Positions 1 through 64,000 of a stretch of 64,000 nt of DNA are shown piece by piece (the first letter of the stretch is position 1; every line of letters begins with the position of its first letter). The translations under genes and the position numbers were made by a program. The notes below the pieces were generated by a model. It was given only the letters and a program-made list of their open reading frames with translations, did no database searches and was not told where the DNA came from. Where the stretch lies: assembly GCA_013388855.1 (NCBI GenBank), contig JACAEM010000003.1:62001-126000 (forward strand). The letters are read 5' to 3'. Origin of the DNA: Chloroflexota bacterium (GTDB lineage: Bacteria > Chloroflexota > Anaerolineae > Anaerolineales > Villigracilaceae).

Positions 1-463
<463 letters not shown>

Positions 464-604
464 AAAATTTGTTCTAAAGCGGGGGTAATTTTACGGGGAA
501 AGAGAGGATGCGTCAAGTGCGGGCAGGATATCCCCAGTTAAAAACCCGGCGGGGGAATCATCGCCTGATGACAAATGACACATGGCATGGGGGATTGGGA
601 ATCG

Positions 605-610
605 TATACT
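605..610 (+). promoter_or_regulatory. Possible -10 box upstream of the radical SAM operon
   Basis: TATACT lies 40 bases before the first ATG of the radical SAM operon. I see no convincing -35 element at 16-18 bases upstream. The rest of 464-649 shows no gene or repeat. Confidence 0.3.
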
Positions 611-649
611 GAATTAACCGTTTGCCGTTTCCTGCAATAGCACAACCCC

Positions 650-1930
650 ATGAAAAACCGATATTCAACCCTGTTCATCCAGACGCCGTGTTATGAATTA
701 ATGGATGACCGCCTTGAGCCGCCGCTGGGACTGTTATACCTGGCGACATGGCTCAATCGGCACGGACACGAAGCCCGCGTCCTGGACATCTCCTCAGTCC
801 CGCCGCACTGCTGGGAACAAATCATCCCGCAGGCGGATGTGTACGGCTTTTCCACCTACTCGACCAGTTTTCACCGCACCCTCGACATCCTGACACTCGT
901 GAAGCGAATCAACCCCTCTGCCGTGACGGTGGCGGGCGGTCCGCATGCAACCGCTCTGCCGGAGGGCGTCAAAAAGCATTTCGATTACGTCGTCATGGGT
1001 GAGGGGGAACAGGCAATGCTCCATTTAATGGAATCACTTGAAAAGGGTGAAGAACCGCCTCCCATTCTGCACGGGGAGCTTGTCCCCAATCTGGATGACA
1101 TTCCTTTTCCCGATTACTCCCTCGTGGATGTCGAGTCCTATCACCGGGTGGTGGATGGCTCCTCCAGTTTGAGCGTTCTCTCTTCGCGCGGCTGTCCGTA
1201 TCGGTGCGTGTTTTGCAACAGCATCGTTCTGGGGAGGACTGGCAGGATGCGGTTCAGAAGCGCAGAAAATGTGTGGGAGGAAATTCACCGGCTCAAAACC
1301 GACCTGGGAGTCACCTCCTTCCGCTTTCAGGACGATAACTTCACGCTCAACCGCCCACGGCTCCGAGAGATGACCCGTCTCTTTGAACGGGAAGAGATTC
1401 GCTATCGCTGCTTCGGGCGGGTGGACCGCTGTTCGCGGGAGGTGACCGATCTACTTTTCCGGGGCGGCTGCCGGCACATTGCCTTCGGGATCGAATCCGG
1501 TTCGGACGCAATCCTGCGCGGAATGCAAAAAGACCAGACGACCGACGACATCCGGCGCGGCATCTTCAATGCCAAAGCATCGGGCTTGGCAGTGCGCGTC
1601 TATCTCATGGTTGGCTTCCCCGGCGAAACCTGGGAAACGGTCCAGTCAACCGTGGATTTGATGCTGGAATGCCTGCCCGACGAATTCTCCGTATATCCGT
1701 TGATTCCCTATCCCGGCACGCCCATCTACCAACAGCCGGAAAAATTCGGCATCACGGACATCAATCCTGACTTCTCACAGTATTTTCAAGTGCGCCGAGG
1801 GCGGGAGAGTGGATACGTCTTCCGCACCGACAGCCTGGACGAGGAGAAGATCGCTTCCATGCGCCAGTATGTCATCGAGCAATTGGAACCGGCGATCACC
1901 TGGGCGGGCGACTCCAAACTGAACAGGTAA
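650..1930 (+). CDS. B12-binding-domain radical SAM protein (rSAM 1)
   Basis: A 426-residue enzyme of the class B (cobalamin-dependent) radical SAM type. The N-terminal ~140 residues resemble the Rossmann-like B12-binding domain (PPLGLLYLATWL, then a VAGGPHATALPE turn) but show no DxHxxG motif for base-off cobalamin. The radical SAM core follows, with the cluster cysteines in GCPYRCVFC near residues 182-189, a FQDDNF strand and FGIESGSD typical of MiaB/B12 rSAM proteins. The stop overlaps the next start by one base (TAATG), so the three genes are probably co-translated. Substrate unknown; relatives include methylases and ring-forming enzymes. Confidence 0.85.
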   Translation: MKNRYSTLFIQTPCYELMDDRLEPPLGLLYLATWLNRHGHEARVLDISSVPPHCWEQIIPQADVYGFSTYSTSFHRTLDILTLVKRINPSAVTVAGGPHATALPEGVKKHFDYVVMGEGEQAMLHLMESLEKGEEPPPILHGELVPNLDDIPFPDYSLVDVESYHRVVDGSSSLSVLSSRGCPYRCVFCNSIVLGRTGRMRFRSAENVWEEIHRLKTDLGVTSFRFQDDNFTLNRPRLREMTRLFEREEIRYRCFGRVDRCSREVTDLLFRGGCRHIAFGIESGSDAILRGMQKDQTTDDIRRGIFNAKASGLAVRVYLMVGFPGETWETVQSTVDLMLECLPDEFSVYPLIPYPGTPIYQQPEKFGITDINPDFSQYFQVRRGRESGYVFRTDSLDEEKIASMRQYVIEQLEPAITWAGDSKLNR

Positions 1931-2925
1931 TGACAATGAACCATACCATGACCGCAACCACATACAAAGAGAACGCCGCACTGGTACCGGATTTCCCCAA
2001 CATTGTGAACGTCGAAGTCTATCGGGGAAGTTGTCCCTGCCGGTGTGTCCATTGCCCGGTGGGAGTGACACCTCCCAGCCAGCGGAAACAGGTCTTCGGG
2101 GAGGGTGGGATCGAGTTACCCCTGTTCAAAAAGATCGCTACGGAGATCGCCGCACACACGACCCCGGTTCTGCGCATCCATTCGACGGGGGAACCCCTGC
2201 TCTGGGAGGATCTACCCGGCGCCCTGGATGTTCTGCGCGAAACCGGCGTCAAATCCTGGTTGTTTACCAGCGCGGTCACCACGAATAAATCCCTGCTGCG
2301 CGCCATCTGCGAGGCGGTCAGCATCGTGGAGGTCTCGGTCAACAGCACCACCCGTGAGGATTATCTCGCCACCAAAGGGGTGAACGCGTTTGCGCTGGTG
2401 GAGGAGAACATCCGGTACATGCGGAGCATCATCCAGAGAAACGCACCGTTGCGGTTGATTGTCAGCCGGGTCGAATCAGGCAACAAGGAACTGGACTGCG
2501 AATTCATCCAAACCTGGAAGTCCTCCGCGCTGGTGGACGACGCCTTCGTGCGGAGCCGGCATACCTATAACGATCTCCTGCCGGGGTCCGCGTGTGATCC
2601 GGCGCCGGTGGCAAAAACGGGGCCCTGCCTCGTGCATTGGGCGCGGTTCAATATCGGTCTGGACGGGCGGGCGGTCGTCTGTTTCAATGAATTGTTCAAG
2701 GAAGAAGTCCATCCGTCGCTGGTGCTGGGCGATGTGTGGATCGAGTCAATTGCAGAAATATGGAAAGGCTCCCGGCTATCCGCAATACGCCGGGCCGAAT
2801 TGACAGGCGACTACTCCGATCTCCCCGCCCCGGAGGCGCTGCCGTGCCGGAAATGTATCTATTGCCAGCCGCTGTTCAACCGGGAAAGGCAAACCAGCGA
2901 ATATCAGATCGAGCAGGCAGGGTAG
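1930..2925 (+). CDS. Radical SAM protein with SPASM/twitch-like C-terminus (rSAM 2)
   Basis: A 331-residue radical SAM enzyme. The cluster-binding CxxxCxxC is SCPCRCVHC at about residues 35-42, followed by a STGEPLLW loop in place of the usual GGEP. The C-terminal region has LDGRAVVCFNE, LGDVWIESIAEIWKG and PCRKCIYC, the pattern of auxiliary-cluster (SPASM/twitch) domains. It starts inside the stop codon of rSAM 1 and ends 4 bases before rSAM 3, so it is the middle gene of the operon. The substrate is not evident. Confidence 0.85.
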   Translation: MTMNHTMTATTYKENAALVPDFPNIVNVEVYRGSCPCRCVHCPVGVTPPSQRKQVFGEGGIELPLFKKIATEIAAHTTPVLRIHSTGEPLLWEDLPGALDVLRETGVKSWLFTSAVTTNKSLLRAICEAVSIVEVSVNSTTREDYLATKGVNAFALVEENIRYMRSIIQRNAPLRLIVSRVESGNKELDCEFIQTWKSSALVDDAFVRSRHTYNDLLPGSACDPAPVAKTGPCLVHWARFNIGLDGRAVVCFNELFKEEVHPSLVLGDVWIESIAEIWKGSRLSAIRRAELTGDYSDLPAPEALPCRKCIYCQPLFNRERQTSEYQIEQAG

Positions 2926-2929
2926 GCGC

Positions 2930-4273
2930 ATGATCCGGCTTTATCACGAGTCCCCTGAATTCGACGAGTACACCCGCTTCGACACCCGGACGGGAACGCT
3001 CGTTCCCATCCCAGCCGACGAATTTCAAGCGGCTTTACCGGAAGGGATTCCCGCTTCCACCGGGCAATATCTGAACAGGACGGACGGCGACGGTGTGACA
3101 GCCTTCACTGGCGAAACCCCTGGGACGCACACGCGCTTCCCAAGAAGGCTGTATTTTCAGACCACGCGCAACTGCAACCTGCACTGCCCGGCTTGTTTCA
3201 TCAAAGCGGAAAAAGGGCTGGCGCATGTGCCGACGGATTCCATCCGGGAGGTGGCTTCATTCATGGGGCAAAACGGGCTGATGGAGGTCAGGCTCACTGG
3301 AGGGGAACCCACCTCGCACCCCGATTTCTTCGAGATCCTGCACAGCTTCCAGGAACGGGATGTGTACGTCTCCGTCGCCACGAACGGAGTCTTCGATGCC
3401 CGCACCCGCGACGCGCTGGCAGAGGAACGGAATATCTGGCTGATCTGCTCCATCGACGGCAACCGCGAGACCCACAACAAATACCGGGGAAACACCTACG
3501 ATGCCATCTTGAAAAATCTGCTGTTCCTCAGGAACAGGAACCCTTCCCTGCGGCTCAGGATCACGACCGTCCTGACCAAGGATAACAAGGGTCAAATGTT
3601 CGAACTGGGGGAAATGTGCCGTTCCGTCGGGGCGGAAAGCATCACGATCATCCCGCTGCGACCGCAGGTGCGCGAACCAGAAACAAGGAACTGGATGGTC
3701 ACGGCAGCCGAGTTCAAATCCGTGCTCGACGATCTCGTCGAAGCCAGGCGGCAACTGGGCATTCGGTTCACGACCACCATCGAAACGGACTACAAGTCGC
3801 TTATTTACAAGGACCCGGTCTTCACCAAACGCTCCTCCTGCGCCGCCGGACGGGAGGGAACAAATCTCGATTACGACGCGGGGAGGGACGAGTTTCTGGT
3901 CTACGGCTGTTCCTACTCCCCCGCCTCCGACCTGGATGCCCTGCCTGAGATCCGAAAACCGTTCCTTGCCGGGACTTTCAAGAGGGATGATCCGGAAAAA
4001 TTCCTCGCAATCTGGCGCGACGACGACCGATGGACGCTCTATCGTGACCTGTCACTGAAGTCGGATGAATGCAGGCAATGTCTCTACTTGGAAAAGAATC
4101 TTTGCACGGGTTCCTGTCCCATCCAGAACATCGACTATGACTCTCTGCGCGTCGATGGGAATGTGCTGGAGCAACTGCGAAGGCAGGTCACCTCCACAGG
4201 GGAGTGGTATTGCTATAAAAGAATCGAAGGGTGCGGGTGGAAAGACTTCCTTATTTCCCGTCAACCGACTTGA
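2930..4273 (+). CDS. Radical SAM/SPASM protein (rSAM 3)
   Basis: A 447-residue radical SAM enzyme with an ~65-residue N-terminal extension of unknown fold, then CNLHCPACF (cluster cysteines near residues 82-89), LTGGEPTSHP for SAM binding and CSIDGNRETHNKYRG, typical of peptide-modifying SPASM maturases. The C-terminus is cysteine-rich (CRQCLYLEKNLCTGSCP), consistent with auxiliary Fe-S clusters. It is last of the three-gene operon. Its 3' end overlaps the convergent HAD gene by 23 bases. No precursor peptide is recognisable nearby, so RiPP maturation is only one possibility. Confidence 0.85.
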   Translation: MIRLYHESPEFDEYTRFDTRTGTLVPIPADEFQAALPEGIPASTGQYLNRTDGDGVTAFTGETPGTHTRFPRRLYFQTTRNCNLHCPACFIKAEKGLAHVPTDSIREVASFMGQNGLMEVRLTGGEPTSHPDFFEILHSFQERDVYVSVATNGVFDARTRDALAEERNIWLICSIDGNRETHNKYRGNTYDAILKNLLFLRNRNPSLRLRITTVLTKDNKGQMFELGEMCRSVGAESITIIPLRPQVREPETRNWMVTAAEFKSVLDDLVEARRQLGIRFTTTIETDYKSLIYKDPVFTKRSSCAAGREGTNLDYDAGRDEFLVYGCSYSPASDLDALPEIRKPFLAGTFKRDDPEKFLAIWRDDDRWTLYRDLSLKSDECRQCLYLEKNLCTGSCPIQNIDYDSLRVDGNVLEQLRRQVTSTGEWYCYKRIEGCGWKDFLISRQPT

Positions 4274-4766
4274 AAAACTCCAGTAGCTCTCCCATCGAAT
4301 GGACAGTGGTGTGCAATTCCCCCATGTACGTTTCGTCCGTGCGTTGGTTGAACCACACGGCAAAGATGCCCAGTGAATTGGGAATTTGCACATCCTTTTC
4401 AAAACCGTCACCGACCATCACTGCATCCGAAGCAGAGATTCCAAGGTCGCTCAAAATGTGACGGTAAAATGCCTCCCCTTTGGGCAGATTGGTATTCTTG
4501 AAACAAAAAATCCGCGAGAAAAACTGATCCAGTCCGCCGCGCGCTAATGCTCCGCGAATTTGACCCTCATCTGAAATGGAAGCGCTGGTGGCGAGGACAA
4601 TGTATCTGCCGCTGGCACGAAGATATTTGAGGACCTCCTCGATCCCCGGCACTACGCGGACCGTTTCCCATTCCACCATCGGGATCGTCGAGGCGGGATC
4701 GTCGTACATGACCGTGTCGCCCCAGTCAAACAGGATGGTCGGGTAACGGAGAGAAACCAATGGCAT
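4251..4766 (-). CDS. HAD-family hydrolase
   Basis: A 171-residue haloacid-dehalogenase-like phosphatase. Motif I is ILFDWGDTV (nucleophile Asp), motif II is LATSAS, and motif IV is GDGFEKDVQIP. A longer frame extends to 4805, but I choose the ATG at 4766 because AAAGGGA lies at good Shine-Dalgarno spacing and a -10-like TACAAT at 4791-4796 sits between the two candidate starts. Converges with the radical SAM operon. The physiological substrate cannot be told from sequence. Confidence 0.8.
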   Translation of the reverse strand: MPLVSLRYPTILFDWGDTVMYDDPASTIPMVEWETVRVVPGIEEVLKYLRASGRYIVLATSASISDEGQIRGALARGGLDQFFSRIFCFKNTNLPKGEAFYRHILSDLGISASDAVMVGDGFEKDVQIPNSLGIFAVWFNQRTDETYMGELHTTVHSMGELLEFFKSVDGK

Positions 4767-4790
4767 GACAATTATCCCTTTCGATGGCAA

Positions 4791-4796
4791 ATTGTA
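4791..4796 (-). promoter_or_regulatory. -10 box of the HAD hydrolase gene
   Basis: Reverse-strand TACAAT about 25 bases upstream of the chosen start at 4766. It falls inside the longer alternative frame and so supports the shorter protein. Confidence 0.4.
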
Positions 4797-4840
4797 CCGC
4801 GCCATGTCTCCCCATTCGGAGATAAATTATCTCCCCATGA

Positions 4841-4846
4841 TAAAAT
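4841..4846 (+). promoter_or_regulatory. Leaderless -10 box of recG
   Basis: TAAAAT followed by exactly 6 bases and then the recG ATG. With a normal start 6-7 bases after the -10, transcription would begin at or next to the ATG. No Shine-Dalgarno is present. One of a series of such arrangements in this window. Confidence 0.55.
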
Positions 4847-4852
4847 ACCTCC

Positions 4853-7357
4853 ATGCAGACTTCATTGGAAAAATTACGAAAATTCTTCCGCCTCGAACAC
4901 GAGAACGGATACAGCAACAACGCTATTATCGGTGGGCTTGCCAAAATGCTCGATTTTTGGGAGGGGGAAGCCCGCGCCGACGGCATCCAGGAAGAGGTCA
5001 TTCAGGCTGTCGTGCAGAGACTCCGCTCGTATGACGGGCTCAGCCCCCAGTCCCGCGCCGACGCGTTGAAAGGGCTGTGGAAACGCATCGGGGACACATA
5101 TCCCGAAACCCAGCAGAAGACGCGCGTTCCTCCTGCCAAAGGTGAGGGACAGACGCAATCGCGTCCTCCCCAGCCGCCGCCGGATTCCGCATCCAAGCGT
5201 GAGACTCCCCGGCACGAACCGCGTGAATACAAACCGCGTCCCCCTGCCACGCCGCGTTCCGAGAACGTGCCGGGCGCGAAGACTTCCGCCACGCCCGCCG
5301 CGCTCGACGCCAAGTTGACCGTCCTTCAGGGCGTGGGGCAGCGCCATGCCGATACACTCGCCCGCCTCGGTTTGCACACGCTTGGCGACATGCTCTATTA
5401 CTTCCCGCGCCGCTACGACGACTACACACAGCTCAAACCCATCAAGGAATTGTTCTACGGCGAGCAGGTGACCGTAATCGGCACGATCCAAAGCATACAT
5501 TCGCGCCCGATCCGCGGCGGCAAGGCGAGCATCATCGAGGTGGTCATCAGCGACGGCACGGGGGGGCTGCGCCTGTCGTTCTTTAACCAACCCTGGCTCG
5601 CGAACCGCCTCAAGTCGGGCGATGCCATCTCGGTCTCCGGCAAGGTCGATCAATACCTCGGGCGGCTTGTGATGAACAGCCCCGATTGGGAACCGGTGGA
5701 TGTGGAAAGCCTGCATACGAACCGCATCGTACCGGTCTATTCGCTCACCGAACGCGTCACCCAAAAGTGGCTCCGCAACCTGATGAACCAGGTCGTCACC
5801 TACTGGGCGCCCAGCGTGGTGGATGCGTTGCCCGAAAGTATTCGCACTTCGGCGCGGCTGATGCGGCTGGGGGAGGCGCTGTTGCAGGTGCATTTCCCCG
5901 ATTCGCAGGAAAAATTGCAAGCCGCGCGCGAACGTCTTGCCTTCGACGAAATCTTCTACCTGCAAATGGGAGTGCTCCGCCAGAAGCGCGATTGGAAGTC
6001 GGTGGAGGCGCGGCGCTTCTCCGTCCCGGACGAGTGGATGAGCGCGCGCTTAACCAGCCTGCCCTTCACCCTGACCTCCGTCCAGCAGAACGCCGTCAAA
6101 GACATCCGCGCGGACCTCGACTCGGGCAAACCGATGAACCGTCTCCTGCAAGGAGACGTGGGTTCCGGCAAGACCGTTGTCGCGGCGCTGGCGGCTGGTA
6201 TCGTCACAGCCAACGGCGCGCAAGCCGCCATCATGTCGCCCACCGCCATCTTGGCGGAACAACATCACCGTAACTTCACGAATCTATTGAAGGACATCCT
6301 GCGGCCCGAAGAGATCCGCCTGCTGGTCGGTGATACGCCCGAATCGGAAAAAGAGGCGATTCGCGCCGGACTGGCAAACAACACGGTCAAGATCGTGGTG
6401 GGCACGCATTCCTTGATCGAAGACCCGGTCCAATTCGCGGACTTGCAGTTCGCAGTCATCGACGAACAACACCGCTTCGGCGTGGAACAACGCGCCATGC
6501 TGCGTTCCAAGGGAAACAACCCGCACCTGCTGGTGATGACCGCCACGCCGATCCCGCGCTCGCTGGCTCTGACGCTCTACGGCGACCTCGACCTCTCCAT
6601 CATGGATGAGCTGCCCGCTGGTCGCAAGCCGATCCATACCTACGTGCTCCGCCCGCAGGAGCGCGAGCGCGCCTTCACGTTGATCCGCGGGCAGATCAAG
6701 GACGGCAAGCAGGCCTTCATCATCTACCCGCTCATCGAAGAGAGCGAAAAGATCGATGCACGCGCCGCCGTGGACGATTATGAGACTCTCTCGAAGGAAG
6801 TCTTCCCCAATCTGAAACTCGGTCTGTTGCATGGTCGCATGCGCCCCGACGAGAAGGACGAAACCATGCTCAAATTCCGCGACAAGGCATACCACATCCT
6901 TGTTTCGACGACTGTCGTCGAGGTGGGCGTGGATGTGCCCAACGCGACAGTAATGCTTATCGAAGGCGCAGACCGCTTCGGGCTGGCGCAACTGCATCAG
7001 TTGCGCGGGCGCGTCGGACGCGGCGCAGATCAATCCTTCTGCCTGTTGATCCCCACACACGAAGACAAAACCGAGAACGACCGTCTGCAAGCCATGGCGG
7101 AATCGAACGATGGCTTCTTCCTGGCAGAAAAAGACCTGCAATTGCGCGGTCCCGGCGAGTTTTTGGGGACGCGCCAGTCAGGCTATGCGAGCAGTCTGCG
7201 CATGGCAAGCATCACCGACGTAAAGTTGATCGAGAAAGCCCGCTCCCAAGCGCAGAAACTATTCGAGCAGGATGCCGATCTGTCCCAGCCGGATCATGCC
7301 CTGCTGGCAGAGGCGCTCGGTCGCTTTTGGGGGGAGGGCAAAGGGGACGTCTCATAA
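4853..7357 (+). CDS. recG: ATP-dependent DNA helicase RecG
   Basis: 834 residues; reverses stalled forks and branch-migrates Holliday junctions. After an unusual ~150-residue N-terminal extension (a helical segment to about residue 90, then a proline-rich linker) comes the canonical protein: an HhH-like LQGVGQRHADTLARLG, the wedge/OB domain (FFNQPWL), helicase motif I GDVGSGKT, motif II DEQHRFG, TATPIPRSLALT and QLRGRVGRG. Typical RecG is about 690 residues, so the difference is the N-terminal extension. The start is supported by the -10 box 6 bases upstream. Confidence 0.95.
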   Translation: MQTSLEKLRKFFRLEHENGYSNNAIIGGLAKMLDFWEGEARADGIQEEVIQAVVQRLRSYDGLSPQSRADALKGLWKRIGDTYPETQQKTRVPPAKGEGQTQSRPPQPPPDSASKRETPRHEPREYKPRPPATPRSENVPGAKTSATPAALDAKLTVLQGVGQRHADTLARLGLHTLGDMLYYFPRRYDDYTQLKPIKELFYGEQVTVIGTIQSIHSRPIRGGKASIIEVVISDGTGGLRLSFFNQPWLANRLKSGDAISVSGKVDQYLGRLVMNSPDWEPVDVESLHTNRIVPVYSLTERVTQKWLRNLMNQVVTYWAPSVVDALPESIRTSARLMRLGEALLQVHFPDSQEKLQAARERLAFDEIFYLQMGVLRQKRDWKSVEARRFSVPDEWMSARLTSLPFTLTSVQQNAVKDIRADLDSGKPMNRLLQGDVGSGKTVVAALAAGIVTANGAQAAIMSPTAILAEQHHRNFTNLLKDILRPEEIRLLVGDTPESEKEAIRAGLANNTVKIVVGTHSLIEDPVQFADLQFAVIDEQHRFGVEQRAMLRSKGNNPHLLVMTATPIPRSLALTLYGDLDLSIMDELPAGRKPIHTYVLRPQERERAFTLIRGQIKDGKQAFIIYPLIEESEKIDARAAVDDYETLSKEVFPNLKLGLLHGRMRPDEKDETMLKFRDKAYHILVSTTVVEVGVDVPNATVMLIEGADRFGLAQLHQLRGRVGRGADQSFCLLIPTHEDKTENDRLQAMAESNDGFFLAEKDLQLRGPGEFLGTRQSGYASSLRMASITDVKLIEKARSQAQKLFEQDADLSQPDHALLAEALGRFWGEGKGDVS

Positions 7358-7368
7358 AAATACAACAT

Positions 7369-7464
7369 CCGTCATTGCGATGAACGCCCGCTGCAACCTC
7401 ATCGCGACACATTGGAGATTGCCCCGCCCGCCCGGCGTTTGAGCCTGGGGGCCTGCAATGACGG
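7369..7464. repeat. Dispersed CATTGCG-type repeat with terminal inverted repeats
   Basis: The recG-coaD gap begins with CCGTCATTGCG and ends with GCAATGACGG, a perfect 10-base terminal inverted repeat. A GGAGATTGC block lies inside. A related copy in reverse orientation is at 38565-38609. It looks like a small non-autonomous repeat; no gene is inside. Confidence 0.6.
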
Positions 7465-7479
7465 GTATGAGGAGAATAC

Positions 7480-7998
7480 ATGGTAAAAGCACTATTCCCC
7501 GGCACATTCGATCCCATCCACTACGGGCATATGGACATTGCCTCGCGCGCTTCACGCCTGTTCGATGCAGTGGTGATGGCTGTCTACGACAAGCCATTAA
7601 AATCGCTGATGTTCTCGCCCGAGGAACGCATGTCGCTGGTCAGGGAGGCGTTCAAGGACAACCCCAAAGTCATGGTCACAGGCTACAGCGGACTGACTGT
7701 TGAATTTGCACGGAAGATCAGCGCACAGGTCATCGTACGCGGCCTGCGCGTGTTCTCGGATTTCGAGTTCGAGTTCCGCATGGGGCTGGCAAACCAGCGC
7801 CTCGCCAGTGACATCGAAACTGTCGCGTTCATCACCGCCGAGGAACACACCTTCCTGTCCTCAAGCACCGTCAAGGAGATCGCGTCCCTGCATGGCAACG
7901 TCTCCAGCATGGTGCCGCCGCATGTGGAAAGGGCGCTCCAGGCAAAGGTCAACGACCTGGGCGATGGACATTCCCCGCCCAACGCGTTGCGCGATTAA
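7480..7998 (+). CDS. coaD: Phosphopantetheine adenylyltransferase
   Basis: 172 residues, close to the usual ~160. Catalyses the penultimate step of coenzyme A synthesis (4'-phosphopantetheine + ATP to dephospho-CoA). The nucleotidyltransferase GTFDPIHYGHMDI motif is at the N-terminus, and the C-terminal FLSSSTVKEIA matches the ISSTxxR-like loop of the family. VRGLRVFSDFEFEFRM is also characteristic. GAGGAG precedes the ATG at normal spacing. Confidence 0.95.
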   Translation: MVKALFPGTFDPIHYGHMDIASRASRLFDAVVMAVYDKPLKSLMFSPEERMSLVREAFKDNPKVMVTGYSGLTVEFARKISAQVIVRGLRVFSDFEFEFRMGLANQRLASDIETVAFITAEEHTFLSSSTVKEIASLHGNVSSMVPPHVERALQAKVNDLGDGHSPPNALRD

Positions 7999-8040
7999 AA
8001 ATGCGATAGAATTGACATCATCCGTTCAACGGAGGCGAGC

Positions 8041-8508
8041 ATGGACATCCTGCAACTGATCGACCGGCTGGAAGAACTCTTCAACGAGAGCAAGAATTTC
8101 CCCTTCACGAAAAACGTGATGGTGGATGAAGACCGCATGTTGGATATCATCGACCAGATGCGGATTGCCATCCCCGAAGAGGTGAAAAAGGCACAGCAAC
8201 TGCTCGGTCAGCGCGACCGTGTGCTGGCGCAGGCGCAGGAGGAGGCGAACCGCACCATCGAGATCGCCCGTCAAAAAGCCGACCAGATGGTGACCAGGGA
8301 TGCGATTATGCAGGAAGCCCAGCGCCGGGCGGAGCAGATCGTGGCGCAGGCGCGCATCGATGCAGAGAATATCCGCAGCGACGCGGACGAGTACGTCATC
8401 GACAGCCTCACACAATTGCAGGCGGAACTGGAGCGGATCATCAACCAGGTGAACAACGGCATCCGCACTGTGAAGGATGAACAGTCGAGACGCGCGTCCG
8501 CGTCATAA
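8041..8508 (+). CDS. Coiled-coil protein (ATP synthase B/DivIVA-like)
   Basis: A 155-residue, highly charged, almost wholly helical protein. The middle part (residues ~55-130) is Ala/Glu/Gln/Arg-rich with heptad character, similar to the peripheral-stalk b subunit of ATP synthases and to DivIVA-like scaffolds. No membrane segment or signal peptide is present. It follows coaD by 42 bases with GGAGG before the ATG and ends before a strong terminator, so it is probably co-transcribed with coaD. Function unknown. Confidence 0.7.
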   Translation: MDILQLIDRLEELFNESKNFPFTKNVMVDEDRMLDIIDQMRIAIPEEVKKAQQLLGQRDRVLAQAQEEANRTIEIARQKADQMVTRDAIMQEAQRRAEQIVAQARIDAENIRSDADEYVIDSLTQLQAELERIINQVNNGIRTVKDEQSRRASAS

Positions 8509-8530
8509 TGATGAACCGTTGAGAAATGAA

Positions 8531-8560
8531 AAATCCCGCTTGAAAGCGGGATTTTGTTTT
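8531..8560. terminator. Bidirectional intrinsic terminator
   Basis: AAATCCCGCTT and AAGCGGGATTT form a stem with a very short loop, with A and T tracts on either side. Lies between the convergent coaD/coiled-coil unit and the SMP-30 gene. Confidence 0.9.
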
Positions 8561-8566
8561 GTCAGC

Positions 8567-9421
8567 CTACCCTGCAAATTCAAAGGTGGGCATTCCCTCG
8601 ACGTCCGTCTCCAGCCGGAACACGCCGCCCGTGAGCGGATATTCCGCCAGCGCGATCTCGTCCAGTCCCTTGCGGGCGGAGGTGAGATAGAGTTCGTTGC
8701 GGTTCTTGCCCCCGAATACACAGGATGAAACGTTCTTCGCCGGGACCGGGATCCGCTTCAGCAATTGACCGGAAGCCGGGTCCCATTTTGTGACCTGCGC
8801 CCCGCCCCACATGGCGATCCATAGATTGCCCTGCATGTCGGAGGTCATACCGTCGGGCCAACCCAGCCCGTCGATTACTCGTATGACAACGCGCGGGTTG
8901 GCGATGGCGCCCGTTTCCACATCGTAATCGAACGCTTTGACTTCACGCGTGGGCGTGTCGATGTAATAGAACGTTTTGTGGTCGGGACTCCATGCCATGC
9001 CATTCGAGATGGTGACGCCTCCCAGCAGTTTTGTGATGGAACTTCCATCAAAAGAGTAGAGCGAGCCAGTCGGGTCGGTTTCGTTCAAGTTCATGGTCCC
9101 GGCGAGGAAGCGCCCGCGCGGATCGCATTTGCCGTCGTTGAAGCGGTTGGTGGCCGGTTCGTCGGCCGGGGATGCGAGCGGAGTCAATTTGACGGGCTCA
9201 ACTTCGAGGCTTGCGAAGCCGAAGCGTGTCGTCAGCACGAGTCCGCCATGAACGCGCGGGGCGATACATCCGATAAAGTCATCCAATTGGGCAAGAACGT
9301 TTCCTTCCGCGTAGACACGTTTTTCGAGAATGTCGATCCAGTACAACGTTTGTGTGCGTGCATCCCAGATGGGACCTTCGCCAAGCAGAGCCTTTGCGTC
9401 GAAGAGAAGTTCAGCTTGCAT
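8567..9421 (-). CDS. SMP-30/gluconolactonase/LRE family protein
   Basis: A 284-residue six-bladed beta-propeller, probably a metal-dependent sugar lactonase. The metal ligands of the family are visible: Glu in LLGEGPIWD, Asn in ISNGMAWSPDH and Asp in GWPDGMTSD. The chosen ATG overlaps the CorA stop by one base (TAATG); an in-frame TTG nine bases upstream is an alternative. Probably translated from the corA transcript. No sugar-pathway gene is adjacent, so the substrate is open. Confidence 0.88.
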   Translation of the reverse strand: MQAELLFDAKALLGEGPIWDARTQTLYWIDILEKRVYAEGNVLAQLDDFIGCIAPRVHGGLVLTTRFGFASLEVEPVKLTPLASPADEPATNRFNDGKCDPRGRFLAGTMNLNETDPTGSLYSFDGSSITKLLGGVTISNGMAWSPDHKTFYYIDTPTREVKAFDYDVETGAIANPRVVIRVIDGLGWPDGMTSDMQGNLWIAMWGGAQVTKWDPASGQLLKRIPVPAKNVSSCVFGGKNRNELYLTSARKGLDEIALAEYPLTGGVFRLETDVEGMPTFEFAG

Positions 9422-10347
9422 TAGAACCAATCCCGTTTGTAGAAGATGAAGGTGGCGATGGCGGTCATGAGCAGTGCGATGCCGAAAACGGCGACAAACG
9501 CGAGCGGATGCCCCTCTCCGGGCAGCGCCACGTTCATGCCGAAGAAGGCGGCAACCGTGCCCGGCAGGCTGACGATGATCGTGAGCGCGGCGAGCGCTTT
9601 CATCACGCCGTTGAGGTTATTGGAAATGATCGAGGCGAAGGCATCCATCATGCTGGAGAGGATCTCGGTGTTGATGCTGGTCATCTGGATGGCTTGTTGA
9701 TTCTCAGTGAGTACGTCCTCAAGCAGGTCCTGATCTTCTTCGTAGTAGTTGAAGATCTGCGTGCGCTGGACGCGTTCCATCATCACTTCGTTCGAACGCA
9801 GGGCGGTGGCGAAGTAGGTCAGGCTCTTTTGATATTTGAGCAGTTCCAGCACTTCGCGGTTGCGCGTGGATTTTTGCAGTTGGTCTTCGATTGCCTCGGT
9901 CTTGCGGTTGATCTCGCGCAGGTGGGTCAGGTAACGCGTGGCGGTTTCCAGAAAGATATAGAGGGCAAAACGATAGCGTTTACCGGTTTTCAATAGACGG
10001 TATTTCCCGTTCGCAAGCACCTTGAACATTTCCTTGTCGTGTTTGCAGATGGTGACGATCATGTTCCCCTTGATGAGGATGCCCAGCGGGATGGTGATGT
10101 AGGGGACATCGCTGTCCAGCTGGCTGTGCGGGATGCGAATCAGGATGAAGGTGTAGTCTTCATCCCGTTCCATACGCGGCATTTCATCGAGATCGAGTGA
10201 ATAATTGATGTAGTCGGCGTCGATCCCCCAGTCGACAAGCTGCTGGACTTCTTCCGCCGTCGGGTCGATGGCTTTGACCCACGTCCCATTGGCAATCGAG
10301 TCGAGTTGTTCGAGTCCCTGCTCGGTGGTTTTGTAGATGGTGAGCAT
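9421..10347 (-). CDS. corA: CorA family magnesium/divalent cation transporter
   Basis: 308 residues. A large cytoplasmic N-terminal domain is followed by two C-terminal membrane helices. The pore signature GMNV ends the first helix (VAAFFGMNVALPGEG) and the protein ends in the basic YKRDWF. The start at 10347 is chosen because AGGAGG precedes it at ideal spacing; a frame running upstream to 10401 lacks this. Shares a transcript with the downstream lactonase gene. Confidence 0.93.
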   Translation of the reverse strand: MLTIYKTTEQGLEQLDSIANGTWVKAIDPTAEEVQQLVDWGIDADYINYSLDLDEMPRMERDEDYTFILIRIPHSQLDSDVPYITIPLGILIKGNMIVTICKHDKEMFKVLANGKYRLLKTGKRYRFALYIFLETATRYLTHLREINRKTEAIEDQLQKSTRNREVLELLKYQKSLTYFATALRSNEVMMERVQRTQIFNYYEEDQDLLEDVLTENQQAIQMTSINTEILSSMMDAFASIISNNLNGVMKALAALTIIVSLPGTVAAFFGMNVALPGEGHPLAFVAVFGIALLMTAIATFIFYKRDWF

Positions 10348-10373
10348 GAATGCCTCCTGCACGTGTGGAATCG

Positions 10374-10535
10374 TCACACAGGAGGCGCGCTCACCTCCCA
10401 CGTGACGTCATTGATGTGATCTTGCAACGCGTACCGCGCCCGATCATTTGCACGGACCCCGGCGCAGTTTGGTGGGGTACTGGGCGGTTGACTCTCGGTA
10501 TTTCCTGAATCGCTTTCTTCTTTGCGTGACATCAT
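10374..10535 (-). CDS. Possible small protein upstream of corA
   Basis: A 53-residue frame starting with tandem ATGs behind AAGGATT (10532/10535) and ending 26 bases before corA. The product is hydrophilic, rich in Ser/Pro/Asn at the N-terminus, with YALQDHINDVTWEV near the end. I recognise no family. It could be a real short gene of the corA operon or a chance frame. Confidence 0.35.
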   Translation of the reverse strand: MMSRKEESDSGNTESQPPSTPPNCAGVRANDRARYALQDHINDVTWEVSAPPV

Positions 10536-10639
10536 TAATCCTTGCCGTTCCAACGGCTTGTGTATTGTACGCCCGATAACGGGATTGCACAACCATCATA
10601 ACGATGCAAATTCATGATGGGCTGTACCGTCCTTGTTCA

Positions 10640-10858
10640 TCAATCCTTTTTGCAGAAGTACCCAAATGCGATGAGCGCATCCCGTGGAGCCGTGCAGATG
10701 CCCTTGCCCACCTGGTCCGCAAAACGCACGCCCAGCACATTGGCAAGAAAGAACGGGATCAGATTGACGAGCATTTCCGAGGAGGCATTAGTGAGGAAGG
10801 ATGTGACCGTAATCACCCATACATTGCGCGGCAGTTTTTGGAGAGTTGTTTTCTTCAT
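10640..10858 (-). pseudogene. MFS transporter remnant fused to a YqhA-like gene end
   Basis: A 72-residue frame that begins like an intact major-facilitator protein (NVWVITVTSFLTNASSEML), then jumps at VLGVRFADQ to GKGICTAPRDALIA, a motif that in full-length relatives lies about 100 residues further on. It then ends in FGYFCKKD. That ending and its DNA match the last codons of the YqhA-like gene at 11919 (ALIAFGYLGNKKD). So two deletions seem to have joined three pieces. Not expected to be functional. Confidence 0.75.
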
Positions 10859-10924
10859 GATTTTTTAGATTCAAAGTTGATTGCGAATTAACAATTAAAC
10901 CGAGCCATCCGATAAACCCATTTT

Positions 10925-10994
10925 GAACCGCGAAGACACTGGGACACTGAGCTTTATAAAAGGTTTTCTCCGTGTTTTCGTGTCTCCGTGGTTC
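10925..10994. repeat. Imperfect long inverted repeat
   Basis: GAACCGCGAAGACACTGGGA near the left end pairs with the GTTTTCGTGTCTCCGTGGTTC side to make a ~27-base imperfect stem. It resembles the GAACCACGGAGACACG-type dispersed repeats seen in many genomes. The rest of 10859-11157 contains no gene apart from the promoter palindrome at 11097. Confidence 0.6.
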
Positions 10995-11096
10995 GGCATT
11001 GGGTCATCCAGATCAGATTTATTGTTCGGTTATTTTGGAAAAGTACAATAAACTTTCGACTCATTCCTTGTAAGATGATACAGACTAGCATAAAGC

Positions 11097-11115
11097 GTTA
11101 TACTGTCGGTATAAC
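11097..11115 (+). promoter_or_regulatory. Operator-like palindrome overlapping a -10 box
   Basis: GTTATAC and GTATAAC form a perfect 7-base inverted repeat with a 5-base spacer. The left arm overlaps TATACT at 11099-11104, a plausible -10. It lies 42 bases before the LuxR-type gene, so autoregulation by that protein is a reasonable inference. Confidence 0.45.
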
Positions 11116-11157
11116 GATATTATTGCCTGACGCGATCATATAGAAAGGATATTATTT

Positions 11158-11832
11158 ATGGTTCAGTCCATTCCATTGAGCAATCGTGAACAGGAAGTGG
11201 TAAAGCTTGTGCTGGAAGGGAAAAGCAACAAGCAAATTGCAGCCTCTCTTGCCATTTCTGTGAGCACCGTAGAATTTCATTTGAAAAATATCTACGCCAA
11301 ACAGCAAGTGACTTCCAGAACAGAGCTGATTTTGAAGCTGGGAAGCACCACAGGCGAAAAACTAAGGCGATCCACAGTTGCAGAGGAAGGCGAAAATGCT
11401 GAAAATAGTGGCGGACCTCATTCACAGAACTGGGTCACATCTTTAGGAGAAGCCGTCTCAAATTTCGGCAAGGAGTTCAAAATGGAAGGTTCTATAGATT
11501 CAAACACCCGCAGCGATGGAAAAAGCATGACATTCTTTGAATCGATCCGCGTGTGCCTGAGAAAATACGCAGAGTTTAATGGACGAGCATCACGGTCAGA
11601 GTTCTGGTGGTTCGCTCTGTTTATTACACTGGTTTCCGCAGCACTGGTGTACGTGAACGAAAATGTGTATTACATATTTCAGATTGCTGTGTTACTGCCC
11701 TTTCTGGCGGCAGGATCACGCCGGCTTCATGATATTGGCAAGAGCGGATGGTGGCAATTGTTCCTCCTAGTGCCGATTGCAGGTATTGTTGTGCTGGGGA
11801 TTTGGTGGTCGCTCCCATCAACAAGTGAATAA
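11158..11832 (+). CDS. LuxR-type HTH fused to a DUF805 membrane domain
   Basis: 224 residues. Residues 1-65 form a LuxR/GerE helix-turn-helix (LSNREQEVVKLVLEGKSNKQ, then VSTVEFHLKNIY). A charged linker leads to a DUF805 domain from about residue 125, with FNGRASRSEFWWF, membrane helices and the hallmark RRLHDIGKSGWW. This would place a DNA-binding domain on a membrane-embedded module of unknown function. AAAGGA precedes the ATG. No receiver domain or partner kinase is adjacent. Confidence 0.85.
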   Translation: MVQSIPLSNREQEVVKLVLEGKSNKQIAASLAISVSTVEFHLKNIYAKQQVTSRTELILKLGSTTGEKLRRSTVAEEGENAENSGGPHSQNWVTSLGEAVSNFGKEFKMEGSIDSNTRSDGKSMTFFESIRVCLRKYAEFNGRASRSEFWWFALFITLVSAALVYVNENVYYIFQIAVLLPFLAAGSRRLHDIGKSGWWQLFLLVPIAGIVVLGIWWSLPSTSE

Positions 11833-11863
11833 CCTGTCGATAGATTATGACACGAAAAGCAGA

Positions 11864-11890
11864 AACGCCCTCGTCAGGAGGGCGTTTTCA
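11864..11890 (+). terminator. Intrinsic terminator
   Basis: AACGCCCTC and GAGGGCGTT pair around GTCAG, followed by TTCATTT. Located after the LuxR-DUF805 gene and before the convergent YqhA-like gene. Confidence 0.85.
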
Positions 11891-11918
11891 TTTGGGAGAT
11901 CTGACAAACCTGCTTTGT

Positions 11919-12374
11919 TCAATCTTTCTTATTCCCCAAATACCCAAAAGCGATCAGCGCCGCGGAAACGACCGCGATAGCGATTCCGATCCGCATCAAT
12001 TCGGAGGCATCCTTCACTTCGACCAGTTTTTGCAGGAATTTGACACCCATAACCAGCACGACCATGCTGCTGAGTTTTCCCTTCAGTTCATACAGGTTGT
12101 GCGCCAGCATCCATTCCGGGACATCGATCCCGCCGATGAACAGTTCGTACAGGCTGACAGTGAAGATGAGGATGGCGGTGGCAATGAGGAAGGTGTCGAT
12201 GATCTCGACGAACTCGATGGTGATGGCGGCATCCGCGCCGAGGGATTCGATCACCAGCATGACCGCGTGGATCGTCCTGAGCGTGCCCCAGGCAAAGGCG
12301 GCGACCGCGGCAATCAGCAGGGAGATGACTCCGACAAGGGCAAGATAACGGGATTTTTCGAGGATGACTTTCAA
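11919..12374 (-). CDS. YqhA family (UPF0114) membrane protein
   Basis: 151 residues with three to four hydrophobic segments and the family signature FIGGIDVPEWMLAHNLYELK. Function in this family is not established. Its 3' end shares sequence with the remnant at 10640, evidence that a second YqhA-like copy or a rearranged fragment once lay nearby. No clear Shine-Dalgarno was seen. Confidence 0.85.
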   Translation of the reverse strand: MKVILEKSRYLALVGVISLLIAAVAAFAWGTLRTIHAVMLVIESLGADAAITIEFVEIIDTFLIATAILIFTVSLYELFIGGIDVPEWMLAHNLYELKGKLSSMVVLVMGVKFLQKLVEVKDASELMRIGIAIAVVSAALIAFGYLGNKKD

Positions 12375-12535
12375 GGTTGACTCCGCATGGAAGGATTTGT
12401 CCCATTATACAGAAGATGGGCGGGATGTCTTTGCATGATTCCAATGTTTTCCCCTTGTGCTATAATTTTCTCAGGCTATTTTAATCTGCGACGATACCAT
12501 TCACCGATCTGAGCATCAAGCAGTTGTAATCTAAA

Positions 12536-13099
12536 ATGATGACCAAGAAAAGTGCAATGAGTATTTCAGACACAAACTCCAAATCTGGAATCCCAAGTTG
12601 GACAACTCATGCCGGCTGTTTGGGTAAAATCGGCTTCGTTTTGGCGTTCTTTATTGACTTCTATCGCCATTTTTGCAAGGCGTTAGAGTCTCTGCCTTAT
12701 GAGTACGAATCCTCAAGAAAATTCCTGGGTTTGCCATTGCTCGCCATCAACCTGGGTTTTGACAATCCTCATGGAAAAATGCGCCACGCACGCGGCGTCA
12801 TTGCGATTGGCAATCAAGCCACAGGCGTCCTCGCGTTTGGTATTTTTATCGCGCGTGGCGTCTTTACTGTAGCGCTCCTCGCAATCGGATTCGTGTCGAT
12901 AAGTGTAGCCAGCGTAGCCGTATGCTCGGTCAGTGTGTTCGGGCTTGGTCTTGTATCTGTGTCTGTTCTTGCCATCGGGTATTTGGCCGTTGGCATTCTA
13001 GCAATAGGATACAAGTGCGTGGGAATTACGTCAATTGGACAAAACGTGGTGGGAATCGTTGCAATAGGGCAAAGAGTTCGTGCCGTTTTTTCACCCTGA
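12536..13099 (+). CDS. Membrane-like protein with AIG/VGI repeats
   Basis: 187 residues; not a family I can name. After ~90 mostly polar residues, the C-terminal half is a run of short hydrophobic repeats (RGVIAIGNQATGVLAFG, LAIGYLAVGILAIGY, VGITSIGQNVVGIVAIG) spaced about 8 residues apart. The regularity suggests a repeat solenoid or membrane-inserted beta/helical array rather than ordinary helices. Two ATGs are possible, 12536 and 12539; neither has a Shine-Dalgarno. Confidence 0.65.
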   Translation: MMTKKSAMSISDTNSKSGIPSWTTHAGCLGKIGFVLAFFIDFYRHFCKALESLPYEYESSRKFLGLPLLAINLGFDNPHGKMRHARGVIAIGNQATGVLAFGIFIARGVFTVALLAIGFVSISVASVAVCSVSVFGLGLVSVSVLAIGYLAVGILAIGYKCVGITSIGQNVVGIVAIGQRVRAVFSP

Positions 13100-13164
13100 A
13101 ATTTAAGAGAATGCTGGTTCTCGTCTAAAATATACCGCTTTTTGTTGCCTTCTTGATAAGCTGC

Positions 13165-13590
13165 TTACTCATCCCCCTCGTCGCTGGCAACGCCGGGCTG
13201 TTCCACCTTGAGCACTTCACCGTGAACGTTGATGATGATCTTGAAGCCGGTCATGCCCATGTAAGCGCGCATATCCTCGGGGATGCCCGCCTGCATCAAC
13301 TGGTCGAACTGTTTGTCGATGTTCTTCAACTGCTGTTCGATGGCGGCTTTGGTAAACACATCCTCCTGCCCGAGCATTTTGGCGGTTTGCTCCGAAATGA
13401 GGTCCTCGCTGCCCTTCATCATATCGGCGATTTGCATCAGCACGGCACGGTCCACCTGCTCGGAGGGGATGTGACGCCGGAATCCGAAATCGTCCACCAC
13501 ATAACAGGGTTCGTCGCCAACCAGAGCAATATCGGCAGGGCGTCCCAGTTCGTCAAAAACAAGCCCGGCAAAAAGAGGTTGGCGCGGCAT
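13165..13590 (-). CDS. Conserved hypothetical protein
   Basis: 141 residues, acidic, soluble, with no signal peptide or membrane segment. The N-terminus reads like a small beta domain (LVFDELGRPADIALVGDEP) followed by a helical region rich in Gln and Met. Its ATG overlaps the stop of the LURP-one gene by one base (TGATG), so the two are translationally coupled and probably act together. I do not recognise the family. Confidence 0.65.
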   Translation of the reverse strand: MPRQPLFAGLVFDELGRPADIALVGDEPCYVVDDFGFRRHIPSEQVDRAVLMQIADMMKGSEDLISEQTAKMLGQEDVFTKAAIEQQLKNIDKQFDQLMQAGIPEDMRAYMGMTGFKIIINVHGEVLKVEQPGVASDEGDE

Positions 13591-14171
13591 CAGTCGCTCT
13601 GTCTCCCCTCCACAGCCGCGAGCAGAATCCCGGCGGCGATTCCGAGACGTCGGTCCAGACGGTGAGCGGTGTCCATGCTGAAATCCAAGTTCAGTTCGTA
13701 GCGGAAGAGATTGAAATTCTGCTTGAGGTCGGCAACCCGCGTCCCGCCGAGGGTCATATCATAGTTCTGGGGCAGCAACGAGCCCAACAGGAGGCGGCGC
13801 ATGAGCGCCAATCCCACGCTGTCCTCGAAGAGCATGCCGATGACATTGTCGGACGCGTCGAGCACCTCCCACTCATCGCGCAGGATGGAGCGCCAGCCTT
13901 TGCGCCTCAGCGCGCCGACTTTTTGATTCATCTCCGTGTCCATCACATCGTAGGCGGCGGAAAAATCGATGATCTGCCGCGCCTGAATGCTCAGCACTTC
14001 GCGCATTTTGCTTTCATCGGCATACACGCGGATGTCCTCGCGCAGGCGGAACATCTTCTGCTCGCTGAACATCACAAGGTTGCCCATTGGGTCGTAGAAA
14101 CGGAATTTGCCCGTCAGCGCGATGGCTTGCCGTCTGAGAAGATAACTGGAGTGTTGAAAAATGGGGTTCAT
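13590..14171 (-). CDS. LURP-one-related (tubby-like) family protein
   Basis: 193 residues resembling the LURP-one/phospholipid-scramblase-like beta barrel: LLRRQAIALTGKFRFYDPMG, then FSEQKMFRLREDI, DFSAAYDVMD and VGALRRKGW. The C-terminal hydrophobic helix (LGIAAGILLAAVEG) matches the central helix of that fold. The bacterial role is unknown. Lies 9 bases after the L,D-transpeptidase stop and is coupled to the gene at 13165. Confidence 0.8.
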   Translation of the reverse strand: MNPIFQHSSYLLRRQAIALTGKFRFYDPMGNLVMFSEQKMFRLREDIRVYADESKMREVLSIQARQIIDFSAAYDVMDTEMNQKVGALRRKGWRSILRDEWEVLDASDNVIGMLFEDSVGLALMRRLLLGSLLPQNYDMTLGGTRVADLKQNFNLFRYELNLDFSMDTAHRLDRRLGIAAGILLAAVEGRQSD

Positions 14172-14180
14172 CTTTCTCCT

Positions 14181-15209
14181 CTAAAATACCTGGACTTTTG
14201 TCCCCTCGCCCGGCAGGTGGAGGTATTCCGTGTCCGGCGGGACATTGGGTCTGGTCCAGCGATAAATGAATTTTGCCGCCTCTGACGGCAGGTTCACGCA
14301 CCCATGGCTGCGTGGACGTCCATAGTCGTTGTGCCAGTACGTGCCGTGGAAAGCGTTGCCGATGCCGGTGAAGAACGTGCACCACGGCACGCCGGGCAGG
14401 CTGTAGACCGATTCTTCCTCTACCGCGTCGCCTTCGTTGGTCATGTGGATGGAGGCACCCTTATGATAGGTACGAAATTCACCCTTCGGGGTTTCGGTCC
14501 CCTTGCTGCCGCTTGAACAGCGCTGCGAAAAGACAAGTCTCTCGCCCTCGAAGGCAGTGACCATCTGCGTGGACAGGTCCACGACAATGTTTTTCTGCTC
14601 CTCGGGCACTTCCGGCGAGAGCAGGGTCAGTTCCTCGTTCGGGATCAGGCGCATGTCATAGGTGGGGACGTAGAACGATTTCTTTAAATGGAAATCGTAG
14701 ATCTCGTACCAGATGCTCTTCTCCTCGCGCGTGACGACAGCCCGCTTCACCCAATGGGTGCTTCCGTAATACAGGCGGTAGCCGCGTTTGGCATACACAT
14801 ACGGCGCGAGTCTCGTGTCACTGAACGGGACAGTAATTTCTCCAACCTGCCCCGCGGCAGGAATCGTGAAGACCGGCTTCTGGTAGTTTGTCTCGACAGG
14901 AATCACATAACCGGAATAAACATATCCAACATCGATCTTGTACCATGTACTGTTGAACGGATTCCCCTGTTCTCCCTCTTCCTCCAGTCCACTGATCTTC
15001 ACTACTTCGTCCTTGCCAAAGGCGTGGATCTTGTTGGCCAAGAAGGCAGGCGCATCATAAAGCGGAATACCGCTAAAAACGATTCGTCCCTGGGTGGGCA
15101 CAGATGCGGCGCGGACGCGGTCCACGCGTAAATCTTTCAGCGCGAAGGCAAGCATCCCCGCGCTGACGAGTTTGAGGAAATCCCGGCGGGTCAATTGAGG
15201 GTCCAGCAT
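14181..15209 (-). CDS. L,D-transpeptidase (YkuD) with Tat signal, copy 1
   Basis: 342 residues. The N-terminal TRRDFLKLVSAGMLAFAL is a twin-arginine export signal. A middle region with SH3-like beta strands precedes the YkuD domain, ending in HGTYWHNDYGRPRSHGCVNL with the catalytic Cys and both His residues. Forms or edits 3-3 peptidoglycan crosslinks outside the membrane. First of four adjacent YkuD genes. A -10-like TAAACT ends 6 bases before the ATG, suggesting a leaderless message. Confidence 0.92.
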   Translation of the reverse strand: MLDPQLTRRDFLKLVSAGMLAFALKDLRVDRVRAASVPTQGRIVFSGIPLYDAPAFLANKIHAFGKDEVVKISGLEEEGEQGNPFNSTWYKIDVGYVYSGYVIPVETNYQKPVFTIPAAGQVGEITVPFSDTRLAPYVYAKRGYRLYYGSTHWVKRAVVTREEKSIWYEIYDFHLKKSFYVPTYDMRLIPNEELTLLSPEVPEEQKNIVVDLSTQMVTAFEGERLVFSQRCSSGSKGTETPKGEFRTYHKGASIHMTNEGDAVEEESVYSLPGVPWCTFFTGIGNAFHGTYWHNDYGRPRSHGCVNLPSEAAKFIYRWTRPNVPPDTEYLHLPGEGTKVQVF

Positions 15210-15215
15210 GATGGT

Positions 15216-15221
15216 AGTTTA
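15216..15221 (-). promoter_or_regulatory. Leaderless -10 box of L,D-transpeptidase 1
   Basis: Reverse-strand TAAACT, 6 bases, then the ATG at 15209. No Shine-Dalgarno is present. Confidence 0.45.
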
Positions 15222-15261
15222 ACTGAAAAAAACAGGGTTTTGTTCCGCTATTACTTTTTTC

Positions 15262-16293
15262 TTATACATTGATCACCACCTTCGTCCCCACATAGCCATA
15301 TGCAAATTCCTTGCCGGGCGGCACGGTGGGGCTGGTCCAGCGGAAGAGCCATTTGGCGGCTTTTGGCGTCAGGTTGATGCAGCCATGACTGCGCGGACGA
15401 CCATAGTCATTGTGCCAATAGGTGCCGTGGAAGGAAATACCGCCTTCGGTGATGTAGAGGACCCAGGGCACGCCGGGTAGGTCGAATCCGCTGGCGGTGA
15501 TGTCGCCGGCTGCCATGTGCCGCGTGGGACGTTTGTGAAAGGTGACGAAGTTCCCGGTCGGTGTGGTGTAGGTTCCACTGCGCAGGATGCCTCCGGAAGC
15601 GATACGCGTGGCAAAGACGACATTCCCGCGTTCGTAGGCGAGGAGCAACTGGTCATCGAGGCGCACTTCGATGAGTTTTTCCTCGTCGGGGACATCTGGA
15701 GATAACGGAGTCAGTTCCGAGTCCGGGATGAGGCGGAAGTGTTCCGCGGGAGCGTAATAGTATTGCTTGAACTTGTCATCCAACAGGTAATACCATTTGC
15801 TTCCGTCCACCTGGCTGATGGCGCTGGCAGTAATCCAGTGGACGGTCTCGTAATAGAGGCGGTAGATGACTCTGGAGTTGGGATCCGCCGTTTCACGCGC
15901 GTCGGTGTACGGCACACTGACCTCCCCCAGCGCGCCCTTAAGCGAGATCATCTGCGGTTCGTTCAGGAGCGTGTGCACCGGTTGGACGCTGCCCGAATAG
16001 ACATATCCGCCCTCCTCGGTTTGGTACCAGACACGGTTGTATGCAGACTCGTCCTCGCTGATAGTCGTGTTCATGATGGGGAGAATGAGGTCGTGCCAGT
16101 ATAGTTTTACGCGCCCGGCTTTCGTGCTGGGGGCGTCGTACGACCAAAGGATGCGGTCTGTGACGCGTCCCTGCAAGGGCACAAAATTGTCCTGCCGGGG
16201 AAGAGCCAAAGACAGGTCAGGCAGGAACATCCCCATCAAGCCGTAACCGCTTAGCTTGAGAAAATCACGCCGCGAAAAACCAGACCTGCTCAT
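15262..16293 (-). CDS. L,D-transpeptidase (YkuD) with Tat signal, copy 2
   Basis: 343 residues, clearly paralogous to its downstream neighbour. Tat signal SRRDFLKLSGYGLMGMFLP; same domain plan, with the YkuD active-site stretch SFHGTYWHNDYGRPRSHGC. The extracytoplasmic middle part has repeated SH3-like strands. The GGAGAGG that could act as Shine-Dalgarno comes from the REP-like repeat lying directly upstream. Confidence 0.92.
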   Translation of the reverse strand: MSRSGFSRRDFLKLSGYGLMGMFLPDLSLALPRQDNFVPLQGRVTDRILWSYDAPSTKAGRVKLYWHDLILPIMNTTISEDESAYNRVWYQTEEGGYVYSGSVQPVHTLLNEPQMISLKGALGEVSVPYTDARETADPNSRVIYRLYYETVHWITASAISQVDGSKWYYLLDDKFKQYYYAPAEHFRLIPDSELTPLSPDVPDEEKLIEVRLDDQLLLAYERGNVVFATRIASGGILRSGTYTTPTGNFVTFHKRPTRHMAAGDITASGFDLPGVPWVLYITEGGISFHGTYWHNDYGRPRSHGCINLTPKAAKWLFRWTSPTVPPGKEFAYGYVGTKVVINV

Positions 16294-16299
16294 GAGTGG

Positions 16300-16333
16300 T
16301 TCGCCTCTCCCAAATGGAGAGAGCAGGGTGAGG
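16300..16333. repeat. REP-like palindromic repeat, partial copy
   Basis: CGCCTCTCCCAAATGGAGAG followed by CAGGGTGAGG. Shortened version of the element at 417-463 and 57562-57610, lying between two L,D-transpeptidase genes. Confidence 0.6.
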
Positions 16334-16336
16334 AAA

Positions 16337-17521
16337 TCAATAATGCACGTTCACCAGCGTGCCGACAGATGCCCAGTTGAACAACCAGGCCGCATCGCTG
16401 GTGGTCAAATTGACGCAGCCATGGCTCATCGGGGTGCCAAAATTGTTATGCCAGTACGTGCCATGCAACCCGTAGCCTTTATAGAAATACATAATGTAAG
16501 GCACATCGGGCAGGTAATACCCGGGGCCAGACATTTTCGCCGAGCGATATTTCACGTAGATTTTGTACTGCCCGGTGACTGTGGGCGTCCTCCACGTGCC
16601 GGTCGAAACGATGAATGAATTGACAACCGTATCTCCTTCGTAGGCATAGACGCGCTGGTTGGTCAGATCCACATCGATCCAGCGCACGCCGCTTCCACTC
16701 ACGGCGACATCCGGTTTGGGCGCAGAGGGATTCGGCGGGACGTAGGCACTGGTAGGAGTATCGGCAACAATCTCCATCGCCATCGTGCCGGGAGTTTCAG
16801 TCGCTTCAGGAGTGGAGGTGGGCGCGTCGGTCGGCACGGCTTCCGGCAGTTCCGTGGGGACTTCGCTCGGAGCCTCCGTCGGCGCGGCAGTGGGAGGGAT
16901 CATAGTCGGTTCGGGCGCGGCAGTCTCTGCCGCTTCGGGAACGTCAAACACGCTCACATCGATCGGCGTGACCGACGGCTTGGGAACGTTCACCGATGCC
17001 CACAGGTCTTCCTGAGTCGGCGCGGGCGAGTTGTTCAAAATGGACGCAAAGACCGGGCTGGAAAACGCCGACCACGCCGCCACCGCGAGGACGGCACAGA
17101 TCAGCAAGCCGAAGACCGAGGCATATACCCAAGTCCGGCGTTTGGGCTTGGACCCAGGAAGCGAATCATTTTGTTGCGGACGGACAAACGGAATCGCCGC
17201 CACGGCATTCTTTTGGGTCATTTCCCCGGAGGGAATCGCTTCCTTCTTAGCCGGAGCCTGTTTCGCTCTCCCGGCTGCCCATTCCACCGCCCGGTGAGCG
17301 CGGGGGCTGTCGGGCTTCAACTCGAGGGCTTTGCGCGCGTATGCTAATGCATCCTCCGGGTTGGGATCGGCCGCGGCGAGAATGAGCCAGGCATCCTCCA
17401 GGTCCGGCACAAGCAGGGCGGCTTTTTCGCCGAGGTCCTGTGCCGCTGCCTTATCGCCGCGCCGCAGGGCTTCGCGCGCTCGGATAACGTAATCGTGGGC
17501 ATTGATGTATTTTGTGTCCAT
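16337..17521 (-). CDS. L,D-transpeptidase (YkuD), membrane-anchored, TPR-like N-terminus
   Basis: 394 residues. The N-terminal ~90 residues are TPR-like helices (DYVIRAREALRRGDKAAAQD; YARKALELKPDSPRAHRA) and would be cytoplasmic. One membrane helix follows (WVYASVFGLLICAVLAV), then a Pro/Thr/Glu linker of about 100 residues, then a YkuD domain with HGTYWHNNFGTPMSHGCVNL. I place the start at the ATG 17521, preceded by AGGTAC; a longer frame to 17701 overlaps the upstream gene and is not protein-like. Confidence 0.88.
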   Translation of the reverse strand: MDTKYINAHDYVIRAREALRRGDKAAAQDLGEKAALLVPDLEDAWLILAAADPNPEDALAYARKALELKPDSPRAHRAVEWAAGRAKQAPAKKEAIPSGEMTQKNAVAAIPFVRPQQNDSLPGSKPKRRTWVYASVFGLLICAVLAVAAWSAFSSPVFASILNNSPAPTQEDLWASVNVPKPSVTPIDVSVFDVPEAAETAAPEPTMIPPTAAPTEAPSEVPTELPEAVPTDAPTSTPEATETPGTMAMEIVADTPTSAYVPPNPSAPKPDVAVSGSGVRWIDVDLTNQRVYAYEGDTVVNSFIVSTGTWRTPTVTGQYKIYVKYRSAKMSGPGYYLPDVPYIMYFYKGYGLHGTYWHNNFGTPMSHGCVNLTTSDAAWLFNWASVGTLVNVHY

Positions 17522-17549
17522 GAGGGTACCTGTAATTTTAAGACGACGG

Positions 17550-18311
17550 TTACCAGCGGATTTCCACGGGCGTTCCCAATTCCGCCCAGTCGTACAATAA
17601 TTGCGCCTCATACGATCCGAGGACCACACATCCATACGAGACGGGTCTTCCCAGAAAGCCGGCCCATAACGTCGAGCCGTTCGGCAAAATGGGCAGGGCA
17701 TGGATGCCGTTCTCCAGCCCGCCCGCCCAGTAGATGCCGAGCCAGCTGGGCATCCAGATATTCCACGTCGAGCCGTAGGCGTTGGGAATCTTGCTCTGTA
17801 CGTGGAACAAGCCTGTGCGCGTGGCGTTGTTCATCCCTGTAGAGGCGACAAAACTATAGATCAGCGTGTCGCCTTCATAAACATACATATGCTGTTCTGA
17901 AATATCCACGAGGATGTATTTCGATCCACTGTAAGACGAGTCGGACGCGTATCCCGGTTCCACCGCGACATATTCCGGCGTGGGCGTATTCTCGACGATC
18001 TCCATCACCATTTCGCCGGGCGCTTCCGTAGCTGTCGGCTCGAGGGTGGGGCTCTCCGTCGGAGTTGATTCAAGCGTGGGGATGGGTGTCGGCGAGGCGA
18101 TTAACGTTTCCGTGGGGATGGAAAGAGGCGTGACTGTTGGCGCCGCCCTTGGAATGTAGGCATACGCCCACAGGGCTTCCTGAGTCGGCGCGGGCGGAGC
18201 AAAAAAGGATGCCCCTGCCGGGGATGCCGCGAAAAAGAAAAGGGCGAGTCCGATGCCGACGAATGACAGGATCAATAACAGGCTTGGAAAGATGCGGATA
18301 CGGGTTTTCAT
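17550..18311 (-). CDS. YkuD-family protein with SYGC in place of SHGC
   Basis: 253 residues. An N-terminal membrane anchor (LLLILSFVGIGLALFFF) and a Thr/Pro-rich linker lead to a YkuD domain (KYILVDISEQHMYVYEGD). The active-site region reads GIHALPILP and then GRPVSYGCVVL: the catalytic Cys and the first His remain, but the conserved His next to Gly-Cys is Tyr. Activity may be altered. Its ATG overlaps the amidase stop by 4 bases (ATGA). Confidence 0.85.
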   Translation of the reverse strand: MKTRIRIFPSLLLILSFVGIGLALFFFAASPAGASFFAPPAPTQEALWAYAYIPRAAPTVTPLSIPTETLIASPTPIPTLESTPTESPTLEPTATEAPGEMVMEIVENTPTPEYVAVEPGYASDSSYSGSKYILVDISEQHMYVYEGDTLIYSFVASTGMNNATRTGLFHVQSKIPNAYGSTWNIWMPSWLGIYWAGGLENGIHALPILPNGSTLWAGFLGRPVSYGCVVLGSYEAQLLYDWAELGTPVEIRW

Positions 18312-19093
18312 GGATTCAAGCCAGGCATGGGGGTCGGTTCGACATTCTCGTTATTGGAAAAGCACAGGATGCCCTGGACAATCCCCTCTGCGACCTGGTC
18401 GGTGTTCTTCGTCAGGATCTCGCGGTCGAGGTTGAGGAATCCGGTTTCGATGATCGCAGCAACGGTGCTTGGGTCGATCTCACGGAAGGCGTGATATTCG
18501 CGCATGTCGGAGGTGATGCTCCCGGCATGGAAGGTGAGATTGGTGGCACGCTGGTAACGATCCACGAGGCAGGCGGTGAGGCGATTGGCGCGGTTGAGGT
18601 CGTTTGTGTTCAGCGCCGCGGCAACTTTGAAGCCGGTGGCTTGATCGTTGATATACTCGCATGAGTCGTTGTGGATGGACACAATAGCCAGCGCGCGGTA
18701 GCCGTTGAGGCGCGTATCAAATTCGTTCAGGAGGTCAACTTGAAAACCCGCCTGTTTTAGTTGCTGCTCGACGAGGGCGGCGATTTTGAGGTTCACATCC
18801 GCTTCGGTGAGAGTAACCTCCCCGTTGCCATCGTAGCAAACCGCGCCCGCGTCGTTACCCAAATGTCCGGCGACAATACCGATGCGCAATTGCGGTCTGG
18901 AGGCAAGCGGCGCGCCATCGGCGGATTGCGGCGTGAGGATCATGCTCAAGCGCTGGTAAAAATCGCCTGAAACCAGACCACGCGAGGGCAGGGCGGTAAA
19001 AAGCGTCGCCAGCAAAATGGCAATGCCGAGGGTGGTCTGGAAGGCGCGGAGGGGGTGGGTGCGCTTTTGAGGGCGGGGTGAAGCAGATTCCAT
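18308..19093 (-). CDS. N-acetylmuramoyl-L-alanine amidase (Amidase_3)
   Basis: 261 residues. A membrane-anchor or signal segment (TLGIAILLATLFTALPS) is followed by a zinc amidase domain that cuts the muramyl-peptide bond. Family motifs: IGIVAGHLGNDAGAV with the first zinc His, VSIHNDS with the second, and IIETGFLN with the catalytic Glu. The start at 19093 is the first ATG; an in-frame TTG at 19135 is an alternative. It is upstream of, and overlaps, the SYGC YkuD gene. Confidence 0.88.
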   Translation of the reverse strand: MESASPRPQKRTHPLRAFQTTLGIAILLATLFTALPSRGLVSGDFYQRLSMILTPQSADGAPLASRPQLRIGIVAGHLGNDAGAVCYDGNGEVTLTEADVNLKIAALVEQQLKQAGFQVDLLNEFDTRLNGYRALAIVSIHNDSCEYINDQATGFKVAAALNTNDLNRANRLTACLVDRYQRATNLTFHAGSITSDMREYHAFREIDPSTVAAIIETGFLNLDREILTKNTDQVAEGIVQGILCFSNNENVEPTPMPGLNP

Positions 19094-19151
19094 GGGCTTG
19101 CGTGTAATAGTACCTTTTAAGGGGCAACCTCGCAAGAGTAAAGCAGGGGTT

Positions 19152-20735
19152 TTATCTGACCGAATTCAGCCTGTACACCTGCCTGCCGGAGACGGTCTCA
19201 ACCATTGTATAGTTTTGTGCAATAAAGTCAAAGACCTGTTCCAGATTCGCTGGAGTATGAATCAAGGTGAATCCGCTGTCGAATTGCTCCCGGCGTTTTT
19301 CACCATCCAATGATGGGAATTCGAGCGGGTCGCTCATATCGACGATCAGAACTGGCGGATTCGCTATCAGATCGTGCAAGAATTGGTCGTTGAGTTTCGT
19401 GGATACGTCCGAATCCACATATAGCGGGTAGAAGAGCGCCCTAGTCGGCGCGTCTCTCCTCGACAAAAAGTTCTCAGATGGATATGCGCCCCAGAACAGG
19501 ACGAGGTCATCAGGCTGGGTATGCGAACGGACATACGCCGCAACTGGAGACCGGCGTTCGACCATCCATTTTTCGTCCGTCCGATAGCCAACGACCGCGT
19601 TGATGTATCCCTGTGCCCGGTCGGTTTGGAAGAAATACAACATTGCCGCGGCGAGGAGAAGAAAATACCCACCAAATTGATAGACGGATGAAAGTCTGAT
19701 ATTCGAGAATACTTTTGTTTGAATCAAGCGCCAAAACGCCACACCAAGCAGAGCGAGGAAGGGGAGCAGGCTCATGAAGTAGTGTGGATAGAACCGCTTT
19801 GCCGGGTCATTGACGTAGATCAACAGCGGTGTGCCCAACAGGAGGTACAGGTACACAAAACGGTTATGCGCATCCTTTTTAAACAACCAAATCGCAGACA
19901 GATACCCACCTAGGGCTATCCACGCGGCGCCTCCCAGGGTGTTGAATCCGGCTGCGATGCGGGGACCTTCGTTGAGCGGCGTCTGGCTGTAGGCAAAGTT
20001 GTACGTAAAGACCGCGTCGATCAAATCCTTGAACAGCCCCTTCGCCCCGAAATATCCGGCCACGAAGAGGATCGGGAGCGCCGCGCCAATTCCAACCCGG
20101 GTCAGAAGCGGAAGGATGTCCTTATATCGTTTTTGCATCCACGCCGCGATCAACAACACAAATCCCATCAATATCTGAATGGCGGCAATATTTGGTCGGA
20201 AGAGGAAGGTCGCCGCAAGCATGACGCCGAGTAGAAACTGAAAGAGCCGATGAGCGGGTTGCTCAAGCAGGCGGATAAAAAGAACCAGCGAGATGAAATG
20301 CAAGGCAAGCGGATATTCCTCGGTCAGGTTACCGCCTTGCAGAGTGGCCTCCAGCCCATACAACCAGAGAGATGTCCCTGCCAACGCGGCGCTTGTTCCC
20401 CATAGCCGGTTTAATGAAATATATGAAAAACAGACGGCAGTGAAAAGGAAAATAAATTCCACCAGCCAGACACCCCAGCGCGAACCTTTGCCGATCCACA
20501 GGGCGAGGGCATTCAAATAATAAATGGCAGGAGGTTTGTGATCCCAGACATCGCGATAGAGCATTTTGCCGTGCAGGAGCTGGTCACCGATGTAGAGGTA
20601 AAATCCCGAATCGCGGCGGATACTGCTCGTGCCGGGATTTGCCTGCGCCAGAACAATCAGCGCAAGGACTGCGAAAAGAACGGCCAGCAGAAGAATCTCA
20701 ACCGCCGATGGCAGACGATGGGGTTTTGTTTGCAT
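19152..20735 (-). CDS. GT39-like membrane glycosyltransferase
   Basis: 527 residues, about 10-11 membrane helices. The first extracytoplasmic loop has RRDSGFYLYIGDQLLHGKML and RDVWDHKPPAIYY, the acidic-residue pattern of ArnT/PMT (GT-C) transferases using polyprenyl-phosphate sugars. The C-terminal soluble part follows YPHYFMSLLPFLALL. The acceptor is unknown. I chose the ATG at 20735; a GTG at 20780 is possible. No Shine-Dalgarno seen. Confidence 0.82.
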   Translation of the reverse strand: MQTKPHRLPSAVEILLLAVLFAVLALIVLAQANPGTSSIRRDSGFYLYIGDQLLHGKMLYRDVWDHKPPAIYYLNALALWIGKGSRWGVWLVEFIFLFTAVCFSYISLNRLWGTSAALAGTSLWLYGLEATLQGGNLTEEYPLALHFISLVLFIRLLEQPAHRLFQFLLGVMLAATFLFRPNIAAIQILMGFVLLIAAWMQKRYKDILPLLTRVGIGAALPILFVAGYFGAKGLFKDLIDAVFTYNFAYSQTPLNEGPRIAAGFNTLGGAAWIALGGYLSAIWLFKKDAHNRFVYLYLLLGTPLLIYVNDPAKRFYPHYFMSLLPFLALLGVAFWRLIQTKVFSNIRLSSVYQFGGYFLLLAAAMLYFFQTDRAQGYINAVVGYRTDEKWMVERRSPVAAYVRSHTQPDDLVLFWGAYPSENFLSRRDAPTRALFYPLYVDSDVSTKLNDQFLHDLIANPPVLIVDMSDPLEFPSLDGEKRREQFDSGFTLIHTPANLEQVFDFIAQNYTMVETVSGRQVYRLNSVR

Positions 20736-20864
20736 GATGGTTTGTGGGAATTTTATCAGGGAAAGGGCTGGACTTTTCACCCGGCAACCTGGTTCCGTAA
20801 GATTTCACTGCCTGGGTTGTTCAAATCACGATGACCGTTGTAACTTCGGGAGGTGTTTTTTGAC

Positions 20865-20893
20865 TTGACGCACTCCTCCCGCATCGGTATGAT
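20865..20893 (+). promoter_or_regulatory. Sigma70-type promoter of the flavin reductase gene
   Basis: TTGACG (20865-20870), 17-base spacer, TATGAT (20888-20893). Five of six bases match consensus in each box. Its position shows that the protein starts at 20913, not further upstream. Confidence 0.7.
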
Positions 20894-20912
20894 GAAAACC
20901 CATTGGAGAAAC

Positions 20913-21398
20913 ATGACACTCGATTCCGAACAACTCCGCCGCGCCATGCGGGCATGGACGACCGGCGTAACCGTCGTAACTGCGAAATTTGAAGACCAGC
21001 AATATGGCATGACCGTGAACTCGTTTACTTCGGTCTCGCTCGAGCCGCCGCTGGTGTCGCTCACTCTGAAACGGTTGACCCATACTCATGAACTCGTGGA
21101 ACGCTCGGGCGAATTCGCCGTGACGATCCTTTCCGCCGACCAGAAGGACCTATCCGACCGCTTCGCCGGGAAATTTCCCGAAGTCAAGGATCGCTTCGAG
21201 GGGGTGCCCACCGAGACCCTCACGTTGGACGCCCCATTGATTCGGGGCGGCATCGCGTATTTCAACTGCCGCGTGGTTCATGCCATGCCTGCCGGCGAGA
21301 ACACCCTTTTCGTGGCGGAAGTCATCGCTGTGCGCGGGGAGGGCGAAGGCGATCCTCTTGTGTATCACAATCGGGTGTATCATAAGCTTGTGAAGTAA
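20913..21398 (+). CDS. Flavin reductase family protein
   Basis: 161 residues of the FMN-binding split-barrel flavin reductase family (HpaC/RutF-like). Signatures: RRAMRAWTTGVTVVTA near the N-terminus, GMTVNSFTSVSLEPPLVS for flavin binding, and VYHNRVYHKL at the end. Supplies reduced flavin to a partner oxygenase or serves as an NAD(P)H:flavin oxidoreductase; no partner is adjacent. TTGGAGAAAC precedes the ATG. The AMMECR1 gene follows 28 bases later. Confidence 0.9.
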   Translation: MTLDSEQLRRAMRAWTTGVTVVTAKFEDQQYGMTVNSFTSVSLEPPLVSLTLKRLTHTHELVERSGEFAVTILSADQKDLSDRFAGKFPEVKDRFEGVPTETLTLDAPLIRGGIAYFNCRVVHAMPAGENTLFVAEVIAVRGEGEGDPLVYHNRVYHKLVK

Positions 21399-21426
21399 TT
21401 CCGCCAGTTCAGGGGAGGAGGTCGCG

Positions 21427-21999
21427 ATGACCGTTGAACCGTTGACCGATGAGGAAAAAAGGATATTACTCCGCCTGGCGCGCGAGGCAATGGAATGCGT
21501 CGTACGCGGGAAAAATTTACCGCCGCTCGATAAAAGTTCCCTGACGAAGCATTTGCTGGAGGACGGTGCATCGTTCGTCACGCTGACAGTACGCGGTCAA
21601 TTACGTGGATGCATCGGCGCGCTCGAAGCCTACCAGCCGCTGGTGGATGACGTGCGCGAACACGCCGTCGCCGCCGCGCTCGAGGATCCGCGTTTTCCTC
21701 CGGTGAGGGAGGATGAATTAAGCGGGATCAACCTCGAGGTCTCGCGCCTGACGCGCCCCATCCAGCTGGAATACAAGGACGCAGACGATCTGCTGTCCAA
21801 ACTCCGCCCGCACATCGATGGCGTCATCCTGAAGGATGGCTTCCGCCGCGCGACGTTCCTGCCCCAGGTGTGGGAAAAAATCCCCGACCGCGCCTCCTTT
21901 CTGAACAACCTGTGCTACAAAATGGGGGCACGCGATGATTTGTGGCGGGTGAAACACATCGATGTGTTGACCTATCAGGTGGAAGAATTTCACGAGTGA
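21427..21999 (+). CDS. amrA: AMMECR1 domain protein (AmmeMemoRadiSam system A)
   Basis: 190 residues. The AMMECR1 core is clear: FVTLTVRGQLRGCIGALEAY, VAAALEDPRFPPV, LEVSRLTRP, FLPQVWEKIPDR and FLNNLCYKMG. The family often occurs with a Memo protein and a radical SAM protein as a three-part system of unproven function. Here neither partner is adjacent, although radical SAM genes lie 17 kb away. GGGGAGGAGG gives a strong Shine-Dalgarno. Confidence 0.92.
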   Translation: MTVEPLTDEEKRILLRLAREAMECVVRGKNLPPLDKSSLTKHLLEDGASFVTLTVRGQLRGCIGALEAYQPLVDDVREHAVAAALEDPRFPPVREDELSGINLEVSRLTRPIQLEYKDADDLLSKLRPHIDGVILKDGFRRATFLPQVWEKIPDRASFLNNLCYKMGARDDLWRVKHIDVLTYQVEEFHE

Positions 22000-22005
22000 G
22001 TAGGG

Positions 22006-22011
22006 TAAAAT
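22006..22011 (+). promoter_or_regulatory. Leaderless -10 box of the TPR gene
   Basis: TAAAAT, 6 bases, then the ATG at 22018; no Shine-Dalgarno. It overlaps the end of the intergenic gap after AMMECR1. Confidence 0.5.
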
Positions 22012-22017
22012 CAGCGC

Positions 22018-23811
22018 ATGGCTGACGATGCAATCTTTCAGGAAGCGGTCGATGCCCTGCGGGAGGGGAATAAAACAAAAGCCCGTGAATTGCTCACGGG
22101 TCTGCTGAAGACTGACCAGAATAACGCAACCTATTGGATTTGGATGAGCGCCGTGATGGATACCGCCAAGGAGCGCATCTATTGTCTCCAGACAGCGCTC
22201 AAACTGGACCCTGAAAATGCCACCGCCAAACGTGGCTTGGTCCTGCACGGCGCGTTGCCCGCCGATGAAACCGTCCAGCCGTTCCCCTTAAATCGTCCAC
22301 GCGCGTGGGAGGAAAGGCTCCTGCTGGCACATGAGAAACCGAAGCCCAAGGGATGGGCAGCTGTCAGAGCCAGCCCGGTCTTCCGGCTGGGGATGGTAGT
22401 CCTGTTGATCGGCTTGATCGCCTCAGGCGTGATCTTTGGATATGTCATCCCGAGCGCAAGCCAGACTTCGCACCTGCCCACGAACACACCGGGACCATCT
22501 CCCACTTACACGCCGACGCCAACCTCGATCAATGCAACCGGGGTGCCTGTATTATCCGGCACAGACAATCCGCTTTCGGAACTGCTCGATGTGCCATACA
22601 CTGCCACACCCCTGTATGTGAATACCCCGCGTCCACCTGAATCGAACGACATCTATCGCGCCATGAAACCCGCCTACGAAAAAGGTGACTGGGACGAGGT
22701 CATCCGGCTGTCGAACGATGTCCTGCGTGTCGAGCCAAACGCGGCGGATATCTACTACTATATCGGCGAAGCCTATCGCTTCAAAGGCGATGCGGCGCTT
22801 GCTATCAACGCCTTCCAGGGCGCGCTCGGCTTGAACCCGGATTTCGGCGCGGCGTATGTAGGGCTGGCGCGCGCCCGCCTGCTTGGCGACCCGAATGCAA
22901 ATGTGCTTCCGCTGTTGGAAGAAGCGATTCGCCTCGACCCGAACTTTGGCGAAGCCTACCTTGAAAGCGCCAAGGTCAAATTGCGCGATAACGACATTCA
23001 AGGCGCACTCACCAGTCTGAACGAGGCAAACAAACACCTGCAAAATTCGCCTCTGGTCTTCTATTATCTCGCCTTGGCGCGCCAAAAGGAGGGTGAGATT
23101 GATCTTGCCCTCGAAGCCGCCAAACGCGCCAACCAACTGGATGTGACCCACCTGCCCACATACCTCCTGCTTGGTCAACTCCATGCGGAGGCCGGCGAAT
23201 ACGACGCCGCGAATGAAATGCTCGACATTTATCTCAAGTATCAGGAAGGTGATGCTGAGTCATTCCTCCTGCTCGGGCGGATCCACTTCAACAAGAGCGA
23301 ATATGCGGAAACGATCCAGCAGATGAACAAGGTCATCGCGTTGGACCGTAACCGCCGTGAGCCATACCTCTATCGCTTCCTCTCGAACGTGGAATTGGGC
23401 AACGGTGATGCCGGCGACGAGGACATCGACCGCATCATTTCGTTCTACCCTGACCGGTTCGATGCCAATCTGGCGATCGTCCGCCTGCACTATCTCAACG
23501 AGCGTTTTGGGAGCGCCGAATTGGCTCTAGCCAAGACCGAGTCGCTGGCGGAAACGGACGAGGAAAAAGCGCTGGTCTATTACTGGGCAGGTCTCGTTTA
23601 CGAAAAACGCAATAATCCGAGAAAAGCGGCGGAATACTGGCAGAAACTACTTGCCCTGCCCGAAGAGGCATCGACCGAAAACATGCTGACAGAGGCAGAG
23701 GAGCACCTGCTTGCGGTACAAACTCCCACCCCCACCGTCACGCCGGGAGGCAAAACAGCCACACCGACGAGGACGCCAACCCGAACGCCATCACCAACAG
23801 CGACACAATGA
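22018..23811 (+). CDS. TPR-repeat membrane protein
   Basis: 597 residues. An N-terminal TPR-like segment (LREGNKTKARELLTGLL) would be cytoplasmic. One membrane helix (LGMVVLLIGLIASGVIFGYV) and a Pro/Thr linker lead to about ten TPR units outside the membrane (DIYYYIGEAYRFKGDAALAI; YVGLARARLLGDPN; LLLGRIHFNKSEYAETI). The end is a TPT-rich tail. Likely a scaffold for protein interaction in the envelope. Ends before a strong terminator. Confidence 0.85.
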   Translation: MADDAIFQEAVDALREGNKTKARELLTGLLKTDQNNATYWIWMSAVMDTAKERIYCLQTALKLDPENATAKRGLVLHGALPADETVQPFPLNRPRAWEERLLLAHEKPKPKGWAAVRASPVFRLGMVVLLIGLIASGVIFGYVIPSASQTSHLPTNTPGPSPTYTPTPTSINATGVPVLSGTDNPLSELLDVPYTATPLYVNTPRPPESNDIYRAMKPAYEKGDWDEVIRLSNDVLRVEPNAADIYYYIGEAYRFKGDAALAINAFQGALGLNPDFGAAYVGLARARLLGDPNANVLPLLEEAIRLDPNFGEAYLESAKVKLRDNDIQGALTSLNEANKHLQNSPLVFYYLALARQKEGEIDLALEAAKRANQLDVTHLPTYLLLGQLHAEAGEYDAANEMLDIYLKYQEGDAESFLLLGRIHFNKSEYAETIQQMNKVIALDRNRREPYLYRFLSNVELGNGDAGDEDIDRIISFYPDRFDANLAIVRLHYLNERFGSAELALAKTESLAETDEEKALVYYWAGLVYEKRNNPRKAAEYWQKLLALPEEASTENMLTEAEEHLLAVQTPTPTVTPGGKTATPTRTPTRTPSPTATQ

Positions 23812-23814
23812 AAA

Positions 23815-23850
23815 AAACAAAGCGGCTGAACATTCAGCCGCTTTGTTTTT
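23815..23850. terminator. Intrinsic terminator
   Basis: ACAAAGCGGCTGAA and TTCAGCCGCTTTGT pair around CAT, followed by TTTTT. Terminates the TPR gene and, with its A-rich left side, may also serve the convergent gene at 23894. Confidence 0.9.
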
Positions 23851-23893
23851 AACACCTATCTCATTGAGTCTGCACTTACAGATATGTCGAGAC

Positions 23894-24811
23894 CTACTCT
23901 TTTCCCTCGGCTTTGCTCACGCGTGATGCTTGCATACTGACTCCCGTTGGTTGTGTGGCGCGCGCAAGCGCTGCATCCTTCACCGCACGGACCAGATGCT
24001 TCACCATCACCGCCTGGCGCGGTCCGGATTTTGCGCCAAGATCGGCAAGCACAGGTTCCAGCCACGCCTGATACGAACGAACGCACACATACACCGGTCG
24101 ATTGCGGCGGTCGGGCAGGTTGCCGATCAACGCAGTCAGCTTTGCGCTGACATCCGTCGCTTCAGGGTGGATGAGCGGCGTCAACACAATGCCATACACT
24201 CCGTGCGTCACACTGACATAACACTTTGCGCCCTCGTTACACACCCAGCCGGCAGCGTCTCGAGGTTGCGGCTCCACAGGATGCAGCAACGGCGGGACGA
24301 TCTGATAATAGAGACTTTGGATCATTGGGAGATTGACAGACCGCACACGCGTCCACCCTGCGCTCGAAGTTGATCCCACTATCGCAGAGACATCCCACAT
24401 CCTCTGCCACGCATAGACGGAAAATCCCGACCGGCGCAACGGAACGAACGCGTCACTGATCTCATCCACCTCCGCGAGGACATGGAACGCGCCCCATTCG
24501 CCTGCCTGCATCGAAAGGGATTCGATCAAATCAGGAAGTTCAGGATGGCCCAATTGAGATAAAGGGGCAAGATATAGAAGTTTGGCAAAGGTTTCATCGC
24601 GGGTATGGATAATCCCCCCAAGGACAGACTCGCTCTCTCCGTTTGCAATTGCCGAATAAATATGCCGCGCCGGGTTGACATATGCCATCAACCCCACTGC
24701 GCCAAGCGGGTTCCCGCGCGTTAATGTTCGTGCAGTATCCAACCCGATGGCTTCCTCGCGAAAACCGTAGACAAAAGGCAGGTCAAGAAGAGCAAGGGGG
24801 CGAATGGACAT
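23894..24811 (-). CDS. GNAT-like hypothetical protein
   Basis: 305 residues. It opens with SIRPLALLDLPFVYGFREEA, like GNAT acetyltransferases, and the spacing of later strands (FHVLAEVDEIS, PLRRSGFSVYAWQRMW) suggests at least one GNAT fold, perhaps two in tandem. The acetyl-CoA Q/RxxGxG loop is not evident, so catalysis is unproven. The start is placed at 24811, 9 bases after a TATAAT box; longer forms to 24832 or 24856 exist. Confidence 0.6.
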   Translation of the reverse strand: MSIRPLALLDLPFVYGFREEAIGLDTARTLTRGNPLGAVGLMAYVNPARHIYSAIANGESESVLGGIIHTRDETFAKLLYLAPLSQLGHPELPDLIESLSMQAGEWGAFHVLAEVDEISDAFVPLRRSGFSVYAWQRMWDVSAIVGSTSSAGWTRVRSVNLPMIQSLYYQIVPPLLHPVEPQPRDAAGWVCNEGAKCYVSVTHGVYGIVLTPLIHPEATDVSAKLTALIGNLPDRRNRPVYVCVRSYQAWLEPVLADLGAKSGPRQAVMVKHLVRAVKDAALARATQPTGVSMQASRVSKAEGKE

Positions 24812-24820
24812 GGTACTTAA

Positions 24821-24826
24821 ATTATA
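24821..24826 (-). promoter_or_regulatory. -10 box close to the start of the GNAT-like gene
   Basis: Perfect reverse-strand TATAAT, 9 bases upstream of the ATG at 24811. The transcript would have almost no leader. Confidence 0.5.
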
Positions 24827-24912
24827 CGTCATTGCGATGGCATTTGCCCGCAGCATTTTTCAGACATAAGAACATTATCATTTTTGAAAATTACGCCACA
24901 ATGACATAAACC

Positions 24913-24963
24913 GTCCCGAAAGCTTTTGTGAGGCAGGAGAAACTTGCTCAAAAGTTTCGGGAC
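24913..24963. repeat. Long imperfect inverted repeat
   Basis: GTCCCGAAAGCTTTTG at the left pairs with CAAAAGTTTCGGGAC at the right with a single bulge. It lies downstream of pdxT. There is no T tract on the pdxT strand, so it looks more like a mobile palindromic repeat than a standard terminator. Confidence 0.65.
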
Positions 24964-24978
24964 AGTGTGGAATACCAA

Positions 24979-25557
24979 TTAATCAGCGAGAGAAAGGAAA
25001 TACTCGTGGAAACGCGTATCGCCTGTCAGCTCGGGGTGAAAGGATGTCGCGAGGAGATGTCCCTGTTGCGCGGCGACAATCCTCCCGTCGGGAACAGAGG
25101 CGAGGATCTTCGCATCGCCACTCACCGATTCGATGATCGGCGCGCGGATGAAGACCGCATGATACGGCAAAGTTGATCCGGTGGCTAGTTTGAGTTCAGG
25201 AATGTCGAGATCCGTTTCAAACGAATCAATCTGACGACCGAACGCGTTACGCTTGACCTTGATATCCATCAGTCCGAGCAATGGCTGGTCGCGGCTCACA
25301 TCCTTTGAAAGGAAGATCGCACCCGCACACGTGCCCCAAATGGCGTGACGCTGACCAAACTGCTTGAGCGGCTCCATCAAATTATATGCCACAGCGAGTT
25401 TGCCAATCGTCGTTGATTCACCGCCTGGGATGATGAGACCGTCCAATCCGTTGAGGTGCTCTGGCAGACGCACCTCTGATGCTTCGACATTTAACTTCCT
25501 GAGCATGGCAATATGCTCGGCAAAATCACCTTGTAACGCCAATACACCGATTTTCAT
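24979..25557 (-). CDS. pdxT: Pyridoxal 5'-phosphate synthase glutaminase subunit PdxT
   Basis: 192 residues. Class I glutaminase that passes ammonia to PdxS for PLP synthesis. Motifs: IGVLALQGDFAEH, IIPGGESTTIGKL, GTCAGAIFL with the catalytic Cys, and a SFHPELTGD His-Glu pair. Lies 67 bases after pdxS in the same direction. The ATG has no clear Shine-Dalgarno. Confidence 0.96.
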   Translation of the reverse strand: MKIGVLALQGDFAEHIAMLRKLNVEASEVRLPEHLNGLDGLIIPGGESTTIGKLAVAYNLMEPLKQFGQRHAIWGTCAGAIFLSKDVSRDQPLLGLMDIKVKRNAFGRQIDSFETDLDIPELKLATGSTLPYHAVFIRAPIIESVSGDAKILASVPDGRIVAAQQGHLLATSFHPELTGDTRFHEYFLSLAD

Positions 25558-25624
25558 AATTTAGCTTTTAGCAAATAGCAATTAGCTTGTCGCTGGCTGA
25601 CTGCCAAACGCTAACAACTGGAGT

Positions 25625-26512
25625 CTACCAGCCACGCCCTGCGATTTTGTCCGCTTCCGGCATCTGCGACACGTTGCGCCCGACCATGGCTTCGCCGAGG
25701 TTCTTGCTCACTTCCGCGAGAATGGAGGCGTCTTGATAATGCGTCACCGCTTTGACGATCGCTGCCGCGCGTTTGGCAGGGTCGCCGCTCTTGAAGATGC
25801 CCGAGCCCACAAATACACCATCCACGCCGAGTTGCATCATCAACGCGGCGTCCGCAGGAGTCGCTACGCCGCCCGCAGCAAAATTGACGACTGGCATGCG
25901 ACCAAGTTCCTTGGTCTCTTTCACCAACTCATATGGCGCGCCATTGTTCTTGGCAAATGCCATCAATTCTTCATCGCCCATCGTTTGCAATTGACGGATC
26001 GAACCCATTACCGCACGCGCATGACGTACCGCTTCGACCACATCGCCTGTTCCTGCCTCCCCCTTGGTGCGGATCATCGCCGCGCCTTCACCGATACGGC
26101 GCAACGCTTCGCCGATGTTGCGGCATCCACACACAAACGGGACTTTAAAGTTATGCTTCAAAATGTGATGTTCTTCATCGGCGGGGGTCAACACTTCGGA
26201 TTCATCGATGTAATCCACGCCAATCGCTTCGAGAATTTGCGCCTCGACGAAATGTCCGATGCGGCATTTCGCCATCACGGGGATGGACACCGCGTCCATG
26301 ATTTTCAAAATCAAATCCGGGTCGCTCATGCGAGCCACACCGCCATTCGCACGGATGTCGGCAGGGACGCGCTCAAGCGCCATCACAGCACAAGCGCCGG
26401 CATCTTCCGCAATTTTGGCGTGTTCTGGTGTCACCACATCCATGATGACACCGCCTTTCAACATCTGCGCCAAACCCTTTTTTTCAGTCCAAGTACCAGT
26501 CTTAACTTCCAT
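25625..26512 (-). CDS. pdxS: Pyridoxal 5'-phosphate synthase lyase subunit PdxS
   Basis: 295 residues, full length. A (beta/alpha)8 synthase that makes PLP from ribose 5-phosphate, glyceraldehyde 3-phosphate and ammonia. Motifs: [40 protein letters not shown] and [20 protein letters not shown] precedes the ATG. A MocR-type regulator is divergently transcribed, the usual arrangement for PLP-controlled pdxST. Confidence 0.97.
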
Positions 26513-26605
26513 TTTGTTACTCCATAGTTTGATGATTCAAATTTTGCCTCGCTTGTTAATTCATCCAATGATAAATAAACATGCGAGACGTTTCTACAGC
26601 AGTTA

Positions 26606-26641
26606 ATTGTAGGGAGAAATTGGCTTATGTTAAGAGCCAAT
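26606..26641 (-). promoter_or_regulatory. pdxST promoter with inverted-repeat operator
   Basis: A reverse-strand -10 (TACAAT, 26606-26611) is followed upstream by a perfect inverted repeat ATTGGCT (26619-26625) / AGCCAAT (26635-26641) covering the -35 region. Further AGCCAAT or TGCCAAT copies lie at 26660-26666 and 26736-26742. I infer these are binding sites for the adjacent MocR-type regulator. Confidence 0.6.
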
Positions 26642-26760
26642 AAATCCAAATAAATTACCAGCCAATTGGGGCGATTTTTAGGATTGACGCGGAATTGTAT
26701 CTGCCGATTTATTCGTTAAAATGATATATTTACCATGCCAATGTGCACGGAGAATAAAAA

Positions 26761-28239
26761 ATGCGCATCCCGCTTGACCGGCAAAGTGAAACCCCGCTAT
26801 ATCAGCAGATTGAATCCTATCTGCGGCAGGCGATCCTTTCGGGAAATCTGAGTGCAAATACCCGCCTGCCAGCCTGCCGTCAACTTGCTCATGATCTGGG
26901 GGTGAATCGATCGACGGTTGAAAATGCCTATTCCGCGCTGGAAGCCGACGGGTTGGTCTTCTCCCGCATGGGAAGTGGTACATACGTGCTTCAACAAGAA
27001 ATTCTTCCCGGTACTCCAAGTCAAAGTATTCAGCACCACCTACCCCTATGGCAACAAAGTCTCCACACACACAATAGCATCTCCACATCTGAGATGGTGG
27101 AAGAAATGCTGAAGACTGGAGGACATCCACACCCGATCAATTTTGCCAGTGGTGTCAGCGACGTTCGGGAATTTCCGGCAGAGGAATTTCGCAAAACACT
27201 GCAAACCGTGATGCGGCGCGATCAAATCGACGCCCTGGAATATGGGGAACCCAACGGATATGCTCCGCTACGCGAGGGCATTGCCCACATCCTTGCCAGT
27301 CAAGGATTACAGACCCACCCGGAAAGTATTCTCATTACGGCCGGCTCACAACAGGCAATATTTCTAACATCGCAAGTATTGCTTAAACCGAACGATACGA
27401 TTCTTGTGGAGAACCCCACATACTCTGCAGCCATAGACTTGTTCCGCACATTGGGGTATCAGATTGTTGGCGTTTCCATGGACAATCAGGGCATGCAGGT
27501 TGATCGGCTGGAGAAGCTTTTACAGCAACATCACCCCAAGCTAATTTACACGATACCAAACTTTCATAACCCGACAGGTACATGCTTGAGCAGTATCCGT
27601 CGCCGTCAGTTGATTATGTTGGCAGAACGATATAACGTTCCAATTCTGGAAGATGATTTTGTAGGTGACTTACGTTATGAAGGTCATGCCCAACCTTCCC
27701 TGAAAGCCCTGGACCCGGGCGGACAGGTGATCTATGTTAGCACCTTTTCCAAGATGCTGGTGCCGGGGTTGCGCGTGGGTTTTATCGTTGCAGATGGGCC
27801 TGTCTATGAGAGTTTGCTCAGTTATAAACGACTGAGTGATCTTGCGACGTCCACCTTGATCCAACGTGCATTGGACGCATTCGTTACCGTTGGCAGATAC
27901 CAGACATATCTACATCGTTCCTGTCAGGTTTTTCGCAAAAGACGCGATGCCATGATAAAAGCCATTGAGCGTCACCTGCCATCCAAGGTCTCTTTTGATA
28001 TACCCAGCGGCGGATTGTTCGTCTGGCTGCAACTGCCCAACGGCATATCAGCAAATGAATTACTGCCAATTGCCTGTCAAGAAGGCGTCGCGTTTATTCC
28101 TGGTAACTTTTTTTTCATTGATAACTTACAGGGGGAGGGTTGGATGCGCCTTAATTTTGTATCGCAATCCGTGGAAGATATTGAAGAAGGCATCAAGCGG
28201 CTGGGGGCGGCGATTCGCAAATTGAGGACACTTAAATAA
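26761..28239 (+). CDS. pdxR: MocR/PdxR-type GntR-aminotransferase regulator
   Basis: 492 residues. An N-terminal winged helix (LYQQIESYLRQAILSG, RQLAHDLGVNRSTVENAY) is fused to a class I aminotransferase-like domain. The PLP-binding lysine is in VSTFSKMLVPGLRVGF, with NPTYSAAIDLF and IPNFHNPTG nearby. Such proteins sense PLP and control its synthesis. Divergent from pdxST, with shared operator-like repeats between them, so assignment as PdxR is well supported. CGGAG is at Shine-Dalgarno distance. AT-richer than the genes to its left. Confidence 0.88.
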   Translation: MRIPLDRQSETPLYQQIESYLRQAILSGNLSANTRLPACRQLAHDLGVNRSTVENAYSALEADGLVFSRMGSGTYVLQQEILPGTPSQSIQHHLPLWQQSLHTHNSISTSEMVEEMLKTGGHPHPINFASGVSDVREFPAEEFRKTLQTVMRRDQIDALEYGEPNGYAPLREGIAHILASQGLQTHPESILITAGSQQAIFLTSQVLLKPNDTILVENPTYSAAIDLFRTLGYQIVGVSMDNQGMQVDRLEKLLQQHHPKLIYTIPNFHNPTGTCLSSIRRRQLIMLAERYNVPILEDDFVGDLRYEGHAQPSLKALDPGGQVIYVSTFSKMLVPGLRVGFIVADGPVYESLLSYKRLSDLATSTLIQRALDAFVTVGRYQTYLHRSCQVFRKRRDAMIKAIERHLPSKVSFDIPSGGLFVWLQLPNGISANELLPIACQEGVAFIPGNFFFIDNLQGEGWMRLNFVSQSVEDIEEGIKRLGAAIRKLRTLK

Positions 28240-28251
28240 TTTATCTCATGC

Positions 28252-28280
28252 AACAGGCGCCTACAAGCGTCTGTTCGTTT
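28252..28280 (+). terminator. Probable terminator after pdxR
   Basis: AACAGGCGC and GCGTCTGTT pair (one G-T) around CTACAA, then CGTTT. Confidence 0.6.
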
Positions 28281-28302
28281 AAAAAGCATGCTCGCAGGAC
28301 CC

Positions 28303-28363
28303 TTGACAAAACGAATTATCTGAATACAATTATTACAATGATACAATTATTACAATGATACAA
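28303..28363 (+). promoter_or_regulatory. Promoter with 17-bp tandem operator repeats
   Basis: TTGACA (28303-28308), 16-base spacer, TACAAT (28325-28330). A 17-base unit, ATACAATTATTACAATG, is repeated exactly at 28324-28340 and 28341-28357, then ATACAA begins a third. The repeats cover the -10 and start region of the GntR gene, the position expected of a repressor site. Confidence 0.7.
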
Positions 28364-28373
28364 AGAGACATTT

Positions 28374-28793
28374 ATGGCGCATCAGAAGCTAATACTTCAA
28401 ATAGATTTTCGCTCGGGACTTCCCATCTATACACAGATTGTCAATCAGATTCAGGCTCAGATCGCCAGTGGCATACTCAAACCAGGTGATCAACTTCCGA
28501 CCGTGCGGGCGCTTGCTGAGGAATTACGCGTCAATTTCAACACGGTGGCACGTGCATATCGTATTTTGGATGAGGCTAGAATTATTTCCACGCAGCAAGG
28601 GCGCGGCACATACATCACAGAAATTCCACCGCCGCATATTAACGAGAAGCTGCGCAAAGAAACACTGGAGGCGCTGACGCATCGATACATCAGTGAAGCG
28701 ATGAGGTTGGAGTTCTCAAAGAGTGAGATCCGCCAAATGGTCAGTGACCAGATCAAAGTTTGGAATGAAGCGGATAAGTCCGAGAATGAATAG
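28374..28793 (+). CDS. GntR-family regulator, YtrA/YhcF type
   Basis: 139 residues. The winged helix occupies residues 10-80 (PIYTQIVNQIQAQIASGILK, VRALAEELRVNFNTVARAY). Only a short helical tail follows, with no ligand domain, as in the YtrA subfamily, which usually controls ABC transporters next to it. It heads an operon containing an ABC transporter and probably represses it through the tandem repeats overlapping its promoter. Confidence 0.88.
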   Translation: MAHQKLILQIDFRSGLPIYTQIVNQIQAQIASGILKPGDQLPTVRALAEELRVNFNTVARAYRILDEARIISTQQGRGTYITEIPPPHINEKLRKETLEALTHRYISEAMRLEFSKSEIRQMVSDQIKVWNEADKSENE

Positions 28794-28806
28794 AAAAGGA
28801 GAATGA

Positions 28807-29751
28807 ATGGATACTAAATTTATTAAATCTGCTTTGGAAAAGAAAAAGAGTCAGAAAGCAGATCAGCATATTCCAGCAATCGCCGGCACTATCTTTGGGA
28901 TCATGCTGGTGATCGCAGTTTTGGGAGCCGTCTTTGGAAGCGGAAGGTACAGTGATGTTGTACTCGGTACATGGGTGCTTGGCTGGACGTTGATCGGCAC
29001 CTATATTCTTTTTGCCTTGAAAGTTGCATCGCAATGGGAAAAGGCGGTCGTGCTGCGACTAGGTAAATTCCACGGCCTGAAAGGACCTGGAGCGTTTTGT
29101 ATTATTCCAATCATAGATACTACACCAACCTGGATCGATCATCGTGTGATGGTCACGCCATTTGCAGCGCAAAAAACGCTGACAAAGGACACTGTGCCTG
29201 TGGATGTGGATGCCGTGTTGTTTTGGGTTGTGTGGGATGCCGAAAAAGCCGCTCTCGAGGTAAAAAACTACGAAGCCGCCGTAGACTGGGCGGCACAAAC
29301 GGCCCTGCGCGACATTATCGGGCGCATGATGCTGGCAGACATCCTTGTTGGGCGCAGTTCACTGGATAAGGAACTGCAGCAGGTCATCGACGAACGCACC
29401 ACGCCCTGGGGCGTGACCGTGCAGTCTGTGGAGATTCGCGACATCGTCATCCCGCAGGAGTTGGAGGATGCCATGTCCCGTCAGGCACAGGCGGAGCGCG
29501 AGCGACAGGCGCGTGTGATCCTTGGCGAATCCGAAAAGCAGATTGCCGAGTCCTTCGCCGAAGCGTCAAAAGCCTATTTGGACAACCCGACCGCCTTACA
29601 CTTGCGAGCCATGAACATGCTCTTCGAGGGTTTGAAGGAGAAAGGCGCCATGGTTATTGTTCCAAGTTCCGCGGTTGACACGATGAATCTTGGCGGACTG
29701 AGCGGCATGATCTCGCTGGCGCAAAATAATGCGCCGAAGGAAAATAAATGA
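28807..29751 (+). CDS. SPFH/band-7 domain protein (slipin)
   Basis: 314 residues. Two N-terminal hydrophobic segments precede the SPFH domain: EKAVVLRLGKFHGLKGPGAF, TKDTVPVDVDAVLFW, LRDIIGRMMLADIL and VEIRDIVIPQELEDAM, then an Ala/Glu/Arg coiled region and PTALHLRAMNML. Stomatin/slipin-like proteins form membrane microdomain assemblies. Second gene of the GntR operon, with AAAGGAG before the ATG. Confidence 0.92.
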   Translation: MDTKFIKSALEKKKSQKADQHIPAIAGTIFGIMLVIAVLGAVFGSGRYSDVVLGTWVLGWTLIGTYILFALKVASQWEKAVVLRLGKFHGLKGPGAFCIIPIIDTTPTWIDHRVMVTPFAAQKTLTKDTVPVDVDAVLFWVVWDAEKAALEVKNYEAAVDWAAQTALRDIIGRMMLADILVGRSSLDKELQQVIDERTTPWGVTVQSVEIRDIVIPQELEDAMSRQAQAERERQARVILGESEKQIAESFAEASKAYLDNPTALHLRAMNMLFEGLKEKGAMVIVPSSAVDTMNLGGLSGMISLAQNNAPKENK

Positions 29752-29786
29752 AATAAGATGCCGTTTTCCATGTAAAGGAGAATGAA

Positions 29787-30437
29787 ATGAATACCCGCAC
29801 CACTATCATTATCGTTTTGATCTTACTTGCCACGGCCGTGCTTGCAGGACTCCTGCTTTGGAATCGACTGCCAGCCCAAATGGCTTCCCATTGGAACGAA
29901 AACGACCAGGTGGACGGCTACATGCCCAAATTCTGGGGCGTGTTTCTCATGCCGCTCGTGACACTGGGATTGTTCCTGCTATTTCTGGTCATCCCAAACA
30001 TTGACCCGAATAAAGCGAACATCGCCAAGTTCCGCGAGTCGTTCAACCTGTTCATCGTGCTGTTCGTCGTCTTCATGCTATACATCCACGGGCTGACGCT
30101 GGCATGGAGCCTCGGCTACACGGGTTTCAAAATGAGTCAGGCAATGTTGCCCGCCATGGGCTTGCTGTTTATCCTGATCGGCTCGATGTTACGCCAGGCA
30201 AAGCGCAATTGGTTCATCGGCATCCGCACACCATGGACATTGAGCAGCGACGCTGTCTGGGACAAGACACACCGGATTGGCAGCGTACTATTCATGTTCT
30301 CCGGTGTGCTGGCATTCATTGGCAGCTTCTTTGGCGGGATGCTCGCCTTCTGGCTTCTCTTCGTACCACTGATAGGTTCGACCCTCTTCCTGCTTGTATA
30401 CTCGTACGTGATGTACCAGCGCGAAATGAGGGCATAA
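29787..30437 (+). CDS. SdpI/DUF1648 family membrane protein
   Basis: 216 residues, about six membrane helices. The N-terminal DUF1648 module reads LPAQMASHWNENDQVDGY; the SdpI module contains RNWFIGIRTPWTLSSD and VWDKTHRIG. In Bacillus subtilis SdpI is the immunity protein against the toxin SdpC and also a signalling protein; whether that role applies here is unknown. Precedes an ABC transporter in the operon, suggesting a membrane-stress or antimicrobial-peptide response. AAAGGAG is before the ATG. Confidence 0.88.
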   Translation: MNTRTTIIIVLILLATAVLAGLLLWNRLPAQMASHWNENDQVDGYMPKFWGVFLMPLVTLGLFLLFLVIPNIDPNKANIAKFRESFNLFIVLFVVFMLYIHGLTLAWSLGYTGFKMSQAMLPAMGLLFILIGSMLRQAKRNWFIGIRTPWTLSSDAVWDKTHRIGSVLFMFSGVLAFIGSFFGGMLAFWLLFVPLIGSTLFLLVYSYVMYQREMRA

Positions 30438-30462
30438 CCAAACACGCATAGGCTATCTGCTT

Positions 30463-30478
30463 TGTTTCACATGAAACA
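30463..30478. promoter_or_regulatory. parS-like ParB site (1 mismatch)
   Basis: TGTTTCACATGAAACA differs by one base from the widely conserved parS consensus TGTTTCACGTGAAACA. It lies in the gap between the SdpI-like gene and the ABC ATPase. Paired with the site at 31197. Confidence 0.65.
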
Positions 30479-30492
30479 TGGAAAGGCGGAAA

Positions 30493-31425
30493 ATGTCCAT
30501 CATCGAAGTCAACAACCTGCGACGCACCTTTAGCGAACATGTCGCAGTAGACGAGATGACGTTCAATGTCGAATCTGGAGAAGTCTTTGGGCTGCTCGGC
30601 CCCAACGGGGCTGGAAAAACCACCACAGTTCGACTCCTTAACGGAATCCTGCCTCCGTCCAATGGCACGGCGCGCGTCTTTGGGCTTGATCCCGCGACAC
30701 AAGGTGAGATGATCCGCCGCGGGACGGGAGTCTTGACTGAAACCCCGGCTCTGTACGAACGATTATCTGCGCACGAGAATCTGAAATTTTTTGCCACACT
30801 ACAGGCGATCCCCGCAACGGACATAAACCGCCGCGTGGATGAGATACTCGAATTCTTCGACCTGTCATCCCGCGCCAAGGACAAGGTTGAGACGTTCAGC
30901 AAAGGAATGAAACAACGCCTGGCCTTGGCACGGGCGTTGATCCACAAGCCTCCGCTGTTGTTTCTCGACGAACCGACGTCGGGACTCGACCCTGAAGCCG
31001 CACAACAAGTCAACGACCTGATCTCCAACCTCAGCCGCGCCAACGGGCAGACGGTGATGCTGGCAACACACAATCTCGTTGAAGCACAGCGTTTATGTGA
31101 TCGCGTTGCTGTGATAAACAAAGGCAGGATTTTGGCACTGGGGAGTCTTAATGAACTTGCGCGCAAATTATGGCCCGTCACATGGGTAGACATCACGTTT
31201 CACGTGAAACCAAGAGGCGATATCGCAGGGAGCCTCAAGTCCAGCCGAGGTGTGATCCGGGTGTCAATGGAGGACGAGTCGCTTGCAGTTCAAGTAGAAA
31301 ACGCAGACGTGATTCCCGAAGTTGTCCGTCATCTGGCAAATAAGGGTGAATCTATTTTGCGGGTCAACCCAAGGGACTACACGTTGGAAGATATTTATTT
31401 CGCATTGCAGGCAGGTGAAGCATGA
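30493..31425 (+). CDS. ABC transporter ATP-binding protein
   Basis: 310 residues. Walker A GPNGAGKTTT, signature FSKGMKQRLALARAL, Walker B LLFLDEPTSGLD and switch His in ATHN. A C-terminal ~80-residue domain follows, as in drug or peptide exporters with DUF4162-like tails. The start at 30493 is chosen because AAAGGCGG precedes it; an ATG at 30478 is the alternative and would overlap the parS-like site. Overlaps the permease by 4 bases. Confidence 0.93.
   Translation: MSIIEVNNLRRTFSEHVAVDEMTFNVESGEVFGLLGPNGAGKTTTVRLLNGILPPSNGTARVFGLDPATQGEMIRRGTGVLTETPALYERLSAHENLKFFATLQAIPATDINRRVDEILEFFDLSSRAKDKVETFSKGMKQRLALARALIHKPPLLFLDEPTSGLDPEAAQQVNDLISNLSRANGQTVMLATHNLVEAQRLCDRVAVINKGRILALGSLNELARKLWPVTWVDITFHVKPRGDIAGSLKSSRGVIRVSMEDESLAVQVENADVIPEVVRHLANKGESILRVNPRDYTLEDIYFALQAGEA
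31197..31210. promoter_or_regulatory. parS-like ParB site (14-bp perfect core)
   Basis: GTTTCACGTGAAAC matches the central 14 bases of the parS consensus exactly; only the outermost pair differs. It lies inside the ABC ATPase coding region, where it encodes TFHVK, so it is retained within a gene as many chromosomal parS sites are. Confidence 0.75.
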
Positions 31426-32246
31426 ACTGGCGCTCGATCTGGGCGATTGCCCGCAAGGATTTGAACGAGGTACAACAAAACAAAATGGCATGGGGCCCGG
31501 CAATTGCGTTGCCATTGATCTTCGCCATTCTCATGCCGATATTGTTTTCGACGGTCCCTCAATTTGTCCCGGTGGAAAATGTGCAACGCGAATTAGGGGA
31601 TATTGAAGCAATGTTAAAAAATCTACCACCAAATATGCAGGCAATTTTTAATGGACTGGAATTAGAACAAATGTTCGTATTATATATGACAGCATTTCTT
31701 TTTGCACCGCTGTTCCTCATCATGCCCTTGATGTTTTCTTCAGTGGTTGGAGCAGACTCATTTGTGGGCGAACGCGAGCGCAAAACGATGGAGGCATTAC
31801 TCTACTCCCCCGCCACTGATATGGAACTCTTCCTCGGCAAAGTGCTGGCAGCAGTGATCCCGGCCATCATCCTCTCTTGGTTGACATATTTCGTATATAT
31901 CGTCGTGGTTAACATTGCAAGTTATGGATTGTTACAGCGCATCTGGTTTCCATTACCCACCTGGTGGCCCCTGATGTTTTGGTTGACGCCCGCCTTTGCA
32001 GTACTGGGTATTTCAGTGACCGTGATGATCTCAGCACGTGTCAAAACCTTTATGGAAGCATATCAACTCACCGGATCACTGGTAGTCATTGTGCTTGGAC
32101 TGGTGCTTGGGCAAATCTCCGGAGTCTTATTTCTCGGCGTAGGTACGGTAATGCTGATTGGCACGGTGATTTGGATTGTGAATGCGGTCCTGATCCATCT
32201 GAGCATCCGCAATTTCAAGCGCAGTTCACTGATCGCAAAATTATAG
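31422..32246 (+). CDS. ABC-2 type permease
   Basis: 274 residues, six membrane segments. N-terminal MNWRSIWAIARKDLNEV and the conserved DSFVGERERKTMEALLYSP mark the NatB/ABC-2 permease family. Its ATG overlaps the ATPase stop (ATGA), so the pair forms one exporter. The stretch around 31590-31700 is AT-rich compared with the flanks. Substrate unknown. Confidence 0.9.
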   Translation: MNWRSIWAIARKDLNEVQQNKMAWGPAIALPLIFAILMPILFSTVPQFVPVENVQRELGDIEAMLKNLPPNMQAIFNGLELEQMFVLYMTAFLFAPLFLIMPLMFSSVVGADSFVGERERKTMEALLYSPATDMELFLGKVLAAVIPAIILSWLTYFVYIVVVNIASYGLLQRIWFPLPTWWPLMFWLTPAFAVLGISVTVMISARVKTFMEAYQLTGSLVVIVLGLVLGQISGVLFLGVGTVMLIGTVIWIVNAVLIHLSIRNFKRSSLIAKL

Positions 32247-32255
32247 GAGGACGAA

Positions 32256-32474
32256 ATGGCAGATGAAATCAAACAATGGGAATATCGGGTTCAAACTATT
32301 GGCAGTATCTTCGGCACAAAGGATGAATTGATTCAGTCCACCCTAGACGAATGGGGGATGGAAGGCTGGGAGGCGGTCAATGTCTTCACTCCTGAAAATA
32401 GCGGCAAGATCACCATCGTTGCCAAGCGCCTATTGACCGACCGCATACGCCGTATGAGGTCAATACCCTCATAG
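32256..32474 (+). CDS. DUF4177-like small protein
   Basis: 72 residues. The pattern WEYRVQTIG, LDEWGMEGWEAVNVFTPE and TIVAKRLL fits the small DUF4177 fold. Function unknown. Last gene of the GntR-slipin-SdpI-ABC operon, with AGGAGG before the ATG and a strong terminator downstream. Confidence 0.75.
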   Translation: MADEIKQWEYRVQTIGSIFGTKDELIQSTLDEWGMEGWEAVNVFTPENSGKITIVAKRLLTDRIRRMRSIPS

Positions 32475-32530
32475 CAGAAGGAGAAGAAAATTTAACGGAA
32501 ACAAATCCTCACCCGGAAGGAGGCGAGTTG

Positions 32531-32578
32531 TCATCCGCCCGACACACAATGGTCAGGCGGATGATTTATTTTTTTTAT
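32531..32578 (+). terminator. Intrinsic terminator of the GntR/ABC operon
   Basis: TCATCCGCC (32531-32539) pairs with GGCGGATGA (32556-32564), followed by TTTATTTTTTTT. Confidence 0.88.
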
Positions 32579-32609
32579 AAAATCATAAACCTCCAACATC
32601 CATTCACGA

Positions 32610-32615
32610 TACAAT
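32610..32615 (+). promoter_or_regulatory. Leaderless -10 box
   Basis: TACAAT, 6 bases, then the ATG at 32622. No Shine-Dalgarno. Confidence 0.5.
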
Positions 32616-32621
32616 TGCATC

Positions 32622-34073
32622 ATGCGTACCTTCCGTGATCCAATTTTGACCATTATTCTTCTTGTAAGTGTGGTTTTTGGCACCTTGACGCTCACCCGCG
32701 GACATGATTGGGGTGACGATTTTGCTTCGTATGTCGGACAGGCAAAAAGTATTTGGAATGGCACAACAAATGAGTTCGTCGAACATAACCGTTTTACAAT
32801 CTTTGAATCGTCAATCTTGCTCGGCCCGGTCGCCTATCCATGGGGATACCCGCTGATTCTGGTCCCATCATATGCATTCAAGGGATTGAGCCCGCTCGTA
32901 TTGAAATTGCCAGGGCTGGCTTCTTATCTGGGATTTCTGATCTGCCTCTTTATATTAACGAAGGACCGTTTCACACGGACTGAGAGCCTGCTTCTCGTTT
33001 CCCTGTTCGCGTTCAATCCTCTGCTCCTGGATTTTCTCAACCAGATCACTTCCGATATTCCCTTCCTTTTCCTTTCCACGTTTGTGCTGCTGCTAATGAC
33101 AATAAAAAAGATGCGCAAACCGTTCGATCTTGTGATACTCGGGACATTGATTTCGTTTGCTTTTTTCGTACGTACACAAGGCATACTTCTGCTCTCGACC
33201 TTCCTGCTGGCGGAAATCATTCAACTCTGGAAAGACCGGACTGACCGCGAATTGACAAAAAAACGAGCATGGAATATGTTGATTGTGTCCGGCAGTTTCA
33301 CTCTGTGGTGGGCGATATATGCCATGATCTTTCCTGGCGGAGGAGAATCATATCTCGTTCAATATCGGGATTTTAGATTGGAAACAGTATCCGGTTTCGT
33401 TAGGCTATATTTTTGGGTGTTCAGTCTGTTCTTCGGCCAAACAACAGCTTGGGAATATTTATATTACTTTGTGTTTGTCTTCTTTTTGATCGGAGTATGG
33501 GTCAGGCAGAAAGAAGATGACATATTCATTTTCTATTCCCTGCTCTGGATGCTCCTTATCATCACCTGGCCCTCCTGGCAGGGACCACGCTTCATCTTCC
33601 CGCTGCTGCCAATATTCATGATATTTGCTTTTCAAGGAATGAAGACCGTCGCACAAAGACTAGCCGGGAAATGGCAAATGGTCGGGCAGAAAGTCATTAT
33701 GGCCTTTTGGGTTATTATCACCGGTGTATTCTTATTCACCTCCACTGCCAATGCCTACAACAACATTTCGACTGACCGCGTAACAAACGGTCCATATGAC
33801 CTGCAAAGCACAACCATGTTCGATTACATCAGGGAAAAGACTCCGCCAGATAGTATCATCGTTTTCTTCAAGCCGCGTGCCATGCGACTGTTCACCAACC
33901 GCGATTCATTCATGAGTTTTGAATGTGAAAGACTCCCCTTGGGTGATTACATCGTCCTCAGCAAAAAAGCCGAGAATAGCCAGATCCCCGTTGAACAGAT
34001 TGGTTTCTGTAACCTGCCCTTGGATGACGTGTACGAGAATCGCAGATTCCTCGTGCTCAAAATCCTGAAATAG
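32622..34073 (+). CDS. GT39-like membrane glycosyltransferase family protein
   Basis: 483 residues, about 10 membrane helices. The first outer loop (TRGHDWGDDFASYVGQAKSI) carries the acidic residues typical of ArnT/PMT-like GT-C enzymes, followed by GYPLILVPSYAF. The C-terminal ~100 residues are soluble (IREKTPPDSIIVFFKPRAMR). Likely uses a lipid-linked sugar; the acceptor is unknown. Single-gene unit with its own leaderless-type promoter. Confidence 0.78.
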   Translation: MRTFRDPILTIILLVSVVFGTLTLTRGHDWGDDFASYVGQAKSIWNGTTNEFVEHNRFTIFESSILLGPVAYPWGYPLILVPSYAFKGLSPLVLKLPGLASYLGFLICLFILTKDRFTRTESLLLVSLFAFNPLLLDFLNQITSDIPFLFLSTFVLLLMTIKKMRKPFDLVILGTLISFAFFVRTQGILLLSTFLLAEIIQLWKDRTDRELTKKRAWNMLIVSGSFTLWWAIYAMIFPGGGESYLVQYRDFRLETVSGFVRLYFWVFSLFFGQTTAWEYLYYFVFVFFLIGVWVRQKEDDIFIFYSLLWMLLIITWPSWQGPRFIFPLLPIFMIFAFQGMKTVAQRLAGKWQMVGQKVIMAFWVIITGVFLFTSTANAYNNISTDRVTNGPYDLQSTTMFDYIREKTPPDSIIVFFKPRAMRLFTNRDSFMSFECERLPLGDYIVLSKKAENSQIPVEQIGFCNLPLDDVYENRRFLVLKILK

Positions 34074-34077
34074 GGTC

Positions 34078-34106
34078 TTGAATCCCGGGATTGAAAATAG
34101 TACACT
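34078..34106 (+). promoter_or_regulatory. Complete leaderless promoter of the histidine kinase
   Basis: TTGAAT (34078-34083), 17-base spacer, TACACT (34101-34106), 6 bases, ATG at 34113. The best example in this window of a recognisable -35/-10 pair placed so that transcription starts at the ATG. Confidence 0.65.
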
Positions 34107-34112
34107 ACTTTC

Positions 34113-35360
34113 ATGACAAAGACAGGACAACTTCGAGACCTTTCGCTAAGACATCAACAGCTTCTACGGCTTGTTGAGTTGAGCGTTATCCTCAATTCGA
34201 CACTCGACCTCGACGAACTGCTCCAGCAGATTACCGCCACCGCCACCGAACTTCTGGAATGTGAAGCCGCCTCCATCCTGCTGTACGACGACAAAAATCC
34301 GCGCCTTTATTTTGCTGCCGCCACCGGCTCAGACCCGGCAAAGCTGGCTGAAATTCCCGTTCCAATGGAGGGCAGCATTGCCGGGACAATCTTCCGCACC
34401 AACCAGCCGTTGATTCTCAACAATGTGGAACAGGACCCGCGTCACTTTTCGCAGGTCTCCGACCACATCAAATTCAAAACGCAGACTCTCCTCGGTGTGC
34501 CCATGCCCATCAAGGATCGCACCGTCGGCGTTCTGGAAGCCGTGAATAAACGCGAAGGAGTGTTTACCGAAAGCGATGCAGCGCTCCTTTCCGTGACAGC
34601 CGCACATGCCGCCATCGCCATCAACAATGCACGTCTGCTGGCAACCACGCGTCAGGCGTTGGAAAAGGTCAGGGAAACGAACAGCATCAAGAGCAATTTT
34701 CTGGCACTCGCATCCCACGAATTGCGCACCCCGCTTGGCATCATCATCGGATATGCCACCTTTTTGCAGGAGGAAGCAAAGGGGGAACTTTCTGATCACG
34801 CCCAACAAGTGTTGAACGCCGCATCGCAAATGCGCTCCCTGCTCGACCAAATGAATAACCTGACCCTGCTCCAGGCAGACGAGATGGAGATGCGCCCGCA
34901 GAAAATCTCTGTTCAGGATATTCTGAACTTTGCCTGCGATGAGATCAAATACTTCGCCGCACGCCGGGACCTCAGTCTGGTCTACGCCTTCGAGGACACC
35001 CCCATCTACCTCAACGTGGACCCGGAAAAAACGACACTGGCGTTCGTCAACCTGCTCAATAACGCGATCCGCTTCTCGCCGGAGGGAAGCGAGATTGTCA
35101 TCGGCGCGGTGGAGGATGGGAACAAAGTCATGGCATGGGTGCAGGACCACGGCATCGGCATTCCCACCGATAAACTACAGAAGGTATTTGAAGAGTTTTA
35201 CCAAATCGAACCGCCCAACACACGTCGCTATGGCGGGCTGGGAATCGGACTCACCATTGCCAAAGGATTGATCGAAGTGCAGGGCGGAGCCATCTGGGCC
35301 GAATCCGAAGGAGCGGGCAAAGGTTCAACCTTCAAGGTAGTATTGCCAAAAGCAGAATAA
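34113..35360 (+). CDS. GAF-domain sensor histidine kinase
   Basis: 415 residues. A GAF domain covers residues ~15-180 (ATELLECEAASILLYDD, TLLGVPMPIKDRTVGVLEA). The HisKA helix has the phosphoacceptor in ALASHELRTPLGIIIGY near residue 202. The HATPase domain shows NLLNNAIRFSPEG (N box), DHGIGIP (G1) and RRYGGLGIGLTIAKGL (G2). No membrane segment, so a cytoplasmic sensor. No response regulator is adjacent: an orphan kinase. Confidence 0.93.
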   Translation: MTKTGQLRDLSLRHQQLLRLVELSVILNSTLDLDELLQQITATATELLECEAASILLYDDKNPRLYFAAATGSDPAKLAEIPVPMEGSIAGTIFRTNQPLILNNVEQDPRHFSQVSDHIKFKTQTLLGVPMPIKDRTVGVLEAVNKREGVFTESDAALLSVTAAHAAIAINNARLLATTRQALEKVRETNSIKSNFLALASHELRTPLGIIIGYATFLQEEAKGELSDHAQQVLNAASQMRSLLDQMNNLTLLQADEMEMRPQKISVQDILNFACDEIKYFAARRDLSLVYAFEDTPIYLNVDPEKTTLAFVNLLNNAIRFSPEGSEIVIGAVEDGNKVMAWVQDHGIGIPTDKLQKVFEEFYQIEPPNTRRYGGLGIGLTIAKGLIEVQGGAIWAESEGAGKGSTFKVVLPKAE

Positions 35361-35385
35361 AAAAGCGGCGGACAACATCCGCCGC
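35361..35385 (-). terminator. Terminator of dnaN
   Basis: GCGGCGGA/TCCGCCGC stem with a 5-base loop. On the minus strand it is followed by TTTTTTATT, so it mainly serves dnaN; the kinase on the plus strand ends just before it. Confidence 0.82.
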
Positions 35386-35408
35386 AAACTTTCCAACCTT
35401 CAAAATCG

Positions 35409-36542
35409 TTAACCTAAATGCATTGGCATGATCACATGCAGGAACTGTTCATCGCCGACAGGTTTGATTACACCTGGAGCGTTCGGCGCAGATGTTTCCA
35501 AAGCGACGTTCGGGGTGCGGATGACTTCCAATGCTTCGCGCAGGAATTTCACATTGAACGCGATCAGCAACCCACCACCGTCCACGGTCGCTTCGACAAT
35601 GGTCTCATTCTTGCCCGTCTCTTCGGATGTGGCGGAAATTTCCACTTCACTGGGCTGCATTTCACCCTGTGCAGATTTGATATTGAAGCGCGCCACGTTC
35701 GAACCTTCGCGTGCGAAGATCTCGGCTTGCTTGCACGCCTTTAACAGAGAGGCGGTTGAAACCAGCGTGCGCGATTTGTATGAGCGCGGGATAATCTGCT
35801 GATAATCGGGGAAGGTGCCGTCGATCAATTGCGAGACGACTTCCACATCTTTCACACGAAAGACCACCTGTCCGCGTCCCTTCGGCATAACCATGTAGAT
35901 TGGTTCCTCACCGTCGGTTGCGACGCGTGCCAGTTCCTTCAATGCTTGGGCAGGAACGATCGCGGAAACGGGGGCAGGCGCGGGTGTGGAAAGAACCGCC
36001 TTCCGAACGGAGAGCCTGAACCCATCCGCCGCTGCCATCGTCAACTTGTCCTTATCCACCTGCACGAGCACGCCCATCAACACGGGACGCGCTTCATCGG
36101 AGGACGCCGCGAATGCAACCTGATGGATCATCTCACGAAAATCACCGACATTGATCTGGATCGCACCGTCGAAATCAGGGACGGGCAGGGGTGGGAACTC
36201 CTGCGCGTCAATGCACTTGATGTCGTTCGTGGATGTGCCGCCGCGCACGTTCAAGGTTTGTGTCTGCGCGTCGAGTTTCAACAGAACCTGGTCGCTCGGC
36301 AATGTGCTGATGAGGTCGCTGAACGTTCGCGCTGGCACGGTCGTCGAGCCTTCGTCGTCGATGCGTGCCGGAATCCAACAGGTGATTCCCAACTCAAGGT
36401 TTGTCGCAGACAGACGCAGGCGACCTTCATCGGAAGCGATCAAAATATTTGCCAACACCGGCAAGGTGCTGCGCGGCGAAACAGCCTTGGATACAATGGC
36501 GAGACCACGGGCAAGGTTTTCTTGAAGGACAGTTACTTTCAT
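35409..36542 (-). CDS. dnaN: DNA polymerase III beta subunit (sliding clamp)
   Basis: 377 residues, the usual length, comprising three clamp domains. N-terminal MKVTVLQENLARGLAIVSKA and VLANILIAS; middle IHQVAFAASSDEARPVLMGV; C-terminal INVKFLREALEV and FLHVIMPMHL. Confers processivity on the replicase. The start at 36542 has GAGGAG at good spacing. It is not beside dnaA here, and stands alone between two terminators. Confidence 0.96.
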   Translation of the reverse strand: MKVTVLQENLARGLAIVSKAVSPRSTLPVLANILIASDEGRLRLSATNLELGITCWIPARIDDEGSTTVPARTFSDLISTLPSDQVLLKLDAQTQTLNVRGGTSTNDIKCIDAQEFPPLPVPDFDGAIQINVGDFREMIHQVAFAASSDEARPVLMGVLVQVDKDKLTMAAADGFRLSVRKAVLSTPAPAPVSAIVPAQALKELARVATDGEEPIYMVMPKGRGQVVFRVKDVEVVSQLIDGTFPDYQQIIPRSYKSRTLVSTASLLKACKQAEIFAREGSNVARFNIKSAQGEMQPSEVEISATSEETGKNETIVEATVDGGGLLIAFNVKFLREALEVIRTPNVALETSAPNAPGVIKPVGDEQFLHVIMPMHLG

Positions 36543-36590
36543 ATCGCGTCTCCTCAATCTACAATGAATGTCGCAATTTTACATCATTAA

Positions 36591-36620
36591 TAAAAAATCC
36601 GACGGCATGACCGTCGGATT
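36591..36620 (-). terminator. Terminator of the DUF5671-like gene
   Basis: AATCCGACGG / CCGTCGGATT stem with a 5-base loop, followed on the minus strand by TTTTTATTA. Separates the DUF5671-like gene from dnaN. Confidence 0.85.
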
Positions 36621-36626
36621 CCAACG

Positions 36627-38513
36627 CTATCCTACAAGGAGCGACATCGCCAGTCCGAACAATATCAACAACAGGATCAGCCCAAACAGCGCGGCAAAGA
36701 TGTAGACGACGATCATCCACGGTGAACGTCCGGTTCTTTGCAATCGGACTTCCTGACCCTCCGCTAGCATCTGCACCGACTGCGCCGCCTGCACCGCATC
36801 GTCTGCCCACACAATATTTTTCGCTTCATTCTGGATAACGACCCTGCTTCCGCTAAACGAGCGGATCCACTCTGGCGCGTTGACCGCCAATCCGCCGCTC
36901 AAGACAACGGCTTTGAACTCGCCTTGTGGTTTCTCCACCGAAGTTGTGACGGTAATATGCACCTTTGATTCCAGTTTTGTCAATGCGGCACGGACGGAAT
37001 CCGCAAATCCGTTTTCCGAGTCAATGACCAGTATCGAGAATTCGCTTTGTTTTTCCGCCAGGGCATCTGAGATGGATTCTCCGTCCGCCCGCAGAACCTT
37101 CAGATGATAGATAAGCACCACGCCAAACAGGAAGAGTAACTGCGCCATGTTCAAAATGCTGTTTAGAAAATCGCTCCCGACATTCCCGCTCAACAAGGTA
37201 CTGATAAGTTCGTAGACCAATCCCACGGCTGTTCCCATTCCTCCGATCACGGAGGCGAACAGGGCAAGATATAAATAAAACTTGCGAATCACCGACCTGC
37301 GCGCATGGTTGCCCAGTTCTCCTTTTGCAAGTGCTCCTGCCTGCATTGGTCGCCAGGTCATTAGCCAGAGGGGTAGACCGACAACGAGCGATGAAATGGA
37401 GGTGGTGAGCGTTTCGCGTATGGCGACCCTCGACAGGAGACCTGAATTCGTCAATACTTCAATAATGAACGAAAACAGCGCATTCACCCCCACAAATGAA
37501 ACTGCCAGCCCAATGAATGCAAGGATGTAGAAATACAGCCGTTTCATTCCCGCTTCACGGACCTTGTCTCCGGTGGCTTCGATGTGCCTTCTGAGCCAGT
37601 AACCGTAATATGCCCACACCATTCCCAACGGTACGCCAGTGGAGATCGGTCCGCCAATGTCGCGGATGAAATCACGAAAGGAGGTCATTCCTCCCAGCAA
37701 GCTAGTGAACAAACTATTCGCTACATTCCACGCGGCGGTAACGACGGTAATGACTCCGCCGAGAGCAAGCAGGTAGAGAATGCCAAGACGGAGAGTCGAG
37801 TTCATTTCCGCTGAATCAGACAGCGAGTTCTGAACGACGCGCCAAGTGTAAAACCAGACCGGGGTCCCGACAATGAGGAGCGCGAGTCCGTTGATCAGCA
37901 CTTCGCGCCCCAACTCTCCCAGGACATCGCCGGGAATGTAAAAGAGAAAACGCAGAACCTGTTGTCCACCAAAGACCACCATGAGCAATCCATAAAGCAT
38001 CCAGATATATCGATACAAACGGCGGACATCAGAAAAACTTTCCTTGTCGGGCAAGGTCAGCCATTCGTTGCGCAGAATGTTCCAGAAATATGCCGCGACG
38101 ATCAGGTTCATGACAATGGCAATCAGGTTGTCGGCAAGGGTTTGTGTTCCGCCAACCAGCGCACGAAATTGTTCGATGCGTGCCACACCGATGAAGGAAC
38201 GGTTGATGAATGCCAGCACATTCTGCACGACCGGTATGAGCGTGGCGAGCAGAATGGCATAGAGGAACACCGCACGAAGCCCGGCGGTCTTTTCCTCCTC
38301 TTCGCGGGCGGAGGCGCGCTGCGCCCACAACCAATGGATGAGAAAGATTGGCACACCCACCAGAATCAGGGCAATCGCCTGTGCCAGCGCCTCCGCCCCG
38401 CCAGAGACGGTATCATCAATGATTGAGCGGAGTAGACCGATCAACCCCCAGGTGACTACTTCGATGCTGATAAAGGCAACGAGATAAAAATACAAACGAC
38501 GAATGGATTTCAT
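36627..38513 (-). CDS. Multi-repeat membrane protein (DUF5671-like)
   Basis: 628 residues. About five repeats of a two-to-three helix unit are visible, starting at RRLYFYLVAFISIEVV, RRLYRYIWMLYGLLMVV, LRLGILYLLALGGVI, KRLYFYILAFIGLAVS and RKFYLYLALFASVIGG, most followed by a VGxPxW turn. They resemble DUF5671. After the repeats comes a soluble ~110-residue domain with FSILVIDSENGFADSVRAAL, like a degenerate receiver fold, and then one last membrane helix. Function unknown. The start at 38513 follows GAGGA. Confidence 0.75.
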   Translation of the reverse strand: MKSIRRLYFYLVAFISIEVVTWGLIGLLRSIIDDTVSGGAEALAQAIALILVGVPIFLIHWLWAQRASAREEEEKTAGLRAVFLYAILLATLIPVVQNVLAFINRSFIGVARIEQFRALVGGTQTLADNLIAIVMNLIVAAYFWNILRNEWLTLPDKESFSDVRRLYRYIWMLYGLLMVVFGGQQVLRFLFYIPGDVLGELGREVLINGLALLIVGTPVWFYTWRVVQNSLSDSAEMNSTLRLGILYLLALGGVITVVTAAWNVANSLFTSLLGGMTSFRDFIRDIGGPISTGVPLGMVWAYYGYWLRRHIEATGDKVREAGMKRLYFYILAFIGLAVSFVGVNALFSFIIEVLTNSGLLSRVAIRETLTTSISSLVVGLPLWLMTWRPMQAGALAKGELGNHARRSVIRKFYLYLALFASVIGGMGTAVGLVYELISTLLSGNVGSDFLNSILNMAQLLFLFGVVLIYHLKVLRADGESISDALAEKQSEFSILVIDSENGFADSVRAALTKLESKVHITVTTSVEKPQGEFKAVVLSGGLAVNAPEWIRSFSGSRVVIQNEAKNIVWADDAVQAAQSVQMLAEGQEVRLQRTGRSPWMIVVYIFAALFGLILLLILFGLAMSLLVG

Positions 38514-38564
38514 AATGGATGTCCTCGTCAATGTGAGGGCTGACGAAGCAAATCTGTGAGTACA

Positions 38565-38609
38565 GGAGATTACTTCGTCACAGCGCTGCCGCTTCCTCGC
38601 AATGACATG
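38565..38609. repeat. Dispersed CATTGCG-type repeat, reverse copy
   Basis: Contains GGAGATTACTTCGTCAC and CTCGCAATGACATG, the reverse complement of the repeat family that also occurs at 7369-7464. A TGACGAAG/CTTCGTCA inverted repeat spans 38541-38580. Confidence 0.55.
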
Positions 38610-39083
38610 CTATTTCGGCACTTCCTGATACCAGCTATATCCCCACAGATTGTATTGCGGCATTAATGTCAACTTCCATGCGCCATTCTGTTTGATCAAG
38701 GTGGCGTAGGAAACATTTCGATACCCTGTCGAAAAGGGGTCGCTGGGTCGATAAATGAGCGCAATCTCCACAGTGGCGGTATCGCTGGTCATCTCGCTTT
38801 CGCCAATGTCCACGGCTTGACCCTCTGGATTCACCTCGCCATTCAGAAAGGAGCGGCGGAATTCTTCGTAGGTCGGTTTATACTCCAGGTCTGCGAGATA
38901 GCTGTATGCCTTCTCATAGTCCCTATCCAACACCGCCACCACATAATTATGTACCACCCCCTCCGGCGTATCTTCCGCAATGTAGGTTTGGGCTTCTTTT
39001 CGAACAAAGAACATGGTCAGGGCAACGATGATCAACAAGCCAATTCCGATTAAGATACCGGTCAAAAAACGATCCTGTTTCAT
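38610..39083 (-). CDS. Membrane-anchored NTF2/DUF4878-like protein
   Basis: 157 residues. One N-terminal membrane helix (LTGILIGIGLLIIVALTMFF), then an extracytoplasmic domain with VVHNYVVAVLDRDYEKAYSY and ATLIKQNGAWKLTLMP, the pattern of small cone-shaped NTF2-like domains such as DUF4878. A ligand-binding or structural role is possible; nothing more specific can be said. It is upstream of the DUF5671-like gene on the same strand, with a repeat between. Confidence 0.65.
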   Translation of the reverse strand: MKQDRFLTGILIGIGLLIIVALTMFFVRKEAQTYIAEDTPEGVVHNYVVAVLDRDYEKAYSYLADLEYKPTYEEFRRSFLNGEVNPEGQAVDIGESEMTSDTATVEIALIYRPSDPFSTGYRNVSYATLIKQNGAWKLTLMPQYNLWGYSWYQEVPK

Positions 39084-39188
39084 GGAACCTCCGAATTGTT
39101 CAGCTCATTGTATTGGGTTTATGACGAAAACACAAGCCGGATGGTTTCCCAAACGGTGTCTATCGTTGACAAACCCTTCCAGGGTGGG

Positions 39189-39217
39189 GGGACATGGGTA
39201 ACTGAATTTGATATACT
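39189..39217 (+). promoter_or_regulatory. Probable promoter of pepF
   Basis: GGGACA (39189-39194), 17-base spacer, TATACT (39212-39217), about 30 bases before the ATG. Confidence 0.45.
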
Positions 39218-39247
39218 TGCCTCACCGCATTCAAAAAAGGAGTTTAC

Positions 39248-41050
39248 ATGACTATCTCTGCCCCGCGTTGGGATCTCTCCAACGTTTACCCATCCCTCGA
39301 CTCTACGGAATTTAAAGCCGCGGTCGCCGATTATAAGAAACAAGTCGCCACATTGGAAAAGTTTTTCAAATCCAAACTCAGCAAAGCCGACGCCAAAACT
39401 AAGACGAAGGAACTTGCTCCATTGGTGGGCAAGGCCCTGGACCAGATCAATTCGATCCAGACCCTTTCCGCCACCATTGTGCCGTTCATTTATTCCTACG
39501 TCACCACCGATTCGCGCGACAAACTCGCCATGAAGACCCTGTCTGAGTTCGAGCAAGCCAGTCTGCCCATGGATAAATTGATGACCCAGTTCAAAGCGTG
39601 GCTGGGCAGGGTCGCGCCGAAACTGGACAAGGTCATCGAACAGAACGAAACCGCCAAAGCCCATGCCTTCATGTTGAAGGAAGCCGCCGAACAGAGCAAA
39701 TACCTGATGAGCGAAGCGGAAGAAGCTCTTGCAGCAGAACTCTCTCTGAGCGGAGGCAACGCTTTTGGCAAATTGCAGGGAACGGTCACCTCGCAACTTT
39801 CCGTGGATTTTGAACTGGACGGCAAAACGGAAAAGCTGCCCATGCCCGCGCTGATCAACCTGCGTTCGCATCCCGACGAAGCCACGCGCCGCCGCGCCTA
39901 CGAAGCCGAGAACAAAGCCTGGGAGTCGGTCAAAGAGACTTTGGCGGCGTGCCTGAACGGGGTCAAGGGTGAAGCGAATACCCTGAACAAGAAACGCGGT
40001 CGCAAGGATGCCATCCATTCCTCACTTGAAGCCGCGCGCATGGATCGCAAGACCCTCGATGCGATGCTCACTGCCATGCAGGATTCCTTCCCGATGTTCC
40101 GCCGGTATTTCCATGCCAAAGCGAAAAAGATCGGCAAGGAAAAACTCGCCTGGTGGGACATCTTTGCCCCCATGGGCAAAACAGACAGGGTCTATTCATT
40201 CGAGGAAGCGCGCGATTTCATCCTCGAGAATTTCGGCAAATTCTCGCCCGACCTTGCGGCGTTCGCCAAACGCGCCTTCGATAACCGCTGGATCGACGCC
40301 GAACAACGCGAAGGCAAACGCGGCGGCGCCTTCTGCATGGAGGTGCAGGGACTCAAAGAGAGCCGCATCCTCTCCAACTTCGACGGCTCGTTCGACCAGG
40401 TCAGCACGTTGGCGCATGAACTGGGTCACGCCTTCCACAATGAGTGCGCCTATCAGGCAGGTAAGACTGTCCTGCAACAGCTCACGCCCATGACGCTCGC
40501 TGAGACCGCCTCCACCATGTGCGAGACCATCATTACGGAAGCCGTCCTCGCCTCCACGACTGATCCGCAGGAGGAATTGGCTGTCCTCGAAGCGCAGATC
40601 CAGGGCGCCGGGCAGGTGGTGGTGGATATTTATTCCCGCTACCTGTTCGAGAAGGAGGTCTTCGAGCGCCGTGACCAGGCGGAACTCTCTGCCGACGATT
40701 TCTGCGACATCATGGAACGCGCCCAGAAAGCCACCTATGGCGATGGACTCGATGAGCGATACCTGCAAAAGTTCATGTGGACGTGGAAACCTCACTACTA
40801 TTCGCCCAGTTTATCGTTCTATAACTACCCGTACGCGTTCGGTCTTCTGTTCGCCACGGGACTTTATGCCATCTACCAACAGCGCGGTGAGGCATTCGTT
40901 GAGGATTACAAGAATCTGCTTGCCTCCACCGGCGAGGAGACCGCTGCCAAACTCGCCAAACGCTTCGGCATTGATATTACCAAACGCAAATTCTGGGATG
41001 ACAGTCTTGCCCTTATCGGCAGGCGTATCGACCGATATTGCGAGCTTTAG
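39248..41050 (+). CDS. pepF: M3 family oligoendopeptidase F
   Basis: 600 residues, the full family length. A cytoplasmic zinc metallopeptidase cutting short peptides. The active site is LAHELGHAFHNE, near residue 389 (HExxH), with the third ligand Glu in TLAETASTMCE downstream. PYAFGLLFATGLYAIYQQ near the C-terminus is typical. AAAGGAG precedes the ATG. Confidence 0.95.
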   Translation: MTISAPRWDLSNVYPSLDSTEFKAAVADYKKQVATLEKFFKSKLSKADAKTKTKELAPLVGKALDQINSIQTLSATIVPFIYSYVTTDSRDKLAMKTLSEFEQASLPMDKLMTQFKAWLGRVAPKLDKVIEQNETAKAHAFMLKEAAEQSKYLMSEAEEALAAELSLSGGNAFGKLQGTVTSQLSVDFELDGKTEKLPMPALINLRSHPDEATRRRAYEAENKAWESVKETLAACLNGVKGEANTLNKKRGRKDAIHSSLEAARMDRKTLDAMLTAMQDSFPMFRRYFHAKAKKIGKEKLAWWDIFAPMGKTDRVYSFEEARDFILENFGKFSPDLAAFAKRAFDNRWIDAEQREGKRGGAFCMEVQGLKESRILSNFDGSFDQVSTLAHELGHAFHNECAYQAGKTVLQQLTPMTLAETASTMCETIITEAVLASTTDPQEELAVLEAQIQGAGQVVVDIYSRYLFEKEVFERRDQAELSADDFCDIMERAQKATYGDGLDERYLQKFMWTWKPHYYSPSLSFYNYPYAFGLLFATGLYAIYQQRGEAFVEDYKNLLASTGEETAAKLAKRFGIDITKRKFWDDSLALIGRRIDRYCEL

Positions 41051-41058
41051 CGCCGGTC

Positions 41059-41083
41059 TGGGCGGGGTTTGATACCCCGCCCA
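41059..41083. terminator. GC-rich hairpin after pepF
   Basis: TGGGCGGGGT / ACCCCGCCCA with a 5-base loop. No T tract follows, so it may be only a weak terminator before the rhodanese gene. Confidence 0.5.
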
Positions 41084-41100
41084 AACTTAATCAGGCAAAG

Positions 41101-41577
41101 ATGAAATTCCATTTTGGAATCTTTTGCTTCCTGCTCTTGACCACAATGGCTTGTAACGCGTCGACAACGCCAACTGTGGAGCCGATTCCCACCGCGGTCA
41201 TCGAAGCGCCTTCCACACCGACAGAGAACAGCGTCATTCCACTCACTGAAGCCGATGTCCCGCGCATCTCACTGGAGGAGGCGTTGGTCGCACATGCCAG
41301 CGGCGCGGCGGTCTTTGTGGATGTACGCGTCCCGCAATCCTATGAGCAGAGTCACATCCCTGGTTCGCTCAACATCCAGCTTGAGAAATTCGAGAAGGAC
41401 CCAATGGGCTTGGAACTCGATAAAGAGCAGTGGATCATCACCTACTGCGCCTGAATGAATGAGCATTCGAGCGCCCGTGCGGCGTTTTTACTCCTGCAAA
41501 ATGGATATACCCGCGCCACCACTCTCCTCGGCGGATTCAACGCGTGGACCAAAGCGGGATACCCCATCGAACCATAA
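41101..41577 (+). CDS. Rhodanese-like lipoprotein with in-frame TGA (possible selenoprotein)
   Basis: Reading through one TGA (41452-41454) gives 158 residues: a lipoprotein-type signal (CFLLLTTMACNAS), a Thr/Pro linker, and a complete rhodanese domain (LEEALVAHASG, VDVRVPQSYEQSHIPGSLNI, then LLGGFNAWTKAGYPIEP). The active-site loop reads ITYCA, TGA, MNEHSSARAA, where relatives usually have YCACPNEH, so TGA replaces a cysteine codon. A hairpin AGCGCC/GGCGTT (41470-41486) begins 16 bases after the TGA, where a bacterial SECIS could be. Alternatives: a nonsense mutation or a sequencing error. Confidence 0.7.
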
Positions 41578-41586
41578 CGAGCAGCC

Positions 41587-41952
41587 ATGACCATTCTTGC
41601 CATCGACCATGTTCAACTCGCCATGCCCGTCGGCAAAGAGACTGAAGCGCGCGACTTTTACGTCAATGTATTGGGATTCGTCGAAGTCCCCAAACCGCCG
41701 GAACTTTCCTCGCGCGGCGGCGTATGGTTCGAATCGAACCACGTAAAGTTGCACCTCGGCGTTGACCCGGACTTTCATCCCGCGCACAAAGCACATCCCG
41801 CCTTCCTCGTGGATGATTTGGATGCAGTCGTTGCCAGGGTGGAACAGACACACTATAAAACCGATACATCCCAGCCGCCATTGGATGGATACAAACGCGC
41901 ACACATTCTTGACCCATTTGGAAATCGAATCGAGTTGATGGAAAAGCTATGA
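41587..41952 (+). CDS. VOC (glyoxalase-like) family protein
   Basis: 121 residues forming a single vicinal-oxygen-chelate domain: ILAIDHVQLAMPVGKETEAR, FYVNVLGFVEVPK, HPAFLVDDLDAVV and HILDPFGNRIELME. His near the N-terminus and Glu near the C-terminus are the expected metal ligands. Could be a glyoxalase, dioxygenase or resistance protein. Overlaps the cupin gene by 4 bases. Confidence 0.9.
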   Translation: MTILAIDHVQLAMPVGKETEARDFYVNVLGFVEVPKPPELSSRGGVWFESNHVKLHLGVDPDFHPAHKAHPAFLVDDLDAVVARVEQTHYKTDTSQPPLDGYKRAHILDPFGNRIELMEKL

Positions 41953-42263
41953 ACACGCCTCTTGTCACCCCCTGGGCTGATTCTTTTCCCCCAATCCGAT
42001 CCACGCTCTGGCGCCTTATGACGGAGGATGGGCTGAGTCCCTATTCCTGGTCGAACGGACCGCACGATATTTATCCGGCTCACTCGCATTCCTATGACAA
42101 GGTCATTTATGTGGTGCAGGGGAGCATTACGTTCGGTCTGCCCGAATCAGGGCAGAAGATCACCCTGAAAGCGGGCGACCGGCTTGACCTGCCCGCCGGC
42201 ACGGTTCACGATGCTGTGGTCGGTGCGCAGGGTGTCCTCTGTCTGGAGGCACACAAAGATTGA
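41949..42263 (+). CDS. Small cupin-domain protein
   Basis: 104 residues, one cupin barrel. Motif 1 is PAHSHSYDKVIYVVQGSITF and motif 2 LKAGDRLDLPAGTVHDA, with the metal-binding His residues present. Its ATG overlaps the VOC stop (ATGA), so the two are translationally coupled. Substrate unknown. Confidence 0.88.
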   Translation: MNTPLVTPWADSFPPIRSTLWRLMTEDGLSPYSWSNGPHDIYPAHSHSYDKVIYVVQGSITFGLPESGQKITLKAGDRLDLPAGTVHDAVVGAQGVLCLEAHKD

Positions 42264-42305
42264 TATAACGGGGGATACCTCCGGCTGGGAATGAGGCGGA
42301 GTATC

Positions 42306-42340
42306 AAAAAGGATGCATCCGATTTGGATGCATCCTTTTC
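42306..42340. terminator. Bidirectional terminator
   Basis: AAAAGGATGCATCC / GGATGCATCCTTTT with a 5-base loop. Lies between the convergent cupin and gdhA genes. Confidence 0.9.
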
Positions 42341-42363
42341 ATTCGCAAAGTATTGTTTACCAA

Positions 42364-43662
42364 TTACCACGTTGCATTCAACCAGCCGCGCAGCTCCATG
42401 GCTTTGACGACGCGTGAGATCGCCACCATGTATGCCGCGTCGCGCATGTACACGCCCTCTTTCTCGCTGGTCTCGAGCACCGCCTTGAACGCATTTGTCA
42501 TCTTGGTATCGAGCTTCTCCAGCACTTCGTTCTTTGTCCAGTAGAAGTTCATGTCGTTCTGGACCTGCTCAAAGTAGGAGGTCGTTACGCCGCCGGCGTT
42601 GCAGAGGAAGTCCGGGATGTTGAAGATCTTGTTGGATTTGAAGAATTCATCCGCCTCAGGGGTACAGGGACCATTCGCACCTTCCGCCACGATGCGGACA
42701 CGGCTCGACATCTTCTTGACGGTGTCACCGTTGACATGACCTTCGATCGCGGCCGGGATCAGCACATCGGCTTCCTTGGTGATCCAGGCGTCGCCGTCTT
42801 CGATGACATAACCGGCTTCTTCGGCGGCTTTCTTGTCAATGGTGCCGTATTGATCCACAATGGTGAGCAGGAAGCGGGGATCGACACCCTGTTTGTGGCT
42901 GTACGTGTAGGATTTTTTGTCATGGCGGTCCCAGCAGGAAACGCAGGCAACCTTGCCGCCCAGTTGCTCCACGAAACCGACGGCAGCATACTGAGCCACA
43001 TTGCCAAAGCCTTCAATGGCCGCAACAGCTTTTCTGGAATCCATCTTGAGGTGCTTGAGAGCTTCGCGCACCGTGTAGATTACACCATAACCGGTGGCTT
43101 CGGTGCGTCCCTCGGAGCCTCCGCTGCCCAATGGCTTGCCCGTGAACACACCCGGCGTGTACTGACCAACAAGGCGTGAATATTCGTCCATCATCCAGCC
43201 CATCATCTGGGGAGTGGTACCGACATCCGGGGCGGGCACGTCGTTGCGAGGACCGATGTTTTTCCACATCGCCTGCACCCAGCCGCGGCAGATCTGCTCC
43301 TTCTCATTGGAGGACAGCGCCGCCGGGTCGCAGACCACGCCACCCTTGCCGCCGCCCAGTGGAATATCCGCCACGGCGCATTTCCAGGTCATCCATGTGG
43401 CGAGGGCGCGCACGGTATCGAAAGTTTCCGCCGGGTGGAAGCGGATACCGCCCTTGTTGGGACCGCGCGCATCGTTGTGCTGGACGCGGAACCCCTGGAA
43501 GACGCGGATCGAGCCGTCATCCATGCGGATGGGAATGCGGAAGGAATACTCCCGCATGGGCCAGCGCAGTACTTCGCGCACGCCGGGGTCGAGATTCAGT
43601 TTCTCGGCGACGCCGTCGAATTGTTTCTGCGCCATTTCAAAGGCATTGATTTGTCCTGACAT
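42364..43662 (-). CDS. gdhA: Glu/Leu/Phe/Val dehydrogenase (glutamate dehydrogenase)
   Basis: 432 residues. Interconverts glutamate and 2-oxoglutarate plus ammonia. Catalytic region QHNDARGPNKGGIRFHP and WKCAVADIPLGGGKGG; Rossmann region GFGNVAQYAAVGFVEQLGGK; C-terminal FLCNAGGVTTSYFEQVQN. The start at 43662 is preceded by AGGAGA; the longer frame to 43713 runs into the leader hairpin and is unlikely. Confidence 0.95.
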   Translation of the reverse strand: MSGQINAFEMAQKQFDGVAEKLNLDPGVREVLRWPMREYSFRIPIRMDDGSIRVFQGFRVQHNDARGPNKGGIRFHPAETFDTVRALATWMTWKCAVADIPLGGGKGGVVCDPAALSSNEKEQICRGWVQAMWKNIGPRNDVPAPDVGTTPQMMGWMMDEYSRLVGQYTPGVFTGKPLGSGGSEGRTEATGYGVIYTVREALKHLKMDSRKAVAAIEGFGNVAQYAAVGFVEQLGGKVACVSCWDRHDKKSYTYSHKQGVDPRFLLTIVDQYGTIDKKAAEEAGYVIEDGDAWITKEADVLIPAAIEGHVNGDTVKKMSSRVRIVAEGANGPCTPEADEFFKSNKIFNIPDFLCNAGGVTTSYFEQVQNDMNFYWTKNEVLEKLDTKMTNAFKAVLETSEKEGVYMRDAAYMVAISRVVKAMELRGWLNATW

Positions 43663-43705
43663 TGAAGGTTCTCCTGAATGAGGTTTGGATTTAGAGAAAA
43701 TATAA

Positions 43706-43731
43706 GCGGGCATCCCGGATCGGGAGCCCGC
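43706..43731 (-). promoter_or_regulatory. Stable hairpin in the gdhA leader
   Basis: GCGGGC and GCCCGC pair around an inner TCCCG/CGGGA stem. On the gdhA strand it is followed by TTATATTTT and lies 44 bases before the ATG. It could be an attenuator or a processed leader structure. A TTGACG/TACCCT promoter candidate lies upstream at 43798-43826. Confidence 0.4.
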
Positions 43732-43797
43732 TTTTGCTTCGGGTTATGTCATGCACTGATTCATCTCGTTTATACCCAATAAATGTCTTACATCTTA

Positions 43798-43826
43798 AGG
43801 GTATCAGAGACTCATGTGCCCGTCAA
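43798..43826 (-). promoter_or_regulatory. Possible gdhA promoter
   Basis: Reverse-strand TTGACG (43821-43826), 17-base spacer, TACCCT (43798-43803). The -35 is good and the -10 is weak. Confidence 0.35.
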
Positions 43827-43852
43827 TATGACAAAAATCCACGAATCGAAGC

Positions 43853-43880
43853 AAAACACCGGACTTTCGTCCGGTGTTTT
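43853..43880. terminator. Bidirectional terminator
   Basis: AAAACACCGGAC / GTCCGGTGTTTT with a 4-base loop, directly after the stop of the gene at 43882. Confidence 0.88.
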
Positions 43881-43881
43881 G

Positions 43882-44244
43882 TTATTCCATGCTGTCCTCG
43901 TCGGATTCGTCTTCGCCCTTATCGAACTCATATTCCACTTTGTCGTGGTCGAGATACACCCAGAGCAGGAGTACGTGTCCATCGGGGGTTTCCACGTTGC
44001 GCGCTGCCAGGATCGGCGCCGATTGTTCGACCCCCACATCGTTGCGGTAATGTAAGTGGATGGGGGACTTGGTATTCCACGCCCGGTAACAACGCTCCAC
44101 GAGCGCAGGTCCGTTAAATGTCCGCAAGCGGGTCAGCGCGGGGACCGATAAACGTGACCCTTCGTTCAAGCCCAAAGCCCAGCCGTCGTTTACGGCTTCA
44201 AAAATGGGAGGAGGACCTTCAATGATCGTGATTTTTTCGTTCAT
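43882..44244 (-). CDS. Conserved hypothetical protein
   Basis: 120 residues, soluble and acidic at the end (EFDKGEDESDEDSME). Central part: ALTRLRTFNGPALVERCYRA and APILAARNVETPDGHVLLLW. I do not recognise a family. The start at 44244 is the first ATG giving a compact protein; a frame to 44466 continues into the divergent kinase gene and is discounted. Confidence 0.65.
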   Translation of the reverse strand: MNEKITIIEGPPPIFEAVNDGWALGLNEGSRLSVPALTRLRTFNGPALVERCYRAWNTKSPIHLHYRNDVGVEQSAPILAARNVETPDGHVLLLWVYLDHDKVEYEFDKGEDESDEDSME

Positions 44245-44395
44245 AGTGCCGCCAATATACCATAAAAGAGTTTTTTTCAACCTTGCGAATTTGTATTCAA
44301 ACTGATTTGGATATATGTCATGACGTGCCGTACCCCATTTTTGTTTCAGGATACAAGCTAGCCTGATTTGGCAATCAAGTTGCATCTCTTTATGC

Positions 44396-44424
44396 TTGCG
44401 TACAAGGTATACGATGGGTATACT
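44396..44424 (+). promoter_or_regulatory. Leaderless promoter of the Ser/Thr kinase
   Basis: TTGCGT (44396-44401), 17-base spacer, TATACT (44419-44424), then 7 bases to the ATG at 44432. No Shine-Dalgarno precedes that ATG. Confidence 0.55.
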
Positions 44425-44431
44425 ATCGAAT

Positions 44432-46522
44432 ATGCAACCTGAAAAGATTGGGCGATATGAGATCAAATCCGAACTGGGGCGCGGCGGGATGGCGACCGTC
44501 TACCGTGGGTATGATCCGCGTTTCGAGCGCGAGGTTGCCGTAAAAGTTCTCCCGCCGGAACTACTTCATGCCGACCCGCAATTCCGGGTTCGCTTCGACC
44601 GCGAAGCCAAGATCATTGCCCAACTCGAACATCCAGCCATCGTCCCCGTGTATGATGTGGGCGAGGAGAACAACCAGCCATATTTCGTCATGCGGTTCAT
44701 GACCGGGGGATCCCTATCCGACCGCATCAAGAACGGTCTGTTTACCATTGCAGACGCGACCAAGATCATGGAGAAGATCGCCCCCGGCATGGATGAAGCG
44801 CACGCCAAGGGCATTGTCCACCGCGATTTCAAACCCAGCAATATCTTGTTTGACCAGAAAGGCGAGCCGTATATTTCGGATTTCGGCATCGCCAAGGTCA
44901 CCCAGTCACAGGCCGGCAGTGTGACGGGGAGCGCCATCATTGGCACCCCAGCTTACATGGCTCCCGAACAGGCGCAGGGCGACAATGTGGATGGACGCGC
45001 CGATATTTATGCGCTGGGAATCATCCTCTACGAAATGCTGACCGGCAAACAACCCTATGAGGCGGATACGCCCATGGGCGTTGCCATCAAGCATATCACC
45101 GATCCCGTCCCACATATTTTGGACGCCAACCCAAACCTGCCTTACGATATCGAGGCAATTATTCAGAAGGCAATGGCAAAGGACCGGGAGGATCGGTATG
45201 CCACCGCCCAGGAATTAGTGGACGATCTTCGCGCCCTGGCGAGCAATGTGACTACCAGTCCAGGTGCGGCAAAACGTACCACCGTGGAGCGTCCGCCTGC
45301 CAGACAGAAGACAACCGTTGCCCAACAAAAGGAGCCGGTACAAAAACGATTCAACGTATGGCTGGTGATCGTCCCGCTGGTCATCGTCATCATTGGGGGA
45401 GGAATATTTCTCTTTAACGGAAACAACAACCTTTTGGGCGGCGAAGCGACATCGACTATTCCGGCGCCGATTATTGAGGCGCCATCATCCTCCACTGCGA
45501 CCGAGGCGCCTCTTCCGACCGAAACCCTGCCGCCTGATGAACCCACCGCCACTCCCGCACCTCCCACGCTGACCCCGACCGCCACCCAGCCGTCGTTACC
45601 CGTCGTAGGCGGCGCGGACCAGATCGCCTTCATCAAGGATAACAACATCTGGTTGATGAACATGGACGGAACCAACCCGCGTTCCATCACCAAGGATGGG
45701 GCACCTAAGTTCGGCTTGCAATGGCTGTCCGATGGCAAAACCATCCTCTATATCACCGGCAAGACCGTCAAAACGATCAACACTGAAACCCGCGTCGAAG
45801 AGATCATTACCAATTTTGCATCGTCGCAATATTTCGAGGCGTTTGAAGTCTCGCCCGATGGGAAGCGGGTCGCCATCAGCCTGCAGCGTCAGTTGCACAT
45901 CGTACCGTTCGATCTCGAGCAAATGAAGAATGTCAGCAGAAAGAGCGACCTGCTCGCGCTAAACGGCTGTTTCTTCGACGAGGCAACGCTCAAAGCCGGA
46001 GTGATGGATGTTCTTTGGTCGAAGGGCATGGACCTGGTGGCGATCAAATTCCTAGCACCGGTCGGCAATGCGCAATCCGAGACCATGCGCATCATCGATG
46101 TCCATTTGTGCAATGAATCGATCCCGCTGAGAAAAGACGAGTTCCCCGCAGAACGCTTCCCGTTCAAAACGAACATCATGAGCATCGACTGGGATGGCGA
46201 TGCGCTCTTCCTGCTCAACAGCAACGAGCGTAACGGCGGATTTGGAAGACTCTACCTTTACAACACCGTCACACACCAATCTGAAAAACTCAACATCATC
46301 GGGGATTGCTGCTACCGCGACGCCCGCTTCACCCCCGATGGAGACTTTGTCTATTTTGCCTTTCAGGATATCAACAAGGTGGACGGCATCATCCGTTTCT
46401 ATTTCGTCCCCACCGGTTCGCTCTCAGTGCCTGCCAACCTGGAGCCCCTGCCGCTGGGCGACGATTTCTTCACCAACCGCAAAGAATCGCCACAGCCGGC
46501 TTTCCGCTCTGTGCAAGATTGA
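44432..46522 (+). CDS. PknB-type Ser/Thr protein kinase with extracellular beta-propeller
   Basis: 696 residues. Kinase domain at residues 8-270: GRGGMATVYRGYD loop, AVKVLPPE with the ATP Lys, HRDFKPSN catalytic loop, DFGIAK and GTPAYMAPEQ. One membrane helix near residue 308 (VWLVIVPLVIVIIGGGIF) and a Pro/Thr linker lead to an outer domain with TolB/WD40-like blades (IWLMNMDGTNPRSI, FEVSPDGKRVAISL, ARFTPDGDFVYFAF). The propeller probably senses an external signal. I start at 44432, not 44396, because the promoter -10 lies between. Confidence 0.92.
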   Translation: MQPEKIGRYEIKSELGRGGMATVYRGYDPRFEREVAVKVLPPELLHADPQFRVRFDREAKIIAQLEHPAIVPVYDVGEENNQPYFVMRFMTGGSLSDRIKNGLFTIADATKIMEKIAPGMDEAHAKGIVHRDFKPSNILFDQKGEPYISDFGIAKVTQSQAGSVTGSAIIGTPAYMAPEQAQGDNVDGRADIYALGIILYEMLTGKQPYEADTPMGVAIKHITDPVPHILDANPNLPYDIEAIIQKAMAKDREDRYATAQELVDDLRALASNVTTSPGAAKRTTVERPPARQKTTVAQQKEPVQKRFNVWLVIVPLVIVIIGGGIFLFNGNNNLLGGEATSTIPAPIIEAPSSSTATEAPLPTETLPPDEPTATPAPPTLTPTATQPSLPVVGGADQIAFIKDNNIWLMNMDGTNPRSITKDGAPKFGLQWLSDGKTILYITGKTVKTINTETRVEEIITNFASSQYFEAFEVSPDGKRVAISLQRQLHIVPFDLEQMKNVSRKSDLLALNGCFFDEATLKAGVMDVLWSKGMDLVAIKFLAPVGNAQSETMRIIDVHLCNESIPLRKDEFPAERFPFKTNIMSIDWDGDALFLLNSNERNGGFGRLYLYNTVTHQSEKLNIIGDCCYRDARFTPDGDFVYFAFQDINKVDGIIRFYFVPTGSLSVPANLEPLPLGDDFFTNRKESPQPAFRSVQD

Positions 46523-46523
46523 G

Positions 46524-47543
46524 TTACAAACTACTTACGATCTGCTTCACAAGACCCGGACCGGCATAGACCAGCCCCGTATATACCTGTACCAGACTCG
46601 CCCCCAAGGCGAGTCTTCTTTTTGCATCGTCCGGGGACATGATACCGCCGGAACTCACGACCGGGATCTTCCCATCCACACGTCGGATGATCTGACTCAA
46701 CACCGCTTCACTCCTCGCCGCAAGCGGACTCCCGCTTAAGCCGCCTGTTTCTCCCCGCCGCGTTGACCTGAGTCCCTCACGCGCCAGCGTGGTATTCGTG
46801 GCGATGACGCCATCCATGCGCGTTTGCAGGATCACCTCGATGGCATCGTCCAACTCCGATTCAGCGAGATCAGGCGCAAGCTTGACGAGAAGCGGAAGAC
46901 GCTTTCCCAGTTTCTGTTCCTCAAGTTGACGCTGCGCGTGCAATTGGGTCAGCAAACCGCTTAAGGCATCATGTCCCTGCAATTGGCGCAACCCAACCGT
47001 ATTTGGCGAACTGATGTTGATGACAAGATAATCAGCATGGGGGGCGAAATCCTGTAATAACACCAGATAATCCAGCACAGCTTCCTCGTTGGGAGTCTCC
47101 TTGTTCTTGCCGATGTTGATGCCGAGGATGGCACCGCCCACACGTCGTATATGGCTCAACCGTTTTTGAACATACTCGGAGCCTCGGCTGGGAAAGCCCA
47201 TGCGGTTGATGACGGCTTCATCTTCCACGAGGCGGAAGATGCGCGGTTTGGGGTTGCCGGGCTGGGGACGCGGTGTGATCGTACCCACCTCCACATGACC
47301 AAAGCCCAACGCGAAGAGACCGTTTATCGCGACCGCGTCCTTGTCATAACCGGCGGCAAGCCCAACCGGGTTCCGAAATGTCAGCCCGAATGCTTGCACC
47401 GGTTTCAATGGAGGACGAAACAATTGGGAGACGATCCAGCGTGAAAGCGGAAAAATGCCCGCGTAGCGTATCACGGTCAGGGTGAGTTGATGCGCCGCCT
47501 CAGGGTCGAGGCGAAAGAGGAGCGGGCGGATGGATTTATACAT
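46524..47543 (-). CDS. pyrD: Dihydroorotate dehydrogenase (quinone), class 2
   Basis: 339 residues. Oxidises dihydroorotate to orotate in pyrimidine synthesis, passing electrons to quinone. N-terminal amphipathic helix MYKSIRPLLFRLDPEAAHQL for membrane contact; NPVGLAAGYDKD, GHVEVGTITPRPQPGNPKPR, INISSPNT with the catalytic Ser, and VSSGGI for FMN binding. The start overlaps the NUDIX gene by 8 bases. Ends 1 base from the convergent kinase stop. Confidence 0.95.
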   Translation of the reverse strand: MYKSIRPLLFRLDPEAAHQLTLTVIRYAGIFPLSRWIVSQLFRPPLKPVQAFGLTFRNPVGLAAGYDKDAVAINGLFALGFGHVEVGTITPRPQPGNPKPRIFRLVEDEAVINRMGFPSRGSEYVQKRLSHIRRVGGAILGINIGKNKETPNEEAVLDYLVLLQDFAPHADYLVINISSPNTVGLRQLQGHDALSGLLTQLHAQRQLEEQKLGKRLPLLVKLAPDLAESELDDAIEVILQTRMDGVIATNTTLAREGLRSTRRGETGGLSGSPLAARSEAVLSQIIRRVDGKIPVVSSGGIMSPDDAKRRLALGASLVQVYTGLVYAGPGLVKQIVSSL

Positions 47544-48081
47544 TTTCAATCTCGATGATCTCCCTGATCTCTGCCCGGGCGATACGTTCCAGATAGAATT
47601 GCTGCCGCGGCAGCCCGGACCGATCCCGCAATTCGTACAGTTCTTTTCTGGTGGGTTTGTTTTCGCCGTGCAGGGTGAGTTCCTGCCGCACAACGATGCC
47701 ATTGATACCGCGAATGGCGTCTTCAATGCGTTTACGATGCCCGAAGAGCAACTCCTTGGGTAACTCGTCGAAGGGAAAATAAGCCACATCCACCGTTTCG
47801 CCTGGCTGTACTTTCAAGGACCCGCCAATCGGGCGCGCCGTAAACAGGACTGCATGTACATCGTTCCACATACTGCCGAGCCGCGAATAGACTCCAACGA
47901 GGCGCGTCAACTCCACATCAATGCCGGTTTCCTCCTTCGCCTCCCGCATTGCGGCTTCCGCTAGCGACTCCCCGTCCTCCACGCCGCCGCCCGGCAAACA
48001 CCACACTTCGAAGTCTTCGCGCTTGGTAAGGAGTACTTTTCCGTTTTCAATGATGGCAATGATTGCGGCAAGTCCGGGCAT
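47536..48081 (-). CDS. NUDIX hydrolase
   Basis: 181 residues. The Nudix box reads GGGVEDGESLAEAAMREAKEETGID split over GX5E and REAKEETG, all key residues present. Hydrolyses nucleoside diphosphates linked to another group; substrate not predictable. A ~50-residue C-terminal helical tail is extra. Directly upstream of and overlapping pyrD. The 166 bases upstream, before DinB, show no credible gene. Confidence 0.9.
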   Translation of the reverse strand: MPGLAAIIAIIENGKVLLTKREDFEVWCLPGGGVEDGESLAEAAMREAKEETGIDVELTRLVGVYSRLGSMWNDVHAVLFTARPIGGSLKVQPGETVDVAYFPFDELPKELLFGHRKRIEDAIRGINGIVVRQELTLHGENKPTRKELYELRDRSGLPRQQFYLERIARAEIREIIEIENV

Positions 48082-48247
48082 GATTTCATCCTTCCGTTCT
48101 TTGATTGTCTCGCTAGAAATTCGATCATCGGGACAGCGTAAGCAAGTCGTTTTTGGGATTCTTTCGAACTGTTTTCGCGTTCGCGTTTGAGTTCGGTCGC
48201 GTCGCGCTTGAAGATGAATGGATCATCCCACGCCAGCACAGGTCTCA

Positions 48248-48757
48248 TTATTCTTTACGTTGCCCGCTTTTAATCAAAAAGTACTGCACCACTTCCTCTT
48301 CGGGATGCGGCACATCCATCAAGGTGAACATCGCCGCCAATTCGCCGCGATGATGGGTATTGTGGTTGGGCACGTGCGCCATCATCTGCCAAAGCGGCAG
48401 GGTGAACGTCTGCCCTTTGGGATTGGTATAGGTCACATCCCGCAAAAGCGACCCTTCGGTCTGCTCCGCGAGAAACCCACGCATGTTTTTTTCCACCTCC
48501 ACCCAGGTCTCACGTATGGATGCGACCGTCGGGAAATCCTTGGGGTCGAGGAATTCGCCGTTCCCGCCGCGCCAGCGCTGCGGCCACATGCGCTCGGAAC
48601 TCATCATATGCACAAACACGGCATGGACGCTATCCCAACTGTGTCCCTGTTTGCGGAAGAGTTGCTCTGCACTGAGCATTTCGGCGACGGCAAGGTAACG
48701 TTTGTTCGCCCAATAGTTATAGTCGTACAAATGCTGGATGTATTCCTTGAGCTGCAT
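48248..48757 (-). CDS. DinB family protein
   Basis: 169 residues, a four-helix bundle of the DinB/YfiT superfamily. The three metal-binding His are in WDSVHAVFVHMMSSE and MMAHVPNHNTHHRGELAAM. Members are often thiol transferases or of unknown role. Located 9 bases after the methyltransferase gene, same strand. Confidence 0.88.
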   Translation of the reverse strand: MQLKEYIQHLYDYNYWANKRYLAVAEMLSAEQLFRKQGHSWDSVHAVFVHMMSSERMWPQRWRGGNGEFLDPKDFPTVASIRETWVEVEKNMRGFLAEQTEGSLLRDVTYTNPKGQTFTLPLWQMMAHVPNHNTHHRGELAAMFTLMDVPHPEEEVVQYFLIKSGQRKE

Positions 48758-48766
48758 AAAACCTTC

Positions 48767-49492
48767 CTATCTGGAAAAGACCAGGCAATAACTGTGGTTA
48801 TAACCGTAGCCGTATTCATCCCAACAAAAGATGGTCTCACCTTCGAAATGAAAGGTCTTTGAAACCTCGCGCGCAATATCCCATGCCAGTGTGGTGACCT
48901 GCCCGTCCTTTTTCAAATTGGAAGCCTCGATCACCAGCCGGGCGGAGGGTCTCATTTTTCGAGCCACCTGCAAAAAGATGTTGCCCATCTCCTGCAAATA
49001 GGAGGGATAGTCGAATCCTTTCTGTCGGTAATCGACGAACGGGTTTTCGGTATCGCTGGCGTTTGTGTACGGCGGCGAGGTAAGGCACAGGTCGATGAGC
49101 GGCAAGTCATACTCCGCCAACTTGCGCGAATCGCCGTGGATCAGCCGTTCGGGATGCTTGAGCAACCCCTGCACGTAATCCGCCTTGCTCTTGCTGTATT
49201 CGATGCCATAGCCGATGCGCCCCAATTCCTCGGCAATGAACAGCATGGTCCCATATCCCGCAAACGGATCGAAGACCACCTGTCCCTCTTGTGAATATTC
49301 TTTGATGCAGTATTCAACAAGGCTATCCGCCGCGCGGACATGTTGATCGCGATGGAACCTCGATGGCAAAACAAGCTTATTTCCCCTCGGCAGGTGCAGC
49401 CACGTTTGTACCCGTTCGGCTGTTTTTTCCCGATTCATCCTGTTTGCATACTTCAACTGTTGCGACAAGGTACTTTTTCCGCGTCTTTTCAT
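48767..49492 (-). CDS. DNA methyltransferase (N6-adenine/N4-cytosine type)
   Basis: 241 residues. SAM-binding motif I is VFDPFAGYGTM and catalytic motif IV is SPPY in LTSPPYTNASD. The basic N-terminus (KRRGKSTLSQQL) could contact DNA. No restriction endonuclease or specificity gene is near, so it is a solitary enzyme, regulatory or housekeeping. RNA methylation (TRM11-like) cannot be excluded. Its ATG overlaps the upstream stop by 4 bases. Confidence 0.82.
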   Translation of the reverse strand: MKRRGKSTLSQQLKYANRMNREKTAERVQTWLHLPRGNKLVLPSRFHRDQHVRAADSLVEYCIKEYSQEGQVVFDPFAGYGTMLFIAEELGRIGYGIEYSKSKADYVQGLLKHPERLIHGDSRKLAEYDLPLIDLCLTSPPYTNASDTENPFVDYRQKGFDYPSYLQEMGNIFLQVARKMRPSARLVIEASNLKKDGQVTTLAWDIAREVSKTFHFEGETIFCWDEYGYGYNHSYCLVFSR

Positions 49493-49953
49493 CCTGCCTT
49501 TTTCCCCTCCTTCAACATCTCGATTGTCTTGACAATACGGTTTCGGCGCGTCTCCTCCTTTTTAGCTTCATTGATCCAGTTGACATACTCGCGCCGGTGG
49601 GTATATGTCAATTTCTCGAAAATCGCTTTGGCTTCCTTATCGGATCGGAAAGCCCGCTTCAACTCCGCAGGGACGGTGACAACCCGCTCTTCGGCATCCG
49701 CCTCCACTGTGACCTTGATCTCATCCCCGAACGTCTTGCCGATCTGCTCACGGATGGACTTGAGCACCAGCAACAAATGCCCCTCCGTCCCCATCCGCAC
49801 CAGGGTGCCCCGATATGGGACTCCCTCGATCAGTGCCTTGACCTTCGGCCTTTTCGAGCCGAATGCCTGCTCCACATCGAACGGCACCTCCACAAACGCG
49901 CCGCCTCCGCCTGCGTTCTGGATGACGGCAGTAAAGGTATGTTTTTTTGTCAT
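49489..49953 (-). CDS. DUF1905/YdeI (OmpD-associated-like) family protein
   Basis: 154 residues. The N-terminal DUF1905 barrel has FTAVIQNAGGGGAFVEVPFD and VEGVPYRGTL-like strands; the C-terminal helical part (FEKLTYTHRREYVNWINEAK, RRNRIVKTIEMLKEGKK) matches YdeI/bacteriocin-protection proteins. The start at 49953 is preceded by AAAGGAT. Translationally coupled to the methyltransferase. Confidence 0.88.
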   Translation of the reverse strand: MTKKHTFTAVIQNAGGGGAFVEVPFDVEQAFGSKRPKVKALIEGVPYRGTLVRMGTEGHLLLVLKSIREQIGKTFGDEIKVTVEADAEERVVTVPAELKRAFRSDKEAKAIFEKLTYTHRREYVNWINEAKKEETRRNRIVKTIEMLKEGKKAG

Positions 49954-50001
49954 GGGCGTATCCTTTTCGACATGTCTGTAATTGTATCCGAAACAACGAA
50001 C

Positions 50002-50036
50002 AAAAAAACAGGGCGGCTCTTTGAGAGCCGTCCTGT
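50002..50036 (-). terminator. Terminator of the lamin-tail gene
   Basis: ACAGGGCGGCTC / GAGCCGTCCTGT, a 12-base stem with one G-T pair, followed on the minus strand by TTTTTTTG. Confidence 0.9.
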
Positions 50037-50038
50037 CA

Positions 50039-52024
50039 TTAATCCGCGTACACGTCCCATTTGCCGTTCGTCCCAGGCAGGGACAACTCATCCAGCCAGC
50101 CGGGATCATCCCAATATGCCGGGCGCCAGATGTTATTCCCGAAGGGATCGCATTCCGCGATCACAAAGTCGATGGGAGCAATGTCCGAGAACGGGCATAG
50201 GGACGCGTCAACCGGCTGGTCTGTCACACCGCCAAAACTGCCGCGCGAATTGCGGAGCCCGGGGGTCGGGTAACACAATTCGAACCAGTCATCTGCGCCG
50301 CCATCGTCCGGCAGGCGGCAATATGCCTGGTCGGGATATCGTACCGTGGTGTAATTGAAGGCATCCATCAATTGACCGTTCGGTCTGAGCAGACGCACAC
50401 CATCCCCGCCATCGCTGAGCAGGAGTCCGGTCTCACTGCCGTAAAAGACGAGGCGTTCTCCAGGTTTAATGGTAACGGACGGGAGTTTGAAAGGCGTCGA
50501 ACCGATATTGGCTTCATCGTCAAGGCTATAACCGTTCAGATTGACATTGATCACGCCATGATTGATGATCTCGATGTACTCGTCGCCGGTGTTGATCTCG
50601 CCGTCACCGTTCCAATCGTGACCGGGGCGCGCTACAAACTCATTGATCGCCACCAGCGGCGGCGGGGCAACCGTGGGTCTGCGCGTGGGCGTGCGGGTCA
50701 TGGATGGTGTGCGGCTTAACGTGGGTGTGCGCGTCCGCGACGGGGTGCGCGTCATGGTTGGGGTGAGGGTCAGAGTCTGCGTTGGGGAGGGGGTGACAGT
50801 TACCGTGGTGATCCAGTTTCCCTGTCCCGGCGTCCCTCGCACACCATTCCCATTCCGGTCGTGGGCAATAGGGACTGTCCCGGCATAGGTAGCCCATGCG
50901 GCAGGTCCATCCACTACAACGCCCAGTCGTTCCATGGTTGCATAGGTGTAAGTACCAGTGCCACCGGTTCCAGCAGACCAGGAACCGCCATCTGAATTGG
51001 CCGTGTCGATTTGAGCGCCACCCGAATCGAGCAGATATAGGACTTCCCCGCCATTGTCAAAAGTGCCGGTTGAATAGGTCAGGTCGACTGTTACATCGTT
51101 GAATACCGCCGCGTAACGGGCAACGACAAAATAATCGCCCGGCAGGATCGTCCCACTTAACGGGATGGATGGATTCCCATCCTCCGATGTCAGGCTCCAG
51201 CCGTTCAGGTTGATGGCTGCCGCACCGGGGTTGTACAACTCGAACCATTCATCGGTGCTGGCGGCAATCGTCCCACCCCAAGCGACTTCGTTGATGATGA
51301 CTGAAAGTGGAACATTGTTGGTCGGCGAAGGAGTTGGAGTATCAGTTCCCGCAGACGTGTTCGTTGGTGTAAATGTATTAATACCGGTGCAAAAAGTCAA
51401 CGGACTTGATGAATTTTGAGGAGCACTAGTTGTGATCAAAGTAAAATCGGCTGAATTATCGTTTATATCTTCACAATTACCTGATACCCCACCAAGCCTC
51501 CGCTCATATCCTTGGTCTGTGCTTGTCGTTAGAGACGCAAGTGGTGTTCCTTCGAAAAAAGCAGACCCTGCACTAAGTCCAACCGCATCGATAATCGTAT
51601 TATCAGAGAATGTTAATGCAACTCCTCCATCATCTGTAATCCCAGTGCCATATGTGACATCTGGAGCAACACTATCATTATAAGAACTGTTTGCAATTAA
51701 GTAATGCTGCCCAGGAGCTAATAAAACATCCGCCGTAAAGACGTATCGATCGGATACACTGCCAGCGTTGTTTGACCCTCTAATTTTCAAACCATTTAAA
51801 TTTACAGTTCCACCAGTTGTATTAAAAAGTTCGATAAACTCATCAGCACCACCACCCGACCCCCGAAAACGGAATTCACTAATTACCACTCCTGTGGCCG
51901 CCTGCATCGGCGGAGCCGCCTGTACCTGCGACGGCACGCGTGAAATCCCCGCCAGCCCGGTCAACAAACAAACCAGCAGGAACGAAAAAAAGAACAGGCG
52001 CAGGAGGTACTTTTGTCTCTTCAT
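50039..52024 (-). CDS. Secreted protein with three lamin-tail domains
   Basis: 661 residues. Signal peptide (LLRLFFFSFLLVCLLTGLAG). Three LTD beta-sandwiches: GVVISEFRFRG/DEFIELFNTT, SVIINEVAWGG/DEWFELYNPG, and VAINEFVARPG/DEYIEIINHG. A Thr/Pro/Arg linker of ~45 residues separates the second and third. Probably surface-displayed with binding or anchoring role. DNA coding for the first LTD (about 51415-51900) is markedly AT-richer than the rest. The start at 52024 is a judgement; a GTG at 52069 is possible. Confidence 0.85.
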   Translation of the reverse strand: MKRQKYLLRLFFFSFLLVCLLTGLAGISRVPSQVQAAPPMQAATGVVISEFRFRGSGGGADEFIELFNTTGGTVNLNGLKIRGSNNAGSVSDRYVFTADVLLAPGQHYLIANSSYNDSVAPDVTYGTGITDDGGVALTFSDNTIIDAVGLSAGSAFFEGTPLASLTTSTDQGYERRLGGVSGNCEDINDNSADFTLITTSAPQNSSSPLTFCTGINTFTPTNTSAGTDTPTPSPTNNVPLSVIINEVAWGGTIAASTDEWFELYNPGAAAINLNGWSLTSEDGNPSIPLSGTILPGDYFVVARYAAVFNDVTVDLTYSTGTFDNGGEVLYLLDSGGAQIDTANSDGGSWSAGTGGTGTYTYATMERLGVVVDGPAAWATYAGTVPIAHDRNGNGVRGTPGQGNWITTVTVTPSPTQTLTLTPTMTRTPSRTRTPTLSRTPSMTRTPTRRPTVAPPPLVAINEFVARPGHDWNGDGEINTGDEYIEIINHGVINVNLNGYSLDDEANIGSTPFKLPSVTIKPGERLVFYGSETGLLLSDGGDGVRLLRPNGQLMDAFNYTTVRYPDQAYCRLPDDGGADDWFELCYPTPGLRNSRGSFGGVTDQPVDASLCPFSDIAPIDFVIAECDPFGNNIWRPAYWDDPGWLDELSLPGTNGKWDVYAD

Positions 52025-52097
52025 CAGCCCGGTCAAAAAACAAACATCACCAAGGCGCATCAGGCTCACACAACCTGACCCTGCCCTGATGAAACTT

Positions 52098-52103
52098 ATT
52101 ATA
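52098..52103 (-). promoter_or_regulatory. -10 box upstream of the lamin-tail gene
   Basis: Perfect reverse-strand TATAAT about 75 bases before the ATG at 52024. No convincing -35. Confidence 0.4.
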
Positions 52104-52140
52104 CGCCACCCTCATTCAAAGTGCGAAGGATACCCTTGGG

Positions 52141-52401
52141 CTAGCGGGGTTCCACCACCAGCTTGATGGCGGTCCTCACCTTGTCATCGATGGTCACATC
52201 GGCAAATTCGGGTACGCAGACCACATCAATGCCGTCATTCTTGAGGTATCCAATGGCAAGCACCAAAGCCTTCACAGCCTGGTTGACCGCTCCGGCGCCG
52301 ATTGCTTGCACTTCCGCACGTTTATGTTCACGAACCACACCTGCGATTGCCCCGGCAACGGCAGAGGTACGGGAGTTGGCTGAAACTTTGATCATCTCCA
52401 T
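52141..52401 (-). CDS. spoVS: Stage V sporulation protein S (SpoVS) family
   Basis: 86 residues, the usual length. MIKVSANSRTSAVAGAIAG, GAGAVNQAVKALVLA and DVVCVPEFADVTIDDK are diagnostic. A small Alba-like protein, possibly nucleic-acid binding, found in many non-sporulating Chloroflexota and thermophiles. GGGAGG precedes the ATG. It borders the candidate replication origin. Confidence 0.93.
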   Translation of the reverse strand: MEMIKVSANSRTSAVAGAIAGVVREHKRAEVQAIGAGAVNQAVKALVLAIGYLKNDGIDVVCVPEFADVTIDDKVRTAIKLVVEPR

Positions 52402-52515
52402 GGCAAGCCTCCCAACAATGAAAGAGGGTCCGATGTGAGGATTGTACAGGATTTAGGGATTCAATTCAAGCGTTTTATTTAAATAAGATATGAGAATCGT
52501 AACCGTAGTAGGGGT

Positions 52516-52812
52516 TGTGGATATTGTGGATAACGCCAGCAGGAACCTACATATGGGAGACGAACTCCGCCTCCCTCCGGATGTGGGGCTGCTTCCGTTA
52601 GCGGAGCCAACTCACCCTGTGGAAAGAATCGGGAGGAATTCCTCCATATTGTATCCACAGAAAACGCGTTTTTCCCCACAAATCCATATCTTGGAAAAAT
52701 TGGGGTGTAACATCCCATATATGGGGGGAATAACTTGTCGGTCTGCTGAAAGGTAGCGAAACTTCTCCACATGGAAGGTTACTTATCCACAGATAACCGC
52801 GACTTATCCACA
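52516..52812. other. Candidate chromosomal origin (oriC) with DnaA boxes
   Basis: The ~500-base gap between spoVS and the ElyC-like gene has no credible gene but many DnaA boxes. Perfect TTATCCACA occurs at 52783-52791 and 52804-52812, and as reverse TGTGGATAA at 52525-52533. One-mismatch boxes: 52516-52524 (reverse), 52651-52659 and 52763-52771; a two-mismatch box at 52672-52680. An AT-rich stretch follows at 52813-52840. Two perfect palindromes, GGAGGAATTCCTCC (52632-52645) and CCCATATATGGG (52714-52725), lie between. Confidence 0.7.
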
Positions 52813-52901
52813 AAATCTTGTATAGACAATAATTTCGACTGTAAGTGAATCCCCTAAATGTGGTAGCCTTTTTGTACCATATTTGGCATGTATAGCTGGC
52901 T

Positions 52902-53555
52902 TCAGTCCACAAAAATAGGCTCAGGATCCCCCAAAACCGGCACTGGGTTGCTGACATACACATCCAGGAACGCCCCCACTGTTGCCAATTGTTCGCGGAT
53001 ATTCCAGATCAGCAATGGGCGACCCCAGGAGAGCCGGCTTACCGCCTCCACCCCAACGGCATCGATCCCCAAGGCATGGCAGGTAAACAAAGCACGCGGC
53101 AGGTGGAATTTTTGCGTTACCAACAGAGCATTTTCCACGCCAAAAATGGCTTTGGTGCGATAACAGGTATCATATGTACGCCTGCCGGCGTAATCAAGTA
53201 CGATGGCTTCATCCGGCACCCCCAGCGATAGGGCATACTGCCGCATCGATTCCGGCTCGTTGTATTCGATGAAGCGGTTATCCCCGCTCATCAGCAGTTT
53301 CTCTACCTTATCGCTGAAATATAGGTCGGCGGCGGTTTCCACCCGGGCGCGCAAGATGGGCGAGGGAGTCCCATCGCGACGAAGTCCAGCCCCAAAGACG
53401 ATTGCCACCCGCTTATTAGGAGCATCTTCCTTCTGGTAAATCTTGTTCACGGAATAAAAGGTGGTGATGAGGCGCGGTAACAACACCCCCAGCACCCCCA
53501 CTGCAGAAAATATGGCAACCACCCGCCAAAGTGCCCGTAGAAAGCGTTTCCACAT
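52902..53555 (-). CDS. ElyC/SanA/YdcF family (DUF218) protein
   Basis: 217 residues. One N-terminal membrane helix (VVAIFSAVGVLGVLLPRLI), then a DUF218 domain: VAIVFGAGLRRDGTPSPIL, LMSGDNR, YAGRRTYDTCYRTKAIF and LLVTQKFHLPRALF. SanA and ElyC affect envelope integrity and vancomycin sensitivity in enterics. The chosen ATG lies 6 bases after a TACAAT box; an ATG at 53561 overlaps that spacing. Confidence 0.88.
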   Translation of the reverse strand: MWKRFLRALWRVVAIFSAVGVLGVLLPRLITTFYSVNKIYQKEDAPNKRVAIVFGAGLRRDGTPSPILRARVETAADLYFSDKVEKLLMSGDNRFIEYNEPESMRQYALSLGVPDEAIVLDYAGRRTYDTCYRTKAIFGVENALLVTQKFHLPRALFTCHALGIDAVGVEAVSRLSWGRPLLIWNIREQLATVGAFLDVYVSNPVPVLGDPEPIFVD

Positions 53556-53562
53556 GGACATG

Positions 53563-53568
53563 ATTGTA
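53563..53568 (-). promoter_or_regulatory. Leaderless -10 box of the ElyC-like gene
   Basis: Reverse-strand TACAAT; 6 bases later is the second of two ATGs (53555), which this spacing favours as the start. Confidence 0.45.
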
Positions 53569-53676
53569 CCGGATGCAGGTTATTTTTAGATAAGATGGAC
53601 TCCTTTAATGAAAAACCCACCAAAATTACAGGCTTGTCAGCTAACAAGGATGTAAACAATAAGGATACGATAGGTC

Positions 53677-53731
53677 TTGAAACTTTCCATGGGACGGGTA
53701 CAATATGAATAGTTCTGAGGATGGTCCTCAG
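53677..53731 (+). promoter_or_regulatory. Promoter and leader hairpin of Flp pilin 1
   Basis: TTGAAA (53677-53682), 16-base spacer, TACAAT (53699-53704). Just after the expected start is a perfect hairpin CTGAGGA-TGG-TCCTCAG (53715-53731), which could stabilise the message. Confidence 0.65.
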
Positions 53732-53765
53732 GTAAACCCAAATTATTCAAGAAAGGAATTACATT

Positions 53766-53915
53766 ATGTTATTCGCTCCCAAGGAAAAAGGTCAAGGTCT
53801 CGTTGAGTACGCCATCATCCTCGCTCTCGTCGCCATCGTCGTGATCGCGGTCATGCGTCTGCTCGGACCCAAGATCGGCAATACCTTCAGCACCATCAAC
53901 AACTCCCTTCTGTAA
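53766..53915 (+). CDS. Flp/Fap-type pilin, copy 1
   Basis: 49 residues. Short polar leader then GQGLVEYAIILALVAIVVIA, the Glu-5-type cleavage site and hydrophobic helix of Flp (type IVb) pilins. The Gly-Leu-Val-Glu motif suggests processing by a prepilin peptidase to a very short pilin for a tight-adherence apparatus, whose genes are not in the window. AAAGGA precedes the ATG. Nearly identical to the next gene. Confidence 0.85.
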   Translation: MLFAPKEKGQGLVEYAIILALVAIVVIAVMRLLGPKIGNTFSTINNSLL

Positions 53916-53927
53916 ATCATCTGGCAA

Positions 53928-53966
53928 AACAAAGAAGTCCCGTCGCAAGACGGGACTTCTTTGTTT
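53928..53966 (+). terminator. Terminator between the two Flp pilins
   Basis: AAAGAAGTCCCGTC / GACGGGACTTCTTT with GCAA loop and following GTTT. Shows that the two pilin genes are separate units. Confidence 0.9.
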
Positions 53967-54010
53967 CCTGTAACATTTTCGGCGCTGGCGCATCTTGATT
54001 ACATACTAAA

Positions 54011-54030
54011 ATCCGAGGAGGTACTCGGAT
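54011..54030 (+). promoter_or_regulatory. Leader hairpin of Flp pilin 2
   Basis: ATCCGAG-GAGGTA-CTCGGAT, 31 bases before the ATG; parallels the hairpin ahead of the first pilin. A TAAAAT box overlaps its left edge at 54007-54012. Confidence 0.5.
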
Positions 54031-54060
54031 GCGGATGTTTTTTATCTTCGGGATGTTTTT

Positions 54061-54210
54061 ATGTTATTTCTTCCAAAAGAAAAGGGGCAGGGACTGGTGG
54101 AATATGCCATCATCTTTGCCCTTGTAGCGATCGTTGTAATCGCCGTTGTGCGCCTGATGGGACCCAAACTGGGCGACACATACAGCACAATCAATGCCTC
54201 TCTGCCATAG
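54061..54210 (+). CDS. Flp/Fap-type pilin, copy 2
   Basis: 49 residues; same length and plan as the pilin at 53766 with substitutions (for example LFLPKEKGQGLVEYAIIFAL, ending TINASLP). Encoded by synonymous codons that differ widely from copy 1, so the duplication is not recent or both are under selection. No strong Shine-Dalgarno. Followed by its own terminator. Confidence 0.83.
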   Translation: MLFLPKEKGQGLVEYAIIFALVAIVVIAVVRLMGPKLGDTYSTINASLP

Positions 54211-54222
54211 CGTGGGCAGTAC

Positions 54223-54254
54223 AAAAAGACGCCGTCATTTGACGGCGTCTTTTT
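54223..54254 (+). terminator. Terminator of Flp pilin 2
   Basis: AAAAAGACGCCGTC / GACGGCGTCTTTTT with ATTT loop. Also faces the convergent phnE gene. Confidence 0.92.
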
Positions 54255-54259
54255 TGATT

Positions 54260-55393
54260 TCAGGTCAATCGTTTTCGAACCTCGGCGCTCAGGAAATCCA
54301 TTGCCCAAACGACGATGACAATCGCCCAGATGGCGGTGCCTGCCCGGTCATAATGGAACCCATTGATCTGCTCGCTGAGGTAGAAACCGATGCCGCCGCC
54401 GCCCACAAAACCGATGATGGTAGAGATACGGACATTGATATCCCAATGATAGATGATGAACGAGATGAAATCAGGCACGATTTGTGGAACAACCCCGTAG
54501 ACGACCGTCTGCAACTGGTTCGAGCCGGTAGCTTGCAGCGCCTCGATGGGACCCGAGTCGATGCCTTCAATGGCTTCCGAGAATAACTTGCCGAGGGAGG
54601 CAATGGTCACGACGGTCAGGGCAAGAAAGCCAGGGAAGGCGCCGAAACTCAGCCAGAAACCGAACACCGAAGCCATCAAGAGCGGGTCATAGGAACGCAT
54701 CAGGTTGAAGAAGGATCGGAAGACGTAGTAGATTGTTGTACCGGCCACCCCCTTGCGTGTGATGTTGCTTGCTGCAAAAAAACTCAGCGGAGCGGCGACA
54801 AAGGTGGCAATTGTAGTCGAAAGCAACGCCATGAAGATGGTCACGAACATGGCATCGACAACATCCTTCAGCGCCTGGCTGGGCTTCATTCCGCCGACCG
54901 GCGTATTGGTATCTACTTCCAGTTGGCTGGGTTTGCCATCCTTCGTAGCAGCGATGGGACGCGCCTCCACTTCGGATGTGAAGTAACCGTTCGCATCCGT
55001 CTGAGTACGAATGGCTGTCATCGTTCGGTCGTCGGGAAGGTTCCAGCGGATGATCACTTCTGAGTTGGGCTCGAGGTCGAATCCTTCAAGCGTAAACTTT
55101 TGACGCTCGTCTGCACAGTTGACGCTTGGGACGAGACGCGGTCCGCTGGCGGGGACTTCGCTTTCGGCGGGGGCGGAACCGCATGGAATAGGGAAATCGA
55201 TCTCGATGGTACGGGTTTCCATCTCGCGGGTGAAAACATCCGGGGAGAGAAATTCCCTCAGTATGGGACCACCCTTGGGCAAATCACGAAACAAGCGCGG
55301 AAAGTCCACGCCGGTCACATTGTAGGAAATTCCGAGCGCCGCAACGATAAGGGCAATCAAAAAAACGTTTCGTATAATGCGGGATCGTTGCAT
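54260..55393 (-). CDS. phnE: Phosphonate/phosphite-type ABC permease, second copy
   Basis: 377 residues. N-terminal membrane helix, then an ~130-residue extracytoplasmic insert (KFTLEGFDLEPNSEVIIRW, Ig-like) and the permease domain: ALKDVVDAMFVTIFMALLST, LFSEAIEGIDSGPIEALQAT (EAA loop) and RISTIIGFVGGGGIGF. Starts 1 base after the stop of the first permease. Canonical PhnE is about 260 residues and lacks the insert. Confidence 0.88.
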   Translation of the reverse strand: MQRSRIIRNVFLIALIVAALGISYNVTGVDFPRLFRDLPKGGPILREFLSPDVFTREMETRTIEIDFPIPCGSAPAESEVPASGPRLVPSVNCADERQKFTLEGFDLEPNSEVIIRWNLPDDRTMTAIRTQTDANGYFTSEVEARPIAATKDGKPSQLEVDTNTPVGGMKPSQALKDVVDAMFVTIFMALLSTTIATFVAAPLSFFAASNITRKGVAGTTIYYVFRSFFNLMRSYDPLLMASVFGFWLSFGAFPGFLALTVVTIASLGKLFSEAIEGIDSGPIEALQATGSNQLQTVVYGVVPQIVPDFISFIIYHWDINVRISTIIGFVGGGGIGFYLSEQINGFHYDRAGTAIWAIVIVVWAMDFLSAEVRKRLT

Positions 55394-55394
55394 G

Positions 55395-56774
55395 TTACAC
55401 CAGCCTCTCCCGCAATTTTGCACTGAGATAGTCGAGGGTCACAACAACCAGTGCAATGGCAATGAAGACCGAACTGAGACCACGCATGTTATTTACGCGG
55501 GTAAGTTCAATGATCAGAAATCCAATGCCACCGCCGCCCACAAAGCCGATGATGGTTGCTGAACGTACATTGATATCCCAGCGATAGAGGGTAAACGCCG
55601 TAAAGGGAGGAATGATTTGTGGGATGACAGCGTAACGAACGGTCTGCACCCAATTTGCTCCTGTGGAGCGAATGGCTTCAATAGGACCCGGGTCGATGCC
55701 TTCGATCACTTCGGAATAAAGTTTTGCAAGGGCGGCAATCGAATGGACGGCGAGGGCGAGGGCGCCCGCGAATTCTCCCAACCCCACGATGACTACGAAC
55801 ACAATGGCGATAATCACCGATTCGATGGAGCGCAGGATGTTCAATAATGTGCGCACCACTACATAAATGGCATACGTAACCGGGTTGCCGCTCATCAGAT
55901 TATGAGCCGCAAGGAATGAAATGGGAATTGCAAACAGCACGGCCAGCACGGTGGCAATGAGCGCCATAGCTACCGTTGCGAGCGCTCCTTTCAGCACCTC
56001 GTTACCAATGAAGGATAATTCGTAGCCGCCAATGGGGCGATACTGATCGAAATACACGCGGTGTAATTGCGGGAGGGTGGGATCGGGTGCGGCGACGAGC
56101 GCCGTGGTGGGCACGCGGATGGCCGTGGTGAGCGAGCCGTTCTCATCGGTGGTTAACACCAACATGGAAGTCTCACCCTCGCCAAGCATCATGGAGTTGC
56201 CGATGGGGTTTTGCCAGACCACATTTGTTTCTGTATTGGGCCACATGCCACTCACCGAAACAATGATGGTCTCACCGACTGGTCCACAATCGGGGATGGC
56301 TGTGGCTTTCTTGCCGCCATCTTCACGAACAGCTTTGGGCGGCTCGGGCGCGCAAGGTACCTGCACAGGGACCCACATGGTATTTCTCTCGCGGCGCTCC
56401 TGGATGAAATCGGGTCTCAACATTGGGCGCACGATCATTCTGGCGCGGTTCATATCCGCCTTGCTGAAATCGATTCCCACCACGCGCCAGCCGATACTGT
56501 ACGCGGCAAGCAACCCAAACAACACGGGCAGCAAGATGGAACGCTGGCGGGCGCTTGCCGCGTCCCAAACGTTCCACAACCAGATGGCGATGGGCGAGGC
56601 ATACCAGAGCGGATTCTTATACCAGACCACCGTGGCCAGCATCACCAAAAAACCAAGCAGGATTGCCACCCCGCGATAGCGCTGTCCGCGGACGAATTGC
56701 CCCAAGCCGGGAATCACTGCGGATAAAAGACCGCTCAAACCAAGCCGGGAATTGGTCACCGTTGATTGTTCCAT
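55395..56774 (-). CDS. phnE: Phosphonate/phosphite-type ABC permease, first copy
   Basis: 459 residues. It adds an N-terminal membrane module (LLSAVIPGLGQFVRGQRYRG, VVWYKNPLWYASPIAIWLW) before the Ig-like extracytoplasmic insert (TIIVSVSGMWPNTETNVVW) and the permease core with LYSEVIEGIDPGPIEAIRST and RSATIIGFVGGGGIGF. Pairs with the second copy to form the membrane channel. Lies 9 bases after phnC. Confidence 0.88.
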   Translation of the reverse strand: MEQSTVTNSRLGLSGLLSAVIPGLGQFVRGQRYRGVAILLGFLVMLATVVWYKNPLWYASPIAIWLWNVWDAASARQRSILLPVLFGLLAAYSIGWRVVGIDFSKADMNRARMIVRPMLRPDFIQERRERNTMWVPVQVPCAPEPPKAVREDGGKKATAIPDCGPVGETIIVSVSGMWPNTETNVVWQNPIGNSMMLGEGETSMLVLTTDENGSLTTAIRVPTTALVAAPDPTLPQLHRVYFDQYRPIGGYELSFIGNEVLKGALATVAMALIATVLAVLFAIPISFLAAHNLMSGNPVTYAIYVVVRTLLNILRSIESVIIAIVFVVIVGLGEFAGALALAVHSIAALAKLYSEVIEGIDPGPIEAIRSTGANWVQTVRYAVIPQIIPPFTAFTLYRWDINVRSATIIGFVGGGGIGFLIIELTRVNNMRGLSSVFIAIALVVVTLDYLSAKLRERLV

Positions 56775-56783
56775 ATCATCCCC

Positions 56784-57545
56784 TTACAATGACGCAGCGC
56801 GGACTTCCTGCGCTTCTTCCCCATAGATTTCCTTGAACTTGGCGCGGTCGATCTCCTGTGCGGAACCTTCGAAAACCTTGACGCCGTCCTTCAAAGCAAC
56901 CACACGCGTGGCATAGCGATGGACGAGATCCAAAAAGTGCAGAGAACAGATGACGGTGATCCCCTCTTTGTTAAGTTGTTCGAGATACTGCAGGATGGAA
57001 TGGGACAGGACCGGGTCGAGGCTGGCGACTGGTTCATCGGCGAGGATCAGTTTTGGGTCCTGCATGAGCGCACGCGCGATTCCCACGCGTTGTTGCTGTC
57101 CGCCGGAGAGGGCGTCGGCGCGGTTGTAGGCTTTGTCGGCGATCCCTACGCGTTCGAGGGATTGAAGCGCCTTTTTCTTTTCCTCCTCGGGCCAAATGCC
57201 CACCAAACTCAGCCAGGGGTTCACATACCCAAGCCTGCCCGACAACACATTTGTCATCACACTGGAGCGTTTGACGAGATTAAACTGTTGGAAAACCATG
57301 CCGATCTTGCGGCGAATGTTTCGCAGCTCGGCGGGAGATGCGATGGTGATATCGGTGTTGTCCCAGAAAATCTTGCCTTCGGTCGGGTCGATCAACCGGT
57401 TGATGCAGCGGAGCAAGGTCGACTTTCCTGAACCCGAAAGTCCAATGACGACCAGGAATTCCCCGTCTTTCACATCAAAGGAAACATTTTTGAGCGCCTG
57501 TGTGCCGTTGGGATAAGTTTTGGTGACATTTTGAATTCTGAGCAT
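56784..57545 (-). CDS. phnC: Phosphonate-type ABC transporter ATP-binding protein
   Basis: 253 residues. Walker A IGLSGSGKSTLLRCINRL, Q-loop VFQQFNLV, signature LSGGQQQRVGIARAL, Walker B LILADEPVASLD, switch CSLHFLD. Length and sequence style match PhnC. The start at 57545 follows GGAGGAC; the frame beyond runs into the REP-like repeat. No C-P lyase or phosphite dehydrogenase gene is present, so the actual substrate is open. Confidence 0.93.
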   Translation of the reverse strand: MLRIQNVTKTYPNGTQALKNVSFDVKDGEFLVVIGLSGSGKSTLLRCINRLIDPTEGKIFWDNTDITIASPAELRNIRRKIGMVFQQFNLVKRSSVMTNVLSGRLGYVNPWLSLVGIWPEEEKKKALQSLERVGIADKAYNRADALSGGQQQRVGIARALMQDPKLILADEPVASLDPVLSHSILQYLEQLNKEGITVICSLHFLDLVHRYATRVVALKDGVKVFEGSAQEIDRAKFKEIYGEEAQEVRAASL

Positions 57546-57561
57546 GATTGTCCTCCATTCA

Positions 57562-57610
57562 GCCCTCACCCCAACCTCTCTCCAATTGGGAGAGGGGCAA
57601 GGGATGAGGG
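57562..57610. repeat. REP-like palindromic repeat, copy 2
   Basis: CCCTCACCCC, CTCTCTCC / GGGAGAGG, then GGGATGAGGG. Reverse-orientation copy of the element at 417-463. Lies between phnD and phnC in the same transcript. Confidence 0.7.
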
Positions 57611-57620
57611 TGGAATGAAA

Positions 57621-57651
57621 GAGGGAGGACATTTCGTCCTCCCTCTTTTTT
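57621..57651. terminator. Hairpin between phnD and phnC
   Basis: GAGGGAGGAC / GTCCTCCCTC with ATTTC loop; T6 on the plus side and TTTCATT on the minus side. On the operon strand it would end or slow part of the transcripts after phnD, giving more binding protein than permease. Confidence 0.65.
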
Positions 57652-57661
57652 GTAGGGCGGT

Positions 57662-58702
57662 TTACTTGAAGAGTGTGGTGGGGTCGATGCCGGAGGCTTC
57701 GAGGTAGACGCGATAATCGTCGTAGAAGGTGTCATCCACGACCTCAAGTCCCTGAATGCTGTAGCCGCCATTCTTGAGCAGGGTGATTCCCTCTTCGGTA
57801 GAGGCAATTTCAAGCAGGGCCTGGGTGAGTTTCTCGCGGATTTCATCGGGCACGTTGGAAGCGTAAGAAACATTGTCGTTCGGGATGAACGGATCGGAGA
57901 CCCAGATGATCGACACTTTGTCGTTGACATCGGGGAAGTCGGTGGCAACATTCGAGCGGGCATCGATGAAGGTGGCGCCGAAGTCGCAAATTTCGCCCTT
58001 GGGGCTGAGGTACACGGACTTGATGACGGTCGGATGTCCCTGAACCCAGGCGCCAGCCTTGACTTTGACACCATTCTCGGTGAGCAACCCGTAGGGCAGG
58101 ATGTAGCCTGAGGATGATAGCGGGTCGGTCCAACAGGGCTTCTTGTCGGCGAACTGGGCGAGAGCGGTGGCGGCATCGGCGGTGTTCGTGCCGGTCGCGG
58201 GATCGTAATAGGAGGTGAAGCCAGCCGCAGCGTTGGCAACGAACTGGAAGCCGTAGTGGTTGGAGCCATTGCGGATGGTGGCGAGACCGACATCCGCATA
58301 GCCCTTGCCGTGGGCAACCACATACTGAGTCGGTGCCAGCCAGCCGATGTGCGCATTGCCAGCGCCCATGGCTTCGATCATGGCGGCGTAGTTGGTGGGA
58401 ACGGTGACCGTAATGGTGTAGCCGGTCAGTTCACTCAACTTGTCGGCAATTGCCTGACCACCGGTCTGCAATTCTTGGGTGGTGGCGGAGGGGGCCAGCG
58501 CCATGATGAGCGGGTTCTCGGCGGTTCCCAACTCGGGGGCTGGCGCTTCAGTGGCGGGCGGCTCCGTGGCAACGGGCGCTTCGGTGGGCGCCTCAGTAGC
58601 CACAGGGGCTTCCGTGGGTGCCGGGGTGGCGGGCGCACAGGCAGAGACAGCCAGTACAATGATCGCCATCACGGCAAAAAACATGTGGAGGGACTTTTTC
58701 AT
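57662..58702 (-). CDS. phnD: Phosphate/phosphite/phosphonate-binding lipoprotein, copy 1
   Basis: 346 residues. Lipoprotein signal (IIVLAVSACAP), Thr/Glu/Pro linker, then a PhnD-like two-lobed domain: GYTITVTVPTNYAAMIEAMG, KKPCWTDPLSSSGYILP (the SxSGY ligand loop), GHPTVIKSVY and ICDFGATFIDAR. Captures the phospho-compound outside the membrane for phnCEE. GAGGAG precedes the ATG. Confidence 0.9.
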   Translation of the reverse strand: MKKSLHMFFAVMAIIVLAVSACAPATPAPTEAPVATEAPTEAPVATEPPATEAPAPELGTAENPLIMALAPSATTQELQTGGQAIADKLSELTGYTITVTVPTNYAAMIEAMGAGNAHIGWLAPTQYVVAHGKGYADVGLATIRNGSNHYGFQFVANAAAGFTSYYDPATGTNTADAATALAQFADKKPCWTDPLSSSGYILPYGLLTENGVKVKAGAWVQGHPTVIKSVYLSPKGEICDFGATFIDARSNVATDFPDVNDKVSIIWVSDPFIPNDNVSYASNVPDEIREKLTQALLEIASTEEGITLLKNGGYSIQGLEVVDDTFYDDYRVYLEASGIDPTTLFK

Positions 58703-58806
58703 TTTTTCTTCTCCTCTAAAAGGTTGAGATTTGGGAGGATTCCCAGACCCGATGATAATACAGCGAATGATAGATTTAAACAAGTGACGTTTGTTTAAAA
58801 TTATTC

Positions 58807-59838
58807 TCACTTGTCTAACAAGCCGGAAAGATCGACGCCAGATGCCTCGACATAGGTCCTAAATTCTGCATAGAACGCGTCGTTTACAGGTTGCAGGGCT
58901 TCGATGGTGTAGGCGGTCTCGAACGCGGTAAAACCTTCATCGGTCTGCATGAGAGCGGGGATTTGGTCGCTAAACAAGTTGCGCATGCCCTGGGGCATGT
59001 TCGATGAAAAGACAAAAAGATCATATGGAATGATCTCCGGGATGCGCCAGACAAGAATGACCTGTTCTATTAGATCGGGAAATTCACTCTCAAGCGAAGG
59101 GAATGTGCGCGCGTCAATGTACGTGCCCCCGAAATCACAAATGCCGCTGGCATACAATGAACGAACCACGGTCGGGTGTCCCTCCACGAATGCAGGGGGA
59201 CGCGTGGAGATATTGTTCGCCGTCAAGTATCCGGCTGGGATCACATAGCCCGATGCGGAGGTTTCGTCGGTCCAGCAGGGTTTCTTGTCGGTGAATTGCA
59301 GGAGCGCTGTGCGGGCATCGGCGGTATTCTCCCCGGTGAGCGGATCGACGTAGGATTTGAATCCGCCTTTGCGTGTGGCAATGAACTGCGCGCCGTACAG
59401 GTTGTCACCGTCATTCAATGTGGCGAATGCCGCATGGACCAGCCCTCTTTGGTAGGCGAGAGTGTAGGCATACGGATTCAGCAGGGCCATGTGTGCATTG
59501 CCCGCTGCAAACGCTTCCACAAGCGCCTCATATGAATCGGGAACGATTGTCACCACGGCATATCCTGTCCGTTGGATGAATTGATCGGCAATGAAACGCG
59601 CGGCGGCAATCTGGTCTTCCGAGTTGGCGGCGGGAGGCAGGGCGAGGATGATGGGGTTTTCCACGCGGCCCAGCTCCACCGTGGAAAGAGCCGGAGGCGT
59701 TTCCGTGGGTGTGACCGGGGCGGTTGAAACTGTCTGGGTTGCCGTCGGTTCCGGCGTGCTGGCAGATGGGAAGGAACAGTTTGCAAGTACGATGGAAAGA
59801 ACGATCACCAGAGCAGGCAGGAAGGATTTGTGATTCAT
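58807..59838 (-). CDS. Phosphate/phosphite/phosphonate-binding lipoprotein, copy 2
   Basis: 343 residues. Lipoprotein signal (LVIVLSIVLANCSFPS), Thr/Pro linker, then the same domain as its neighbour: GYAVVTIVPDSYEALVEAFA, KKPCWTDETSASGYVIP, GHPTVVRSLY, GICDFGGTYIDAR. A diverged tandem duplicate that may widen the ligand range. Starts at 59838; promoter -10 on the minus strand at 59854-59859 is shared with the divergent DUF4230 gene. Confidence 0.88.
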   Translation of the reverse strand: MNHKSFLPALVIVLSIVLANCSFPSASTPEPTATQTVSTAPVTPTETPPALSTVELGRVENPIILALPPAANSEDQIAAARFIADQFIQRTGYAVVTIVPDSYEALVEAFAAGNAHMALLNPYAYTLAYQRGLVHAAFATLNDGDNLYGAQFIATRKGGFKSYVDPLTGENTADARTALLQFTDKKPCWTDETSASGYVIPAGYLTANNISTRPPAFVEGHPTVVRSLYASGICDFGGTYIDARTFPSLESEFPDLIEQVILVWRIPEIIPYDLFVFSSNMPQGMRNLFSDQIPALMQTDEGFTAFETAYTIEALQPVNDAFYAEFRTYVEASGVDLSGLLDK

Positions 59839-59853
59839 GTGTTTCCCATTGAG

Positions 59854-59861
59854 ATTATAAT
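59854..59861. promoter_or_regulatory. Overlapping divergent -10 boxes
   Basis: ATTATAAT contains TATAAT on both strands, two bases apart. Rightwards it lies 6 bases before the DUF4230 ATG; leftwards 15 bases before the binding-protein ATG. Confidence 0.5.
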
Positions 59862-59867
59862 ACGCCC

Positions 59868-60539
59868 ATGAAGAATAACGGCTTGCTCTCCCTGCTGATC
59901 CTGGTCGTGATCGTGGCGGCGGCGTACATGATCGTACAAACCGTGCGTGAGACCTCGCAGGCGGCGACGGCTCCATTCCAGTCGTTGAACGAACAGAACC
60001 GCGCCCTGCAAACGCAAATGGCGAACCTGTTGAACCCTACACCGACCATCATCCCCGACCCGATCACGTACATCAACGAGATCCGCGCGCTGGCGCGGCT
60101 GGAGACGATCCAGTACAGCGTGGAAAAAGTGATCACCGGTGAAATGGGTGCCGGCACGTTCGATACATTCTTTGGGGACAAGATCCTGTTCGTCGGGCAC
60201 GGCACGGTCATTGCGGGCATCGACATGGAGAAGATCCAACCGGAGCACATGCGCTTCGAGAACGGCGTGTTGTACATCAACCTCCCTCCCGCCGAGATTT
60301 TCATTGCAACGCTCGACAACGAAAAGTCCTATGTCTATGACCGGCAGACGGGCATCCTCACCCAGCCCGACCCGAACCTCGAAACACTCGTGAGGCAAAA
60401 AGCGGAGGAGGAGATCCTCAAGGCCGCGCTCGAGGACGGAATCCTTGAACAGGCGCAAACAAACGCCGAGGTTTATCTCTTCAAGTTTTTTGCAGCGCTT
60501 GGTTTTCCGAACACGATTTTTGTGGATGACCCGACCTAA
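59868..60539 (+). CDS. DUF4230 family protein
   Basis: 223 residues. N-terminal membrane anchor (LLSLLILVVIVAAAYMIVQT), then DUF4230: LARLETIQYSVEKVITGE, ILFVGHGTVIAGIDMEKI, LYINLPPAEIFIATLDNEKS and RQKAEEEILKAALEDGILEQ. Function of the family is unknown. The tail converges on the lipoate-ligase gene 10 bases away. Confidence 0.9.
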   Translation: MKNNGLLSLLILVVIVAAAYMIVQTVRETSQAATAPFQSLNEQNRALQTQMANLLNPTPTIIPDPITYINEIRALARLETIQYSVEKVITGEMGAGTFDTFFGDKILFVGHGTVIAGIDMEKIQPEHMRFENGVLYINLPPAEIFIATLDNEKSYVYDRQTGILTQPDPNLETLVRQKAEEEILKAALEDGILEQAQTNAEVYLFKFFAALGFPNTIFVDDPT

Positions 60540-60549
60540 CACCCGGACA

Positions 60550-61362
60550 TTAGACGCGTTCGGTCCATGATGGGTGATCGTATTTTTCCCCGATCAGTTC
60601 TTCTGTTCGCCTAAATTCGGATTCGGATAACTCCCCTCTCTGAAAATTTAATCCCAGTTGCGCTTCGAACGCGTGGATGAATGCCTGGGCAGCCGTTTCC
60701 CAGCCGATTTCCCGCCCTAAAGCAGATTCCACAGTCGTTGCCCGTTCCAACAGCCGTTTCGACGCGTTCTCGCGCGCCGATTCGTTTTCGAACTTCAACG
60801 CCTGACAAATGCGCGCCAGGTCGCCGGTGAGAGGAAGTGATCCGTGCTGGAGCACACCTTCCTTTTTACGCGCCTGCGCCGAGCCGATCAGTTTTTTCCC
60901 GTTTACGGTGATCTCATAGGTCGAGGGCACTTCAAAGCAGACAGGGTTGGGCGTGGCGGAATCGTTCGGTTTCCCTTCTTTCATTTCCACCGGAATTCCC
61001 AATTTTTTCACTGCCAGCAATAATGCCTGTGCAAGACGGTTATAACTTTCGAGCACACTGCCTGCGACGCGCGGCTCGTCCGCGGGAGCGATGACCGAAT
61101 AGGTGAGTTCGTCGGTATGGAGGATGGCGCGTCCGCCCGTGGCGCGGCGGACGACCTCCCAGCCGCGTTCTTTGAGCCGGGCGGTGTCCACGTCTGCAAA
61201 TGGCTGGGCATGCCCCAGCGAGAGACAGACTGGGGTCCACGCGTACAGCCGAAGGGTGGGGAGCGAAGCGCCGCGTCCAATGTGCTCGAGGATTGCTTCG
61301 TCCACAGCCATGTTCCACGCGCCGCGCGCGGCAGGAGTAATAAGAAGTCGCCAGTAGGACAT
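60550..61362 (-). CDS. Lipoate/biotin protein ligase family (LplA/LipM-like)
   Basis: 270 residues. Attaches lipoate or octanoate to lipoyl domains. Motifs: NMAVDEAILEH, RRATGGRAILHTDELTYS, CFEVPSTYEITVNGKKLIGS with a Cys at the position used by LipM/LipL octanoyltransferases, then AQARKKEGVLQHGSLPL. The Cys before PSTYE favours an octanoyl transferase over a true ligase. A TACAAT box ends 6 bases before the ATG. Confidence 0.85.
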   Translation of the reverse strand: MSYWRLLITPAARGAWNMAVDEAILEHIGRGASLPTLRLYAWTPVCLSLGHAQPFADVDTARLKERGWEVVRRATGGRAILHTDELTYSVIAPADEPRVAGSVLESYNRLAQALLLAVKKLGIPVEMKEGKPNDSATPNPVCFEVPSTYEITVNGKKLIGSAQARKKEGVLQHGSLPLTGDLARICQALKFENESARENASKRLLERATTVESALGREIGWETAAQAFIHAFEAQLGLNFQRGELSESEFRRTEELIGEKYDHPSWTERV

Positions 61363-61368
61363 ACGGGT

Positions 61369-61374
61369 ATTGTA
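61369..61374 (-). promoter_or_regulatory. Leaderless -10 box of the lipoate-ligase-family gene
   Basis: Reverse-strand TACAAT, 6 bases, then the ATG at 61362. Confidence 0.5.
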
Positions 61375-61431
61375 CCAAGATGGAGGGTGGCTGGTTATAA
61401 TCCTGTCACTTCACTATGAAAAGGGATAATC

Positions 61432-62319
61432 ATGACAATTTTTGCACGGATAATGACGATGTTTTTGTTGTTCAGTTTATTGGCGGGATGTGCATCGGCA
61501 ACGCCGACCTCCGAACCCATTGAAATTGAAAATACTCCTTCTCCGGTTCCGTCTGCCACCCGTGAGCCGACAATAACCCCGGAACCCTCCTCAACAACAG
61601 ACTTGATCGAGAGTCCCGTTCCTTCGTCCACCCTTGCCACGGGGCAACACGCGTTCTTCTCGGAGGCGGCGGAGAGAAATTACCTGCTCTTTCTGCCCGC
61701 TGGGTATGGCAAGGATCCTCAGAAACAGTGGCCATTGATCCTGTTTCTGCACGGCTCCGGGACAATTGGCACGAACATCGACATCCTCAAGTACGAGGCT
61801 TTGCCGCAGATTCTTGAGTTTACCCCCGATTACCCGGCAATTGTTCTATCCCCGCAGTTGACTGGCGAGGATGGGGAGGAATTCTGGACTCGCGAAAAAG
61901 TGGCAGAGTCTGTGTTCACCTTGTTGGATGAGGTGCAATCTGCCTATTCTGTGGATTCCAAACGGGTCTATTTGACCGGGGTCAGCCTCGGCGGATATAG
62001 CACATGGGCATTCGGGTTGCAATACCCGGAACGTTTCGCCGCGCTCGTGCCTGTGATGGGTTTCTTTGGCGATTTCTCCGGTTTCTTCGTCCCCGATACT
62101 ATCTGTAACTTGAAGGATGTACCTGTTTGGGCATTCCACGGGGCGCAGGACCCTATCGTGCCGCTTTCGGCGGAGGAGGACGTGGTCAATGCGTTGAAAG
62201 CCTGCGGCGGCAATGTTCAGTTCACCGTCTACCCGGACGGCGACCATGACATCAGCGGGCGGGTATATAACCATAATCCCGAACTGTTGGAGTGGCTGTT
62301 GGCTCAATCGTTGGAATGA
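61432..62319 (+). CDS. Alpha/beta-hydrolase lipoprotein (esterase-like)
   Basis: 295 residues. Lipoprotein signal FLLFSLLAGCAS and Thr/Pro linker, then an alpha/beta hydrolase related to PHB-depolymerase-like esterases: LFLPAGYGKD, PLILFLHGSGTIG (oxyanion), LTGVSLGGYSTWAFG with the nucleophile Ser, GAQDPIVP with Asp, and DGDHDI with His. All triad members are present. Surface-anchored; substrate unknown. AAAAGGGA precedes the ATG. Confidence 0.9.
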   Translation: MTIFARIMTMFLLFSLLAGCASATPTSEPIEIENTPSPVPSATREPTITPEPSSTTDLIESPVPSSTLATGQHAFFSEAAERNYLLFLPAGYGKDPQKQWPLILFLHGSGTIGTNIDILKYEALPQILEFTPDYPAIVLSPQLTGEDGEEFWTREKVAESVFTLLDEVQSAYSVDSKRVYLTGVSLGGYSTWAFGLQYPERFAALVPVMGFFGDFSGFFVPDTICNLKDVPVWAFHGAQDPIVPLSAEEDVVNALKACGGNVQFTVYPDGDHDISGRVYNHNPELLEWLLAQSLE

Positions 62320-62368
62320 CGGCCTGAAAAAATTCTGAGTAAATAACCTTATATTTGAATAAAGAAAG

Positions 62369-62407
62369 AAGGCAGGGATACGGGAATACCGTGCCTCTGC
62401 CTCTTCA
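62369..62407. terminator. Probable bidirectional terminator
   Basis: GGCAGGGATACGG pairs imperfectly with CCGTGCCTCTGCC. On the minus strand it is followed by TTCTTTCTTTATTC, so it can end the htrA transcript as well as the esterase one. Confidence 0.7.
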
Positions 62408-62427
62408 AAATGTTCCTCGAATCTACT

Positions 62428-63576
62428 TTACGATCGTTTTGCCTCCCCCAATGTGATCTGAACCTGCATTTTCTTTCCATTTCGCAGGATCGTCAGCGTG
62501 ATCTGGTCGCCAGGCTGAAAGGTGAAGAGAGTGTTGACGTACGAGTGGGTTTCGTCCAATGCCACATCGCCAACCTTGACGATGATATCGCCCTGCTGCA
62601 AGCCCGCCGCGCTGGCAGGACTGTTCTCCACAACCTTCATGATATAAACGCCCCACTCTGCGGGTAGGTTGTACCGGGCGGCGATGTCAGGGGTGATGGG
62701 CTGGAAACTGATTCCCATGTACGGGCGGGCGAAGTATCCCTTTTGGATGATTTGTTGGGCGATGGCTTGCGCTGTGTTGACGGGGATGGCGAAGCCAAGT
62801 CCCTCCGCCACATCGCCGCTGTTTGTGCTGCGGACGACGAGGGTGTTGATCCCGATCACCTCTCCGGCAAGGTTGACGAGCGGTCCGCCCGAGTTGCCGT
62901 GGTTGATTGCCGCGTCGGTCTGGATCAGATCTTCCATTTGGTATCCGTTACCGGTGTCGATCGAACGCCCGGTTGCACTGACCACCCCCACGGTCACGGT
63001 GTTCTTGAAGTTGCCGAGCGGCGACCCGATGGCGATCACCGATTCGCCCGGGTCGAGCGCATCCGAATTCCCCAGGGGAGCGACCGCGGGCACCGCCCCG
63101 TCTGTTTTCAGCACTGCGATATCGGAATACAGGTCGGTGCCGACGATGACGGCCTTTTGCTCAGTGCCGTCTGAAAGGATGATGCTGACTTCCTTTGTGC
63201 CCTCCACCACGTGGTTATTGGTGAGAATGTAACCCTGGTCGCTGATGAAGACGCCGCTTCCACTCACGGTCTGGTCGCCGGTGGGACCGAAGAATGTCAT
63301 CTGACCTGGAATCGTCCCCACGACGGTTACGACCGCCGGCCCAACCCTCTGCACAGACTGGGTGATGGCGGTTTCGATATCCGTGTTGTTGAGGACAAAC
63401 GTCTGGTCGGTGCCCGTATTTTCGGCGGGGAGGATCTCCTGGATGGGTTCAGGCAGGCTGTTCCTTTCCTGGATGGCGCGGTACACTGCCGCGCCGCCCG
63501 CCACCGCTCCACCAAGAGCCGACACACCGGCGACGATACCGATAAACAGTGTGTACAAAACTTTTTTCAATGACAT
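62428..63576 (-). CDS. htrA: HtrA/DegP-type serine protease with PDZ domain
   Basis: 382 residues. One N-terminal membrane anchor (IGIVAGVSALGGAVAGGAAV), a trypsin-like domain with His122 (LTNNHVVEG), Asp152 (YSDIAVLK) and Ser229 (GNSGGPL), and one C-terminal PDZ domain (GVYIMKVVENSPASAAGLQQ). Degrades or refolds damaged envelope proteins outside the membrane. AAAGGAGG is an ideal Shine-Dalgarno. Confidence 0.95.
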   Translation of the reverse strand: MSLKKVLYTLFIGIVAGVSALGGAVAGGAAVYRAIQERNSLPEPIQEILPAENTGTDQTFVLNNTDIETAITQSVQRVGPAVVTVVGTIPGQMTFFGPTGDQTVSGSGVFISDQGYILTNNHVVEGTKEVSIILSDGTEQKAVIVGTDLYSDIAVLKTDGAVPAVAPLGNSDALDPGESVIAIGSPLGNFKNTVTVGVVSATGRSIDTGNGYQMEDLIQTDAAINHGNSGGPLVNLAGEVIGINTLVVRSTNSGDVAEGLGFAIPVNTAQAIAQQIIQKGYFARPYMGISFQPITPDIAARYNLPAEWGVYIMKVVENSPASAAGLQQGDIIVKVGDVALDETHSYVNTLFTFQPGDQITLTILRNGKKMQVQITLGEAKRS

Positions 63577-63673
63577 TTGTGCCTCCTTTATTCCGAAAAA
63601 ATTCTAGCCTCAGAGTATGACAGGCAAATTAAAGAATTGTGTATAAACTGTGTTAAATTTCTGAATCTAAACT

Positions 63674-63679
63674 TATAAT
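63674..63679 (+). promoter_or_regulatory. -10 box upstream of the right-edge gene
   Basis: TATAAT with a weak TGTTAA 17 bases upstream; about 45 bases before the ATG at 63725. Confidence 0.4.
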
Positions 63680-63724
63680 TGAGGCTGGTAAAAGGATGGA
63701 ATCACCCGATGTGGAGTATATGTC

Positions 63725-64000
63725 ATGAGTACCTTTCTGAGTGATCTATTGAACAATGATTTGTCGGTTATCCTGGCAGGTGTATTGGGCGGTTTTCTTG
63801 GATTGCTTTTGTCCTATAAGCTGATTGGCAAAATGATCCGCATGATTGGGACTGCAACCGGCGAAATTTCGTCATTCCTGTCGGAGGAACGGGTCGAAAT
63901 CGCCGGCAAAGCCGATGCGCAGACTACCATCCAGAGTCCCATTACAAAGACCTCGTGCGTGTTGTGGCAGGTCGCAGTGGCGGAAAGACGCAGTTCCGGG
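63725..64000 (+). CDS. GIDE-like membrane protein, 5' part (runs off right edge)
   Basis: The first 92 codons. A membrane helix (VILAGVLGGFLGLLLSYKLI) is followed by VEIAGKADAQTTIQSPITKT and SCVLWQVAVAERR, the pattern of bacterial homologues of the GIDE/Mulan domain. Function in bacteria is unknown; the RING part of eukaryotic homologues is usually absent. GGAG precedes the ATG. Confidence 0.6.
   Translation, partial: MSTFLSDLLNNDLSVILAGVLGGFLGLLLSYKLIGKMIRMIGTATGEISSFLSEERVEIAGKADAQTTIQSPITKTSCVLWQVAVAERRSSG

Follow-up and report, generated by a model that had tools for sequence, protein, structure and literature searches.

An in-frame TGA in an otherwise intact gene can be a lesion or a codon, and this locus raises the question of which it is. 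In the window, that is, the whole stretch of 64,000 nucleotides analysed here and numbered from its first letter, a reading frame that starts with an ATG at 41101 meets a TGA at 41452-41454 and then stays open to a TAA at 41575-41577. Read-through would give a product of 158 amino acids in which residue 118 is the single selenocysteine (Sec, U). By sequence the product clearly carries a rhodanese domain, and the match to PF00581 (Rhodanese, Pfam) spans the TGA, covering residues 62-151 and profile positions 6-101 of 102 at 61.3 bits (gathering cut-off 22.2; E 1.3e-16). The full domain broken by one in-frame TGA, as described in an earlier, sequence-only reading of this DNA, is thus confirmed by a profile match that crosses the interruption. 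Standard annotation would call the gene truncated. The comparative evidence argues that the TGA is a selenocysteine codon rather than a lesion, with a probability of roughly 0.93. Coordinates of the gene, its parts and its neighbours are collected in Table 1.

Table 1. Features of the candidate selenoprotein locus (window coordinates)
Feature	Position	Strand	Remarks
Candidate selenoprotein gene, rhodanese, probably membrane-tethered	41101..41577	+	158 aa with the TGA as Sec; ends at a TAA
N-terminal signal, lipobox-like TMAC, Cys18	41101..41154	+	From sequence; relatives have TLAC, ALAC and similar
Cys116 codon TGC	41446..41448	+	Putative partner of Sec118; Sec here in 11 UxU relatives
Sec118 codon TGA	41452..41454	+	Motif Y115-C116-A117-U118; codon shared by 102/102 family TGA loci
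SECIS-like bacterial hairpin	41469..41487	+	7 bp stem 41469-41475/41481-41487, loop CGUGC 41476-41480
M3 oligoendopeptidase, pepF-like, upstream gene	39248..41050	+	Pfam PF01432 and PF08439
Glyoxalase-family gene, downstream	41587..41952	+	Pfam PF00903
Cupin gene, downstream	41949..42263	+	Pfam PF07883

The lineage is Anaerolineae-like and belongs to the Chloroflexota. The search for relatives covered 152 genomes of the same family and listed 150 matches, and the homologue counts that follow are lower bounds. Exactly one TGA is present in each of the 101 listed matches of at least 81 bits, and in 1 of the 49 weaker listed rows. The claim that the sequence on both sides is undamaged holds for these close relatives too, which have their one TGA each and no scattered lesions. 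For comparison, 105 family loci were chosen rather than drawn at random: the 102 listed rows with a TGA, and three others that have none (L132-L134), in which the motif is missing and which do not count among the 102. Aligning homologues had been proposed as a check on the codon, and in all 102 TGA loci of the family genomes the TGA occupies the identical codon of a YC[TA]U motif (CTU in 99, CAU in 3; the window has YCAU). The base after the TGA is C in 97 of the 102 loci; the window has A there, as in 3 of the 102, which counts somewhat against recoding. A Cys form at the Sec site was found in none of the close family matches listed, and Sec is therefore the rule at this site in the close family, a point absent from the earlier reading. 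With Sec at the site in every listed close match, the question "why Sec here" could be put to the test with Cys mutants. A further search of contigs for related loci, with a query pattern that read the site as Cys, returned five loci at best-segment identities of 31-40%, none with Sec, a result of little weight given that pattern.

These data bear directly on the simplest rival explanation, namely that a Cys codon has suffered a nonsense mutation and the gene is decaying. A single TGA replacing a Cys looks the same by eye in either case, and the window branch is rather long (0.49). However, the same codon is TGA in 102 loci from many genera, the hairpin downstream is conserved, and protein conservation is higher beyond the TGA than before it: the mean identity between the window and 101 relatives is 63.5% over the 40 amino acids after the TGA and 48.7% over the 70 before it. 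A nonsense mutation cannot account for a TGA held at one codon and followed by better-conserved protein, and decay of the gene is highly improbable.

The gene is also widespread. By hand count at least 74 of the 152 family genomes carry a TGA gene, and five have three listed copies each, so that it is easy to underestimate how much selenium the lineage requires. One paralogue (L094-L098) is identical in DNA in five genomes that are placed in three genera; the identity extends over 963 bases or more in every one of them and over about 2.4 kb in three. A mobile element may have spread this copy recently, or assembly bins may have been mixed up.

Decoding of UGA as Sec depends on dedicated functions, and the check for them that had been suggested turned up all four in the host genome. 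The tRNA-Sec scores 68.4 bits against a gathering score of 47 and is called tRNA-SeC with anticodon tca by ARAGORN, and SelB (343 bits), SelA (545 bits) and SelD (348 bits) each exceed their curated cut-offs. SelD has one in-frame TGA of its own, in the stretch SACAGU (L136, about 1516-1533), and is both an internal positive control and a second selenoprotein gene in this genome. A general change of the genetic code, with TGA read as another residue such as Trp, would leave the frame open as well. It is barely credible for a genome that has tRNA-Sec, SelA, SelB and a SelD with a TGA; in addition, distant relatives (L169, L170, L172) have CxC at the site, and the neighbouring pepF-like, glyoxalase and cupin genes give full-length domain matches with normal ends under table 11.

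Across the class, tRNA-Sec accompanies the gene more often than chance predicts: it was found in 60 of the 68 genomes with a listed TGA rhodanese versus 235 of the 328 others (Fisher p 0.0035), and among good-quality genomes in 39 of 40 with the TGA gene versus 158 of 194 without it (Fisher p 0.008). These sets are hand counts, and the quality classes of 40 genomes come from rounded figures. Eight of the 68 genomes with the gene have no detected tRNA-Sec, one of them (G208) being 95% complete. With tRNA-Sec present in most class genomes anyway (295 of 396), the co-occurrence is modest evidence.

The remaining expectation for a bacterial Sec codon is an RNA element close by. The sequence-only reading had placed a hairpin near the SECIS position; the hairpin is present, with a gap between the TGA and the stem of 14 bases instead of the 16 given there. 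It lies just downstream of the UGA, where a bacterial SECIS element would be, and has a G in its small apical loop, the loop feature that PMC1088965 gives for such elements. The fold of the single sequence was dropped as proof of a SECIS, since its z score is only -1.10 and 29 of 200 shuffles fold equally well or better. The lone fold being unexceptional, the case for the hairpin is carried by comparison. In the family alignment (92 distinct sequences) 91.9% of the cells are paired, and 15 cells show double-sided changes, a number reached in 0 of 500 shuffles; only 2 pairs have such changes, which is not unusual (181 of 500), and sliding the partner by +3 gives an equal covariation score, though with just 57.6% of the cells paired. 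In the class alignment (52 class sequences and the window) 99.2% of the cells of the 5 bp core are paired, 3 pairs have double-sided changes, a count matched by 1 of 500 shuffles, and sliding the partner lowers pairing to 20-60%. The hairpin alignment (A3) excludes L178, L181, L182 and L204, in which the Sec site or the register differs. An Rfam scan of 41000-41700 gave nothing above threshold; a sub-threshold match to RF00043 in this interval (21.7 bits, cut-off 55) was taken as chance.

Synonymous sites are constrained as well. Fourfold-degenerate sites in the stem and loop are frozen as GCC (95 of 95), CGT (91 of 91) and GCG (93 of 93), and the next Ala codon is GCG in 88 and GCA in 7. The surrounding fourfold sites mostly vary, with entropies of at least 1 bit, apart from three sites of 0.79-0.98 bit and an invariant ACC immediately 5' of the TGA. 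This pattern points to selection on the RNA in addition to selection on the protein. Together, the conserved codon, the covariation in the hairpin and the Sec machinery support the proposal of a selenocysteine rhodanese. Of the conditions named in the earlier reading as refuting it, a lack of Sec machinery and further lesions in close relatives were both checked, and neither holds.

What the Sec residue might do can be approached through the fold. A model predicted from 6 sequences has a mean pLDDT of 78, with block means of 80-95 from residue 51 on, and places a strand at 111-115, Cys116 directly after it and a helix from 121. The nearest solved folds to this model in Foldseek are rhodaneses, including 6mxv (best E 2.8e-8), BH2092 and GlpE, and the predicted structure is thus that of a rhodanese. 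Program alignments anchored on the strand equate Cys116 with the classical Cys and leave two extra residues in the loop, and counting back from the following helix puts Sec118 in the classical catalytic position; in either alignment both residues are within the active-site loop. They may form a Cys-Sec redox pair, and the UxU relatives fit a dithiol-like pair.

The model also bears on the possibility that the main product is the truncated protein of 117 amino acids, read-through being minor or regulatory. Sec decoding is often inefficient, and the export signal would remain on the short protein. Termination at the TGA would, however, remove the helix at 121-133, the strand at 138-142 and the helix at 145-151 of the predicted domain, and would leave the strong constraint 3' of the TGA unexplained. 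The truncated protein is a very improbable main product.

The earlier reading had called the protein a lipoprotein, which is plausible: a loose lipobox pattern is matched by 52 of the 60 pepF-linked copies versus 5 of the 42 others, while in the window the box reads TMAC (residues 15-18), a non-canonical form. Six copies without pepF linkage that were examined start with a long hydrophobic stretch resembling a membrane anchor. On the lipobox matches and the hydrophobic N-termini, the family copies look membrane-tethered with the domain outside, and such tethering outside the membrane is likely for the rhodanese of the window.

The neighbourhood is conserved in part. Over the 102 TGA loci, some of them cut short by contig ends, 60 have a pepF relative upstream in the same orientation, at a median of 133 codons from the pepF stop to the Sec codon, and downstream, again in the same orientation, there is a glyoxalase relative in 22 and a cupin relative in 31. 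A strong GC-rich hairpin with no T-run after it lies between the pepF-like and selenoprotein genes of the window at 41059-41083, the stretch 41051-41100 folding at -27.5 kcal/mol; it could act as an attenuator or as a leaky terminator. In another paralogue group an ArsR-family regulator gene lies upstream in 13 loci (in a blast cluster of 14 that includes L107-L109, L114, L116-L118, L122, L124, L126-L128). A stricter search with one ArsR protein found it upstream in 3 loci, none of them pepF-linked.

The pathway proposed for the gene would run as follows. SelB and Sec-tRNA would decode the UGA at 41452-41454 as Sec under the direction of the hairpin at 41469-41487. The product, a single rhodanese domain, would be exported and held at the outer face of the membrane, probably by an N-terminal lipid. 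The active-site loop would be Cys116-Ala-Sec118, and these residues might, rather uncertainly, cycle via a selenenylsulfide. The protein could then handle thiols or persulfides outside the cell, by sulfur transfer or by reduction of persulfide or disulfide bonds, perhaps in step with the product of the co-located peptidase gene. From fold and motif, the best functional guess is a thiol/persulfide redox enzyme that works outside the cytoplasm through a Cys-Sec pair, its chances being put somewhat below even. Alternatively, the protein could be a carrier of selenium or of soft metals outside the cell and not redox-active. A C-x-U motif could bind soft metals, and the ArsR-family gene upstream in the other paralogue group fits such a role; but the ArsR linkage has no overlap with the pepF-linked group to which the window belongs, and sulfur transfer is the usual job of rhodanese loops. 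A carrier is the less probable of the two.

Beyond the family, the motif takes several forms. Presence or absence of a TGA guided the choice of the 56 further loci from the class and of most of the 32 from the phylum (L139-L147 are copies of earlier loci and not counted as new, and L231 and L234 repeat L029 and L151). Among the 56 TGA loci from across the class, 47 are CxU at the same site, 5 are UxU, with the sequence YUTU (L164-L168), and 4 differ. Three of these four (L181, L182, L204) have a Cys immediately before the Sec. The fourth, L178, is odd in that its TGA occupies the first motif position (YU-M-M), with no C-x-U; it may use Sec differently or carry the TGA by chance. CxC occurs at the site in distant relatives only, namely the three cited above. 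In the class list TGA-less matches (72.5, 61.5 and 58.4 bits) are intermixed with weaker TGA matches, among the matches listed, a point against recoding. A distant class row of 28% identity (G500) contains a TAG. A TGA is present in 28 of the 32 phylum loci, 6 of which are UxU (L235-L240), and 4 have none.

The 11 UxU loci have two TGA codons, one sense codon apart, followed by one hairpin, and 8 of their 11 genomes yielded a tRNA-Sec. A tree made by a quick method from few columns, and weakly supported at many forks, requires 9 label changes to accommodate the 11 UxU rows, at least 2 of them enforced by well-supported branches. The second Sec was therefore probably gained or lost more than once. 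These forms provide a clean system for the question of how one SECIS handles two UGAs.

Other lineages of the phylum have the CxU rhodanese domain fused to the C-terminal end of cation/proton antiporters: PF00999 and PF00581 are both above their cut-offs in 10 of 10 proteins tested (L225-L230, L233, L250, L251, L253). Three of these fusions were compared with NCBIfam, and the antiporter models closest to them, at scores below cut-off, are those of potassium/proton antiporters. tRNA-Sec is present in 15 of 19 fusion-candidate genomes, which were chosen by frame length, the proteins of 10 of the 19 having been tested with Pfam. Glutathione adducts gate KefC, and gating of the antiporter by its fused rhodanese domain would be somewhat analogous. 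More speculatively, the C/U-x-U rhodanese domain could be the core of a selenium redox module found throughout the phylum. It would occur as tethered enzymes outside the cell, as UxU proteins with one hairpin for two UGAs, and as C-terminal domains of antiporters, whose ion flux it might gate in response to persulfide or to redox state; this proposal is less likely than not. The fusions offer a clean system for studying selenium-based control of ion transport.

How does this gene compare with known systems? Rhodanese-type selenoproteins have been reported, in metagenomes among other sources, as the earlier reading had stated (PMC1088965, PMC2398784, PMC9312934 and PMC13188914, in their available parts). 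The Sargasso Sea and GOS sets include Sec in rhodanese-related proteins, listed as COG2897, cd01449 or COG0607 with no motif given in the parts available (PMC1088965, PMC2398784); PMC1088965 names a predicted hairpin downstream of the TGA. The words Chloroflexi and Chloroflexota are absent from both texts. The available parts of the later papers catalogue CxU rhodanese selenoproteins as "COG0607 form 2" (PMC9312934) and as "rhodanese-like domain-containing protein form 3", model NF041203 rhodanese_LYCAU (PMC13188914). In the literature searched, which covered neither subscription papers nor preprints, no description was found of the window branch, of UxU rhodaneses or of antiporter-rhodanese selenoproteins; this holds for the parts available of PMC13188914, PMC9312934, PMC2398784, PMC1088965, PMC1794560, PMC5029168, PMC8318568 and PMC5736913, and in the main text of PMC13188914 the terms antiporter, exchanger and UxU have 0 occurrences. 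As far as that search extends, the pepF linkage (60 of 102 loci), the UxU forms (11 loci) and the antiporter fusions (10 of 10 tested) are apparently new.

NF041203, which shares the rhodanese domain with Cys-x-Sec, is the best NCBIfam match of the window protein, at 74.5 bits against a curated equivalog cut-off of 115 bits, a cut-off exceeded in 0 of 400 phylum genomes among the matches listed. All 80 rows of alignment A4 match this model at E 1e-5, and the same 80 rows match, more weakly at best, the MoeB model NF006444, which includes a rhodanese part (best E 5.9e-30 versus 6.8e-19), so that the NF041203 match alone is not specific. TsoB (NF045694), a rhodanese/DsbD fusion-like protein, is also a rhodanese-type selenoprotein, but its model has 572 positions and, in the part of its description available, a UxxxxU motif; with 32.8 bits against 805, a single Sec and only 158 amino acids, the window protein was rejected as a TsoB. 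The single-domain sulfurtransferases GlpE and PspE belong to the same domain family and are solved relatives by sequence or predicted fold. They have one catalytic Cys and, unlike the window protein, neither Sec nor a C-x-U pair. The score relative to NF041203, together with the absence of phylum genomes above its cut-off, indicates the same kind of protein in a variant branch, which differs in being apparently tethered outside and pepF-linked, with relatives that include UxU forms and antiporter fusions. By sequence comparison, the window gene would represent a known kind of selenoprotein in a new branch and in new settings.
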